NCBI GenBank assembly: GCA_963691655.1
Contig: OY829329.1
Span: 57,053,408 to 57,117,407, forward strand
Reading direction: 5' to 3'
Length of the DNA: 64,000 nt
Source of the DNA: Toxonevra muliebris
Lineage: Eukaryota > Arthropoda > Insecta > Diptera > Pallopteridae
Part shown: piece after piece, positions 1 through 64,000 of the stretch
Layout: each line of letters opens with the position of its first letter
Numbering within the stretch: the first letter of the stretch is position 1
The notes under the pieces: generated by a model
Seen by the model: only the letters and a program-made list of their open reading frames with translations
Database searches by the model: none
Told to the model about the DNA's origin: nothing
Made by a program: the position numbers and the translations under genes

Positions 1-394
1 ATAGCTTTAAATACAAATTTATTTGATAGTTTATAGTTGACAAAAAAATACAAGAAAACAATGTTCAAAAAGTATTCAAAAAATACAGACACTTGATTTA
101 ACGTGACTTCTTACAAAATAAATTCATGTATGTATATTTCTGTGAAATTTATTTTCAATTTGAATACACAAATTATTCACCTGTTTAACCATCTATTTAC
201 CCTCATGTAGATTTACAAGGACATTGAAAAGTGGAAAAACGAATGTTTAGGATTATTTCTCATTTGAGTTATATACAATTTAATATGTAGTTGTAAAGAT
301 AGTAATGTCAATCATTTAGAATTATTTTTGGCGAGAATAAGATTATTATATATATAAAGTACTTTCGTTTATATTTCCCTGCTTAAAACAATGT
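1..394. other. A/T-rich sequence, no feature seen
   Basis: No ORF, repeat unit or terminal inverted repeat was recognised before the hAT-like element that begins at 403. Confidence 0.5.
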
Positions 395-402
395 AAGGAA
401 AC

Positions 403-1351
403 CAAGGCCGTGTTTAGGGGGAGGTTTTGGGGGTTCTGACCTCCCCCCGAAATGTAGAAACTTTATTCTAATTTTTGAGATTAATTGCCAATGGATGGAA
501 AAAAAGCCAAAATTAAATCTATTTAACGATATTTTTTACTTCCACCAGTTTTTTTTTTTCTAAAAAGTCAAATATAAAAAATAAATTTAGTTACACTATG
601 CGATCAAATTTGTGCCACCGATTTGTTTCCTTCGACATGATGTTTGACTACGGATTCAAAACGAGAAGGTGATACTGAGCACTCCTGCATTCATTGTTTT
701 TCTAGGTCAATGACTGTTTTTGATTTAAAGTTTCGTCCTGAATCAGTTTGAAAAGTTAAAAAATTAATAAAAATAGAAAAAGTTATCGGATCCTTGTAAA
801 ATTAGACTTGCTTGAACCCCAATTCTTTCGGAAAAACTCCATCTAATAAGCAGTTTTAGGAGAAAATCAGAAAATGTAATTAATTTTTTAACCCATTATT
901 GCTCAGAGCACCACGACTAGAAAGATCTCTTTCAATGCTGTGACTTCACGAATTTAGGGAATATAAGCCAACCTCATCCTCATAAAATTCCCATATATGA
1001 TCATTTGAAAAAATGAGCCTCTACTATTTTTGGTAATTTTTTTGAGTTTGGGTACATCATCAGTAGTGGGAAGTCAATGAGTTAATGAAATTATGTCCCT
1101 CAATAATAATATTTATTTGAAAAAAATTTAATTTAATTATTCTGTGAATTTTTTGTCACTTTTGGCCATTTTTTTGAGGTTAAGAGTAAAAAAAATCGGA
1201 AAATTTTTCCTAAAATTTTAATTTTATAGGTTCCATCAAATGTATCATTGATTTAATTTATTGTATTTAAAAATCAATTTGATAAAAATTATTTATGAAT
1301 ATTTTCTTCGAATGAAAACGCCCCCGAAAAAACTTTCTGGCTACGGCCCTG
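403..1351. mobile_element. Non-autonomous hAT-like DNA transposon
   Basis: A 949-bp element bounded by an exact 8-bp direct duplication, AAGGAAAC, at 395-402 and 1352-1359. The ends are imperfect terminal inverted repeats: the left begins CAAGGCCGTG and the right, on the other strand, begins CAGGGCCGTAGCCAG. An 8-bp duplication plus CA(G/A)GG ends is the hAT signature. Both ends carry G-rich or C-rich subterminal runs (416-447, 1319-1327). The interior has no ORF, so the copy depended on a transposase made elsewhere. Seen: duplication and ends. Inferred: superfamily. Confidence 0.75.
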
Positions 1352-1470
1352 AAGGAAACTGTTAAGCTTAGTTCTGATATATGTAACTCTATCTATACAG
1401 AGAGCTTAGACTGAGCTTTTCGTATCCATTCATTTTGTGTAGGTAATATTTGTACACGACTGAAAGGTAC

Positions 1471-2267
1471 CAGTGATGAAAAAGTAGGTACAATTGTACT
1501 TTTTTCCGACTGTTTCGAACTACAAGGTACATTAGGTACAATTGGCACATTTTAGGTACAATTTATCATTGACCAAAAGAGGATCAAAATCATAAGAAGG
1601 TTTTTGAAATTTAGCTAAAGTTTTTTGACTTCTTATGACATTGAACCTACTAATGAACATTATGCGATTTCAAACATTTTTTTTGTATTATGTATGTTTC
1701 CTTTTATAAAAAGTAATAACAGATCTCTGAGCTTTGAAATAAATCTTGGCTGAAAATTTTTGAAAAATCGAAAATTATGATAATAATTTCGGAACTTTCA
1801 ATGTCTTTAGATATTATGGGTTTTAAAAATTTATTTTCCCCTTGTATTTATCTAGATGACTAGAAACTTATCTCCTCTCTTAGTTACCGATTTGTTTTGC
1901 CGAAAATATTATTTTTTGTGATCAATTTTGTAACTAACTGTACGTGTGCTGCAATAATTTAACCAAATTTAACTAATCGGATATAAAAAAGCCAACAGCT
2001 GCTATTTCATTATAAGCAATTTTATTTAGTTTATGGAATATGCATGATAAATGGATAAATCAATGAGAATGAATTACAATAGTTACATACGAATATCGTT
2101 TTCATGTTTCCTTTACTTTTTTTAATTGCTAACTTTTAAATGAAAATTAAATTTCTTACAAAAAGTTTGAACCAATGAAGTATAATATTTAGGTACATTC
2201 ATGCTCATTTAGGTACAACTTTTTTGGTAAATTAGGTACAATTTGAAAATTGGAAATTTCATCACTG
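1471..2267. mobile_element. Non-autonomous hAT-like element with AGGTACA motifs
   Basis: A 797-bp element with 11-bp perfect terminal inverted repeats CAGTGATGAAA/TTTCATCACTG. It is flanked by near-identical 8-bp duplications: AAAGGTAC at 1463-1470 and GAAGGTAC at 2268-2275 (7/8). The motif AGGTACA recurs near both ends, around 1485, 1525, 1535 and 1552 on the left and 2192, 2211 and 2235 on the right, mostly after TT. Clustered subterminal motifs are where hAT transposases bind. There is no transposase ORF. Confidence 0.72.
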
Positions 2268-2275
2268 GAAGGTAC

Positions 2276-2592
2276 CTGCAGTTTTATGATGAATCCAAAC
2301 AGAGGAGTGAAAAGCTTTTCCAAAGCAATTTTTACTTTTTGAAGTTTGCAATTATCAGCTAAAAGTGGCGTTGTTGGGTTTTTTTGTTATCTCTCCGAGT
2401 ATCGAAGCCAGGAACTACGCCAGGCAATAACTCCCTTTAAATACACCTTAAGCGAGAAGTACTATTGAAAAATTTAGGATTTATTTGAGATGCCAGTAAT
2501 ATCAATAAATTAGTGGCTGGCACAATTATCTTCTTTTTCAAAAAGATTTTCGGTTTTTATCCACCTTTTAGCTGTGCCAATATTTCCCAACA
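2276..2592. other. Spacer, nothing recognised
   Basis: No supported feature lies between the hAT-like element and the LINE fragment. Confidence 0.4.
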
Positions 2593-2859
2593 CTCTACTG
2601 TACTTTAGAAACAAAAATTCTGGTATATAAAACTATACTAAAACCAGTGTGGACATATGGAATTCAGCTGTGGGGTACAGCTAGCATCTCCAATTTAGAA
2701 ATTTTACAACGTTTCCAATCGATGTCTGTACGTCTTATAACCAATGCCCCATGGTTTATTAGCAATATTGCTTTACATTCTGACCTTAATATTCGTAACG
2801 TCAAGGACGAAATAAAAAGATTCTCAGCAAATTATTTAGCAATGAAGTTAAAAGATTAA
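2593..2859 (+). pseudogene. Jockey-type reverse transcriptase, C-terminal remnant
   Basis: The frame is open upstream of the first apparent start and reads ...KTILKPVWTYGIQLWG... This is the highly conserved block just after the RT domain of Jockey-clade ORF2 proteins. It is followed by the family-typical RFQS and NAPWF segments and VKDEIKRF. The frame stops at 2857-2859. The adjacent frame then encodes KRLKRYH, the usual C-terminus of these proteins, so there has been a deletion or frameshift. Only about 88 codons remain of an ORF that is normally around 900 codons, so it is certainly inactive. Family recognition is from memory of conserved motifs, not a search. Confidence 0.72.
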
Positions 2860-2919
2860 AAAGGTATCACATACTAGGATGTAAACTATGTAAACATAGT
2901 TTCGTTGTAAATATGAACA

Positions 2920-3003
2920 TATGAATGCATGATGGTTGAAACCCACAATGTCTCATTAAGCATGTGATATCGTGGGTTCAAGCAATCATGCATTCATATT
3001 AAT
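2920..3003. repeat. Imperfect palindrome (hairpin) inside the LINE 3' end
   Basis: ATATGAATGCATGAT on the left (near 2928) is matched by its complement near 2990-3000, and the arms continue through GAACCCAC/GTGGGTTC with few mismatches. The right arm contains GTGGGTTCAAG, slightly like a pol III B box. It interrupts the LINE tail and may be a separate small insertion with the A/T-rich tail at 3003-3045. Confidence 0.5.
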
Positions 3004-3205
3004 TTTAAATTAAAATACTGTAAATAAATAAATAATATTATGAATAAAATATATACAATGTATTACATATGTTAGCATAGAAATTCTTTTGTAAATATTA
3101 TTGGGTTCATTGGAGAACAATAATTAGGTTAAGCTCTCATTGTTATAGAATTTGCTTAATGTCTTAAGATAGATGCAAATAAAATGAATTATAAAAAAAA
3201 AAAAA

Positions 3206-4417
3206 ATATTTTTTTACAAAATCGTTTAATATTGCAAGTAGCGAACACCCATTCATGCATATGTATGCACATGCGTCATATTAATCATAAAAATGCGTGT
3301 GTAATAGCAATGGAAATATTAATTAAAACTTCAGTCTCATATTGAAACAGTAGCAGCAACAGCAGATAACAGCGAATACAATATTCAAAATAATTTAAGA
3401 GAAACACTTAACAAAATGCTGTATTAATATGTTACTTACATACGTGCATATATGCAATGGCAACAGCAACAAAAACAACAAGCACAACAGTAGCTATAAT
3501 AACAGTTAAAATAGCGAGTATAATACCAGCCAACAACAACAGCAACTACATCAATATAAATATTGCTCATTTGGTTTTTTTTTTTTAAATGTTGTTTATG
3601 CTGCCGGCAATTAATCAGTCACAAAATTTTTTTTAATTAAACCGCTTACAACAATTGCAACAAATCAGTTGCATGCATACATATGACAATATCAGAAAAT
3701 ACTAGCAACATTGCAGTTGTTGCCATATTTTGTTTCAATTACAAACAATTGCTGAAATATGCAATTATTTATGATTGTTGAATTTATGGCATGAATATGC
3801 AACAGCACACATTTAAACACACAACACACACATTCACTCATAATTATACTGACACAGCGTGTGAGTTACTTGTGCGTCTGTGTGAGCAAGTGTTACCACT
3901 TTATTGTGCGCATAATATAATTTCATTACTTTGCTTTCTTTTTTTTTTTTTGTTTGGCCTGTATTTATTTTGCAATGTAGTAATTTCAAAATAAAATTCG
4001 ATTTACTTACACATGCAAGTGCATTATCAAAATTTCCTGTTGCATCAAATCCTTTTGATTATGTGCATATGTTTCTATATATGTATGTATGTTTTGATGC
4101 GAGTATACATATATTTGTGTATGCATTTGCGTGATATTTCCGCTTTTAATTAATGCAACATTAATATAATTGAGGAAATAATAATGGTGGATATCAATCA
4201 ATTTGTATTGGTGTGTAATTTCCTGTTTTTGTTTATTTAAATATTTATTGTTTTGTTTTTATTGTTGTTATTTTTGTTGCGGATTTTATTTATCTATAAT
4301 AACTATAATAATATTATGCATGGTTTTTATTCATTTCCCTTATTTTTGTGATTTCATTTTGATTTTTTTTTAATTATTTTTTTAACAGTTCAAAATTTAT
4401 ATTCAAAAAGAGGAAAG
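3206..4417. other. A/T-rich non-coding, CAA/CAG-rich patch
   Basis: Contains degenerate CAGCAA/CAACAACAG runs around 3350-3560 and oligo-T tracts near 3573 and 3943. The short ORFs here have low-complexity compositions and are not supported as genes. Confidence 0.45.
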
Positions 4418-4419
4418 TG

Positions 4420-4550
4420 GCAAGGAAGAGAATGCAGGAAAAAACGACAGGAAAGAGGGGCAGGAAGAACGGGCAGGAAGAAGGGGCAGGAAAAAGAGGC
4501 AGGAAGAAGGGGCAGGAAGAAGGGGCAGGAAGAAGGGGCAGGAAATAGAG
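4420..4550. repeat. 13-bp purine-rich minisatellite
   Basis: At least eight consecutive 13-mers from 4447 to 4550, consensus GCAGGAAGAAGGG. Copies start at 4447, 4460, 4473, 4486, 4499, 4512, 4525 and 4538, with degenerate flanking units back to about 4420. The last exact copies are identical. The proline-, serine- and cysteine-rich ORFs on the opposite strand are translations of this repeat, not genes. Confidence 0.88.
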
Positions 4551-4907
4551 ACAGAGAGAAACAGGGATGTGGGGCAATGAGCAATAATTACAACGGGTGA
4601 ATGATTTATCGGAAAGGGGAGGAATTTTTTAACTTGAAAAAATTGATACATTTACCTTGATGAATCAATTGACAAATAGACACCTTTCCAGGTGTAATTG
4701 GTATTTTTTTTCGACGAAACCCACGCCCACCTCCACTCAGCCGACCGAGGGGCGCTCCCAACTACGAATGGGTTACCGTAGTAGAGTGACGCGGATCACT
4801 CAACAGAAGTGCGTACGGTAGCAAAAATGCGAGGGGAGCTCCCCTAAGCACAGAATGGGTGGATAGTGAAGGGAATAAATTGTTAATTTCAGAAAGAATT
4901 TTATGTT
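4551..4907. other. Non-coding with a local GC-richer block
   Basis: Positions 4715-4860 are markedly more G/C-rich than the surroundings and include the palindrome AGGGGAGCTCCCCT near 4833. No coding or structural RNA identity was recognised. It may be part of an older repeat. Confidence 0.35.
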
Positions 4908-5593
4908 TAAGTGGGAGGGCCGGCCATTGTGACGGATCAAAACGATTTTTTTTATCTTAAATTAAAGTTTATATATTCAAAAATATGTGTACAAAAATTG
5001 AAGCCAAAAATCCAAAAATTTCTTGAAGTACAGCCATTTTAGTGAGAGTAAGTAGACAGAAAACTTAATGGACTGAAAATTTTAAACGCGTTTTTCTCCA
5101 AACAACTTTTTTCGAACTGGTCGCGTCGATAACTCGATCAAAAAATTTAACCGATTTTTGTTAAGCGTAGCTGATTTTCAAATTTTTGATTTTTACTATT
5201 TTTAAGCTCTTGTGAAACAAAAAAAAGGGTTGAAAATATGAAAAAATTTTCAATCAGTCGCCATTTTGTGGAAAAAAACAACGCTACGTACGACGAGAAT
5301 TATACTCATATAGATTATTAAAAATTAAAAATTTGTTTTTTTTTTTCAGAAAATCCGTTCTTGAAAAATCGAAGCGACCATGGAGGGGAAAATTTTTTTC
5401 GGGCTCCACGGACGGCAACGCCCATATCTTCAAAACTATTCAATATTTTTTAATATAAATTTATGAAGATTTTGTTGGAAGTGCATTTAATAAAATGAAT
5501 ATTAAACGATCCCCATATTTCTTTATTTGGTAGTTCAAAAAAATTCCCGAAATTCATACATTTTTACAGCCTTCACAGTGGCTTTCCCTCTTA
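4908..5593. mobile_element. Old TIR element, unclassified
   Basis: The left end reads TAAGTGGGAGGGCC then CCATTGTGACGG. The right end, on the other strand, reads TAAGAGGGAAAGCC then ACTGTGAAGG. These imperfect inverted ends bound about 690 bp rich in oligo-T/A blocks with no ORF. No target-site duplication could be fixed, so superfamily and exact limits are uncertain. Confidence 0.4.
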
Positions 5594-5852
5594 GCGAATC
5601 AGAAAAATTTATTAAGTGATAAACTTTATTAAAAGCAATACACGCATTATTGAAAGGTTAAAATTTTAAGTAACTATTATCATAAGTTTTCAAACGTAAT
5701 AAAGTATAGTTCTTTGTAGAGTGCTTAAAAATAAGTGCTATTTATTGTCCTGAAAAAGTTTAAGTATGTTGAATTTAACATAGTTCTACATGATTATAAA
5801 AACGGTACTGCAATTAGTTTCAAACAATTTTAATACGATGAAAGGTTTAAAA

Positions 5853-6110
5853 AGGTTTAAATTCGGGTTCCATGGTAAACCACGTAAGAAGAAAAGTAGA
5901 AAATGTTTTTGGACCGATTTTAAGGCGTTGTCATGGCACTTATAATATGGGCGTTAAACTATTGAGGCATACTCTAATATCGGGCGTACTAAAGAAACAA
6001 ATATTAGTTTAGTAACATATCTGTCATCAAATTCTATCACCCAGCGTTTAATGGAACCGAGTACACTAGAAGCCTTATTATTAATTTTGTAAATGTGCGT
6101 AATAAGCCGG
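5853..6110 (-). pseudogene. LINE reverse-transcriptase C-terminal fragment
   Basis: Read on the minus strand, a continuous frame of about 86 codons has one stop. It reads ...SSVLGSIKRW...FDDRYVTKL, then LVRPILEYASIV, a stop, then RPYYKCHDNALKSVQKHF and LRGLPWNPNLNL. The LVRPILEY and VQKHFL blocks are hallmarks of the region after the RT domain in Jockey-like LINEs. It has the same orientation as the RT fragment at 6571-6935. It could be the same insertion after loss of the middle of the RT domain, but the 460 bp between them show no RT homology by eye. Confidence 0.7.
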
Positions 6111-6570
6111 AGTGAAAATGACAAAATATCTCAAATCAGGTTTGGGTAGTGAAATTATTGTGTATTTTCATAAAAAACTCGAAATTTTTTTTTTATATGT
6201 TCTCAAAACTCCTGTCTTTAGCTCTGGCAGAAGCAAAAAAGTTTGAGTTTTTTCACAAAATCGCAGAAAAAATAACAAGTAGGCTTCTGTGATTACTAAA
6301 AAGTCTTTGGGTATTTGCTAGAATATTATTTACACATTTTCAATCATTTTCCAATTTTGCTGCATGTTACAAAATAATTCTTTCAGCCCAAACCAAAGAC
6401 AAAACAATCAAAAATTTAACACAAAAATTTAAACAAATTCCAAAATATCCTGATAAAATGAAAAGTTTGAAATTAGCGTCCAAAAAGGGATTAGACAAAC
6501 TTATTAACTTTATTTTCAATTCAAAAACTCAAAACTGTTATTTATTTATTTTAATATATTTAGTTTGCTG

Positions 6571-6935
6571 GGTTAAATTTTTGATTGGTTTGCCAGAGTT
6601 GAAGTGAGTCTTGAAGTGAATTCTACAAGGTTAGTAGTAGCTGATTTTCCGGGTAAAACCCTATGTTGAAAAGGTGAAATAGATTTATAAAGATTGAAAC
6701 TGATTTGCGAGCAAATAATTTGTTCGACAAGTTTGGGAATGACACTAAGTTTTGCTATGCCACGGTAGTTATTAATTAAAGATTTACATCCAGACTTGTG
6801 TAGCGGAATAATGTAAGAGATGGGCTCCATAAGTTATTGGCAACATTCCTTCAGAATACATTCTGGAATGTTATCATGACCAGATTTCTCATGTGTTCCA
6901 AAACAACTGTTTCATCAACAGACGGAAAATAAATA
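6571..6935 (-). pseudogene. Jockey-like LINE reverse transcriptase, N-terminal RT fragment
   Basis: Minus-strand pieces in order are FPSVDETVVLEHM, then after a frame change KSGHDNIPECILKECC, then EPISYIIPLHKSG, then INNYRGIAKLSVIPKLVEQII and a segment ending near TSTLANQSKI. The first blocks are the 'K(S)GPDGIP' entry to the RT domain; IPLHKSG...NYRGI is the next conserved motif. About 25 residues are missing between LKECC and IIPLHK relative to intact proteins. The catalytic F-DD motifs lie beyond the truncation and are absent. Dead. Confidence 0.75.
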
Positions 6936-6956
6936 AATATTCACTTATTCATGTCC

Positions 6957-7022
6957 TATGCTCAGATTCTCCCTCCCATGTTTGAAATTCTCGCTCCTTC
7001 GACCGAAACCCCATAATTTTGC
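6957..7022. repeat. 65-bp segment shared with the long-TIR element at 15.7 kb
   Basis: This stretch aligns with 15715-15780: both contain CTCAGATT(T/C)TC, GAAATTCTCG or GAGATTCTCG, and CCGAAACCC followed by CATAATTTTG. It is a short relic of that element family, directly abutting the TTAA MITE that follows. Confidence 0.55.
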
Positions 7023-7031
7023 TAAATTTAA

Positions 7032-7344
7032 CACGTTCGCGGACACTTAAAATTGTATCGAGGCGCAAAAAGAGACACATGGAGGCTCTCTTAAAGTAAT
7101 CGTAATATTTAAATTTTGATTATTCACGTGTTTCCTAAGTTCTAACAATATCACATTTTATTAGTTATATACACTGAATACTAAAGCATTACTTCGATAT
7201 ATAGATCAGTTCTGTTGTGGATTTTGTAGACGCTATATAGAATTGAAATCCGAAATTTGTATTATAGATATGAATGCTATAGTATTCACGTAATATTGTT
7301 ACACCATGAAAATGAATGTCATAGCATTCACGTCCGCGAACGTG
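7032..7344. mobile_element. piggyBac-type MITE (TTAA-flanked)
   Basis: A 313-bp element between TTAA at 7028-7031 and TTAA at 7345-7348. It has 14-bp nearly perfect terminal inverted repeats CACGTTCGCGGACA/TGTCCGCG-type (left CACGTTCGCGGAC, right GTCCGCGAACGTG). TTAA duplication is diagnostic of piggyBac-type insertion. The interior holds a short direct repeat (ATAGTATTCACG near 7279, ATAGCATTCACG near 7321) and no ORF. Confidence 0.78.
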
Positions 7345-7348
7345 TTAA

Positions 7349-8639
7349 GCCTCAATCATATTCGTGAAACTACTAGAGGATGACGGCACTAGCGGGTCCA
7401 GACATTCATGCCCAACAAAGAGAATGTATTAGACTTTCATCGATAAAAAGTAGAGAGGGGAAGAGTTTCAACCATAAAACTTTACAGATAAATCACTGAA
7501 GCTATCAATGTAGACTTAGTCATCGTCATATTGCTTTATCTTTTCTTAATATATATATATGTACAAATGTTTACAAATATATGTGTGTTCAACCTTCAAT
7601 AGTATTTAAAATTAGTTAAATGTGCTAATGGCATCTTCTAATATAATTCATGAACCTTAAGCTAAAATCTTACATTTTCCAATTGTAGCTTAATTCGTAG
7701 AGCAAAAAAAAAAACATAGATCAAAGCAGCTGCATAACTGTTTCATTTTTATTTTTCTTGATAAAAGCCTCTAGCTAATCATGTTGTTAGATCTTCTTCT
7801 TTCACCTTCCCCCCCCCGCATAAGTACTTGAACAATATTTGTTTTAGCAATACTTTCCTGCTTATGTATATTGTTACAAAATTTATGCCTGTTTGTTGAT
7901 GAAGATATGAACAAATACTAATTTCAACAGATATTATGCTTTACTACCTGCTCGGTACTAATCATAAATCTTAGTTTAATACCTCACAATTTTGCTGTTT
8001 TATTTATTTTTTCTCCTTGTTGTATGTTTTATTTCCTCTTCCTCTGAGAGAGAGTAAGACGCAAAACAACAAAAGGAAAATAATGCCATATTTAACACAA
8101 ACACACACTCTAAGCTATTCAATTGTTTATGTATGAGTATAAATGCCTACCTGCACACACACACACACTTATAAATAAATATATAGAAAAATTTCAAATG
8201 AGCTTGTGTAAATTGGTATAAATTTGTGTGCTTGTTAAGTGTGTTTTTGTATGTTGTTGCTATTTCTGCTGATAAGGAGATAAACGACTTTCATTTTTGT
8301 TTATTTGTAAAACGGAAATGTAAAGATTCTAATCTTTGAATTTGAAATGTACATACCTTAAGTAAATGTATGTAGCATATATATTTGTATATTTACTCAC
8401 ATTTATGTATCTATTTATAGAATAATTATATAAAAGCAAGGATATTAGAACATAGACTTTATTTCCTTTATCCAGAAATGCAAATTAAAAAATGAAATGG
8501 GTCTACTATGAAAAACACTACAACTTTAATACAAAAATTATTTCGTTGTCAACAGAAGAAACTTGTAAACGGTAAAGGTACCTCTACACTATCTAATTTA
8601 ATGAGCTGACCTTTTTTCTAATTTAACCCAGAATAAAGT
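7349..8639. other. A/T-rich non-coding with small microsatellites
   Basis: Holds an (AT)n run at 7547-7560, a C-run at 7810-7817 and a (CA)n tract at 8153-8168. No coding or TE signal was recognised. Confidence 0.45.
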
Positions 8640-9365
8640 GTGACGATGTGACCAAAAAAAGCATACAGACAAAAATCAGACACGGACCAAACTCGAACTA
8701 AACTGAGACCATAATTCGAATCCGGATTTAGGCCAAAATTCAAGTCAAATTCGAACTAAGAATCACACCGAAAATCGAAATAAAAATTTCGACCAAAAGA
8801 AGAACGACTTTTGGGCTAAAACTAAATTGAAATTCAAGGAAAATTTAGTCTAAAAATTTAACTAATGTTCAGACCAGAACTAAGACTAAAAAAAGAACAA
8901 ATTCAAATCAAACATCTAATTAAAACTCAGTTCAAAATTAGTTCAAAAATTGTACGAAACCTCACAACAAAAATTTAGACTAAAAAACACGTTCGACTAA
9001 ATTTAGACTGCCTAAAACATTGAACAAAGAGCTGAGATGAAAAGCAAACCAAAAAGTAGTAGTTTTAGTAGACTAAACAGATGTAACTTTTGCCAAAAAC
9101 TTGATCAATATTCTGACCGAGAATTAGACAAAAATTCAGTCCAAAATCAGATTACAATCAAGCAAAGTTTCAAACATAAAATTCAAACTAAAGTTAGTCC
9201 AAAAGTCAGACAGAAACTCAAATTCAATTTAGCCTTAAAGTCGGAATAAAATCTGCCACAAAAGGAGAATAAGCTCTGTCTAAAGATCTGACCGAAATTC
9301 AAACAAAAAATACACCGAACTAAGAACTAAATTCTAGACCAAAATTAAAGCCAAAAAACCATACC
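8640..9365. repeat. Decayed 12-bp repeat tract, family 1 (tract A)
   Basis: A 700-bp stretch in which short units resembling CCAAAATTCAGA recur with point changes and small indels, e.g. GACCAAAA, CAGACCAGAAC, ACCAAAATT and TTCAGTCC. Spacing is mostly 10-14 bp, so it is a degenerate minisatellite. The Lys/Ser-rich ORF at 9037-9249 is a translation of it. The same vocabulary recurs at 12.1-13.7, 23.2-24.4 and 54.7-56.4 kb. Confidence 0.68.
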
Positions 9366-11399
9366 CCAAAAGCTCTCAAAATCCTAGAAATATTTTTATG
9401 AAATATTAAAGCAATGTAGAGTTAAGTTATGTTTTAAATTTGTCTTTAATCAAAAATTAATGTTCGAATTAAAAGACTAACAAGCATCTTCAAATATTTG
9501 AACTTGTAATTTAATTGATAAATTTTCTATTGTTTTGAGCTTGTCAATAATAACTGAACTTGTCAAATTAACAAAGAAATTTTATGAATGCTTAAAGATT
9601 TACATATATTATAAAGTTAAGAATTGCTAAAAATTATATTCTTTGTAATTGAAATCATTTGAATTTGAAATTGAAATTTGTAAATTTGTATTCAATTTAA
9701 GTACCAATGTATTAAAAGACAAGAATGCCACTCAACAACAACATCCTACAAGATTTTACTGTAAGTTAATTACATATAAGATATTTGACATTATTAACAA
9801 ATGACAAATTCTTACTGTGTGTTGATTTTGTGCAAATTTGTAGCTATTACACGTTGAAATACATACACTTGGAGAAAAAGTGTTGTATAAATTTATTAAT
9901 AGTATAAATCAATGAATAAATAATATAGAATTTCTAAGTAAATAAGAATCTTTTTATGTCAATTTAATAGTTTTCTAATCTCTCTTTTAAGTAATTTTAA
10001 TAGCAAACTCTTTGAATTGAGTTAAAAATCTAAGAATTATATTGATTTTAAGGTATTTTTTACGCTGAGTGTAGCTGGATATCCAAAAAATAGAAAATAT
10101 ACGTAAATATTTTAATGAATGAATAAGCTAACCACACATTTGACTATACTGTATATCCTTGGCACAAATAAATAATTAATTATCACTCATACGCCAGAGG
10201 GCGACACAAATATACACAAAAACAAACGAGCTAAGTACGAGTAAATAATCAAATATAGCAAAATTATGAAATTTCTAACATTAAAAATATATGCATACAT
10301 ACATACGGATATATTTGAGTGCATAATTTAGTAGAAATTTATGAAAATCACAATAATCATTAGTAGAGTTAGCTAGTAGCAAATCAGGAATATTACTATT
10401 AATATAACAAATAATCATTGAATAAAATCAACATATGCATGTAAACAGCACACAAATGACATGCTTCAGTCCATATTTGTATGTATTTAAGTTTGTACCT
10501 ATGTATAATGAAGTTTATATATATTGTAACAAAACAATGCACACTTGTATGTAGTTTGATCAGTCGTTGTCATCATTAGCAACATCACCAACATACTCAT
10601 CGTCATCAAGAAACACAGCACCATTATCATTGCCATCAAGAACATCAACATCATGTTTCAAATCTGTGTTGTTTGTTTGCTTGCTGTTTCTGTTATAGCT
10701 GCTGCTACTATTGCAATTGTTGGTATGTGACACATATGTGTGATTACGTGTTAAAATTGATAACAATACAAACAACTAAGCGTTGTCAAATATTTCCTAT
10801 ACATTGTAATTACATATGCAGTTGTTCATACTCGCATATAGACTTAAACACATGCATAAACATGTGCATATACAAATACACATATACAATAAACGTGCAT
10901 TTCAGCGATCATAAATTCACTAGCAGTATGGCAAAAACGCATATCCATATATAAATTCAAAGAAACAAACTCACATTTTTACTTCGTTGGTCGGCATATA
11001 AATATACAAAAATATGTGCATTCTTACAACTCTGTGTGTGTATTTTGCTCATATTTGAAATTCATAGCACAAATGCAAAATAAGAAACAATATGAGAAAA
11101 TCTTTGACTTTTCTCAAAATGATTTATTGATGTGCATATGTGTGTGTTTAGGTAGAAAGGTAAGTATGTAGCAACGAAATTGTTTTATGACATTAAAACC
11201 ATAACTTTCATTTACTTGGTAATTATGAATTGTGTTTAAGTCCAGCAGAAAATATATCAAAAAGTAATCAATTTGGCTTTTAGCCAATCTTATTTGTTCA
11301 CCCTAAATTTGAAAATTATTCAAAAATTTGAACTCCAACGTGGTGGGCTGAGAAATCATATCAAAAGATTCGACAGCGGCAGAATGTGTACTCGAAATA
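9366..11399. other. A/T-rich non-coding
   Basis: No gene recognised. A CAT/ATC trinucleotide-rich patch at 10560-10650 generates an Asp/Asn-rich minus-strand ORF that I do not accept. CATATGTG-type microsatellite debris lies at 10720-11150. Confidence 0.45.
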
Positions 11400-12112
11400 T
11401 ACCATCCTGATCAAAAAGTTCCCGGAATATTCACCGTGTGGCCCTCCCATCGTTCCGATTTGAGTACTGTTTTTTTTTTGTTAAGTTGGTACATCTGTTG
11501 TTGGTATTCTCTCTAAATCTTAGCATCAAAGCTTGACATTTGCACAAGTTACGTAGCTAAGAGTACATCTATCTCTGTGAGTGTTGGCGATTTTTTTACA
11601 ATTTTAGTGCATCATGAATTTTTGCCAGAAGGCCAGACAGTAAACAAAGAGTATTATTTGGGTGTTATGAGACGTTTGCGTGAAGCAATTCGCCGAAAGA
11701 GACCAGAATTGTGGACAGAAAACTCGTGGATTTTGCACCATGATAACGTACCGTCGCACAGTGCCATCATTATTCGTAATATTTTGACGAAAAATGCAAC
11801 AAATACCATTTAACAGCTGAATTCACCTGATTTGGCTCCTTGTGACTTCTTTCTGTTTAGTCGAGTTAAAAAACCATTACGGGGAACGCGTTTCAGCAGC
11901 CGAGAGTAAGTAGTGGAAAAATAGCAGGAAACACTGATGGACATACCGAAAACCGAAAATAAAAAATGTTTCGAAGATTGGATCAAGCGCTGGCATAAGT
12001 GTGTTGCAGTCGATGGAGATTACTTTGAAGGGAACAATGTAGATTTAGAAGAATAAACTTGTATTTTTAATTTTGTGAATAAATTCCGGGAACTTTTTTT
12101 ATCAAGATGGTA
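11400..12112 (+). mobile_element. mariner-family element, internally deleted
   Basis: A 713-bp element including TA target duplications at 11400-11401 and 12111-12112. Terminal inverted repeats of about 29 bp match with three differences: left begins TACCATCCTGATC, right (other strand) TACCATCTTGATA, and both continue to AAAGTTCCCGGAAT. The C-terminal half of a transposase lies inside. A full element would be about 1.3 kb, so roughly half, including the N-terminal helix-turn-helix region, is gone. Confidence 0.85.
11577..12056 (+). pseudogene. mariner transposase, C-terminal remnant
   Basis: One continuous frame of 160 codons with three in-frame stops (11811-11813 and two near 11908-11925). 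Recognisable blocks are VHHEFLPEGQTVNKEYY, LREAIRRKRPELW, then HHDNVPSHSA (second catalytic Asp), SPDLAPCDFFLF (third Asp), LKKPLRGTRF-like sequence and CFEDWIKRWHKCV...GDYFEG before the terminal stop. The first catalytic Asp (usually in a TGDE block) is lost with the N-terminal half. The junction with unrelated sequence falls just before VHHEFLP. Stops and deletion make it inactive. Confidence 0.82.
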
Positions 12113-12117
12113 TGTAC

Positions 12118-12607
12118 TATTTGACTATAATCATATTAAAATTCACACGAAAAATCGAACCAAATCTCTGACTAAAGCAGATCCAATTAAAAAAAGTCAC
12201 AGCTTGTAATTCTGCTTAATAACTTTGCTTCAGACATCAAATTCATATCTATTAAGATAAATGAATTTCTTAATAACCCCTGAAGACCCTCTTTTACCGA
12301 TTTCAGGATCATATTGTGAGAGAACTAGAGGGATTAAATTACTTACTATAAAACAGTTGGAAAATCTCACGCATAAAATTTTTGTTGCGTTATATAATCA
12401 GAACGATTATTTTGATATTCATATCAGAATTTAAATCAAAAATATACCCAAAAAAAATTAGACCAGAAATCAGATTCATATTTAGACAAAAAATGAGACA
12501 AAAATTCAAGCCTAACATTCCAATAATCCGACCTAAACTTAGACGAAAAAAAAAACATATAAGTTCAGCCCAGAAATGAGACTAAAATTTAGACTAAAAC
12601 TAAAGAT
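12118..12607. repeat. Decayed 12-bp repeat tract, family 1 (tract B, left part)
   Basis: 12118-12200 and 12430-12607 carry the same GACCAAAA/TTCAGA/ACTAAAA vocabulary as tract A. In between, 12320-12410 is a segment also found at 61255-61330 (TAAATTACT, CTATAAA, GAAAATCTC and AAAATTTTTGTTGC in the same order). A LINE is inserted at 12608 and the tract resumes at 13553. Confidence 0.6.
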
Positions 12608-13219
12608 AACTCTACAATTGAATATTTTGATAAAATAAAAAACCTTGGAATATTTTTTAGCGGAAGCCTAAATTGGGATGTACAAATCAACTGGACAGTT
12701 TCCAAAATTTATGGTGCATTACGCGGTCTAAGCCCAACCACTAAATATCTACCGTCCAGTGTCAAGCTAAAACTAGTAAAATCCTTTATTCTGCCAATCA
12801 TCCTTTATGGGTGCGAAATTTTTTCACATATGGACCAAGAGTCCACAAGAAAACTCAATGTTGCATATAACAACTGTGCAAGATACATCTTCGGTATTAA
12901 AAAACATGAACACATCTCTGACTATTCAAAACAAATAGCAGACTGGTCTTTAAATAGCCTGTTGAATTACCGAGCTTTAATATTTCTATTTAAATTAATT
13001 ACCACCAAGGAACCCAATCTATTTGACAAGTTAAACTTTACTAGAAATCAAAGGATCTTTCAACTGATCATACCTAGGCATAAGTACCTGGTCACATCTC
13101 GACAATTTTTTGTGCATGCGGTCCATCTTTGGAACTCACTAACCCTACAAATAAAGCGGACGCTTAACACCAACAACTTCAAGAATAAAGCTTTTCAATA
13201 TCTCGCTGCTCTTTATTAA
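12608..13219 (+). pseudogene. LINE ORF2 C-terminal part, intact frame
   Basis: An uninterrupted 203-codon frame to the stop at 13217-13219. It starts upstream of the first Met: STIEYFDKIKNLGIFFSGSLNWDVQI..., the NLGI...LNW motif at the end of the RT domain. LPSSVKLKLVKSFILPIILYGCEIFS follows, then RKLNVAYNNCARYIFGIKKHEHIS and RQFFVHAVHLWNSL near the C-terminus. These are typical of LINE proteins after the palm and thumb. The catalytic palm motifs are absent through 5' truncation, so it encodes nothing functional, but the clean frame suggests a fairly young insertion. Confidence 0.78.
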
Positions 13220-13552
13220 TGGAATATCCCCACTCTTCTTATTACTTCACCTCTCTCTCTTTCTCTCTTCTGCTATGCTTTTTTCTCTTTCTTGTTTATC
13301 TCAGCCTATTTTTCCGTCTATCCTTAGTCCTAAGTTATGAATTGTTAAGTACTTATTGTTTTGTTTCAATTTTGGTTTTCTTAATTTTAATTTAATTTTA
13401 TTGTTTCTCATGAAAATTTAATATAAAATTATTGTCCAATTTTTTTTTATCCATTATCTAATTAATGTTATAATGATAGGCTGTGTATTCTAATAAGATT
13501 AATCTTACATGCACAAGCAATGCAAATAAATAAATAAATAAATAAAATAAAG
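12608..13552 (+). mobile_element. LINE (non-LTR retrotransposon), 5'-truncated copy
   Basis: About 945 bp: the last part of an RT ORF, a roughly 300-bp 3' UTR, and a terminal (AAATA)n repeat at 13526-13552. It begins abruptly in-frame within repeat tract B. Clade is not assigned; the post-RT region differs from the Jockey copies elsewhere in the window. Confidence 0.78.
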
Positions 13553-13720
13553 AGGAAAGCCTTATACAAATTCAAACCAGAAACACACAAAATTTAAAAA
13601 AAATGTCGATCAAAAATCTACTAGAACTGAAATTAAAATTCAAAACAAAAACAGAATGAAACTCAGATCAAGTTGAAACCAAGTCAGACTAAGACAAAAC
13701 CAAAATTCAATGTGCCTGCA
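13553..13720. repeat. Decayed repeat tract B, right part
   Basis: Continues the family-1 vocabulary (CAAACCAGAAAC, AAAATTCAAAAC, CAGATCAAG, AACCAAGTCAGAC) after the LINE poly-A-like tail, confirming that the LINE inserted into the tract. Confidence 0.55.
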
Positions 13721-15285
13721 GAGTTTTATATATTAAAATTTTTTATAAATCTACCCAAATAGTTAGAAAATCGTCCAAACTAAAAAAAATTTCTTTATTG
13801 TGAAAAAATCCAACCAAACCTTAGTAAGAAAAATGGACATGGTAAGACAATACCCTAAAGAAACCAAACGATACCATTTCCAAACAAGTGTTTGGATGGA
13901 TAGGGTTGAACAAAATATCAATAGCTTGCTGACTGCTTAGTAACTTTTTTTACTACTGGGATGTTTAATGAAGATTCAGTAATGCAGATGCATATGACGT
14001 TATAGTATGTAACACTTTATCTATGCAATTACGAGCAACATTTAATTTAATAATTAAAATTCGAAAAATTAATAATAATATTTAAATATTATTTATCCAT
14101 TGTTTCCATACAATGTTTATATGTAATATATTAGTTAGTTATTTATTGATTGCATATATTATAAATCAAAGCAGAACAAAGTAATACATAAATATTTAAG
14201 TAATAAAACATTTTGGTAAGAAAATATTTATCTTTTTTGGCTAGAAACATGTAGTTTGGATTATGCAAACGACTAAATTGAACTAAGCATGAATTTAAAA
14301 TTGTAAACTTGTAATTAGATATGAAATTATTATTTCATATATCTTATAAATCACTGGGGAAATATAAAAAATAAGTTTCATGTTTATACAAGATTTTGAA
14401 AAATGATTAAAATATTTGTTTAACACAATAAATTAAGTATGACAGTAATTTATGCTTTTCAAATAATACGTAAGCTCAAAGAAATGTCATTTCAAGTTGA
14501 AGGTTTTTAAAGTAAAACCAAAAGAGAAAGAAGAGATATACAAGAGATAAACAAATGCATTAACCATAGTAACTACTTATGAGTTCATTGAAAAAAAAAA
14601 CTATTTATCTAAAGCTTTTGAATACAGAATATTCATAAGAATATCTGAAACGGAATTCGCTCAATTATAAATATGAAAAACATGAGTGATCATTTTATTC
14701 TAGTCTTCAAAGATGCACTTTATACTTATATATACATATATATATATCTATATACACACGCACATATGTCAATACAAGTTTTTTAAGTTGTATAAGAATT
14801 TATTAAAATAAACTTGTACCAATTTCCAAGTAGCAGCAATTAAAAGTTTCCAACTTCTTTGCTGTGCAGCTTAACTAACTGCAATTAGTAAAAATTGCAT
14901 AAACTATGTAACATCTTGTTGCAAGTATATGCGTACATGTTGCAAGTGTGTGTGCTTGCATCGAAAACGTAGACAGTTTATTAATTCAAAGTTTTGTACA
15001 TTTGCAGAAAGAAATTGCGCATTCTATTTAAGCTTTTTCAGCTGCTATATACAAAAAGTGTTACATTTTAAATGCAATGTAGCAACAAATTCACATATGA
15101 AAGCACATATATACAAACAGACACAGGTGCAAAAAAGAAAGAAAAAAAAACACATTCCACATGCACACACACGCATATACACAATTTCTTAAAGTGTACT
15201 TAAAAAAGTTTGAAAAAACTTTTTTTTCAGCATATTTTGTTGTACAAGAAACAAAAGTACAATTTTGTAGGTACATAGTTTCACA
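13721..15285. other. A/T-rich non-coding
   Basis: No gene or TE ends recognised. TATATA runs lie at 14728-14755, with CA-rich microsatellite debris at 15160-15182. A T-run followed by CAG near 15230 looks like a splice acceptor but leads into no open exon. Confidence 0.45.
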
Positions 15286-15289
15286 TACA

Positions 15290-15453
15290 CAGTAACCCCC
15301 GGTTAATTGACCTCCTCTTTATTGCATTTTTCGTTTAATTGCACCAAAAAATTACCTACAGAATGTACTCGAAACGTTTGGCTGATTACTTTCCCAGGTT
15401 AATTTAAATAGAAAATGTACATATTCCTTAACGTAATTAATCAGGGATTACTG
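15290..15453. mobile_element. pogo/Tigger-like MITE, 164 bp
   Basis: Left end CAGTAACCCCCGGTTAATTG and right end (other strand) CAGTAATCCCTGATTAATTA form imperfect 20-bp terminal repeats. The flanks are TACA at 15286-15289 and TACA at 15454-15457, containing the TA expected of Tc1/mariner/pogo insertion. CAGTA...CC ends are typical of the pogo group. A second, eroded copy lies at 39255-39345. Confidence 0.68.
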
Positions 15454-15463
15454 TACATGCACA

Positions 15464-16876
15464 TTAGGCCGGGGCAATTTGTATGGACTAAAATTTTTCG
15501 ATACCACGCCGTCGAAATTATGATTACTCTTCTCATTACGAACAAAAAGTTCTTCCACAACATAGGTCTAAAATAAATTTCGCGGCACCGAAATTTGATT
15601 TTTATGGAAAATGTTTGGTTTATACAGAATTTTCAAGGCACTTGGAATTTTTGTAATTTCAAATGTTGAATGGATAACTTTTTAAGAGTAATTTGGTCGC
15701 TGAATCTGACCCTGTACTCAGATTTTCTCGATCACGTCTGAGATTCTCGGTATGGGGTCCGAAACCCATAATTTTGGTATACGTGGCACCAATATAAAAT
15801 TTTTTTTATTTTACTTTGTACAAGTCTCATAGCTAAGAGAAACTTGTTTATTATGGAAGGGAGGAAAAAATTATTTAGACAGAAACACTCCACCAAACCT
15901 CCTTACCCACCCTTTGGGGTATTACATGAAGCCTCTATTCGATATATGACTATACCGGGTAAACGATCGAGAAACCTATCATTATCATTTGGTAAAAAAT
16001 GTTCCACATCGAAAAGTAGTTGGGGACACCGATGGTCAAAATTACCTAGGTCCAACATTTTTAAAAAAAATTAACCCTTGAAAATTTTTTTTTATAATTC
16101 CTTTGTACTGGTTATACCTTGTAAGGTAATTTTTCAAGAATAAGGAGGTGAACGGTTTTTTGATACTTTTTGAAAAGCAAACTTTTTCTCAAAAATACCT
16201 TCATCATTTTTTTAGCCTGTAGGCAATATTGTTCACAGCTTAACACAGCAGTACTTAAAAAACTCCCAAAATTTACGGTATGGAGCTTAGATAGAAGATT
16301 CTTGTATTCACAAAAAATGTTCTTCTTTTTCAACTAAACAACTTTTCTATAAACACCAACAATTTCATGATTTCATGTACCGTTATCGACCGAAAACTTG
16401 ACGTGATGGAGCAAAATGGTCTTCAGATTCGAGATCAGCAACCCCAAATTGCTCAAAACTATATGTCAAATCGCTAAACCGATTTTGGCTGTTGCACAGC
16501 GTAATAAATGAATTAAGTAAGAAAATAAAGAAAAATTTGTGTTTTTGGATAAAATTAGCACTTAAAACCATAAAATAAATTTTAAAAAAATGTTTGATAG
16601 CGCCCCCTACCGGACGCTTGAGTTAAAATAAATTTCAAAAATGAACTTCTTGTACGAAAAAACCCCCGAGTACCAATTTTCACAGAAAAGAATAATTACA
16701 AAAATTCCAAAAGTCTTAAAAATTCTATATAAAACGAACATTTTCTATCAAAATCAAATTCCGGCGCCTCGAAATTCATTTTAGACCTATGTCATAGAAG
16801 GATTTTTTATTCGTAAGGAGAAGAGGAATCATAATTTCGACGGTGCGTTATTGGTTGCCAAATCGCCCCGGCCTAA
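15464..16876. mobile_element. 1.4-kb element with about 200-bp terminal inverted repeats
   Basis: Left end TTAGGCCGGGGCAATTTG and right end (other strand) TTAGGCCGGGGCGATTTG. The inverted similarity continues for about 200 bp (15464-15665 versus 16675-16876), including GTCGAAATTATGATT, CATAGGTCTAAAAT, AATTTCG, ATTTGATTTT and GGAATTTTTGTAAT on both sides. Flanks TGCACA (15458-15463) and TGCATA (16877-16882) may be a diverged 6-bp duplication. The interior (about 1 kb) has no credible transposase; the 76-codon ORF at 15844 is unlike any domain I know. Superfamily unknown. It sits 10 bp from the MITE. Confidence 0.72.
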
Positions 16877-18459
16877 TGCATATACACATATATTCACATA
16901 TTACTTTATGCTTAAAAATATGCAACGCATTATATGCAATTAATGCAATCATTAACATCACTTTTGGTGCATCTTCAAGTGTTTATCTCATATTTATATG
17001 CATGTGTTTACTTATAATATTTCTGTTTGTATCTGTGAATGGCTTTTTTTCATGATTTCATAATTTGCTTTTCATTAAACGAAAAAATATTTTAAATCAA
17101 TGATAAATCACTTGAAGAATACACCAGCGAAACACTCGCGCATAAATAAGAAACTTAAGTGGTTTTTTTTTTTTTTTTTTGAAAAATAAAATCCAATTAG
17201 CATTTCCAATTGTGGTTAGTAATTCAAGAGTAAAAGAAATGAAAGATGCGCATTTTTATCTCATTAATTATTATTGGAAAATAGAAAAATGCAGTAAAGT
17301 GCAGTTGTAAAAAGTTGATTGGAATTAATTAATTCATTTAAAAGTAGGAAATATGAAAGCTATGATGAAAAAAATTTATGAAACGAATACTTTGAGCAAA
17401 GCGAAAAGTTTCGCATAAAGGAATTTTTTTTAAGGTTTTTGTCGAATTAAGTTTTAGACACTCAGGATTTCAGTTTACTTAATCCTCTAACTTCCTGCAC
17501 GATAGGGTTCAGAGACTGATTTTTAAAATTTAAAAATCGTATTTTCTTTGTCTTCTATAGCCATCAATATTATTACTAATGATTAGGTCTATCAAATTGA
17601 CTTATAATCATAATTGGAAGGAATTGCGGGGATTGTTGGTAGATAAAACTTATATTATCATCGCGAAGTGTCTGGCAAGCTATCTGTTTTTACTCAACAG
17701 AAAGGATGATCGATTGTTGGTTGTAACCATTTTTCGTGGGCTAATAATTTGAATACAATTAGCCAGAGATATCCTGCCTGGTAAAATTGCTTAGTTTTAG
17801 ACGAGGCTTTAACTGATGTAAGGAAATTAATGAATCTTTGGTTGCCTCATTCGTAGTGTAATCTTTTGACTCACTAGGCTAAAATGTCAACGTCCTAGCA
17901 AGGCATGCATGTTAGGCACTGACTAGGTATCAACAAGGCACTAGTAATTTCCTATTTAGATTATAAAAATTTGTTTAAAAACATTATTGTGAGCTTAAGT
18001 CATTTATGTATTGAAAAATATCAGCATTTAATCATTTAATTGCAAATTCTTTTTGATTAGAATTGTTTTCCATAGCCTTTGGTGGTTTTCTCGACTGCCT
18101 TCTACCATCAATTCGAATAATACGCAATGAAAATTTTTTTTCTCGATGACTCGATTTAATAATTATTTGGTAGTTTTCGTTAGTGATTTTTCAATTAAAA
18201 GCTCACTAGAGTTTCACAATCCCGAGGAGCTATTCAACTACAGGATAAGTTTACTATTCTAGTTTATTCCCGACACAGACCACCCAGGATCTGGTCAAGT
18301 CTGTGCTAACTCACAATGACAGTTTCAAACTTTTAAATTAAATTTAAAGTATTTCCCGTTAAGTCATGAAATGAAATATGTTTGAATTAAAATGTTTCAT
18401 TTTGATTGTACTTTGCTTTTGGATTGAATTAACTTGCTTTATTAGTGTAGTAAAAAATT
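16877..18459. other. A/T-rich non-coding
   Basis: A T20 run is at 17161-17180. The paragraph 17500-18430 is somewhat less A/T-rich but all frames are closed. No gene recognised. Confidence 0.4.
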
Positions 18460-18626
18460 TGAGAGTGTCTTAACAGATGAGAGTATTTCGACACTTGAAA
18501 GAAAATCAATACTTGAGAGTAGCACTTGAGAATAGCTCAAGAATATCTCATCACTTGAGGTCAACTTGTTACTTGTGAGTAGCTCAATACTTGGATGTTG
18601 CTCAACAATTGAAAATAGATCGACTC
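18460..18626. repeat. Degenerate minisatellite around ACTTGAGAGTAGCTCAA
   Basis: Units like ACTTGAGAGTAGC, ACTTGAGAATAGCTCAA, ACTTGTGAGTAGCTCAAT and ACTTGGATGTTGCTCAA recur every 20-30 bp. The array resumes on the far side of the TTAA element at 19776-19830 (TTTTTAGTAGCTCAAACC...TGTGAATAG), so that element inserted into it. Confidence 0.62.
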
Positions 18627-18945
18627 TTAACCCTCTCAGGATTTTCGTACACATATGTGTACATGAATTTGAACATTTTTCCTGACTGGGATTTAAATGC
18701 CAACCAAATTTTATGGTATTTTGGTATTGGCGTCTTTGTTGTGTTTTCCTCTATCGTTTGAAATTTATTTTGTTACAATTGAAGCATTACCGTTGAAAGT
18801 ATTGTGACTTTTATGGGACAACCTCACTTTTTTCTTGTGCTCGCTTTTTATTTTTTTGTATCGTCAATTTAAAAAAATTATTAAAAATACTAAATAATAA
18901 AAAGATGGGTAAAAAAAAAATTTCTTATGTAGATAGAACCTTTTT

Positions 18946-19550
18946 GTTGTGATGACTACATTTGTTCATTAACCTGTTTATATATAACTTCAAATAACGA
19001 AATTGACATGAACTTAAGTCATGACTTTGAAAATTAACATCTAGATTTAATTTTCATGGTTTCCTAAAAAACTATCATGAACTGATCGTTCAGAAAAAAT
19101 GACACCTAGAATCATTTTCTCACAAACACACACACTCTCTCATGTACTAGACTTTCAAATAACGAACTGTTATGCAGACTAGCTACAATGGGAAAAAACA
19201 ACAACATAAGTATATAGAACGGTAGTGGTAGTTTATTTTAATATCTCTATTCAATGAAAGTATTTAGAATCAAATCCGTAATTCTGGGTTATGATTTCAA
19301 ATATTAGTAGCTTATATAGGATATTGAAAGATTAAGAACTATCACTAAGATCACTGATGAGGAATTGTGGCGGATTCCGAAACGGCCGTCTGATTTGCCC
19401 GTCTCTATATGCATTGGTGTTGTGATGACTACATTTGTTCATTAACCTGTTTATATATAACTTCAAATAACGAAATTGGCATGAACTTAAGTCATGACTT
19501 TGAAAATTAACATCTAGATTTAATTTTCATAGTCTCCTAAAAAACTATCA
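18946..19550 (+). mobile_element. Retrozyme-like tandem insertion with a hammerhead ribozyme
   Basis: A 605-bp insertion flanked by AGAACCTTTTT (18935-18945) and AGAACCTTCTT (19551-19561), a 10/11 target-site duplication. Its first 132 bp (18946-19077) repeat as its last 132 bp (19419-19550) with only a few differences, a spacing of 473 bp. Between them lie about 264 bp of other sequence and a complete hammerhead motif. Partial tandem copies, target duplication, no ORF and a hammerhead match animal retrozymes and Penelope-like terminal repeats. The right end reads AACTATCA. The same octamer occurs at 19337-19344 just before the hammerhead, so the true monomer could instead be about 206 bp. 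A third partial copy is at 23809-24011. Confidence 0.72.
19348..19396 (+). ncRNA. Type I hammerhead self-cleaving ribozyme motif
   Basis: All core elements are present in order. Stem I 5' strand AGATCA (19348-19353); core CTGATGA (19354-19360); stem II GGAAT/ATTCC (19361-19365/19374-19378) closing an 8-nt loop; core GAAA (19379-19382). A very short stem III follows, formed from the palindrome ACGGCCGT (19382-19389). The cleavage triplet GTC ends at 19390, and the stem I 3' strand TGATTT (19391-19396) pairs with AGATCA over six positions, one G-U. Predicted cleavage is 19390|19391. The open stem I and tiny stem III resemble hammerheads of Penelope-like elements and retrozymes; a palindromic stem III could favour a dimeric fold. 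Activity is predicted, not shown. Confidence 0.8.
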
Positions 19551-19775
19551 AGAACCTTCTTCTGTTGATAGAGACACATTTTGTACAAGCCGGAGTATTT
19601 TAAAGCTCCCTAAATGTTTTTTTGTTTATATTTATATACCTCGCGTACGGCTAAACCTGGACAGGAAAAAATTCGTGAATAGTTTTTTTTTACTATTTGG
19701 GGGCTCCTAAATACAAAAATCAACATCTCGATTTTTTTCTACCACGGGAAGTACACATTCTCCTGAGAGGGTTAA

Positions 19776-21009
19776 GATCAACTAAGCACTTTTTAGTAGC
19801 TCAAACCTTGTGAATAGTAAGGAGTAATAAGGATGAAGGGAAGAGAAAAAGCGGATTAGGAACTTTATAAGGCAATAATATTCTTCTATTTTGCAATGAA
19901 ATTCTAGCTCTTTAAAGATTTTAAATTAAATTATATTTATCTGGTGCAGAAATCAAACAAAAACCTTTCGTATTACAAATAGAACTTTACTGATATGATA
20001 AGACGTTTACAGATTGTGCACATGAAGCTCGTTTTATCTTTTAAACACTTATTATCTCTAGACCAAAAATAAGTTTCTGATATACCTATATTTTTCCACC
20101 AATCATTCGTACTACTCATATATGTAATACTTCTATATTGGCAGTAAACTACCTTCACAATGAATTTGAATTCCGTAATCAAAGAGAGACAGTCTATATC
20201 GGAATTGTTTATTTGTGTTGGTATATGGGTATATTTGTAAACTATACAAACAAACAATTGTCAAATCGTGCCAGGGGCGAAATTAAAATAGAAAAATATG
20301 GTCCGAAACGAATTGAACTATTTTTATATACATAAATATCTGGTTTCTTATATTTGTTAATAGTCCTCAGAGGTGAAGAGCGCTGAGCAAATAAAAATAT
20401 TCCTTTAATTTTAAGTCCCAAATTGGTGCGCATTTTTGTCGCATTATGAACATATTTCCGTATGCAAAATAAATTATTTAACTTTGTTGCTGTTTTACAC
20501 AAGAAAAAGCAACTTTCGGACCTTTTTCTCTTTTAATTTATTAAATTCATTTAACAAAACAAATTTCATAAACTAAACTCTAAAAAATGGAAAAAAATTA
20601 TTTGATATATTTGACACCGCTCCTGAGATTTATATTTTTGAAAAGTCATTTCGGGTACATTCGTTTATCGGTCTTCTCACTCTAATATTGGGGAATGTAC
20701 CTTAAGTGTACTGCCAATATAGAAGTACTACATATATGGTACTACTACACCGATCCAGAAGCAGATACAAATTTTAAACTTTCATTTCCCAATCACACAA
20801 CTGGCAAATGGTTTTTTTTTTTCTTAATGCTTTTTAACATTTATTCCCACAAACAGTCGTCTACTTATTCAATTTAACTAAAGACCGTAGAGTGTACAAA
20901 ATTACTGTTACATGAATTTCACTTGTATATGAATTTCACTTATAAAGCATAGATTTAAGAATGTAATTTCAAAATTACAATATATCTTCATATATAGAAA
21001 ATGTAAAAC
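19776..21009. other. A/T-rich non-coding
   Basis: After the end of the minisatellite (about 19830) no gene or TE end was recognised. Overlapping short ORFs on both strands between 19973 and 20877 have no recognisable domains. Confidence 0.4.
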
Positions 21010-21200
21010 TATTCCACCAAAGGTATATAAAGCATAATTTCATAGTATTGCTCCCAGCAAGCAAACAAACATTAAACAAATATTTATTTTTGTAGTGGAC
21101 ATGAAAAAATTCAGAATAAATATTAATAGCAAAATTCTAAAATTATGTAACGCTAATGTGCAAAACTAATATGAATTATGCTTCTAGGCAGTTTTGAAAT
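21010..21200 (+). repeat. Diverged duplicate of 25125-25320 (copy 1)
   Basis: Shares in order ACAAATATTTATTTTTGTA, ATGAAAAAATT, AAATATTAAT, CTAAAATTATGTAA and ATTATGCTTCTAGGCA with 25180-25310. Ends could not be set, and no terminal repeats or ORF are seen. It is either an old dispersed repeat or a segmental duplication. Confidence 0.6.
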
Positions 21201-21897
21201 TTATCAGGAATAAAATTAGATTTTTGAGGATTAAAACATTATTCAAAAAACATTAAGAGTTAACTATTGGATCACTGAGCTTAAAATCATAATGAATCTT
21301 ATTTCCAGATGTCATCAATTGAGAAAATTTTCTATTTTGAAAATGGAAAACCAACTTTTTATCGACCACACACTCGTTAGCATCCTTAAATTTTCGTCGA
21401 TTTCCTAGCTATAATAAATTTACCAAATATTTGGTATTCCTATTTTGTCAATTCAACAGAAAATTTCATTATCACACGAGCATATCGTACACTAAGAGCG
21501 AGTATCAATAATGAACAGAAATTCTTAGATACACTTAAATAAACTGAGAAGAAATTGAGTCATTTCCCATGTTGTATTCAGGGAGGAAATAAACCAAAAT
21601 GTGAGTAAGCAAGGACTTCATACATATATTTGTGTGCATGTGTGTGTAAGAGAGCGTCATAGAGAGATTGAAAAGGAAAAAAAAAAAAGCTAATACCTAA
21701 TCCGGAAAAACAGTCGTTACGTGTAACAACTTCCGACACAATGAATATGTGAATTGAATGCATTCAGGTATACATACATACATAAACACATAAACATTAT
21801 ATACACACACATAGGAACGTGCAGACACATATATCTGTATATATATTTGTTTACATATGTATACAATATTGCAAACTCAACTATTTACATGTGTATG
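21201..21897. other. A/T-rich non-coding
   Basis: TACATACATACATA microsatellite at 21770-21783 and other TATA/CA repeats. Nothing else supported. Confidence 0.4.
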
Positions 21898-22806
21898 TAG
21901 GGGAAAGAGGTCCTAAGTCGACACCGTAAGGGTTTTTGCCGAAAACAGGGGATAAACATGGTTTAATGGCACTTTAATGCTTTTGGTCAGGTACCACGAA
22001 CCTTTGTGGCTGCAATGCAGCGCAAAGAGAACAAATCGATTTTTACTATTTCTCAAAATTGTGGTCCTAAGCTGGCTCCCACTGGTTCTGAGTTGGTACA
22101 TAATTTTTTTTTTTGCCCAAATGCAAGAAAAAAGCAGGTTATGTAAGTTTTAGGAGAAAGTAGAGAAATTTAAACCATTTACAGTAAAAAACATGTAGTA
22201 TATGGTCAAACATTATTTATAGAATAGACACATTTCTTCGTAACAAAAATGAAAGAAAAAACTATAAAACATTTAAAACCGATGAAAATGCCAAGGGCGT
22301 TCATCGCTCGTTGCAGTCGATTTTGCATAACAAAACTACTAACAAAATTATATAATTAGTGTAAAAAGATTTTTTTCTGAGCTCCCTGTCGAAAAACCGG
22401 CAAGAGATAAGCAACTTGTAATTAAAACACAACAACATAAAATAGCACACAAGTAACAACAAAAGCAAAAACAAAAAAGTGCCGACTCAGGACTCCCTGT
22501 TTGGTGCCGTCTCAAGATTTTATCCGGCGAAAGCACACAGAACACAAAAACCAACGCACTCTATCAATTAAACTTTTGAATTATTTACAAACCATTTGCA
22601 GCTTCACAAGAATGTAAGAAAATGGAATTCCGTTTGCAGCGCTCACGCTGTCAAGCGAAAACTAAAGTGAAAATTGTCAGTATAAATTACGTCCATGCCT
22701 ACCAACCTGTTATATGACAAAATGGCTAAGCCGATGCACGCGCCATCTCTAAGAAGCGCGGGGGCCCGCTAAGCCCATAGCGCCAAATTATGACCACTCT
22801 CCCCTA
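21898..22806. mobile_element. TA-flanked TIR element, about 0.9 kb, non-autonomous
   Basis: Left end TAGGGGAAAGAGGTCCTAA (from 21898) and right end, on the other strand, TAGGGGAGAGTGGTCATAA (to 22806) are inverted repeats with three mismatches, starting with the TA target. The interior is GC-richer than the surroundings, especially 22480-22800, and repeats the word CTGAGTTGG/GACTCAGGA-type. The two minus-strand ORFs of 62 and 68 codons inside are Cys/Leu-rich and not transposase-like. Tc1/mariner-type by target choice only. Confidence 0.65.
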
Positions 22807-23156
22807 TATAAAAGCTAAAATAAGCAGCAAATAATCAAATATTGTTACCTGAAATGTATCAAAAAAAAAAAAAAAAAAAATTGAAATAATAGGAAAAGAA
22901 AAGAAAAAATAATGCTAAAGTTTACCAAAAATAAAAAAATAGTAGTATGGATACAGGTAAAAAAAAGGAACTGTTAAAGTAGTAGTAGTAGGTAATAGGA
23001 CCAGAAAAAATAATTCTACCACACGGAATGTATAAAAATAAAATTGTATGCAGTTGAAGCGAAAAAATGAAGCAAAGCAATCACTCCAAATTTATACATG
23101 GCCATATAAATACATACACTTATGCAGACATATGTATGTACGTACTTATGTGTATG
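22807..23156. other. Non-coding; poly(A) and purine runs
   Basis: A21 run at 22860-22880 followed by AAAAGAAAAG purine-rich sequence and a short (AGT)n at 22979-22990. No gene. Confidence 0.45.
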
Positions 23157-23808
23157 CAGTGGCTGATCTAAAATCTAGGATTTCAATTTGGGGAGGGTAA
23201 AGTGTGCTAAGTTAAAGGATAATTGTCAGACATTTAAATATTTCAAAATCCAGACCGAAAGCCAGATCGAAAACTAAATAAGAATCCGGACCAAAATCCA
23301 TGTCAAAATTTATATCAAAATTTAAACAAAAATTCGGGCCCAGCGCAAATCAAAACTCAAACCAGAAGCAAATCAAAACTCAGAACAATTTCTGCCTAAA
23401 TTCAAATACAAATTTAAGCCACAAATCAAACCGAAAATAAAACCAAAATTTAAATCAAATTCAGGCCAAAAATCAGATTGAAGTTAAGACCAAAAGCAGA
23501 CCAAAATTCAGATCAAAATTTAGATTGAATTCAAAACAATAAGCAGAACATAATTCAAACAAAAATCAAGCCAAACTCAAATCAAAAATTTAGACCAAAT
23601 TTTTGACTAGAAAAAGACTAAAAATCAAACTGAAATTCCAACTAAATATTAGGCATAAATTATACAAAAGTTCACCTAAAATTTAAGGAAGAACCCAGAC
23701 CACAATTTTAACAAACAACAAAAACGAAAATTGGACCAGAAATCGGACATAAACCGGATCAAAAAATAGATAAAAGAACAGGAGAAGCCAGAAATCAGAA
23801 AAACGAAA

Positions 23809-23857
23809 AAATCACTGTTGAGGAACTGTGGCGGATTCCGAAACGGCCGTCTAATTT
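23809..23857 (+). ncRNA. Hammerhead ribozyme motif, probably inactivated
   Basis: Same architecture as 19348-19396, but the core CTGATGA reads CTGTTGA (23815-23821), changing an invariant A. One stem I pair becomes C-A because the 3' strand is TAATTT. GAAA, the palindrome ACGGCCGT and the GTC triplet are kept. Loss of the invariant core base should abolish cleavage. Confidence 0.7.
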
Positions 23858-24011
23858 GCCCGACTCTATATACATTGTTATTGTGATGACTACATTTGTT
23901 CATTAACCTGTTTATATATAACTTCAAATAACGAAATTGTCATGAACTTAAGTCATGACTTTGAAAATTAACCTCTAGATTTAATTTTCATAGTCTCCTA
24001 AAAAACTATCA
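23809..24011 (+). mobile_element. Second hammerhead-bearing retrozyme-like copy (about 203 bp)
   Basis: Aligns with 19348-19550 along its whole length at roughly 90% identity: hammerhead region, CTATATACATTG, GTGATGACTACATTTG, AACTTAAGTCATGACTTTG and the AACTATCA end. It is a single unit inserted in repeat tract C. A-rich flanks AAAAAAT (23806-23812) and AAAAAAAT (24013-24020) could be a target duplication but are too simple to be sure. Confidence 0.75.
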
Positions 24012-24370
24012 TAAAAAAATTTTTATCCATAGACAAGCTTAACTCAGACTACAAATTAAAACAAAACTTTAACCAAACATTAGACCAAAATTCGGATGAA
24101 AATTACCTTAAAATTCTAAACGAAATTCAGAATTTAAGACAAATCTCTTACCTAATTAAAGCCAAAATTCAGACTACAAATCCGATTAAAACTCCGAGTA
24201 TTTGGACAAAAAATTCTAATCAAATTTTCATCAGAAGGAGACCAATGACTAAACATTTAACCAAAAATCCACCTAAAATCCAGGACAATATTTTAACAAA
24301 AAATCAGACAAAATTACAGTCGAAAATTCAAACCAAAACTTAGACCAAAAGTGAACCAAATACAAAACAA

Positions 24371-25124
24371 AATTGTAAGCATTCACATTTTTAGGAAGGG
24401 CTTCAATCTCTATAGCCCCTTTCTGAGTCCGGAATGTAACCATGAGCTTAACATTGAAATTCGAATATAAAATCAAATATGTATATAAATACTCGTATAT
24501 TGTTACGAACTACTTTTTTTTTTTTTGAGCTACCTACAATTTTGTCCCTAACTACAAGCAATAAAATAAAATAGTAACACAATAAATTTTTTTATTTTCT
24601 TCTTTCTCTGTGTGAGTGTAATATATGTATATAACTATATCTGCATATATATACAATTGTGTTCTTGATAATAGTAGTAACTACCTACCTACAAAAAAAA
24701 AAAAAAAAAAATAATAATAATAATTGAAACCATTTTTATTTGCTGCTAAACGAAGCTGAAAAATTGTTTTCATCTTACATACATACAATTATTGCGCTTG
24801 TGAAATAAAAATTGTGAAGGGAGACAAATGAAATAGGTAGTTGAACTGAACTTAAATATATGTAAAAAAGTGCAATAAATATTAACGATTCCAATTGAGT
24901 TGAGGCAACTGCTCCTTGATGGTTCTGGCATTTATAGATTTTTATATGAAAACCACAAAAAGAAAAAAATAAATAATGTTTTCTTGCCTGCTTTTGCAAC
25001 CTTATTAATATTAAGCTTATTAGCATAAATAGTGAGATTTTGAATTTCACTTGAATTTAAAGCATACTTTTAGGCATACAGTGTAGAAATTATATATAAT
25101 GTACATAAATGGTACAAAATATAA
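24371..25124. other. A/T-rich non-coding
   Basis: Includes an A18 run at 24693-24710 next to (ATA)n. On the minus strand, T18-GTAG|GTAGGT resembles a weak recursive splice site. No gene. Confidence 0.4.
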
Positions 25125-25320
25125 AACTATTTAAGCTATGGCATCACTTCATAGCCAACACACACAAACATTTAACAAATGTTTATTTTTGTATGGGCAT
25201 AAAAAAATTTATTTCAAATATTAATATTACAATCCCTAAAATTATGTAATGTCAATTTGAATTTGAAACGAATATGTGATATACAAATTTCGTATTATGC
25301 TTTTAGGCATTTTGTGGGAT
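25125..25320 (+). repeat. Diverged duplicate of 21010-21200 (copy 2)
   Basis: The partner of the segment at 21.0 kb, same orientation, about 4.1 kb away. ACAAATGTTTATTTTTGTA, CATAAAAAAATTTATT, AAATATTAAT, CTAAAATTATGTAATG and TATTATGCTTTTAGGCATTTTG are collinear with copy 1. Confidence 0.6.
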
Positions 25321-28300
25321 TAAAGTAATGGCATTTGTGGTTTTGCATAATGCAGAGGTAGTCCTCGAACAGTGCAGTGGAAACTAAACCCATGCACTGT
25401 CAAATTTTTGGTAGAACTGAATATACATACAAACGAATTCGGTTACTTCTAATTATAGTAACGTTTTTAGTTTATTTAGTCTAATTTCCAACGTTTCGCA
25501 TAATTTTTGTGCGAAACATTGGGATATAAATAAAATTATTTTTGGGTAGTTCTAAAGAAAAATGTGAAGGTATTATTTCTGAGAGCGTGGCATTAGGGCT
25601 TAAAGTTAAAACTCGTATGTTCTTTATTTAGCTGAAGTGGAAAGACATTGTTACGTTTCCGGAGGCTGAAAAGAAATCAATGAGGAAAAGTGTTTGATTT
25701 TAGGGTAATTTCTTACTTTATTCTTGATAAATGCAATCAGTCACTAGTTTATGTTTTCGTTCCTTTCAAAATTTGGTTGGTTCAGGACTAATGTTTATAA
25801 TTTACAAGGAATTTAGGTATTCCCAAAACCTTTTCCTTGGATCCGCTAGTGAAGTCAGTCAAACAAAAATTGCTGCAATTGATAATTGGCTACTTTTACT
25901 TAAAAAAAATCAGTATTTTTTGTTGTTTTTGCAACATTGGGAATACTCCCCAGACGATTTGCGTTGAAAGCACATATAAATTGCTACGTCATTTACTTTT
26001 TTTACACGAGTTCAAGGCCATTTTATTCGTCTGATGAGAATCGGTGGTTGATTTTATTACTTATAAATTCTCAACAAGTCTGAAGTAAAGTTAGTCGCTA
26101 TGAAAAATTAAGCTTTCATTACACATTGCCTTAGCCCCTGTTCTTAAAATCTAGAAAAGAAAAACATCGATTCATTATTTTTTCGTCAACTGTACCTAAC
26201 TACATATATTTTTTTCATATTTAAATTTTCTTTTTTTCATTTCGTACGCCACTGAAAATCACTTCAAATTGTTGAATTAATAAATAAATACATAAATTCC
26301 GGTATTACTGGCAATTCTAAAAGAGAAATCAACAAACTATCCAAAAAATTTGTAAATGCATACAACAACAGCAGCGTTGACTAAAAATTTCGTTCAAAAA
26401 TTTTGAAATGGAAATACAATTTAACGCTTGATTGCTACTTAATCATGCTTAAAAATGCACACAGCATTTCAATATCAAACCAGCAAAACCAGGGCAGAAG
26501 CAGGAGAGTTAAAGCAGCAACAACAACATTATTGGTGTCAAAAGTCTCTTGGAAATTAACAGCAAGCGGACGTTTAGCTACAAGTCTTTGGCGTGCTTTT
26601 TTCATAGAGTCCACCAAAAGTATGTGACTTCATCACGATAACGACGACGCCGACGAAGATGACGCCAATATTTCAGAACACAATTAAGTAATACTTCATT
26701 TCAATCAAGTGTTCGACTGACACTTTTTCTGCTTCCTTCTTAGATTTTTTCTTATTTTTTTTTTGTCGTTGAATATGAAATACCTTAGGAATCATTATGC
26801 TAAACCAAAAGCTAAAAGGAACCAACACTATTAGTATTGCCACTATCACTGCTTGAGCTGCTGTTGCTGCTGGAATTCTCCTACCGGCACGTACACTATA
26901 CTATTTGTGTTTTGCCACTTGAAGCTTTTAAATTTCAGATACACACACAGCTACCCATAGCTAGTGCCAAAGTGCCATTAAAAGTTTATAAAAACTTTTG
27001 CTCATATTTTACTCAACGACCCATCGAAGTCATTGAACATATATATGTATAACAACGGAACAGCGTCATAACAGCAATAGCAAACGTAGCAACAGCAGCA
27101 GCAAGTGTCGAGAACGACATCAACGACAACGACGTGCTCTACCTAAAAATGACCTGTTCTACTTGATTAGTTATCAAAGTGTTTAAATAATACAAAAAAA
27201 AAAAAATTCAGGTGTTTTCGTTTCATATAAACTCACTGTACCTCATCGAACTTGGTGTTGCTGTTACTCATGATATCATGTCGCTGACTAAAGCTGAGTG
27301 GTTGTTTGCCTTATTTGCTAAATTGATGTTGTTGCTCTTGATGGTAGTATGTCAGCATCCTCGTCATTTCTTGTTCTTCTTCTTGCTGCTTCTACTGTAG
27401 CTGCTTCTTCTACTTTTGCCGCTGCTTTTGCTATATTTGCTTGAGTGTTTTTCAATGTCCTTTCCTTCTTTTTCTTTTGAATATATTTATAAACTATGCA
27501 CTGTGAATGTTTTACCATTATGCCACCAGCCAGCCAGCCATACCATGCCAGTTAAGTTTATTCAATGAAACTTTTAGCAAAATGATGAGGAAAGTTTTTG
27601 ATTTTATTTTTTTTTTTTTTTAGTTTACATATTTGTTTACTATTTTCTATGCATTTTTGTGTTTTTTTTTTCTTTTTGTTGGTTTTCCAAAATTTGATGT
27701 TTTGAAATTTTAAGTAAATTAAATTTAAGCATTCCAAAGTGTCAAGTTGATGTTGATGTTTTCATGTATGTCGTTCTCAAATACACAAAACTTTTAATAG
27801 CTAAGCTAAAAAATTTATATATGCATATAAAAAATATTATAGAAACAGCTTAAAGTCATGGTTTTTGCTTTGGGGGATTACCTCTGAGATTAGTACTTAA
27901 GTAAGCATTAAAAGAAATTAGATTCTTCTATGCTTTGAAAATTAAAAATATATTATCTCGTTTTTTATAAAATTTTTAAAAAACAGTATAAATTTTTAAA
28001 TGTTCGCTACTCATGAAAAAATTATTTTTACCCTAAACAATTTATAAAATACAGTTTACGATATTGTACCTAGTAAGTTTAGCTAATAGAAAATTTTTAG
28101 CACACTTTTAGGTTTAATTATGACCGGATATAACAGCAAAAATTTAAAAATTCGCAACAACCGATTGTTCATCGTAATTGATTTAGAAGCTTTTCGAAAC
28201 TTTAATATTTATTTGCTGGTTTTACATAATTTCATACATTTTGAACTTCTCGTGTCAAAATTTGAAAAAAACGACAATTTTCAATAATTTTTTTCTCAGT

Positions 28301-29185
28301 GATTTTATTAACCAAGAGGTTTCAAGAACTTTCACTTAAAACATTTGTTTTATTGTAGGTATCTAAAAATTCCAGACTTGGTGAGTAATTTTTTCAAATC
28401 AATGAGATCAATGACTTTCACTATTCATAAAAATGGATGAGTGCATAAACATAAACTCAAAATATTTAATTTTGTTACGAAGAAAAATCTTGAGTTTCCG
28501 CTCTTCTTAATGCGCAAGTGAAGTTATGCAGCAAAATTCTAGAGGTACTTAATGCAAAAGTTTTTAGTTTATTTTTTCTTTCACTTTTAGTCTCACGCAG
28601 ATCGAGTGTGTTTAATAAAAAGCCTTTTGTTTTCCTGCTCTCATTAATTTCAAACGTTAACTCTTCAAATGTTTAGGACGACACAATAGGTAAGGTAGAG
28701 AGAGAGAGAGAGAGAGAACGTTTAGATAGAGTTGAATAGATGCATAGTAAAATAAAGAAGTATGGTAAGCCAAATTCTCCTTTCTTTAAATGAATGAACT
28801 TTTTGAGATTCACTTGATTTTAATATCAAATGGTTCTCAAAAAACAATGGATGCGTGCAAACAATTTGATGTGTTAAAAATTGAACCAACTGAATGCCAT
28901 ATACATAAGCTCACATATGTATAGCCATTTATAGGGATTTGATGTATAATATATATGCTAGGAAAATAATTCAAATTAAAAAAATTCTTTAAAAATTTAT
29001 TAGATATCATTATCTTTTATATATAATAGCCCAATTCACTATAAATTGCAAATGACCTTGCACCATTGCAAATGCAAATTTTTATTCCATATCGCATATA
29101 TTTGTTGTTGTGATGGCAAAAATATTTTGCAATTGCACCAAATCGTAGTTGCATTATTTTTCTTTTACTCAATGCATCGGGAACG
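25321..29185. other. Long non-coding stretch
   Basis: No gene recognised in 3.9 kb. Small items: hairpin GTTTCGCA...TGCGAAAC at 25493-25518; CAACAGCAGC/GACGACGCC triplet-rich patches at 26360-26670 and 27065-27130; a CTTCTTCTTGCTGCTTCT-type patch at 27360-27430; T15 at 27607-27621; (GA)n at 28699-28719. Short ORFs here derive from these repeats. Confidence 0.45.
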
Positions 29186-29467
29186 ATATGTTCGCATATG
29201 CGCAGTTGTAATTGCATCTTTTTTTTTGCGATTTAAGTTTTTCTTCCGGTCGATTTGAAATTTTATTAGATGTGAAAATTTTACATAACGTCGCCTGAGA
29301 ATTGATTTGGTGTATGTGTGTACAAATTCATACACCTATACGCCAAATCAATTCTCAGGCGACGTTATGTAAAATTTTCACATCTAATAAAATTTCAAAT
29401 CGACCGGAAGAAAAACTTAAATCGCAAAAAAAAAGATGCAATTACAACTGCGCATATGCGAACATAT
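29186..29467. repeat. Perfect 125-bp inverted repeat (palindrome)
   Basis: 29186-29310 is the exact reverse complement of 29343-29467, including a matched T9/A9 run, around a 32-bp spacer (29311-29342) that is itself partly self-complementary. No mismatch was found over 125 bp. It would extrude as a long hairpin. No coding capacity: the ORF spanning it is a translation of the repeat. Confidence 0.9.
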
Positions 29468-29528
29468 TGATTTGGTGTATGTGTGTACAAATTCATACAC
29501 CTATACGCCAAATCAATTCTCAGGCGAC
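29301..29528. repeat. 63-bp direct repeat of the palindrome centre
   Basis: The centre of the palindrome (29301-29363) is repeated without difference at 29466-29528, starting exactly where the right arm ends. The layout is arm, centre, inverted arm, centre again. The 63-bp unit can itself fold (ATTGATTTGG...CCAAATCAAT). Confidence 0.88.
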
Positions 29529-29551
29529 AATAAGTGTTTTTTCGCATTTAA

Positions 29552-29756
29552 CCTTAGAAAGGCAATAAGGGTGACCAGTCACCCCACTACTTTTCAAAAG
29601 CACCGTAAATAGATTTGCCTTAACTGCATTTAATAAAAATAAGAAACAATGTATTTTTATTGAAGTAAATAAGAGATTTTATAATAAATAAGTTTGATTT
29701 TTTCTGTTTAACATATTTGCTATTTACATAGATAAAAAAGTGTTGCCTTTCTAAGA
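29552..29756. mobile_element. piggyBac-type MITE, 205 bp
   Basis: Flanked by TTAA at 29548-29551 and 29757-29760. Terminal inverted repeats are 14 bp: left CCTTAGAAAGGCAA, right (other strand) TCTTAGAAAGGCAA. CC(C/T)TAGAAAG is the classical piggyBac end. Just inside the left end is the palindrome GGGTGACCAGTCACCC (about 29568-29583). No ORF, so it would need a transposase in trans. Confidence 0.85.
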
Positions 29757-29760
29757 TTAA

Positions 29761-30523
29761 TGCCAAATTTTTATAATGCCGTGGTTTGCTATCATTATTA
29801 CTACATTTTGTTTGTACATTTATTGAAACCTAGATTCTTTATTATTATCATTTTGTATTGTTTTTATATTTTAAAAAATATTTAATTTTAATCCAATCTA
29901 ACTAACCGAATGCAAAACCTATCAAATGCCTGTGTTTGCTACGTCGACTTCTCTGCTTGTATGGTATGGTCGATCTCCACACGTTTAACACCAACAAATA
30001 ATTCTGCCACGAATAAATGTACACACACATTTTGTTTTCGTATGTTTCGTTTGTATGTGTGAGTAAATTGATCGAAACACAAACAAACCAACTCCGCTCG
30101 TATTTTAATTTCTCCCTCTCTTCTTCTCTTTGTTGTTTAGAGTAGCACAGTCATGCCGCGCAGTAGTGTGAGCGAGAGGGCAACTGGACGTTACAGTTAT
30201 TCTTACATTTTACACATTTGAAATTTTGCCCATACCGTGACCTAAAATGTTTACTCATCAAAAAGATGAATATTTTTTCCTAGTCAATTTTGGAATTGAA
30301 GAAGGTTAATTTTTGCAAAAGGACATTTACAGCCTGTTCATATTAAAATATTTTTTTCATCTTTCTATTGACTGGTTCTCTAATTATAAGCTTAGCTTGT
30401 TTTACTATGATTACTTAAAATACCAAATAAATAAATAAAATCAATAACTAAATAGAAATAAAAACATTATTAGGAAAATAGCGGAAGCTGGGATTAGGGA
30501 AGGAAGTAAAGCAGTCGTGAGAC
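29761..30523. other. Non-coding
   Basis: No gene or repeat ends recognised. A slightly GC-richer paragraph lies at 29930-30200 with no open frame. Confidence 0.4.
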
Positions 30524-30768
30524 GACCTCGATAGTCTAGTGGATAGTGCACTAGACTTTCATCCAGAAGGTTGCGGGTTCGATTCCCGTCTTGGTCTGGT
30601 GGTTAGTTCTCATAAGCTTCTTATATTCACTATCGATATGAAGTGGATGAGAATTATAAGAATGTGTACAAGTACACACCTTGGTTGGTAATGGCAAAAC
30701 CACCGAGCTGATAAAAAATTGTTACACAGCCGTTGGGAATCGGCGTTAAACTGTAGGTCCTACCATCG
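30524..30768 (+). mobile_element. tRNA-derived SINE (family S1), 3'-truncated
   Basis: A tRNA-like head starts at GACCTCGATAGTCTAGTGG (A-box-like TAGTCTAGTGGATAG) and has B box GGTTCGATTCC at 30576-30586. It continues into a body shared with the copy at 49083-49352: ACCTTGGTTGGTAATGGC, CACCGAGCTGATAAAAAATT, AATCGGCGTTAAACTGTAGG. The acceptor arms do not pair well, so it is a SINE head and not a tRNA gene. The tail is cut off by the next SINE. Confidence 0.82.
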
Positions 30769-30972
30769 CCACTGTGGTCTAGTGGAAGAGTGCCAGACTC
30801 TTGTTTCTGGAGACCCGAGTTCGATTCTCGGCTTGGGTATGTTTCTTATCTATCTTTCTTTCTCCCTTCCTTTCTTTCTTTCTTTCTTGGGGCTTTGGTA
30901 CAAAAGATCTTATAGGTCGCAGTGCCTGACTTTCGAGTCGTCCTTCCTTCAAATAATAATAATAATAAAGCC
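30769..30972 (+). mobile_element. tRNA-derived SINE (family S2)
   Basis: A second tRNA-like head, CCACTGTGGTCTAGTGGAAG with B box GAGTTCGATTCTC near 30817-30829. A CTTTCTTTC microsatellite-like stretch (30851-30888) and a short body follow, ending in (AAT)n at about 30950-30968. It is inserted at the end of the S1 SINE. Body sequence is not shared with other copies in this window. Confidence 0.7.
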
Positions 30973-32024
30973 GTCGTAACTTTCTAGTACTTTATTTATT
31001 CACTTACGCCACGCAGAGCAAATAATTCACAGATCGAGTTATATGTGACGTGGTCATATATAATTATAGTCGGCAAGTAACAGCAACAACTCTTTCCTCT
31101 AGTAAATTTTATGCTTCGCTTTACCTCTGAGAGCATCATATATATATTGTTGAGAACGCTAGCGGATCCAGAGATTTCTTAAGACGAGGTTTCGAATTTT
31201 TCGTCCCTTTGCAAATTTTTTTTTTTTTTGTTAAGTTGATCATTTACGGGTCTCCGGACACTCAGTTATAGATGAGAATGAGATAGCCAACTAGATAGCA
31301 AAGCAAGCAAACTAAATAAAAACAACCTCCAACGAATTGTGAATTTTTTCAGGGCATTGCATGAAAAATCAAGGCATAAGAGATTACAGAAATTGTCGTA
31401 TATCTAACTAACAATATCTCACATAAATTTCTTCCTCAAAAAAAAAAGTGATAATAAAACCATTAGTTCTCTAAACCTTCTCAGTGACTTTTACCTAACT
31501 TTCGAGTCATCCTGTCTGCTGGCTTTCTTGCCTTTAAACCTTCCTACTTTACTACTTTCTTATTTTTTACCTTTTTATCTTTCCAGCTTCCTACCTATCT
31601 AAATACCTTCATTCCTACTGAACTTTTAGCTGAGTTTTGATCAGGCTTTTGCTGAGAATTTATTTTGATTTCTGGATTAACTTTCGGACTGAATTTGACT
31701 TCAATGTATGTATAATTTGTTGTTTTTTGTTCTGGATGTTGGTTTCGAGTTTGACTAGTTTTAGTTTTTCATAGCTAAATTTGCCAGATTCGCTAGGTTC
31801 TTTTCTTCTCTTCCGCAACCACTGTATCCGTTATTTCATTTACAACATTGCATTTGCACAACATTCTTGTTCAAATGTAACCGGTGTTCTTTCATTTCTG
31901 CTTATGTTCTAATATTCTGAGAATAGTCTTTCTTCTGCACATCATGGCATCATAGTCTGATATGCTCTTTGTTTTGATTGACGCTCTTAAAATTCTATGC
32001 TCATAAACTCAAAGTCTGTATAAT
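30973..32024. other. Non-coding
   Basis: The segment CTAGCGGATCCAGAGATTT at 31157-31175 is shared with 60044-60062 and is probably a hAT-type end fragment. CTTTCTTACC-rich pyrimidine sequence lies at 31500-31610. No gene. Confidence 0.4.
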
Positions 32025-32496
32025 TTAACCCTTTTTATCCCACTCACTGACTTTGAGTGACTATTAAAAATAAAATCGTTATATATTTTCGATTTCTTAG
32101 TTTTTCGCGGAAAGGGCCTAATGTATTCGTTCATTTACCGGTTACCTTCACAAAAATGGGTTTTTTGTTTTATTTTATTTTTCTTGATTAGTCAAAAATC
32201 ATTAAATGAACAAAAAACTGCGTAAAGTCTCACGTAGTGACTATGAGCCATTATATACATATGTATATTGGAATACGTAGTGTACCACAAAACTAACCCG
32301 GAATAATAGTAGGGTACGATGTGTGTGAGCTTACTGATAGATACAGATGCAAGAAAACATGACATTGTCGTTTATACAGAGTTTTACGATCCTCTATACG
32401 GTAATTTGCAGTTCCTTGTTCGTATGTTAAAACACAGATTTACCGACTTATCGCGTTATTTTCCATTTGATAGGACCACCGATAGTATTTAGATTA

Positions 32497-33772
32497 TATT
32501 GGGAGTATGAATGTATAAGCTCGTAATTGTGACTAACGTGCCATTTTTTTTGACATTAACAGCTATTCTATCTCGAAGAGCGTCAAAAATACTATAAGAA
32601 TTGATCTGTCAAATAATTTTCATAATTTTACAAAAGTGTTTTACTATAGCTGAAAATGTCGAATTTCGTGCCAACAAAACAACATTTGCGGGAAGTTTTA
32701 ATTTGCTTCTTCCATTTAAAGAAAAACGCAACTGAAGCACATCGTTTACTCACTGAAGCTTATCCTGACTGTGCTATAGACGTTAGAATGTGTCAGCTGT
32801 AGTATGCCCGTTTCAAAAGTGGTGATTTTGATGTTAAAGACAGGGAACGTTCAGGCGGCCCGAAAAAGTTCGAAGATGAAGAATTGAAGGCATTACTCGA
32901 AGAAGATTCATGTCAAACGCAACAAGAACTTGTAGAATCTTTAGAAGTTGATCAATCAACCATTTCTAAATGATTAAGAGCATTGGGAATGATTCAAAAG
33001 CAAGGAAATTGGGTGCCGTACGAATTGAAGCCGAGAGACGTCGAACGACGATTTTTCACATGTGAACTGCTGATTGAACGATAGAAAATCCTAGGGTTTT
33101 CTGCATCCTATTGTGACTGGCGATGAAAAGTGGATACGTTACGATAACCCAAAGCGTAAAAAATCATGGGGACCGCCCGGACATGCATCAACATCAACGG
33201 CAAAGCCGAACATACATGGATCCAAGCTCATGCTGTGTATTTGGTGGGATATGAAAGGTGTCGTGTATTATGAGCTGTTGAAACCAAATGAAACGATCAC
33301 TAGCGACCGCTACCGACAACAATTGATGCATTTGAGCCGAGCATTAAAGGATAAGAGGACAGAATATGAGAATAGACACGACAAAGTTATTCTTCAGCAC
33401 GACAATGCTCGGCCGCATGTTGCAAGGCAAGTAAAAACATACTTGGAAACGCTGAAATGGGAAGTGCTACCGCACCCGTCGTATTCTCCAGACATTGCTC
33501 CTTCTGATTACCACTTGTTTCGATCGATGACACATGGCCTGGCTAAACAGCACTTTCGTTCTTTCGAAGATCTCACAAAATGGGTCGATTCGTGGATAGC
33601 CTCAAAAGATGAGGAGTTCTTTCGACGCGGAATCCGTATGCTACCAGAAAGATGGGAAAAGGTTGTGGCTAACGATAGACAATACTTTAAAGAATAAATT
33701 TATAATCACTTTTCACAATAAATGTCCAAATTAGGAAAAAAAATACGTGTTTATCCATTCATATTCCCAATA
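32497..33772 (+). mobile_element. Full-length mariner element (dead)
   Basis: 1276 bp including TA duplications at 32497-32498 and 33771-33772. Terminal inverted repeats: left TATTGGGAGTATGAATG, right (other strand) TATTGGGAATATGAATG, continuing into TATAAGC/GATAAAC. Length and layout are standard for mariner. It is nested inside the TTAA element and carries a mutated transposase gene. Confidence 0.9.
32656..33697 (+). pseudogene. mariner transposase (DD34D), inactivated
   Basis: About 345 codons, the normal mariner length. The N-terminal part (MSNFVPTKQHLREVL..., paired helix-turn-helix region with RFKSGDFDVKDRERSGGPKKFED) has in-frame stops at 32800-32802, 32971-32973 and 33082-33084. A frameshift between 33085 and 33105 leads into an intact 194-codon frame from TGDEKW (first catalytic Asp). 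HDNARPH (second) and YSPDIAPSDYHLF (third) follow, with exactly 34 residues between the second and third Asp. WVDSWIASKDEEFF and LPERWEKVVA close the protein. The catalytic half is undamaged; only the DNA-binding half is broken. Confidence 0.92.
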
Positions 33773-34654
33773 TTATAAATTTACTTCGATTTGAAATCTT
33801 TGGAACTTGATAAATGAAGACGGCTACACAAATATGATTTAAAAATTTGGTGGACTTGCGATATGTATCTAAGGAAAGACGGCAGAGCTAAGAGTTAAAT
33901 CTTGGCACATCGTGCACTTGTGAGCCATATGAACGACTTCCGAAAAATACTTTACAAGTTTAGAACTCTCGTAAAGCCTGTTGTCAAAACAATTAACTTA
34001 TGCTGGTACGAAGCGAAAAATAAAATGGGCATTTAAATTAATTTTCTTCCTAACAAGAATAGAGAACTAAAGGGCACGATTTTCCATTTAATTAATAAGC
34101 TATGTACTAAAGAAAAATAAAGCTCTTATACTTCAGGCAACAATGATGGAGAAACTAAAAACAAGACACAGATATGTAAATCAATATGTAACCAAGTGTG
34201 GCGAGGAACCTTTTTCGGTAAAACGAAAAACAGGCAGATGGCTCATTGTTCAATTTTATAATTTCAAAGATACATGCGGTAAAGCATACAAATTTATTTA
34301 GTTCACCAAACATTTAGCATTTTTAGCAATTTTTTTAACCATTTTTAATGGTCGTCTACCAGCGAAGATGCGTGGTAAGTTGTCACCTTTGCGTATGCGA
34401 GGAAAGAATAGCTTCAAAGCAATTCTGGAAAAACTGCAATAAGAAGTTTTCGCTCCCCTACTTGCTTTCAAATTAAATACAGATTATATATTTTTCCGAA
34501 TTATATTAATCTTGTTGTTAATCAATCACATTTTGAAAAATTTCAGAAAAAAAGCTAAATGAAATGTGAATAGCTGAGGTAATTTTATAAAGTGACTCTT
34601 AAGTCACTACGTGGGATTTTACGTTATAAAATAATGTGAGGTGAATAGGGTTAA

Positions 34655-37416
34655 TATAACATTTACAAATATATATTGTTTATTAAAATATTGTAAATAA
34701 ATACAGAAATAACTAAGAATCTCTTTAAAACATTTGCTGCTGTATCAAAATGATGTCGAATATTTAATTCAATTACATGATGATGCTTTTAATAATTAAT
34801 ATTAACTTATTACAAAGATTATAACAAAGATTATACGCATTAACTTTGAAAACAGCAATAAAATTATAGCAAATATTTTCATGCTTCACAACCTTGACAT
34901 ATAATATATTACAAAAAAAAAAAAAAATAAGGGAAGACAAAAAAACAAGAAAAAGTAATTTGTAACAAAAAACAAAGTTAAACAACACACAAACACGCTC
35001 AACCAACAGCAACATGTGACGGCCAGGACTACCACATCCTACTACAAAACATGCATGAGAGCACAACATAAAAAGTAGTTACTTTTTAAATGCCACAAAG
35101 TATGCAATTATATAGATGTTTATAGCAATTTTTTATAGCTTACATACTTGTGTATGAAGGTATTACAACGTGTTGCAACAACAGCAAACATCAATCATGT
35201 GAAAGAAAATTTATTGACACACATGTGGCATACACACATATACTCGTATACGTGACATTAGTTCATGGAAAAAAAAAAAAAAAAACTTGTGAGCCAATTC
35301 TTTTTTCATAGTAGCTTAAAGTTATGCACTACAAAATTATATTCGCCAAAAAGGGGGAAAAGTAGTAAAGGATAAACCATATTTAAAAACTTAAATATTC
35401 GACTACGAGTGCTGCGGTTTTTTGATATTTTTTTTTTTTGTTTTTTTTTTTTGTTTTTTTTTTTTTTTTTGATAAATTACACTCTAGCAAATGATATATT
35501 AATGTAAAAAATTGATTGATTACTACTACAAGAAACTATAGAACATAATAGTAAAAAACACTATTATATAAATTGAATAGCAGTAAATTGAGATATATTA
35601 TTAGTGTTTATTAGAAGAAAAAAACAATAACAACAACAAAAAGTAATCTAGTAATCTAGAAAAAGATATAAGGGGAAGTTTATGAATGTTTGATTGTCTG
35701 CCGCTTCTGCAAGTGACTAATGTGTTAAAGTCTGTATTTATATCTGTATTTGTGTATAAGGAAAAGAGGTGTGCGTTTGTATTATGTGTATGGGTGTAGA
35801 TGTCTGTTATTTTGTGCATGTGTGAAAAAGTCATGTCTTCATTACAAATGGCGTGGCATGGCATGGCATGGCGTGGCATGCGTTTCATTGTTTATGCTCT
35901 TCTTTATTTTATATTTTCTTTTTCTATTGTTTGTTCTCCTTCCTTTTTCTATTTTTATTATTTTTTCTTACAACTTGTCTTGTTGCTGATTTTACATAAA
36001 TCAATGTAATTAATGTCAATTTATCAAACATGTTACAAAAACATTATTCACACATATAAAACAAAAACAATAAAATGCATTAATGTACATGAATTCCAGG
36101 ATATATGTGTATAACTATATATGAAATTACAATTAGATAATGCAAGTTCCACTTATGCAGAGACAGGCTCACACTTTACCCTTTAAAAAATAGTTGCATA
36201 AACATGTTTCTTTCAATTCAAAACTTTTCTATTTGATTCATATTATTTATTGTTATTTATTATTATTTGTTTTACGAAGTATGTCTGAAAATGCTTTAAT
36301 TTTATATTGCCAGTAAATATTTATGTTATAAAGAAGTTCGGTCATACAACTTTTAACGTAACTGCCTGCTGCTTTCAGCAAAACTTATATATTTTCTTTA
36401 GAAATAAGAAAAGAAGAAACAGTTTTTCTTTAAGAACAAACAAATGTATTTTCTTCCATAACGGCATTCATACTTTTGTTCCTTCCTATAGTTATTTGAA
36501 TTATTTTAGCTTGAAATGGAATTACGAATGGGGAAGCTAATAGAATTTTTAAAAATTATTTTAAAGTCACATAAAAATACTTTATAAATTTGTTATTTCA
36601 TATTTTATTGTTGAAATATGAATGCATTCATACAAAGCAATTTCTTTTGAACTTTTTTATTATATCATGAACATCGTTTACGTATCCTTAACCATTCATT
36701 AGGTGAGTGGATTCATAAATATTATACATACATATTGAATACATATATGAATGTGTAAATAGTTGTAACTGATATTTATTACCTTGGTGATATGGTAGCT
36801 TAGGTTCGAATGACTGCTTGCATGTGCCAGCAAAACAGCTCATTGTGATACTATGTGAAAGAAACTAAGTTTCATTCTCTGTACCTCAGGCCATTTAAAG
36901 CACTGATTGCTTTTGGATGTAGAAAATCATAAGAAAATTGTTTCTATGCTTGACCTGCCAATAACTCAGGTAATCGCCACATAAAGCTCTTCCTTCAACG
37001 AAATAAGATTTTAATATTTTATATAAAACTATGTATAAGCTACACAATTGGAAGGAAAGATCGGATGATTTAATTCATATATGGTTATTTCATTTGACTT
37101 TTTGTAATCTGTTAACACTTTCTTCTCCACTTTTTTATTGGCGGCCTTTGTTAAAAATAAAAACCAAAAAAATTATGAAAGAAGATTTTGGGAAGGCTGT
37201 AGAGCTTTTGGGCTTTTGTATATTATAATGACCAAAATGCATGGAAGGAGTAAAAATTCGAGAAAAAAAAATTTAATTTTAAAATTTTTTTTTGTAAAAA
37301 ACAACTAAGGTTTATTTTGCAATGCAAAATAAATTTTTAGTTTAAAAAATACTTTTAAAAACACACTTCTTCACTAAGTATAAAAGATGAAAATTTAAAA
37401 CATTTTTGGAATTTGG
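34655..37416. other. A/T-rich non-coding
   Basis: Contains A16 at 34913-34928, a long interrupted T-run at 35430-35470, and a TGGCA/TGGCG pentanucleotide run at 35850-35881. Around 36800-36860, GGTTCGAATGACTG...CTCATTGTGATACTATGTG resembles the reversed tail of the S1 SINE (compare 49089-49150). No gene recognised. Confidence 0.45.
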
Positions 37417-37954
37417 GTTTATTTTTACTAAAGACAAGTATACAGAATTTTGTTGTTCAGTGACCTATAGTAAAATTTCATGGGCAACATATTTCTTGAA
37501 CATATTAACCCTCTATCAACCCTCGTAATGGGTCAAAAAAGAAACTTTTTCGAAAAAGGCAAAAAAGATCCAGAAGGGTTAATATGTAGGAAGAAAATAT
37601 TCTAGAGAAAATTCTACTATAAGTTGCTGAACATACAAACAAGCTCTGATGCAAATCCAACAAGTTATCTTATGGTTTATTTTACTTTGTGTTTATTTTT
37701 ACTAAAGTCAAGTATACAGAATTTTGTTGTTCAGCGATCTATAGTACCATTTCATGGGCAACATATTTCTAGAACGTATTAACCCTCTATGAACCCTCAA
37801 AATGGGTCAAAAAAGAAACTTTTTCGAAAAAGGCAAAAAAGATCCATAACGGTGGGTGCCAAAGGGAAGAAAACATTCTACAGAAAATTCTACTATAAAT
37901 TGCTGAACATACAAACAAGCTCTGATGCAAAACTAACAAGTTATCTTATGGTGT
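37417..37954 (+). repeat. Tandem dimer of a 274-bp unit
   Basis: Unit 1 (37417-37690) and unit 2 (37691-37954) are about 85-90% identical. Each unit contains inverted arms (TGTTCAGTGACCTATAGTA near 37453 against the complement of TACTATAAGTTGCTGAACA near 37615). In unit 1 these enclose a 70-bp TTAA-flanked segment (TTAA at 37505-37508 and 37579-37582, ends CCCT/AGGG) that may be a tiny piggyBac-type MITE. Unit 2 keeps the left TTAACCCTCTATGAACCCTC but has lost the right end. Confidence 0.8.
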
Positions 37955-40366
37955 AGCGGATACATATATATTTATACATAAAACTGAATCTATTTGAATA
38001 TTGATTATTACTTTATTTTAAAATTTATTGAATTATTGAATTTCTTGAATATTTTGATTATCATATAATATTAGCCACTACTGTATGGTTAAATTCTTGC
38101 TCTCATCGCTTTACTAAATTTAATGTTTTCTTTGTATTTTAAGTTTCATTCTATTTACGGTTACTAAACTCTCACTTAATTAATGCAGTCATGAATTTAT
38201 GTATAAAGGTAGTTAAGCTTGCACAATGAAGAGCATTAGGCATTGAGATTTCGATCAATAAAGATCATTTGATCCAAATATAAAAATTTACTGTGCGTCT
38301 TTTTATTTTGCGAAGTCAAGATACAAGTAGACTTTTACAGACTCTTGTGGTTGATTTTTTTTTTGAAAACTTAAAATTTACGAGGACGGATATAGACGCT
38401 ATTGTCGCCCGTGCTACGCATTCTAAACTCTTTCCTTACAATGGTTTATTATACTTAATCTGTTAGAAATGGGCAAACTTTGAGCCTACGTAAAAAAAAA
38501 ATTGACGTATAGTTTTAAACGCCGAGACCCGTATAATTTTTTTCTCGAGTTCTATCAGCATCAACTTTCAGAACCTTGTTATTTTTTCGTTTGTTGAACA
38601 AAAAACAAATCAACATTATCACAATTTTTTTAACACCCGCAGAAAATAATCCAAAAATCATCAACCTTTCATGTCTTTTGTATACAATGTCTTTTGTAAT
38701 CAAATTATTTATTGTACATAATATTGTACAATAGAGTTGCATGAATTTGTACACTATAATATACAATTTTTTTAAGCGTGTAAAACATTTTTTTTTAAGA
38801 ACTTTTTTTTAAGTTATTAATTTTGTATTATGAAATGGAGTTTTAATTTTTGTTTTAAACTATTATAATTATAAAAAAAAAGTTTATATATTTGCTTAAA
38901 ATTTTAAACTTAGTGCCTTCACTTCGTTAATTCACACAAATGTAATTTGGACTGTTTTTCCAAATCAAATAAAAAAAAAAACTGTACTCCCGTTTTTACT
39001 CAAACTTAAATTCTAAAGAGAAAAAACATGCTTGACTTAAAAAATGAAACGAGAAGTAGTGAAGTATGAAAATTTTTTGTACAATATATTAGCCAAAAAC
39101 AACGAAAGTGTTAACTAAAATCAAAAAGTTTTCGTTTAAGAAAAGCAGTTTTTTTAAACTAAAAGCACGCCTAAAAGTATGCATTGCTTAAGACAAAATT
39201 AATTTGGTTTATTGTTTTCTACTGCGATTTTTTACAAAATTTTGTTTTAGCCATCGTATAATTGCATTTTTCGTTTAATTGTCCTCAAATTAATTAGACT
39301 TATTACTTTCCCCAGTTAATTAAATCAGGAATTACATTTTGATCAACGCAATTGAGCGAAGATTTCTCCTTCTCGTTCTGACTATATAGTTCAAATAAAA
39401 TGAGCCTGAACCACGATACCGAAAAGAGATTTTTCAACACATTGAGCACTTTCACAGGAAACTACACAATCAGGGGGTTATTTTGCCAACGTAAAGATAA
39501 GTGATATGATGAGAAAATCGGTTTACTAACGCTTCAGTTCTTCTACTTTTCAGTTAGCTTAAGGCTTTATTTTTTAATAAGCCTGAGATATGTAAGGCCC
39601 ACTGAGCTTCTACCACCACCAGCAATTTAACACTTTTTTAAATTTGAATTTCATAAATTGCGCACACGCACATAATATGTAAATAAGTATATAATAAATA
39701 ATGCTGCTTTAAAATACACATATGTAAATGTAAAAAAAAGATAACCAAAAAGTTAAAAAACTGAAAAACAAAAATGAGAAAAACAAAAACAATGAAATAA
39801 AAAATCAAAATCACAATCAGATTAGAATATCATGCATCTGCATGTATACGTATGCATGTATGTTTGCGAATGTGTAAGTAAAATATCCGTGTTACTTTTT
39901 CCGTTTTGAAACCAAAACACAAAAATGTTGAATAACATAAAATATTTAAAAGGCAAATCCTTTTGCAACTACACACTCATCTGTCTCATATGTTTTTGCA
40001 TGTATGCTCACATAAAAAAGAGAGAGAAATAGATAGACAGAGAGAGAGAAAGTGAGTGAAAAAAGGAAACAACGGGGATATGAAGTCACGCACACACACA
40101 CTCGCATACATGAGTTTACTCAGATACACAAGTGTAGACAACAACACGTACAAAAATTCTTATCATAGCCATGTTTTACATGGTTTCTCTATGTATGTAT
40201 GCGTGTATGCAGAATATTTTTTGGAATTTATAAAAATATGAAAAAAATTACACACACACATAAACACACAAGTAGCTACTCCACACAAAATAAAGAAAAA
40301 GGGTTAACATGTATATCAGAACAATTTCTTTTCTATGCATGCTGTGGCAAATAGCCATGATACATA
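37955..40366. other. A/T-rich non-coding, with MITE relic
   Basis: 39255-39345 matches the MITE at 15290 (ATTGCATTTTTCGTTTAATTG, then ATTACTTTCCC(C/A)GGTTAATT-like sequence). GA-rich microsatellite debris is at 40018-40060 and CA repeats at 40090-40100. No gene. Confidence 0.45.
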
Positions 40367-40516
40367 CAGTGGCGGATACCGGAAACCTTTTTTTTTGGGG
40401 GGGGGAGGGCGTTGGGTGGTTGGCCAAATAAAAAATAAAAATTTTCTAAAACGCCAAAACGCGGGCTGGAGCGTTTTTTTTCTAGTTCGTGTATGGTTTT
40501 TTTTTTTTGAGAATTT

Positions 40517-40588
40517 TACCTCATCTGGGAATCGAACCTGAGGCTGATGGAACTTCAGTCAAGCACTTATCCACGAAGTAACCATTGT
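40517..40588 (-). mobile_element. tRNA-derived SINE head (family S3)
   Basis: On the minus strand: GTTACTTCGTGGATAAGTGC...CCTCAGGTTCGATTCCCAG followed by ATGAGGT. The B box and its context are nearly identical to the S3 head at 50655-50731. Only the head is present; the body is missing. Confidence 0.65.
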
Positions 40589-40639
40589 TGAACGTCGTCG
40601 AGCTATTTCTGAACTTGATTAGCCGCTTCTGTAGGAGAT

Positions 40640-40998
40640 TAATTTGACGCTAAAATGGCAGTATCGTCTGGATAAGTAACTATAGTAACACCATCAGTTA
40701 CAGGCAAGTCGCAGGTAAAAATCGAATAAAGAACAGGACCCAGAACACTGCCCTATGGTACTCCGGCTTTCACTTGACATTTGGCTGATGTTTCATAATT
40801 TTCTTTGACATAGAATGATAGGACTTTAAGACCAAATAAAATGGAGCTGAAAGTAAATTTTTTAATTTGTATAACAGCCCTTGATGCCAAACTTTTTCGA
40901 ACGCTTCTTTAATGTCCAAAAATATGGCAGAATAATATTTTTTGCGTTCCACAAAGTCAGTGACAATATTGATGATATTGCTCAGTAGTACCGTTCTT
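40640..40998 (-). pseudogene. Jockey-like reverse transcriptase fragment, catalytic region
   Basis: Minus strand: NIVTDFVERKKYYSAIFLDIKEAFEKVWHQGLLYKL is RT motif A (F-D at FLD, then AF..VWH). A degraded linker follows. After a frameshift comes AGVP, a stop, GSVLGPVLYSIF (motif B, normally AGVPQGS) and TYPDDTAILAS, motif C with YPDD in place of YADD. One stop, one frameshift, and both ends missing. It belongs to the same clade as the fragments at 2.6 and 6.6 kb. Confidence 0.8.
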
Positions 40999-41327
40999 AT
41001 AACGATTGGTAATTCGGAACGATATTCTTATTTTCTTGTATTATTAGTAATCTACTACTTTGAATATTTTCTAGGTCTATATGAGGGCATTGAGTTTTCA
41101 GGTTTATTTGGTTTAAGTATCATTATTATTTCAGCACATTTTCACTCAGAAGGAACGTGGTTTAATGCGCAAGATTATTCCTTATTCTTATAATTGAAAG
41201 TAAATCATAATAACTAATTATGTTCACCTTTTTGTTATTAAATTTTGAAGTGTTTGAAAATCTTTTGGGAGGGGAAATTTCCCCCCTTCCCCCGCCCCGT
41301 CCCCCCCTTGTATCCACCCCTGAGACA

Positions 41328-41363
41328 TACATGCATGTATGTATGTATGTATGTATGCATGCT
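41328..41363. repeat. (ATGT)n microsatellite
   Basis: ATACATGCATGTATG followed by uninterrupted (TATG) units to TATGCATGC at 41363. Confidence 0.85.
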
Positions 41364-42119
41364 TATGCATATTTTTGTTCTACATGAATTTGTATGGTAC
41401 GTTTAATTTTATTTTTGCATATAGAGATTGAAATGGTCAGATTTCATCCAAAAGAGAAAGTTGGAGTGTAAAGAAAAAAATATATATTTTGCCTACAATA
41501 TTTTTTACGTAAATTGAATATTAAATAAAATGTTTCGACACATGTATGTATATTTTTTAAATAAACTTTTATTCATCGATTGTGTAACTGGAGTAAATCC
41601 ATGATTACATATACCTATACATGTCAATTGCCAGTTGTGATGATGTATTGATGATTATTACTTTTCTCTCATTTTTTTATACACCGAATTTTTGAATGAT
41701 TTTTTCATATGGTATTGCAATTTTCATTCTATAAAAACTTTTAACTTAATACCGTCACTGGTTACATATAATTTATAAATATAAATAAATTGTCATTGCA
41801 AAAATCATTGATTCATACATTTGACAAGCAAGATTAACTAACTAAATATTATAGAATAATATTAATAAATGCAAATAATTTTAGGAATTTCCAAAGTCTG
41901 ATTTTCCATTTCAAATTCAAATTTCAAAAGAATTTAATATAGGTATAAAATATGATGTAAATATTTTTGCTTGCTTTGACAGCAGTTATTGAAGCTTTTA
42001 TGTTATTTGATTTTATTAAAATACTGAGCTTAGTTAATTTTTAACTATAAAAAAATTCTCAGAAATAATAAGCTACCTTATTTTTTCAGTGAATATATGT
42101 GAATATAATATGTTAAAAT
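41364..42119. other. A/T-rich non-coding
   Basis: No feature recognised. Confidence 0.4.
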
Positions 42120-43795
42120 TGATAAAAAAAAGGTTTGAAACGACATTATTATGGAACATGATGTAGAAAATTTACCAAAAAAACATGCTCTGAATTGGAA
42201 GATAATATGGAAAATTTAAGTGAAGAGTTGATACAAAAAAAGAAATGGTCTGAATTGGAACAGCCAGTTTCACGATGATGTGGAAAATTTGATTTTATAC
42301 AAATAAGATTTTTAACCTGGGACTTCCTATTCCATAATAATGTGAAAGATTAATAAGAAAAAAGGAGAGATTGAATGTGGAACAGTCTGCTTTATGAAAT
42401 TTGAATGAGAAATTGATCAGAAAAAAGAAAATGTCTGACTTCAAAAAGCCTGCTTAATAATAACTTGGGGAATTTTTGTGATATTAATCACAAAAATTAA
42501 GAAATCTGAGTTGTAACAGTCAGTCCACATAATAGTGGGGAAGGTTTTAATGAAAATTGTCCAGGATAAAGAAGAAGTCTTAATTGGACTTAAGATTGGG
42601 AAAAAATTGAAAGCAAATATGGTCAGAAAAATGGGAAAGTCCGAAATAAAATAGCTTTTTGTATGAAAATAAATAATATTGGGGTGATTAGAAAAAACCG
42701 AGGTCTAAATTGAAACAACCTGTTTTACGATAACATAGAAAATTTGAACAACAAAAATGTTTAGAAAGAAAAAATAATAACTTGTTTCATGATGTAAAAA
42801 ATTCAAGTGAGAAACTGATTTGAAAAAGGAAAAGATTTGGATTGGAACAGTCTATTCTATGACATTGTTGAATATTTGATAAAAAAAAGAGGTCGGTATT
42901 GAAACAGCCTATTCTATGTTAATACAAAAAAACTTTGTAAAAAAGAAGTTTGAAATGGAACATCGTGTTTCATGACAATGTAGAAATTTTGATCGAAGAA
43001 ATTTTGTGTGGAAGAAGAAGAGGTCTGAAATAAAACAGCTTGTTTCATATTAATATGAGATAATTTGAGAACAAAAATTCATCTGAAAAAAGAAAACTTC
43101 TGACTTCGAAGAGCCTGTTCAACAAAAAAATTTTCAGAAAAAACGGATGCCTGAATTAAAATAAACAGGCTATGTGGAAATTTGAAAATTTTTATTGAAA
43201 AATCGGTCCTGAAAAAAGAGATGTGAGTTGGTATAATTTTCTCATAATGGTAAAAAATTGAGTGCAAAAAGTTATCTAAAAACGAGAAAGGTTAGATTAT
43301 GAAGAGCTTGTTCAGAAAATTTTGGTGAAAAATTAACCTGAAAAATTTATGTGAAAAATTCTTTAAAAAAAATAGTGTGAAAAATTAATTTACAAGAAAG
43401 AAATATATGAATTGGAATAGTCCATTCTAAGATAATGTGGGAAATAAGAATGAAAAAATGGTCTGGGAAAAACGTAGTTTGAATTGGAACACTCTATTCA
43501 GTGTTGATGTGAATCATTAGGGAAGAAAATTAATCATAAAAACGAAGAGATTTGAATTGAATCAAAAATTGATCTGAAAAAAAGAGATCTGAATTGCAAC
43601 ATCCTTTTCCAAGATAGAGTAAAAAATTTGAGTCAAAATTTGGCAGGGAAAAGATAAGGTCCAAATTGGAACTGCCCCTTCTAGGATAATGTGGAAAACT
43701 CGAGTGCGAAAATTGGTCCAAAATAAGATTAATCTAGAACAAAATGTCAATGTCTAAACAGTGTGTTTCATCATAATCTGGAAAATCTTAGAGAA
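42120..43795. repeat. Decayed tandem array, unit about 70-80 bp
   Basis: About 20 or more degenerate copies of a unit that reads roughly GAATTGGAACAG, CCTGTTTCATGATAATGTGG, AAAATTTGAGTGAAAAATTG, then ATCTGAAAAAAGAAGAGGTCT. Anchors such as TTGGAACAG (42255, 42849), TGTTTCATGA (42780, 42970) and GATAATGTGG (43430, 43684) recur in the same order. Spacing varies because of indels. No ORF. A diverged satellite-like array not related in obvious ways to the 12-bp tracts. Confidence 0.75.
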
Positions 43796-44120
43796 AGAGG
43801 AAGTGGGGAGGGAAGATGCTTGGACCATGTTAAGTTTAAACCTTCTTAAAAATAAACAGATCTGTCCACAAAATTGTTGAAGTAATAAAAGTTTCTCTGT
43901 CTCTTGTACTGCGGGCAACTATGATGCCTGTTTTAAAGCTTCAAACCTTTTACAAGCATGCAAAATATTTAGAAATTATCTGTGCAGTTCGGATAATCAA
44001 GTAGCATAAGCTACAATGACCCTGACTCATTAGTTCTGTGCTATGCAGAAGGGTTAAATAGAATTTCAGAAATTGGATGGAAATTTCTTTTGAAAGATAC
44101 AATATCAAAATTCAACTTAA
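43796..44120. other. Spacer, nothing recognised
   Basis: No supported feature between the array and the splice-like site. Confidence 0.35.
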
Positions 44121-44216
44121 ACTTACTCATGTATTGTTGCAATTTCTCAAATGTTTTATTTCTTTCGAAAAGATATTTCTTACCTGAAAGAAAAAGAGAG
44201 AAAAATAAGAAAATAA
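44121..44216 (-). promoter_or_regulatory. Candidate recursive splice site (ratcheting point) with cryptic exon
   Basis: On the minus strand an unusually long pyrimidine-rich tract (about 44216 down to 44187, TTTTTCTCTCTTTTTCTTT) ends in CAG directly joined to GTAAGA (CAG 44186-44184, GTAAGA 44183-44178). This juxtaposed 3'/5' splice-site consensus defines ratcheting points in very long fly introns. Fifty-seven bases downstream is a perfect 5' splice site ATGA|GTAAGT (GTAAGT at 44126-44121), as expected of the short exon used to define such sites. Read as an exon, 44183-44127 is also open in one frame (KKYLFERNKTFEKLQQYM), so a 57-nt microexon is the alternative. Confidence 0.5.
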
Positions 44217-46178
44217 ATATTTATTATATGTTAAGTGTAAATTGAAATTTAATTAAAAATTCTTACAAATAGCAATAAAATTAATTAAGTTCATATAAAA
44301 AGATACAGATAGACATACTCAGACACATACACCTCGATAATTTAGTAAATTGTATTAGACAAAAGCAGCTGTTGGTTGCTGGCGTAAAAAGAAGTAGCAG
44401 TAAATTAAAAATGCTTCAAAAAAAAAAGAAGAAAAAAATACATAGTTGCAATAATGAGGATAGATAGACAAACAGAAGAAAAGAAAGACTATAGAAAAAA
44501 GACAGAACGACAGATAGAATGACATGTAGAACGTTATACAGAGCATTAGCTAGTGAAAAAGACAAGCAGGCGGGGAGACAGCCACGCACACTAAAGTGTT
44601 TAATATGACTTTTGTAACAGATTTGCGGGACATTAAAATGAAAGACACACATATGAGAAAGATAGAAAGAAAGAAAGAATGAGATAGCAAAAAAGCAGCA
44701 AAAGACACATGTGATTTTAATTAAAGAGATTCAAAGCACACACTTGAAATATACAGGACGAAAATACAATTTATGCATATACCACACTCTTTTATATATA
44801 TATAGGTACATGCACACATACACACCCTACAAATGCTTCAGCAAATAAATTCACTGTGGACAGGTTTCGACAAGCGAAATTAGTAGTTTGTAAAAAGTAC
44901 AAAAAAACTAAAAACAAACAGGAAGAAACTACAATTGTAACAACAAATTCATATGTAGCAGCAAAAGAAAAATCAAAGCATACTCTTAGGCGTTACTAAC
45001 TGCACAGTACACTTTGAGTGTACGTTTCCAATGCAGTCAGAAGACTACATTATTGGAGGGAATAGTAATCGTACTTGTACTCGAAAAAAATCTAATACTC
45101 GACTCCTTGTGGAAGAAAAAAAAATAACAAAAATTCGTTAAAGTTTGATATGAAAGTAAAAAAAAATCGTAACAAAAAACCATAGGAAAAATTGTGCTAA
45201 AGTAAAACTAAAAGTATATTTGCAATAAAATACATACACACTCACAAATACAAATACATATGTCCATACGTGTAGAACTACAAATACATGTGTACACATC
45301 CGAGAAAGATGTGTATACAAAGTAACTACTATTTGTAGTGAATCCGTGTATGTGCTAGTAAAATTTGTTATTGAACTACTAGTTTAGATATACGACTAAC
45401 TTGAACCTTGTTTATTTGTTTTTCTCGTCTGTGTGTAGACAAAGGAAAAGGACGGAGGAGGAGGCGGGGGAATAAAAAAAGAATTATGTGTGTGGTTAAA
45501 AGTATTAAGATAACAAGGTAGCAAGTAGAGTAAATTTCAATAAAACGCAAACATATGATACCCCAAAATCACAAGTGAAATTTTTGCTGCCTCAGCATCA
45601 GAGAGTAACAGTAGCCAAAACACAATCACAAGTGATCAATGAGAAAGCTAGGTACCATGAAAGACCAAATCAGTCGCAAGCAAGGCAGGCACTAGTGATG
45701 AAAGATTTCAGCAGATACAAGTGGCAGTCAAGCAGGTTGAAACTGTAGTTCAAAAAATAATTGAGTATTCCTAGGTTAGGTTGACAAATAAAAATAGATA
45801 CTAGTTACCAGTTGTTAAAACATTGAAAGGTTATAAGTAAAATAAATGTAGGAAGAGGATATATCAAGCGAACAGGGGTGAAGCAAAAAAAAACCAAAAA
45901 ACAAGTAAAATAGTTACATGCTGGCAGGTACCACATTATTGAGTTCACTTTATTTTGTTAATAGTTGTTTCTGTATATTTATGTATGTATTCATGTGTGA
46001 AGGTGCTGTGGTATGTGTCTGTATCTCTTAAGTTTCTGTTGTTATGGTAGTAAATAAAGTCGGAACGAGAAACGTATACTACATGTATTTGTTGATATTA
46101 TTAAGGGCAAGGAAAATGATAAAAAACTAGAATTATTTTGTATTTTTTTGCAATTGTAAAGGTTGTTTATTTCGGTAG
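44217..46178. other. A/T-rich non-coding
   Basis: Short hairpin GTACACT-TTG-AGTGTAC at 45007-45023. A GGAGGAGGCGGGGG purine run is at 45455-45470. No gene. Confidence 0.4.
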
Positions 46179-46297
46179 AGAAATATGTTTGTGCTTAAAA
46201 TTGAAATTTGCCAAATTTAATTATGAAGAGTGGAAGAACAAATGCGTGAAAAAAATAACCTCAGGCATGAAAAATGCTACAAAGCTTTTTGAACAAG
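46179..46297 (+). CDS. Possible internal exon, unidentified
   Basis: A 119-base segment lies between an acceptor-like GTTTATTTCGGTAG (ending 46178) and a good donor CAAG|GTATGT (46298). It is open in one frame: EICLCLKLKFAKFNYEEWKNKCVKK, then ITSGMKNATKLFEQ. Composition is more protein-like than neighbouring ORFs. I do not recognise the protein, the polypyrimidine tract is short, and strand disagrees with the site at 44.18 kb. It may be chance. Confidence 0.2.
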
Positions 46298-46740
46298 GTA
46301 TGTATATCGTTACGGAGGCAGGTACGGAAAGGTAGCTAAAATTTGTTTAGCAGCAGAAAAATTAGTCTGTCCAACTTTTATTCAGATTTCAGTAACCCTT
46401 CCACGACCGACTTCGAGTTCCTCGTATGAAAAATTCAAAAAAAAAAAAAATTAACAACGTAAGAAATGAAACTTATCAACCCAAAATAAATTGATATTTC
46501 TGAAATCATGAAAGATATCCATATTTTCAAATAAAAGTTTCCAAAAAGTGTTTAAAGCATTTGTTAATATTTTAAATCTTGTACCACCTTGTAAAACTCT
46601 AAGACTTTTGGAGCAGAATTCGTTGAATGAGCGATAGTTAGAGATGTGCATATCTCCCCAAAGATTGGTTTTCGTTTATCTACAATCTTATGTTGTTTGG
46701 TATTTGCCTTTAAATTATGTTTGCTCTTATGTTTGATTTT

Positions 46741-47390
46741 CCCCCTATTTTTTTCTTTTTTATTTCGATGTCTCTGGTCCTCTCCTATTTTCATTTCGTT
46801 GTTCTTCCCTTTTTTTTCTCTCTATTTTCCTTCTCTCTCTTGTGTTTTTCACTTTCTATTTTCTTTTTCTCTCTCTTGTTTTTCTCTCATGGGTTTCCAT
46901 TTGCCTTCTTTTTTTCTCTTCTCTCTGTCTATCTTTTCCTCTCTTTGTGCTTACTTCTTGATCTTCTTCTTGTTCCTCCTCTCCATTTTTTCTATTCAGC
47001 TCCTTCTTTTCTCCCTTCTTTCTTTCTCTTTTCAATTCCCTCTATATTTTCTATTTTCTTTATCATTTCCTCCCTCTAAGTTTTCTTCTCTCCCTTTTCT
47101 ACTTCTGCTAACTTTTCTCCTCTGTCTCTCCTCCCATTTTTGTTTTTCTTCTCTTTCTTACCCTATATATTTCTTCTAATTCACCTCCTTTTCCTTCCTC
47201 TTCTTATTTATCTCTCTTTCAATCCTTTCTCCCACTCTCTATTACTAGTTTCCCCTCAAACTTCCTCTTTTATTTCTTCTCTCTCTTTCTCTCTCTTCCT
47301 TCTTACCCTTTCTCTCCCTCAGTTTTCCCTCATCTCTTTCTTCTCTTACTTTTCTTCTTCACTCAGTCCCTTTGTACTTTTCTTCAGTAA
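46741..47390. repeat. Polypyrimidine block of about 650 bp
   Basis: Almost pure T/C on the plus strand (TTTCTCTC, CTTCTTTT, TCCCTC words, no fixed period) with scattered purines. Two long overlapping Phe/Ser/Leu-rich ORFs (to 177 codons) are compositional artefacts. Such tracts can adopt triplex (H-DNA) structure. Confidence 0.85.
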
Positions 47391-49082
47391 AATTTTAAAT
47401 GCAACATTTAAATCACTTTAAATTTTCGTGAAAAGCCACCACAAATCCTGTTTACGTATGGGCGAGTGCGCCTTATGAGCTTATTTCAAAAATACATAAA
47501 TTCTTTTATGCATTTATTTCGTTCCAAATTTTCTTTGCAGTATTCCTTTTTTCAACCACATTTTTTCGCTATACTTAACAACATTCTTAATTAATTATTT
47601 CGTGTACATATTCAAGCGCATTATAAAATTTATAGAAGTGCTTGTTAATAATAAATAAAGCAACAAACAAAAAAATTGATGTGTATAAAAAATTTTATAT
47701 AAAAAATGTATTAAAAAACGCTACCACTCGTAGATAAAAATTGCATAAAAAAGAGTGTTGCCTCAAAATGAAAAAAAAAAAATAAAGAATTAAAAAACGT
47801 GCTCTAGTCTCGATTTTTGTACTGCTGCTGCATTGTGGTTACTCACACTCACAAAAAAAAAAAAAAATAAAAAATTGCTGCCACTCCTGCCAAGTGTTGC
47901 AAGTGCTTGCAAGTTTATTAAAAATTGTTTCAAGTATACATCAATTTTCATTTTAAATTGTACCAATTTAAGGATTGGTCTGCAAACACATACACTCAAA
48001 CACACAAAAAGAGTAAATTAGATTTTGATTAAAACTTGTTTTTTTTTTTATTCCTTTTTTTTTGCTTCACAGAAATTAAATAAATATTAGAGAATATAAA
48101 ATATATATGTTGAAAAGGAAATCAACAAAATATTTAAAAATAAAAAAATAAAAAAAATAAAAAAAAAAGTTAAATGTCAAATTAAGTTGTAAGGGCAAAA
48201 TTCAGCATGACTTCGATACACTCGACTTAACTAACTTGTAACGAAACTCAAACATACTCGAATACAAATATACACATACATTTGTATAAATATGTGTGCC
48301 AGTGTGTTGGCTAAATACGCTCTAGGTAGAATAAAAAAAGACAAAAATAAAAAGAAGAAGAAGTGAAACCATTTCAGGCAACTGCATTTAATGCTCAGTT
48401 TTCTGCATGACTTCATCTCGGTGTGCGTAGGTAACACTGGCTCTTTACACAATGACGACGATATTACGCAAGGAAAAAGTACATACTACTAGGAATAAGA
48501 AAAAAAGGCAAGAAATAAATAAATAAATGAAGAGTAGAAACAACAAAATACAAAAAATAAATACAAATATAATTTGGAATAAAAAAAAGAAATAAAATTC
48601 AAGCAGCGGTAGTAAGAAGTAAGTGGGAGCAGAAAAAATATTGAAGCAAAAATGCAATTTCATAGCTTTGTATTTACTTTGCTTATGTAGCTTGAGATAC
48701 ATTTTGTTGTCCTCATAAATACAAGTATAAGCTAGCACTCATACATTCATACATTCAAACACATGAACACTTATGCAAACAAAAGTATATTATATTGTTA
48801 AATTTTAGATTTGTCAATTTCAATATTTGTTGAAATTCTTTTCTTTTCTGTGTTCTACACTTGTAATTTAAAATAAAGCGATATCAAATATTAATAAGTA
48901 TTTTGGAAAGCAACAACAAATTTAATTAATATTATATTTAAAATTTTTATATTTAAATACATTTGTACTGATTAAGAGTCAATCTTAGCCTAACTTCTCA
49001 TATCACTTTTGTTTGTATATGAATACTCGGATATAGAAATTCATGCGTGCTACAAACGACAAAAATGTACATTTGTTATAGC
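47391..49082. other. A/T-rich non-coding with poly(A)/poly(T) runs
   Basis: A14 at 47853-47866, T-runs at 48041-48062 and AAAATAAAAAAATAAAA at 48138-48169. The T-run followed by TTCACAG at 48068 resembles a splice acceptor but all frames beyond it close at once. No gene. Confidence 0.45.
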
Positions 49083-49352
49083 AGGTTAGGTTAGAGTGGC
49101 TGTCGAGAGATACACTGACGCCTGAACGGCCCATTGTGATACCACATAGTTGGACCTACAGTTTAACGCCGATTCCGAATGGCGGTGTTGCAATTTTTTA
49201 TCAGCTCGGTGATTTTGCCATTACCAACCAAGGTTTCTTTTAATTATCATACACTTCATATTGATAGTGAATGATATGAAGACGGAAATCGAACCGGAAT
49301 CTCCCGGATAAAAGTCTAGTGCATTACTTACTAGACATTCGAGGTCATCTTT
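49083..49352 (-). mobile_element. tRNA-derived SINE (family S1), near full length
   Basis: Minus-strand copy of the SINE at 30524. The head GACCTCGAATGTCTAGTAAG has B box GGTTCGATTTCC. The body carries ACCTTGGTTGGTAATGGC, CACCGAGCTGATAAAAAATT and AATCGGCGTTAAACTGTAGG. The tail, missing in the other copy, reads TGGTATCACAATGGGCCG, GTATCTCTCGACAGCCACTC and ends TAACCTAACC. About 268 bp in all. The tail gives the family's 3' end. Confidence 0.82.
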
Positions 49353-49739
49353 GTTATAATAACTTGTATTACTCATTTTAATCTTGTAACAGGTGACTTC
49401 CTGAGCTACACAGAAGCCAAGAGGATAGACCAAGTTTCTTCCCATTTTTTGTGTTGACTAGTAAAGCAATTGCTCTCTTTCTTCCCCACCTTGCGTACAT
49501 CCATGGGTGGATGACCTTAAAAAATACATTTGCTTTTGCTTGAAGAACATTTAAAAAGCTGTTGCCGTGTTATTTTATATTCCTTATAAGGTTTTCAATC
49601 GTTTTTTAAATATAAACTGCAAAGTTTTTCTCTTGGACTGATATCTTATATTTCTAATTGGAAAATCGTGAGAAGAGGGCAACTAACCTTTTTGTCATAC
49701 TGCAAAAGTTAAAGTAAATCAACCCATAGTCTTCAATAA
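49353..49739. other. Spacer, nothing recognised
   Basis: No supported feature. Confidence 0.35.
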
Positions 49740-51000
49740 TGAAAACATTATAAGAATTGATGAAACTTTAAAAAAATATCCTAATGACTTTGACACAGAC
49801 TCTGATTGAGAATCTCTCCGAGTTTTTGTTTGAGATTTTGACTTTGGCTTTAACTGAAACTTTAAAGCCCTGACTAAGACTTTGACTAGTGATTTGGTTG
49901 ACACTCAATGCTAAAATTCGGCACTGAGTTTCTCACTAATAATGACTTAGACTGATTTTGATTACTCTAACCGACTTCGGCTAATTTTTACCCTTTTTGA
50001 CTGAATCCAATTTACTAAGATTTTGCTTGAATTGTGAAAATCTGACGGAAAATATGACGGAAAATATGACTGGAACTCTGAACAAGATTCTGACTAAGAA
50101 TTTTACAAATATTCTTATTGAGAATCTAACTGAAAATCTGACTCAGACATTGATTGTGGTTCTGACTCAGACTTTGGCTGTCTAAGGCTGACTCTAATTG
50201 AATACGAATTAGGAAAATCTGGCTCTGACTTAGACACTGAATAAGACACTGGCTAAGATTCTGACTGAGACTCAGATTAGGACTATGGCTGGGATACTTA
50301 TTGGGACTGTGATTGAAAATTTGCAAAAGCTTTGACTGAGATTGTAAATGAGAGTTTCAACGACTTAGACCGACTCAAATAACTCTGACTGATTCTAACC
50401 AATTCTGCCTGAATTTATTTAAATCCGGCTTATTGGGACTTTGACCGTGATTCAATAGAGATTCTGACTCGGATTCTGTGTTTCTGGATCAGACTCTTAC
50501 TGTCTGAGACTAACACTGACTGAATCTTCATAGAAATTCTGACAGAGTATCTGATTGTGGCTTTAAGTGGAACTCTGACTAAGTTGAATCCGATATACTG
50601 AGACTCTGACCGGGAATTCGACTGAAAATATAGCTACGGTTCGATTCAGTTTAGGCCACCCCGGTGGCTTGGTGGATGAGTGCTAGACTAGAATTCCAGC
50701 TGCCTCAGGTTCGATTCCCAGATGGGGTTGATTTCTTAAAAAATGTCCAAATGGATTGTTCTCATTAAATGAATCACTTCGGTGATTTAGTTCTTAACCT
50801 TTGCTCTGGCTCAGATTCTGAATGATTAAAACTGAAACTGATTGAATTCAAGTCACTGGGACTCTGACTATGACTCTGATTATAATCTGATTGAAAATTT
50901 TGCTGAATCGCTAACTCAGCCACTATGCTGATGCTGATTGTTACTCTCACTGAGACTCTAACTATAGACTATGACTACGATTCAGATTGAGACTACGAAA
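49740..51000. repeat. Decayed 12-bp repeat tract, family 2 (tract D)
   Basis: Dense GACTCTGACTGAG, GATTCTGACTAAG and GACTTTGACT-like words at 10-14 bp spacing, interrupted by a SINE at 50655-50805. The complement is TCAGTCAGAATC. It is built like the family-1 tracts but has a distinct consensus. Ser/Gln/Asn- or Thr/Glu/Asn-rich ORFs at 49997-50326 are translations of it. Confidence 0.7.
50655..50805 (+). mobile_element. tRNA-derived SINE (family S3)
   Basis: Head GCCACCCCGGTGGCTTGG, then TGGATGAGTGCTAGACTAG, B box CAGGTTCGATTCCCAG near 50706-50721. A short body ends near AATCACTTCGGTGATTTAG. Inserted into tract D. The head matches 40517-40588. Confidence 0.75.
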
Positions 51001-52607
51001 TTTAATTCATACACAGCAAAGTTTTTCTCCAATTAACTAATTAGTGAACTAAAATTTTAGTCATTAGGTTCATTAGTCAACCGTGGCTAAATTTTGTTAT
51101 AATTAAATAGTTAGTCATAATCACCACTAAATAAATTAGTCATTAATCATGCAATCATTATTCATTTAATCATTAGTTTTAGTCATGTTGTCAACATCTG
51201 AAAAATTTTAAGCTGAAACTTTTTAAGCAGTTTTACATATCTTCGAGTATACCACAAAAGAGCAAAAGTGATGTTTTGATAAGACTTGATTTCACTATAA
51301 ATATATAATTTCATAATTTCGCTTTAAGAAATACACACAAATAAGATGCATTTTTTTAGTCATTACTTTTCACTCAGTAATCACATTGAATTTACCCAAC
51401 AGTGGTACAGAGCTTATCCGTTTCAAAATTTATTATTTTACAATATCCACATGTATGAAAACTTTGGTACAATATTATAAATTTTTTTTTGTTTTTGTTT
51501 TATTATCTATGATATTATAAATTTTAATACAATTTAATTTTTAAATATGCCAATGCAACGTGCTCAAGAAATATATTCTCTACATTATGCTATTGCAATT
51601 TTCAATTTCAATGAGCGCAATTTTCCAGCACTTGTATTAAGCACAAATAAGTAGACAAAACAATGAGAGGGGGTAGGAGAATTACTATTATAATGTTGGC
51701 AACAAAATTTTTGGCAATGAAAATTTTAACATTTTACATTTTAATAATGAATAAATGCCAATGCCAACGTAGCCTGGAGGCGAGTGAAGCAGCCGCCTCA
51801 GGATCTCGCGGCTCTGGGGGCCCCGAGATGTAAAGGAAAAATTCAAAAAAATTCAAGAATAAATTTGCAAGGAGAATAATTTTATAATTTGTGGTTTACA
51901 GATGATGCGCGGATGCATGTCTTGGAAATGATTCTAGCCCTTCTTTTTAGTGTAGATAATACCATCAATTATTTCATTGAAATGTAAATTGCACAAAAGT
52001 TCGCCCATCGGACTTCTTAAGTAATACATCGGGTATCGGTAATATATCGGGCACATTTGTACAAAGGGACGACAAATAAATTCTTAAAAGGATTTCAAGA
52101 TATGGTAAAATGAGACCATCGTCTATGATTGTTGAATACATTGAAAAGGTAGAAAAGTTGGCATCCTTCTTTCAACTCTTCTTCGTTCAAATGAAATGAA
52201 AAAATAATAAAAGAAAAAAATTTTTTACATGATTGTAATATTTCATTGTAATTTAAATTGTTCAAATTAATAAAAAAAAAATGAAATTTCTCTTCTAATT
52301 TTGATTTAATGGAGCTGCCACATTTTTTGGCGATGCTCTGGATCAGCGTTTTTCACCATACTGCATCCGGCTTGTGTCAAAGCTGACATTTGGATGGATG
52401 TACAGTTGTGTGGTGAACGTCGGGGATTTGACTATTTCATGTCATTACCATCAAGATGGCACTTTTTTGTGTATGTATTCGCCACAATGGACTGGCGATA
52501 CTCAGAAGGAATTATTTTGATATGAGATAGCTTTTTGAGCTATTTGTGTTAATTGAAAAGTTTTTCAATAACATAGAAAATGATTTTTTTAAGAAAAGCG
52601 TACGGCC
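51001..52607. other. Non-coding with GC-rich hAT-end-like sequence
   Basis: 51010-51190 is rich in ATTAGTCA words. 51768-51840 (GTAGCCTGGAGGCG... GGGGGCCCCGAG) and 52686-52731 (GGGCCCCGGAATA...GGGCCCCGAAACTG...CACTG) look like the inner and outer parts of an old GC-ended hAT-type element spanning both, but no target duplication was found. Confidence 0.35.
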
Positions 52608-52685
52608 ATGCCTTCGCCGGTAATCGAACCCGGGACCCCTGAGATGGCAGTCTAGCACGCTGCCACTAGACCTTCGACGCGGCAT
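52608..52685 (-). mobile_element. tRNA-derived SINE head (family S4)
   Basis: Minus strand: GTCGAAGGTCTAGTGGCAGC, then GTGCTAGACTGCC and B box CCGGGTTCGATTACCGG (52616-52632). Distinct from S1-S3 in sequence but with the same TCTAGTGG A-box core. No tRNA-quality cloverleaf. Confidence 0.7.
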
Positions 52686-52731
52686 TGGGCCCCGGAATAA
52701 TTTTGCCTCAGGGCCCCGAAACTGCTAAGAC

Positions 52732-54657
52732 GACACTGATACATGTATGATGCATGTATACACACAAACATACATATATAAACACATATATATATATAAA
52801 CGTAAGTAGAATAGAAATTTTGCCAGTTGGCTGTGAACATTTCTGCACATGTTTTTTTATCGCTTTATATTTTTCACACATACATGTGTTTGTGTTGGTG
52901 CGAAGCAATTTTTTGGGGAAATAATATGCTGAAAAATTTGTTTGCGGATTTTCAAGTGATATATATTAATTATGCTGTTTTGGCAGATGGTTTTGGTTTA
53001 TTTTTTTTGGCATTAAAAATTCAAGCAATTGGCTAAGAAAAAAAAGGGGAAAAATGTGCATCAAGAGTGATAACATTTTAGTTTTGAATATTTAGTAATG
53101 AATAAATAATTAAACTTTTCAAAATTTGTTTGAAAGCTTATGGTGATTTTTATAAACAAATATATTGTAACGGATAATGCTGTACCACTAAACTCCAAGT
53201 TCATTGAATAACAAAGAAGCCAGTTTACCAAAGAAGCAAGTTTAATAGACAAGTTTTTTACAATGGAATCAAGCACAGTTTTGAAGTCAGTTTAAATTTC
53301 TAACAAATTCAAATAAACAAAGTTTTCTTTAGCTGATAGTTCATAGTAAAAGTTATGCCCTTTTTCCTCTACCACGAATGTTTATAGACCAGGGAAAATC
53401 CAATTAAATTCTACTACTTTTGACCCAAAACGCTTACAATTTCAAATAGAAAGTAGTTAAAGCTTTAGTTGTTGAAAAAAGAATGTTTTTGTATACAATA
53501 CAAGTTGTATATGTATACAAAATAAAAATAATAAATAAGAAATGAATGTAATAAATTAATTTACATGTAAGTATAAACTAAAAAACATGAACATTTAGTT
53601 CTTATTTTCAAATGATAAATTTATACTAATCATTTGTGAAATTATATATGTATAATTAATGAAAAGTTTTTGCATTTATTTATTTTATTATTCCAAATAA
53701 ATTATTAATAACTTTGAGTTCTTTTTATTAAATTGTATGTAAAACAGGAAGTTGGTAGTATAAAAACGAAATTAAATCATTCAATAAATTTATTTATGAT
53801 TCATAAATTAACTAATTCTAAATTTAGCAAAAATAATCTATGCAATTTAAGGTAAGCACTTGGCAACACAAATTCATACTACAAATTGAAGTACGGAATT
53901 CGGGTAAGTACTTAAATGAAAATGCACTTGAAAGCACGTGCTCTTCATATTCTATTGTTTTGTGTTTTTGTGTTATTTTGAAATGATAAAGGTAAAATAA
54001 TTTGACAAATAACTTAATCAGTGGATGGATGACATATGCTGTTCTTGCAGGCAACACCACATGTTTGCACACACCTGTAATAATTTAAAGTTTATTTTCG
54101 TTTACCCGGTATAAAATAATTGTGCTATTGTCCTAAATAAATAGCATAGAGAACACATAGCAACAGCACATATCACATAACAACACCAATATCACCATCA
54201 TCACCATCAACATTTTATTCCCACAGGGAGTTAGTTGCTTTTGCTCGTTCATTCGCCATTGAAACCATTATCATCATCCATTGAAACCACCACAAATGCA
54301 TAAGTGTTTAAGCTGATTAAAAAGTTTTTCTTCTCATTGTGTCCGTGACATAACGACAACAGCCAGTCAGCTAGCAACAATGACAACAGCAAGCCAGCAA
54401 TAACGAACAATACTAGCCAACAACCACCAACAACACTACATACATACAAGTACGTATCTCAATTTCCACATCAACAACAACATCAATGTCAACATCATGA
54501 ACAAAACAGCATTGGGGGAATATAACAATGACAGCAGCAGCAATTGCTGCTGAATTTTAAGCTCATTTTGTCTTTCTTTATTTGAGTTTTAATTCGTAAT
54601 TTGTTTTAGAAAATTATTGAGCATATTGTTGTTTCCTGGTGAATATTTTATAAGATG
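52732..54657. other. A/T-rich non-coding
   Basis: TATATA runs at 52775-52800 and CATCAC/ACAACA triplet-rich patches at 54170-54560. No gene recognised. Confidence 0.45.
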
Positions 54658-55365
54658 CAGTGGCGGATCTAGAAATCGAGTTAAGAGAGAACTGATTTGA
54701 ACTAAGTTATCGGATAATTGTCGGACCAGTAATCAGATGAAAATTGTTACCGAATTCAGACGAAATGTGAAATAAAACGTTAGAAAAAAATTAAGACCAA
54801 TTCCGAATAAAATAGATACTCACTAAAGTTATAACTAAACTTCAGGCCAAAATTCAGACCAAACTGAAACCAAAATTCATGAAAAATTACAGACCTAAAG
54901 TAGACCAAAACTCGGACCAGAGTTCAAACGAAATGCTGACCAAAATTTTAATTAAAATTTGAACCAAATCCTAACTAATATTCAGAGCAAAAACGAAACT
55001 CAACCCAAAACACAGATAAATATTTAAGTCAAACTCAAACTCAGTATGCAAACAAAAATTTTGGGCCAAAACACAGAATGAAATTTATACGAAAATTTCA
55101 GTCACAAATCAAACCAAAAATCGGAGCAAAATTCAGATACGATTCAAACCGAAGTTCAGGTGAACAATCATATCGAATGTAAACCAAAATTCAGGCAAAA
55201 AGTCAGATCAAATATCGGACCAAAGTTCAGACTAAAACTCAAACCAAAATGTAGATCAAATGTTATACTAAATTTTGACCAAAATCTAAAATCTCAGACC
55301 AAAAAACGATATAAAACCCAATCCAAAAATCAGTTCAGTATTCAGATCAAATTTAACTCAGGGCG

Positions 55366-55790
55366 CGCTCTCAAAAGTTTCAAGAGAAGGCGCGCCGCGG
55401 CAGTTTAGCAGCTAGGTGAATTTCATAGTATCGACTGCAATTTTTCTTATTTATAGCAAAAAAATCATTAAAATAAAACTAGTGATTGCTTTCTGGTGAT
55501 ATTGAAATATATTTAAAACATTTATTATTAAATATTTAGTCGTCATCGTTAACAGAGACGTTGACTTTGAAAAAATTTCTGCCAGCTACATCAAAATTCT
55601 TTCTGTGCGCGCCGCGGCAATTTAGTCGCAAAAACGAGATGCCAGTTTTCAAATACAAATAGCAGCTAAACGAGGTAATGTTGAAACCAATGGCTAACGG
55701 TAAACCACGCTGCATCTCAAAACTTACAAAGTCGCTTGAAAAACACAAATTAAACAATTTGTGGCTAATTTGCCGCAGCGCGCTCTCCAA
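55366..55790. mobile_element. GC-ended TIR elements nested in tract E
   Basis: 55608-55786 has 25-bp imperfect inverted ends: GCGCGCCGCGGCAATTTAG and (other strand) GCGCGCTGCGGCAAATTAG. A further copy of the same end in direct orientation lies at 55390 (GCGCGCCGCGGCAGTTTAG). The word GCGCGCTCTC occurs directly repeated outside both limits (55367, 55778). The layout suggests two related insertions or a partly duplicated MITE. These G/C ends contrast sharply with the surroundings. No ORF. Confidence 0.5.
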
Positions 55791-56239
55791 ATGGTTACAA
55801 CAAAAATCAGACAAAAATCAATTCAATTTAGTCTCAAATTTTCACTAAATCTCAGACCCAAAATCAAATCGAAAAGAAACCAAAAGCCGGATTCAACCCA
55901 AATTCAAACAAAAAATTAGAAAAAACTCAGATCCACACTTAGATTAAAATTAAAAAAAAAAAAATTCGGACCAAAAATAATAATAAAATTTAAGGCAAAT
56001 TTCAGACTAAAATCAGAAAAAATTAGTCAAGAAATCGGGTTAAGATTAGAATAAAATCCAGACTAAATTTAGGGAAAAAATTAAAAGAAAAATCGGGTCA
56101 AAATTTAGATCAAAACTTAAACTAAATTCAGTCTAAAATAAGCAATCAATCCAATATAATATACAATACAAAATAATGTACTGATTTATGGTATTAAATA
56201 AATGTTGTGGGAAAGGGGCAAAGAAAGAAATTAACAACG

Positions 56240-56295
56240 TTCGCTATGCTGAAAATCGAACCCGCTATCCCATAGATAATAGTCTAAAAGCCAGA
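56240..56295 (-). mobile_element. SINE head relic
   Basis: Minus strand: GGCTTTTAGACTATTATC, then GGGATAGCGGGTTCGATTTTC. Only B box and spacing support it. Confidence 0.45.
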
Positions 56296-56469
56296 GAGAA
56301 AATTATACCAAAACTCAGAGTAAAATTCATACGAAATTTCAGAAAAAATGCAGAGCAAAATAGGTTGAAAGAAATTTAGACCAAGCTCTGGTAACATTTC
56401 AAGCCAAATTTGGCCCAAAACTTAAACCGAAATAAAACTCGCACTACTATATAATTTTTAAAAAGCAAT

Positions 56470-56620
56470 CCATTCTCAGCGGATATCCTCATCGCTGTAA
56501 AGCAATGTGCTGAGGGTAAAAGGAAAAAATCTTGACAAGACAGGCTTTTCCGGGCTGGGAACACGGAACTCCAACGATAATAATCTAGGCTGCTGTCACT
56601 AGACTATCGAAGTGGCTTAG
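56470..56620 (-). mobile_element. Decayed tRNA-derived SINE
   Basis: Minus strand: CCACTTCGATAGTCTAGTG (A-box region close to the S1 head), GACAGCAGCCTAGATT, a mutated B box GTTCCGTGTTCCC, then a body with ACCCTCAGCACATTGC and GATGAGGATATCCGC. Confidence 0.58.
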
Positions 56621-59600
56621 TTTTAAGAAGAATTTAGCTTCCTGCATTCACATTAACGCTGTACTCCCGTTGATGTTTCAGAAGAGTGAGAAACAGCAAA
56701 GAAAGCGTAGAACGTATATTTCTCTAACAAATATTTCTTCACTATGAATGCTTCGGACCATTATTAGATCCAGAGATTGAAAGAGGGTGGTGTTCTTTCT
56801 GTCATATTTAAGAACCAAGTTGTTTTGTAGACTCTCGTTTTCGCTCTTCCGAAAAGTCAGAATGTGTGGCACATTTATCTCCAAGAGAGTGGATTTCGTC
56901 CAAAAAATAACTGCTAATAGAAAATAACCACAAAAAATTACTAAAACTATCATTTTTCATTTATTTCTTATTTGAAGTCACATAAACTTCAATTTTAAAA
57001 TATCATTCGACAATTACTTCATCAACACCATTTTACTTCTTAAAGTTGTCTCAAATATTTACCTCAACATAATTTTACAAATTTCAATTTCTTCTAACGA
57101 CTTAATAACAGGCAAAGTAAATGGTGTAAATGACACAATTCTCACTTTAAATGCTGTGAAATGTAAAAGAATACAATTTAGAAGCTAATTTGACCCGTAT
57201 TAGAGCATACAACCGTCGTAACCATTTTACAAGGCGCTAGCATTGTTCATGCGCTAGCATGAATTCTTGTGAATTTTGTAGAGTTTGTGTTGTTGCCAAT
57301 TGGAGCATGTTATACTGCAGTAGCACAGCAACATTAGTAGCAAGAGCACCAGCACCAGCAACAACAATAAAAGCATCAGCATTTAGCTAATTTTACTACC
57401 AGTTATATTTGTGCATTTTAACAAGAGTTTGTACTGAAATAAGTAGTAACAATGTTTGTAGTAATGCATAACTAACAGCATAAAATATTATACGTGCACA
57501 CATTGAAAACAGAAAATTGAAAACTAAGCAAGCAAAATTCTCTAGGACTCACCCAACTCCTGCGGGGCTTGTCTGCCCTGCCAGCGGCGTATGCCTCTTT
57601 TTTAGTTGCTTGTTTGACTACTCATGTGCATATACCATATATATTCTGCATACTATTCTACGTATTTTGTATGTACAAAAGTTTGTCTGCCTATAATGTT
57701 GCCGCCTGTCTGCTACAGTTGCTGTTGGCTGCTACTGGCTGCTCACTGCTATTTCTAGCTGACTACAATGCTCATTTTCATTTTGTTTCATTAATATAAT
57801 ATTATTTTATTTTCAATTTTTTATGTGCCTAATTCAGGTTGGATTTGCTTACTTGGGTAGGTACTAAATAACATATTACTTCATTCATTTTTTTTCTGTA
57901 TGCGTTTGACATTTTATGCCAAAGTATCTGTAATTTACGCCATTTTAATTTTACGCAGATTTTTCGCTCAGATGGCACAATTTAAATTGTTCAAAACAGA
58001 AAATAATTTTTAGGTATAATAGTTAGATGGGGTAACAAAACTTTTAAAGAGTTAAATCTTATACACACACACACACACACATTTTTAATGGTACAAGCGA
58101 AAATGGTATATAAACTATTATTTAATGTATTTATAATTTTTTCCTTAATTTTTTGTTGTTGTTTTTACAGACAAATAAATTGCGTAATTTTGCCATTTAC
58201 AACTAGGAACTTTTGCATTCAATATAGGAAAAACAATAATTTCTTTTTGCTCAATTTCTTTTATATTTTTAAATTTTCTTTAAATTCTTCCATTTTCAAG
58301 TTTACTTTCTATAAGTTCAATTACAACAACATATATACCTACATAAAATAGTAGCTATGTACTTCATTTGATTAGATTGAAAAGTTATTTCAGAGTGTTC
58401 CTTTTCTTTTATGAGGAGAAAAGCTATCGATTTGTTTCATTTTTTATACTTTCTTTTTTACTCTATGATTTTTTACGTTTACATGTTTGCTGCACCTTTT
58501 GCACTAACCAGAAAAATCATGGAAAAATAATAAATGAAAAATCAAAAAAAAAAAAAAAAAAAAAATTGTTAAGCCATAGAGCAGAAATTTCGATTAAATT
58601 TACATAAAAAAATTACTTTGCTAACACACAAAAAAAAAAAAAAAAACATAGGAAAAAGTATAAAACACACACACTTTGAACTGTGTGTGTGTGACTTTTT
58701 GCATAATAATTTTATGGTTTTTGTATTAAAAATACCAACTAAAAATTTCATTCAACTTCTATGCATAGAAATTGAGATGTCATAACAGAATAAGAAAACA
58801 AAACACGAAAAAAACAACTTCATTTTTTATGGTTTCATTTCATAATCATAAAACTCATTTTTTACATACATAACTAAATAAAAATATATGTGAAAAATGT
58901 TTAAACAAAAAAGTTTCTGTTTAGTTAGTAGAAAATAATTCAAAATAACGAATTTTAAATAGAAAATATTGACCCGATAGTATAAGTCCAGCTGCACAAA
59001 TTTTGAGTACTCATCAAGGGAGTAATGATGCATTGTACAAACGTCGATAGAGCAATAACAACAAAATTAGACGTGTAGAAAATAACAGTAAAATTTAAAG
59101 TGCAAGCAGCATATTAATTAGAACAGTTAATCTCTCTTGAAGTCGGTATCTCGTCAAATTGAAAACATGTTCGTTTCACGCATTTACTTTTTGAGTTCGG
59201 TACTCAAAGTGTGAAAGTGGTTTATAAATATATTAATGTAATTAAATTATAAGTAATATAATTTAAATTGTATTACTTAATACAATTAAATTAGTTATAC
59301 ATATTACAGTATTAATTAGTAACTAAAATAAATAATAAGCAAATTTGCTTACTTTTTTTTCCGGTTGGGCACACGTGTACTTTTTAAAAAATATAATTTG
59401 AACTAAAATTTACAAGAAAATTTTGATATATTGGCTTAATTTTTTTATTACCCCCATTATTTAGTTTTTTTTCATTCGATAAGATTGGATAGATCTGATT
59501 ATATTCATGCATACTTGGTGTCATAGAACTTGTACTGACTGAAATGAGTCCAACAAGGACTCATTTCCACTAATAGGTTTTTAAAAATTACGTCCTTTTT

Positions 59601-60041
59601 TTGAAACGAACGAGAATTATTTCTCCTTTCTAATGGTATGCAACACTTATTCAAATTAATCAGTTGTGAGCGAAGAAACAAAGAGTGAGCGTATTTTCAT
59701 ACAAAGCCTTAGCAAATAATATAAGAAACCCACAAATTTTATAACAATAAGTAGTAACTTTTGTGCTGGTAAGTATATTTATATAATTTAAATAGGGTTT
59801 GTTCACTAAACATTCTGCTATAGTTCGGTAAAAATAAGCACCATTTTAGAAAACATTGAAACTAACTAGTAATTTTTAGTCAACTTCAATATGAAATATA
59901 TTTTTAAACACTAGTTTGTGTTAAATGATTTTTTTTATTCCAAACCACATTTTAATTTTTGATATCAATATAGGTACTTATAAATTTTAATTCAGAAATT
60001 TCTAAGAATGATTCAAAGAAATGATTTTTTATAATTTTGAC
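56621..60041. other. Long A/T-rich non-coding stretch
   Basis: No gene in 3.4 kb. (CA)n lies at 58063-58081, A-runs at 58544-58565 and 58630-58645, and (GT)n at 58682-58693. A perfect 11-bp hairpin GAAATGAGTCC-AACAA-GGACTCATTTC lies at 59541-59567. The poly-T-ACAG at 58160 is acceptor-like but not followed by a credible exon. Confidence 0.45.
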
Positions 60042-60290
60042 TAGCGGATCCAGAGATTTACCTTAAGGGGGTTAACATTTTTTTTTATTTGTGGCCAACG
60101 ATCAAATATATGAAATTCTTATCGGTAAGGAAGGGAGTGAGCTAGGTAGGCGTTGGGGGGAAGGGGGGAGGTGGGATGGGGCGGGTAGGGTGGAGTTGGG
60201 GGGAGGTTAGGGGGAAGTTGGGAGGGAGGTCAGGGGTATTTAACCTTAAATCCTTTCTCCTTTCCTACGCCCCTTAGATCTGCTATTGCT
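60042..60290. repeat. G-rich tract between hAT-like ends
   Basis: 60150-60236 has many G3-G6 runs separated by 1-5 bases on the plus strand (GGGGGGAAGGGGGGAGG, TGGGATGGGGCGGGTAGGG), a strong G-quadruplex candidate. It lies between TAGCGGATCCAGAG (60045) and (other strand) TAGCAGATCTAAGGGGCG (60288), which look like opposing ends of a small hAT-type element related to those at 31157 and 40367. Confidence 0.55.
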
Positions 60291-61019
60291 CCTACGTAAG
60301 ATTGCACAGTCCCACAATTTTGTTTTCAATATATTCGCATCTATCACCCAGCCACAGCCTTTTCCCCTAATTTTGATGCGCCCATGAGTAGGCCTATAAT
60401 TGAGAATTAGTTCGGTGCGGAAAGAGTAAGTCTCCATATAAAATTTTATTAATTTAGCTCGATATGATATTCAAAGATAGTAGATTTTTGCGAAAATTAA
60501 CCGCCTACTTTGAGATACAGTCACATTTTATAGCCCACAGTTTGACATACATACAAATGCATCTCTACACCAAATTTCACTAGGATCGGACAAATGGTAT
60601 ATGATTACATAAGGAAAATACATAGATTTGGGCAACAATTTGTATGTATTTGTGTGTATGTATTTACGCATACATACATAATTTTTTTTTGTATATATAA
60701 TTTTCTTAAACACCAAATTTATCATTTGCATCTAACTAAACCTCAAATTAAAGATAATTTGCTATAAATTTTGCTGATCCGAATTACATGCGCACTCAAT
60801 TTTTCGATTCGAATTATATGCAATCCATTTTTTTTTCGAAGTGATGTTACCTAAGTAACTATTAAAAACAAGTTATGTTTTTTTTTTTGGTAGTTAACAA
60901 CTTTAAAAGAGGAAGAAATATACTTTAATTTTGAATTAAAATATATGTTTTTTTTTCATAGATCTGTAATCCTTATTCTTAGCGTTCAAAGTTTCCCTTG
61001 CAAAAATCGTGATACAAAT
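60291..61019. other. Non-coding
   Basis: 60350-60600 is less A/T-rich and contains a stop-free 63-codon minus-strand frame without recognised domains. Nothing else seen. Confidence 0.35.
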
Positions 61020-61310
61020 TTTCAACGAAATTTTCGAGAGATTTTCCAACAGTTTTATAGTAATTTGTGGTCGCTAATCACGACTGCGTACAGTTTTTCT
61101 TCATCATATCTAGTTCTCCCACAATATGGACCTGAAGTCGTAAAAATTGGGTCTTCAGGCTCTATTAAGAAATTTGTTTATTTCAGCAGAAACGAATATG
61201 ATGTCTGAAGAAAAGTTGATAAGCACAAAGAGTACGCAGTCGTGATCATCGACCCTAAATTACTATAAACCCGTTAGAAAATCTCGGGCACAAAATTTTT
61301 GTTGCTCTGT
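61020..61310. repeat. Foldback sequence with about 60-bp inverted arms
   Basis: 61035-61092 (GAGATTTTCC, TTTTATAGTAATTT, GTCGCT, ATCACGACTGCGTAC) is mirrored by 61232-61290 on the other strand (GAGATTTTCT, TTTATAGTAATTT, GTCGAT, ATCACGACTGCGTAC), with a roughly 140-bp spacer. The right arm and its continuation match 12320-12410, so this is a dispersed family. Confidence 0.68.
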
Positions 61311-62012
61311 GTTATCATCACTGCGTTCGATTACGTTTATTGAAAATGAGTCCCCGATTTTTTAGATTGAACTTTTGAAATTATAATTTAATTACTTTAT
61401 GCGTTTTTTTTTTTTTTTTGTACAGAAAAATATATTTTTTCAGCTATTTTTATGGCATTGAAGTCAATATAATGGGTTTTCGGGTCGACAATATGAATAT
61501 GACATTGTTTGCTTTTAAAATTGATTCTAGAGGACGCCACGATACAAAATTTTCTTAAAACTCATTGTTTTTGTAGGTTTTCTTCTGTAAAATTTTGCAA
61601 ATTGTTATTTAAAAATCGGGGGACTCAAGTTGATTTTTTTACTCATATACTCTTTGGCTAAGTTGATCAGCATCAAATATACCATTTTTTAGGGCGTAGT
61701 CGATGTCTCGAAAAAATTTGATCACCCCTTATGCGTTCCTTGTCTTGTTACTACTATATATGTTTGTTTACTTTTTTTCCCAAATTGTTTACTCTTTAGA
61801 GGAATTTGATTACAAAATTATGTAGGCCGTGGCAACTCTGTTCATAACAGAAGACTAATGTTGTGTGTGTACTCCTTTATTACTCACCTTGGAGGTCAAA
61901 GCGGTTATTCTGTGCCCCACAACATACAATGTTAAAACGATGTCAAAATAAAAGGGAATTGGATTAATTGAGAGTACTCTATTGCTCAGTTTTGAACGCT
62001 CGAAGATTATTC
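61311..62012. other. Non-coding, second short inverted pair
   Basis: GAGTCCCCGATTTTTTA at 61347 and its near complement TAAAAATCGGGGGACTC at 61611 form an inverted pair 250 bp apart, possibly part of the same foldback family. Otherwise nothing recognised. Confidence 0.4.
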
Positions 62013-62015
62013 TAA

Positions 62016-62113
62016 TGCTTGGTTTTCACTATGTCAAATTTGCCAACATGTTGGTAATTTTATATGGGAAATTCTCTCTTTGACAGGGAATACGACATAA
62101 TGAAAACCAAGCA
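62016..62113. mobile_element. 98-bp MITE with TAA duplication (PIF/Harbinger-like)
   Basis: Terminal inverted repeats TGCTTGGTTTTCACTATGTC and GACATAATGAAAACCAAGCA (19/20 matched), flanked by TAA at 62013-62015 and 62114-62116. A 3-bp TWA duplication is characteristic of PIF/Harbinger. It is almost all stem, with a roughly 58-bp loop containing CCAACATGTTGG. Confidence 0.75.
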
Positions 62114-62116
62114 TAA

Positions 62117-64000
62117 CAATAACTTTAAGTTCAACTGGAAAGTTTTTTTTAGAGATTTTCTCAAGTATTTTTTTTTTCTGAGTAGGTAAATGGGGTTGCG
62201 TTAAGTTAAATTTCATTTTATAAATTAATTAAAAAACTTTAAAATTTTTTTTTGCACAAAGCCAAATCTTTCTGTCTATATTGAAAAATTTTTTCGGTTT
62301 CTGACCAAATTCTCTCATTTCTATATTACAATATTTCCTTGTTTCTCAATTAAAAGTTCTAAATTCCAACAACAACTAATAAAACGAAACTGGAGTATAA
62401 AATTTTTGCACTTAAAATTCCCCACAAATTTATTTTATTTTTTAATAAAATACAATATGATTTTATAAATTTTTAGTTTTTTTTAAAAAAAAGAAGAATT
62501 TTATCACATTTTCTACAGCAACAGCAAGAGACTTTGGGTCAAAATTAAATTATTATTACATTCATCCGGCGGACAATACTGAATAAAAACAAATAACAAA
62601 CAGTAAAACAATGAAACAAAAACTGTTCAATTGAGAAAGCTCAAGTGAAAGTTATTTACAAAAGCAAATACAACAATACCAACTTGGATTACTAGCCTTA
62701 TGCTGTTACTGCTGCAATCTCTGCTACTCCTTACTCCAATCCTTACTCCATCTAAAGCTTATCGTTTTCAAGCGTGTGCTTCTAACTTCCTTGTATTTGC
62801 GCCCTTATAACTTGTATACTATTTGAGAATTTTGTACTTGCCTCCTCCTCCCTCACTTTGCACTCTCATTGACAAAAGATAATAACAAAAACAGTTTAGC
62901 CTCTCAGAAATCTGAACTACACTGCATTGAACTGAACTAAACATAACAGCACACAACACAGGAACAATAACAACAACAGTGACTACTTTAACAATAATAA
63001 CAAGAAAAACAATAAAAACTTTTTAAAGAGACTTATATAGAAAAAAATGTTATTTTTTTTATCTGCAAGGAAAACCGCATGGACAAAAATTTCTCTCAGA
63101 GATAAATTCCTCAATACTTTTGAATGAAGATGGCGCCGATGGTGAAGGAGAGTAGAAGAATGAGATGGCAACCACGGCGAAGCGGAGTTGGAGAATGAGA
63201 GATCTTTTGTTATTTGTTATTGTTTCGTATGTAATAAGAGTGACAACACAGCGGTATTGTAGTAGTAGAGTATTCTTTTAATAATGTACAGAATTGTAGT
63301 TGTTTTTGTGGTTACTTCTACTACAGTTTTTATTATTTTTTTTTGCCAGCTTAAATTTAAGTAATTTGTTGTTCTTGTTGTTATTATTGTGTTATTGAAA
63401 AACGTGGCTGTTTTTCTTTTTACCTTGCAGTAATTTACTTTCCTGCATTAATAAATCACTCAAAAAACTAATAACTGACAAGGGAAAGAAGTAAACGAAA
63501 TAAGCTTCATTCCGTCTATCTGGTCGTAGTTATATTTACCTGACAAAGCTGAAGTAGTTAAAATGGGATTTACTTTAGCAAACTCTACTTATATACAATT
63601 TCTCACAAATAAAATAATCAGCCTTCTGCTTATTGAGATTGAGTGCAATGCTATCCCAGCTCCCTCTAGAGTTGGCCACAATGATCGATTGAGCTGTTTT
63701 TCTGCATGCACAGGGAACTGTCAGAATGAACGCCAGAAGGCGACAGTACTTCAGTGTACACATTAAGGGCATGAACTAACTGATTCGATGCAAGCGATTT
63801 TTAGTGAACGTCTATCGTTTACAAAACGAGAACAAAGTTTTTTAATTTCGAATCAATGATCAAAATGGCTGAGGTATTAATCATTAGGTGATTGGTGAGG
63901 TTAGGCTTGGCTTTTTAAAATCTTTCAGTCAAGGCAGGGATCAAAAATGTATGCTCAACTTCTCATCTTCTCTTTCTTTCTCCCTTGAATGTGGACATGC
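62117..64000. other. A/T-rich non-coding to window end
   Basis: T/A runs and ACAACAACA-type triplets at 62940-63015. The GCAG after a pyrimidine run at 63431 is acceptor-like but followed by TAA. Short ORFs at 63563-63772 on both strands overlap each other and show no domain. No gene supported. Confidence 0.4.

Follow-up and report, generated by a model that had tools for sequence, protein, structure and literature searches.

The closest described relatives of the element reported here are the metazoan non-LTR retrozymes, tandem repeats of small size that code for no protein and carry a type I hammerhead ribozyme (Cervera and de la Pena 2020, PMC7229834). In the portions of that source on which we draw, repeats of 150-450 bp, RNAs of 170-400 nt, a GC content below 50%, target-site duplications (TSDs) longer than 4 bp and a predicted self-paired circle are reported for them, and no LTR, PBS or PPT is described. 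Insects are among the groups named there as carrying retrozyme-type repeats, so their presence in an insect-like genome would not in itself be new. Animal retrozymes must borrow an enzyme, and co-occurrence makes Penelope-like elements a strong candidate for its source (Cervera and de la Pena, PMC7229834). Penelope-like elements have a minimal hammerhead without a real stem III, a partial tandem layout, 5' truncation, TSDs, AT-rich targets and a tail that may be present on one of the two inverted ends (PMC11167929, PMC3846280). In work with a purified Penelope-like protein from anole, both strands were cut and extended, and synthesis began at two neighbouring RNA sites, which explains the tail (PMC11167929). 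Two other systems invite comparison: the plant LTR retrozymes, which are non-autonomous and are modelled as passing through circular RNA, with a type III hammerhead, LTRs with PBS and PPT, and 4-bp TSDs (PMC4918200, PMC7229834); and the hammerhead satellites of newt and axolotl, in which stem III is weak and cleavage is expected to be dimeric (PMC6155905, PMC7761336).

The element lies in a window of 64,000 nt (contig C4:57053408-57117407, the whole stretch of DNA analysed) and, judged by its sequence, is best placed as a putative metazoan-type retrozyme: it has the core features of that group, among them those listed above other than size, and a stem III of the Penelope kind. It departs from the group in its unit length (486 bp, slightly above the published sizes, which are a range and no formal rule), in having a minimal stem III as in Penelope hammerheads rather than the canonical type I motif, and in its Penelope-type insertion ends, which we did not find described for metazoan retrozymes in those portions of PMC7229834; among literature titles and abstract openings, too, we found no report of such ends for a retrozyme. 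With Penelope-like elements it has in common all of the traits given above, but it lacks a reverse transcriptase, a GIY-YIG domain and any ORF; because there is no ORF, we do not file it as a Penelope-like element. It resembles the plant elements in being non-autonomous, in carrying a hammerhead and in the circular RNA model, and differs from them in its type I hammerhead, its 11-bp TSD and the absence of LTR machinery. Unlike the amphibian satellites, it occurs in short dispersed arrays with insertion signatures, a comparison of organisation and not of sequences. We propose that the window and the genomic family to which its element belongs probably reflect a retrozyme cycle with circles and a Penelope-like helper.

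Table. Features of the element and its second copy in the window (positions are those of the window; unit positions refer to the 486-bp repeat).
Feature	Position	Strand	Remarks
Left target-site duplication AGAACCTTTTT	18935..18945	+	10/11 match to 19551-19561
Retrozyme-like insertion	18946..19550	+	605 bp; 1.28 units, beginning at ~352 and ending at 486 of the unit
5' end-repeat copy (partial first unit)	18946..19077	+	97% to 19419-19550
Type I hammerhead, 49 nt, minimal stem III	19348..19396	+	predicted cleavage 19390|19391
Palindrome ACGGCCGT across stem III	19382..19389	+	permits an 8-bp stem III between two ribozymes
3' end-repeat copy	19419..19550	+	holds both 3'-end (putative RT start) sites seen in genomic copies
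Shorter (tail-less) 3' end region	19462..19475	+	unit 393-411, by eye; 6/34 gap-free arrays, 8/9 inverted pieces
Longer (tail) 3' end AACTATCA	19543..19550	+	unit 480-486, some 1-8 nt further; 28/34 gap-free arrays
Right target-site duplication AGAACCTTCTT	19551..19561	+	10/11 match to left TSD
Second copy, 5'-truncated inside ribozyme	23811..24011	+	unit 285-486; 3' end as in the window element

A first-pass annotation of the window had described a 605-bp insertion with a 10/11 TSD, terminal 132-bp segments repeated at 473-bp spacing and no ORF, and on each of these points it was correct. Self-alignment joins 18945-19082 to 19418-19555 over 138 nt (97% identity, spacing 473), of which 132 bp lie inside the element. 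The longest stop-free run in any of the six frames is 64 codons in the window element and 52 in the 486-bp unit, i.e., neither has protein-coding capacity, as is characteristic of a retrozyme, and the GC content is 0.31 and 0.34, respectively. The window copy is about 95% identical to the unit and short of some of its bases, with its repeats spaced at 473 rather than 486 bp. As part of the overall reading proposed here, it is probably an old member of a retrozyme family that is non-coding and non-autonomous and has a unit of 486 nt. The second copy in the window covers the 3' third of the element at 95-97% identity and is decayed, its hammerhead core being broken by a change of core base A6 to U (CTGTTGA for CTGATGA at 23815-23821).

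The hammerhead itself is compact. Stem I (19348-19353 with 19391-19396) has six pairs, one of them G-U; the core consists of CUGAUGA (19354-19360) and GAAA (19379-19382); stem II (19361-19366 with 19373-19378) has six pairs, the last U-G; and stem III is reduced to the pairs A19382-U19389 and C19383-G19388, within a stem that holds the perfect palindrome ACGGCCGU. A strict descriptor (CTGANGA, stem II of at least 4 pairs, GAAA, NUH and stem I of at least 4 pairs) matched once on the two strands of the window, at 19348-19396, against a mean of 0.02 in 100 Markov-randomised windows. The single motif with every core base present that the annotation had recognised is therefore confirmed; of its pair counts, those for stem I (six, one G-U) and the minimal stem III stand, and its five pairs for stem II become six with the terminal U-G. 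The covariance-model search that it had recommended gave no match to the Rfam hammerhead models, which may or may not accept so short a stem III, either in the window at the gathering cut-off or in 18800-19700 at E<=10; the annotation had listed such an outcome among those that would speak against it. Rfam also gave snoRNA-like matches under the threshold, SNORD24 (E 0.026) among them, which we attribute to chance. In viral contigs, an exact 22-nt pattern of the ribozyme had no matches. The folding energies of the 54- and 67-nt motif were ordinary (z -0.43 and +0.25), an uninformative test; like the missing Rfam match, they count against the motif.

A DNA search of the window's own 491-Mb genome returned at least 111 matches in the best 40 scored of 2635 candidate regions, and the matches listed fall at 39 dispersed sites on six contigs. 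We read 37 of these sites; the two others are the window copy and an array at the C20 contig end. Because this sample is the best-scored tail of the 2635 candidates, it is biased to young, long copies, and the number of first-look candidate regions is the sole genome-wide figure for copy number. The family consists of short tandem arrays, most of whose 486-bp units are 99-100% identical to the reference unit, with 1.33-4.74 units per array at the 34 gap-free loci; three loci (L043, L048 and L053) were dropped from the end counts because 200-nt runs of N, taken as assembly gaps, touch their arrays. At L053 (1641-5056), two multi-unit arrays stand head to head on either side of such a run, which may be an enlarged counterpart of the inverted 5' pieces described below or an assembly join.

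The 49-nt ribozyme is identical in all 64 full units of 32 other arrays; among these arrays, 31 of the 437 positions outside the ribozyme vary and none of the 49 inside, a difference with a chance of about 0.04 by hand estimate. The loci read contain 108 intact copies over 37 loci. Of the 110 units that cover unit position 307, one in L045 has a single loop base changed and one in L056 is, by its coordinates, truncated at 299. The family is young in its host genome, and its insertion scars are still readable. The first annotation, as a non-autonomous retroelement that carries a hammerhead and is laid out in tandem, is borne out by these arrays, their TSDs and the invariant ribozyme; genomic copies retain both the core and the tandem arrangement, whose loss the annotation had named as evidence against its reading.

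If each array were the product of one monomer, such as a circular RNA, copied over several laps, its units should be nearly alike and arrays should differ from one another. Of 44 pairs of full units taken from the same array, 36 show no difference (mean 0.20 differences per pair), whereas the 1972 pairs taken from different arrays have 3.03 differences on average. We divided the alleles of 36 arrays, considering the main array alone and cutting 12 nt off each end (L065 was excluded because it is an older array), into those shared by at least two arrays and those private to one. Shared alleles were uniform across the units of an array in 23 of 26 instances and private alleles in 5 of 19 (Fisher 3e-5, a value made optimistic by the linkage of several shared alleles, 69/70 and 76/90). 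Hence changes arise in single units, and what reaches new insertions is almost always uniform, which is the pattern predicted by laps around a circular monomer. Folded as a circle, the unit reaches -130.6 kcal/mol (z -8.5), and none of 100 dinucleotide shuffles was as low. The derivation of the tandem layout from RNA concatemers or circles, suggested in the first-pass annotation, is supported by this homogeneity inside arrays, short of proof.

The same arrays could also have been copied from a linear template: a non-autonomous Penelope derivative with Penelope-type integration, whose multi-unit read-through RNA never forms a circle and whose hammerhead trims the transcript or is a passenger. 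A passage from Frangieh et al. counts in favour of this explanation, as do L033 and L039, two arrays that begin at unit 326/325 yet hold an uncut ribozyme, and the arrays with mixed units. Shared alleles are mixed within an array in the remaining 3 of the 26 instances (L041 and L054, both at an A-rich position, and L063), and the older L065 is mixed as well; mixed templates or repeat mutation do occur. However, linear copying should hand on unit-specific changes, so that the uniformity of shared alleles, in the face of private changes that do arise in single units, counts against it, and the invariance of the ribozyme does so too. We consider a linear template unlikely.

Energy evaluation suggests how a ribozyme with so small a stem III might work. 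As a single strand, the hammerhead fold has -5.0 kcal/mol and is not the predicted minimum (-11.2), whereas the double hammerhead formed by two strands has -28.9 kcal/mol, close to the optimum of -29.3; helix III is limited to two pairs unless it is dimeric. On these models, cleavage would be expected mainly between tandem units, and a lone copy like that of the window would cut poorly. Dimeric cleavage has been described for newt and Penelope motifs (PMC6155905, PMC7761336).

Traces of such cleavage may be present among the 5' ends of the arrays. Three of 43 cDNA 5' ends (L033, L039 and the inverted piece of L045) fall at unit 325/326, the predicted scissile bond (P 0.0008 for uniform ends and a pre-set site), and 13 of the 43, comprising 7 of 34 main ends and 6 of 9 inverted ones, fall in unit 299-337. 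When 48 ends are counted, unit 310/311 also has three, and some 2-nt window with at least three 5' ends appears in 36% of uniform draws; for both reasons the pile-up at 325/326 could be reverse transcriptase stalling in the ribozyme. The ends near the ribozyme fit templates that it has cut, and also stalling at its structure. Over the 87 nt of unit 356-442 there is no main-array 5' end, which may be due to chance, to sampling or to some property of the first lap.

That the hammerhead is inactive, and that the nearby 5' ends are no more than stalls at a stable structure, would agree with the pile at 310/311, the weakness of the single fold and the empty Rfam search. Against this stand the identity of all 64 full units and the 108 intact copies with one loop-base change, the near-optimal energy of the dimer fold and the three ends at the exact site predicted, and we regard an inactive ribozyme as distinctly improbable.

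The 3' ends of the 34 gap-free arrays lie at two sites only, about 80 nt apart (28 with the tail and 6 tail-less, at unit 398-411), and none lies elsewhere. The sequence of the shorter site, TTCAAATAACGAA, is found at 19462-19474 and 18989-19001 in the window copy and has a second within-unit occurrence (19154-19166); none of the 34 arrays ends at that second place. Nine of the 34 loci carry, at their 5' side, a short inverted piece in head-to-head orientation, whose outer end is at unit 393-406 in eight and at 480 in one, and whose junction with the array ranges from 5-nt overlaps to 9-nt gaps. In all nine evaluable arrays the end type of the inverted piece is opposite to that of the array's 3' end (in L031, both are swapped), a coincidence that marginal frequencies alone would produce with a chance of about 8% (hand estimate). 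Two alternative 3' ends with an inverted piece of the opposite state are the mark of Penelope-type integration, in which one of the two inverted ends is documented to bear a tail in some cases (PMC3846280, PMC11167929). Common TSD-like strings of at least 8 nt flank 21 of the 37 loci, compared with 10% of 713 re-paired flanks, and the TSDs measure 10-14 bp.

TSDs of 10-14 bp and 5' truncation are also compatible with LINE machinery, and the element might be a SINE-like passenger mobilised by a LINE, with the inverted 5' pieces arising by ordinary twin priming. The window does contain a 208-codon open stretch (12593-13219) that resembles a non-LTR reverse transcriptase in its C-terminal part and has no Pfam match. 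But twin priming leaves the outer ends of inverted pieces at varied internal sites, whereas here they are fixed at the main 3'-end sites (unit 393-406 or 480) in nine of nine cases, and the 3' flanks inspected lack a common poly-A or simple-repeat tail after a common end; mobilisation by a LINE is accordingly very improbable. Scarcely credible is a plain satellite with a fossil hammerhead that spread by unequal crossing-over, for although the arrays are tandem with a uniform unit and hammerheads do occur in animal satellites, the short arrays are scattered over no fewer than 39 sites on six contigs and show fixed 3' ends, TSD-like flanks and 5' pieces in inverted orientation, all of which indicates insertion and not expansion in place. 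We reject both satellite DNA and LINE twin priming as main explanations.

A retrozyme mobilised by a Penelope-like helper requires such elements, and the genome contains them. A GIY-YIG profile search gave two matches, L068 and L069. The first, in a 101-codon frame, was taken as a host gene because it adjoins a frame of presumably RING-like character; the second is a decayed Penelope-like element with both RVT_1 and GIY-YIG matches. With 147 of 179 candidates scored, the reverse transcriptase piece of L069 has at least 148 genomic matches, several of them in open frames of 827-866 codons that are about 85%, 65% and 43% identical to it and constitute families A, B and C. Pieces of all three contain a motif resembling a hammerhead, made up of CCTGA(A/G)GA and one further base, a hairpin and CGAAA, so that their core reads CUGA(A/G)GA with one extra base where that of the retrozyme reads CUGAUGA. 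The three families, read at L071, L072, L073 and L075-L078, also share a hairpin, CGGAG(G/A)GCAC(A/G)CCG, which lies either upstream of the ORF start or close to it.

A family B copy (C4:32218782-32222646) has an inverted left piece with a tail of 39 nt, and its right end lacks the tail and lies 74 nt beyond the predicted cleavage site; all three family C copies read stop 95-96 nt after the motif; the shorter 3' end of the retrozyme lies about 79 nt after its predicted cleavage site. The layout from ribozyme to end is thus comparable between the retrozyme and the Penelope-like families, and the sequence is not. The tail of the retrozyme, at about 80 nt, is also longer than that of family B or the 30-40 bp of Penelope elements (PMC11167929, PMC3846280). 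In blastn comparisons of the unit with pieces of families A, B and C, nothing exceeded chance or low complexity (the best was an 18-nt CA-rich stretch, E 0.002), and no helper was matched. The Penelope link suggested in the annotation is supported by the end anatomy; a common end sequence was not found in these pieces.

We suggest the following cycle. Tandem genomic arrays would be transcribed, and the hammerheads of neighbouring units would use the palindromic stem III to form pairs that cleave the transcript as dimers. The resulting 486-nt monomers would be joined into highly structured circles. A reverse transcriptase/GIY-YIG endonuclease, presumably that of a Penelope-like element, would cut both strands of AT-rich DNA, and cDNA synthesis would begin at two set positions, located about 79 and 161 nt downstream from the site of cleavage, and run for one or several laps of the circle. 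Head-to-head joining of two cDNAs, one per target strand, would then yield an array with a TSD of 10-14 bp and, in some cases, an inverted 5' piece. One specific form of this model, for and against which we see the balance as even, makes the family a circular-RNA parasite that has no protein of its own and lives on Penelope-like retrotransposons: the helper would copy the circle for up to nearly five laps, from two starts and once from each strand of the cut target, and the palindrome-paired dimer hammerhead would operate only in tandem copies. If true, the parasite reading would identify the long-sought machinery of animal retrozymes. The insertion scars of the family combine a Penelope end signature with the pattern of one monomer in many units that is expected of a circular template, and the family allows direct tests, within a single genome, of what the helper is and what part the circle plays.

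Elsewhere in the window, 33095-33697 holds a mariner-type transposase fragment (Pfam Transposase_1 and DDE_3), and tRNA-like sequences lie at 30524-30597, 30768-30839 and 50658-50729; among these, ARAGORN calls an odd one and a tRNA-Ser(AGA), and one that is just over the Rfam tRNA cut-off is absent from the ARAGORN list. Across the 6 kb of 42001-48000, the GC skew swings strongly, from +0.30 to -0.26, and so does the AT skew.
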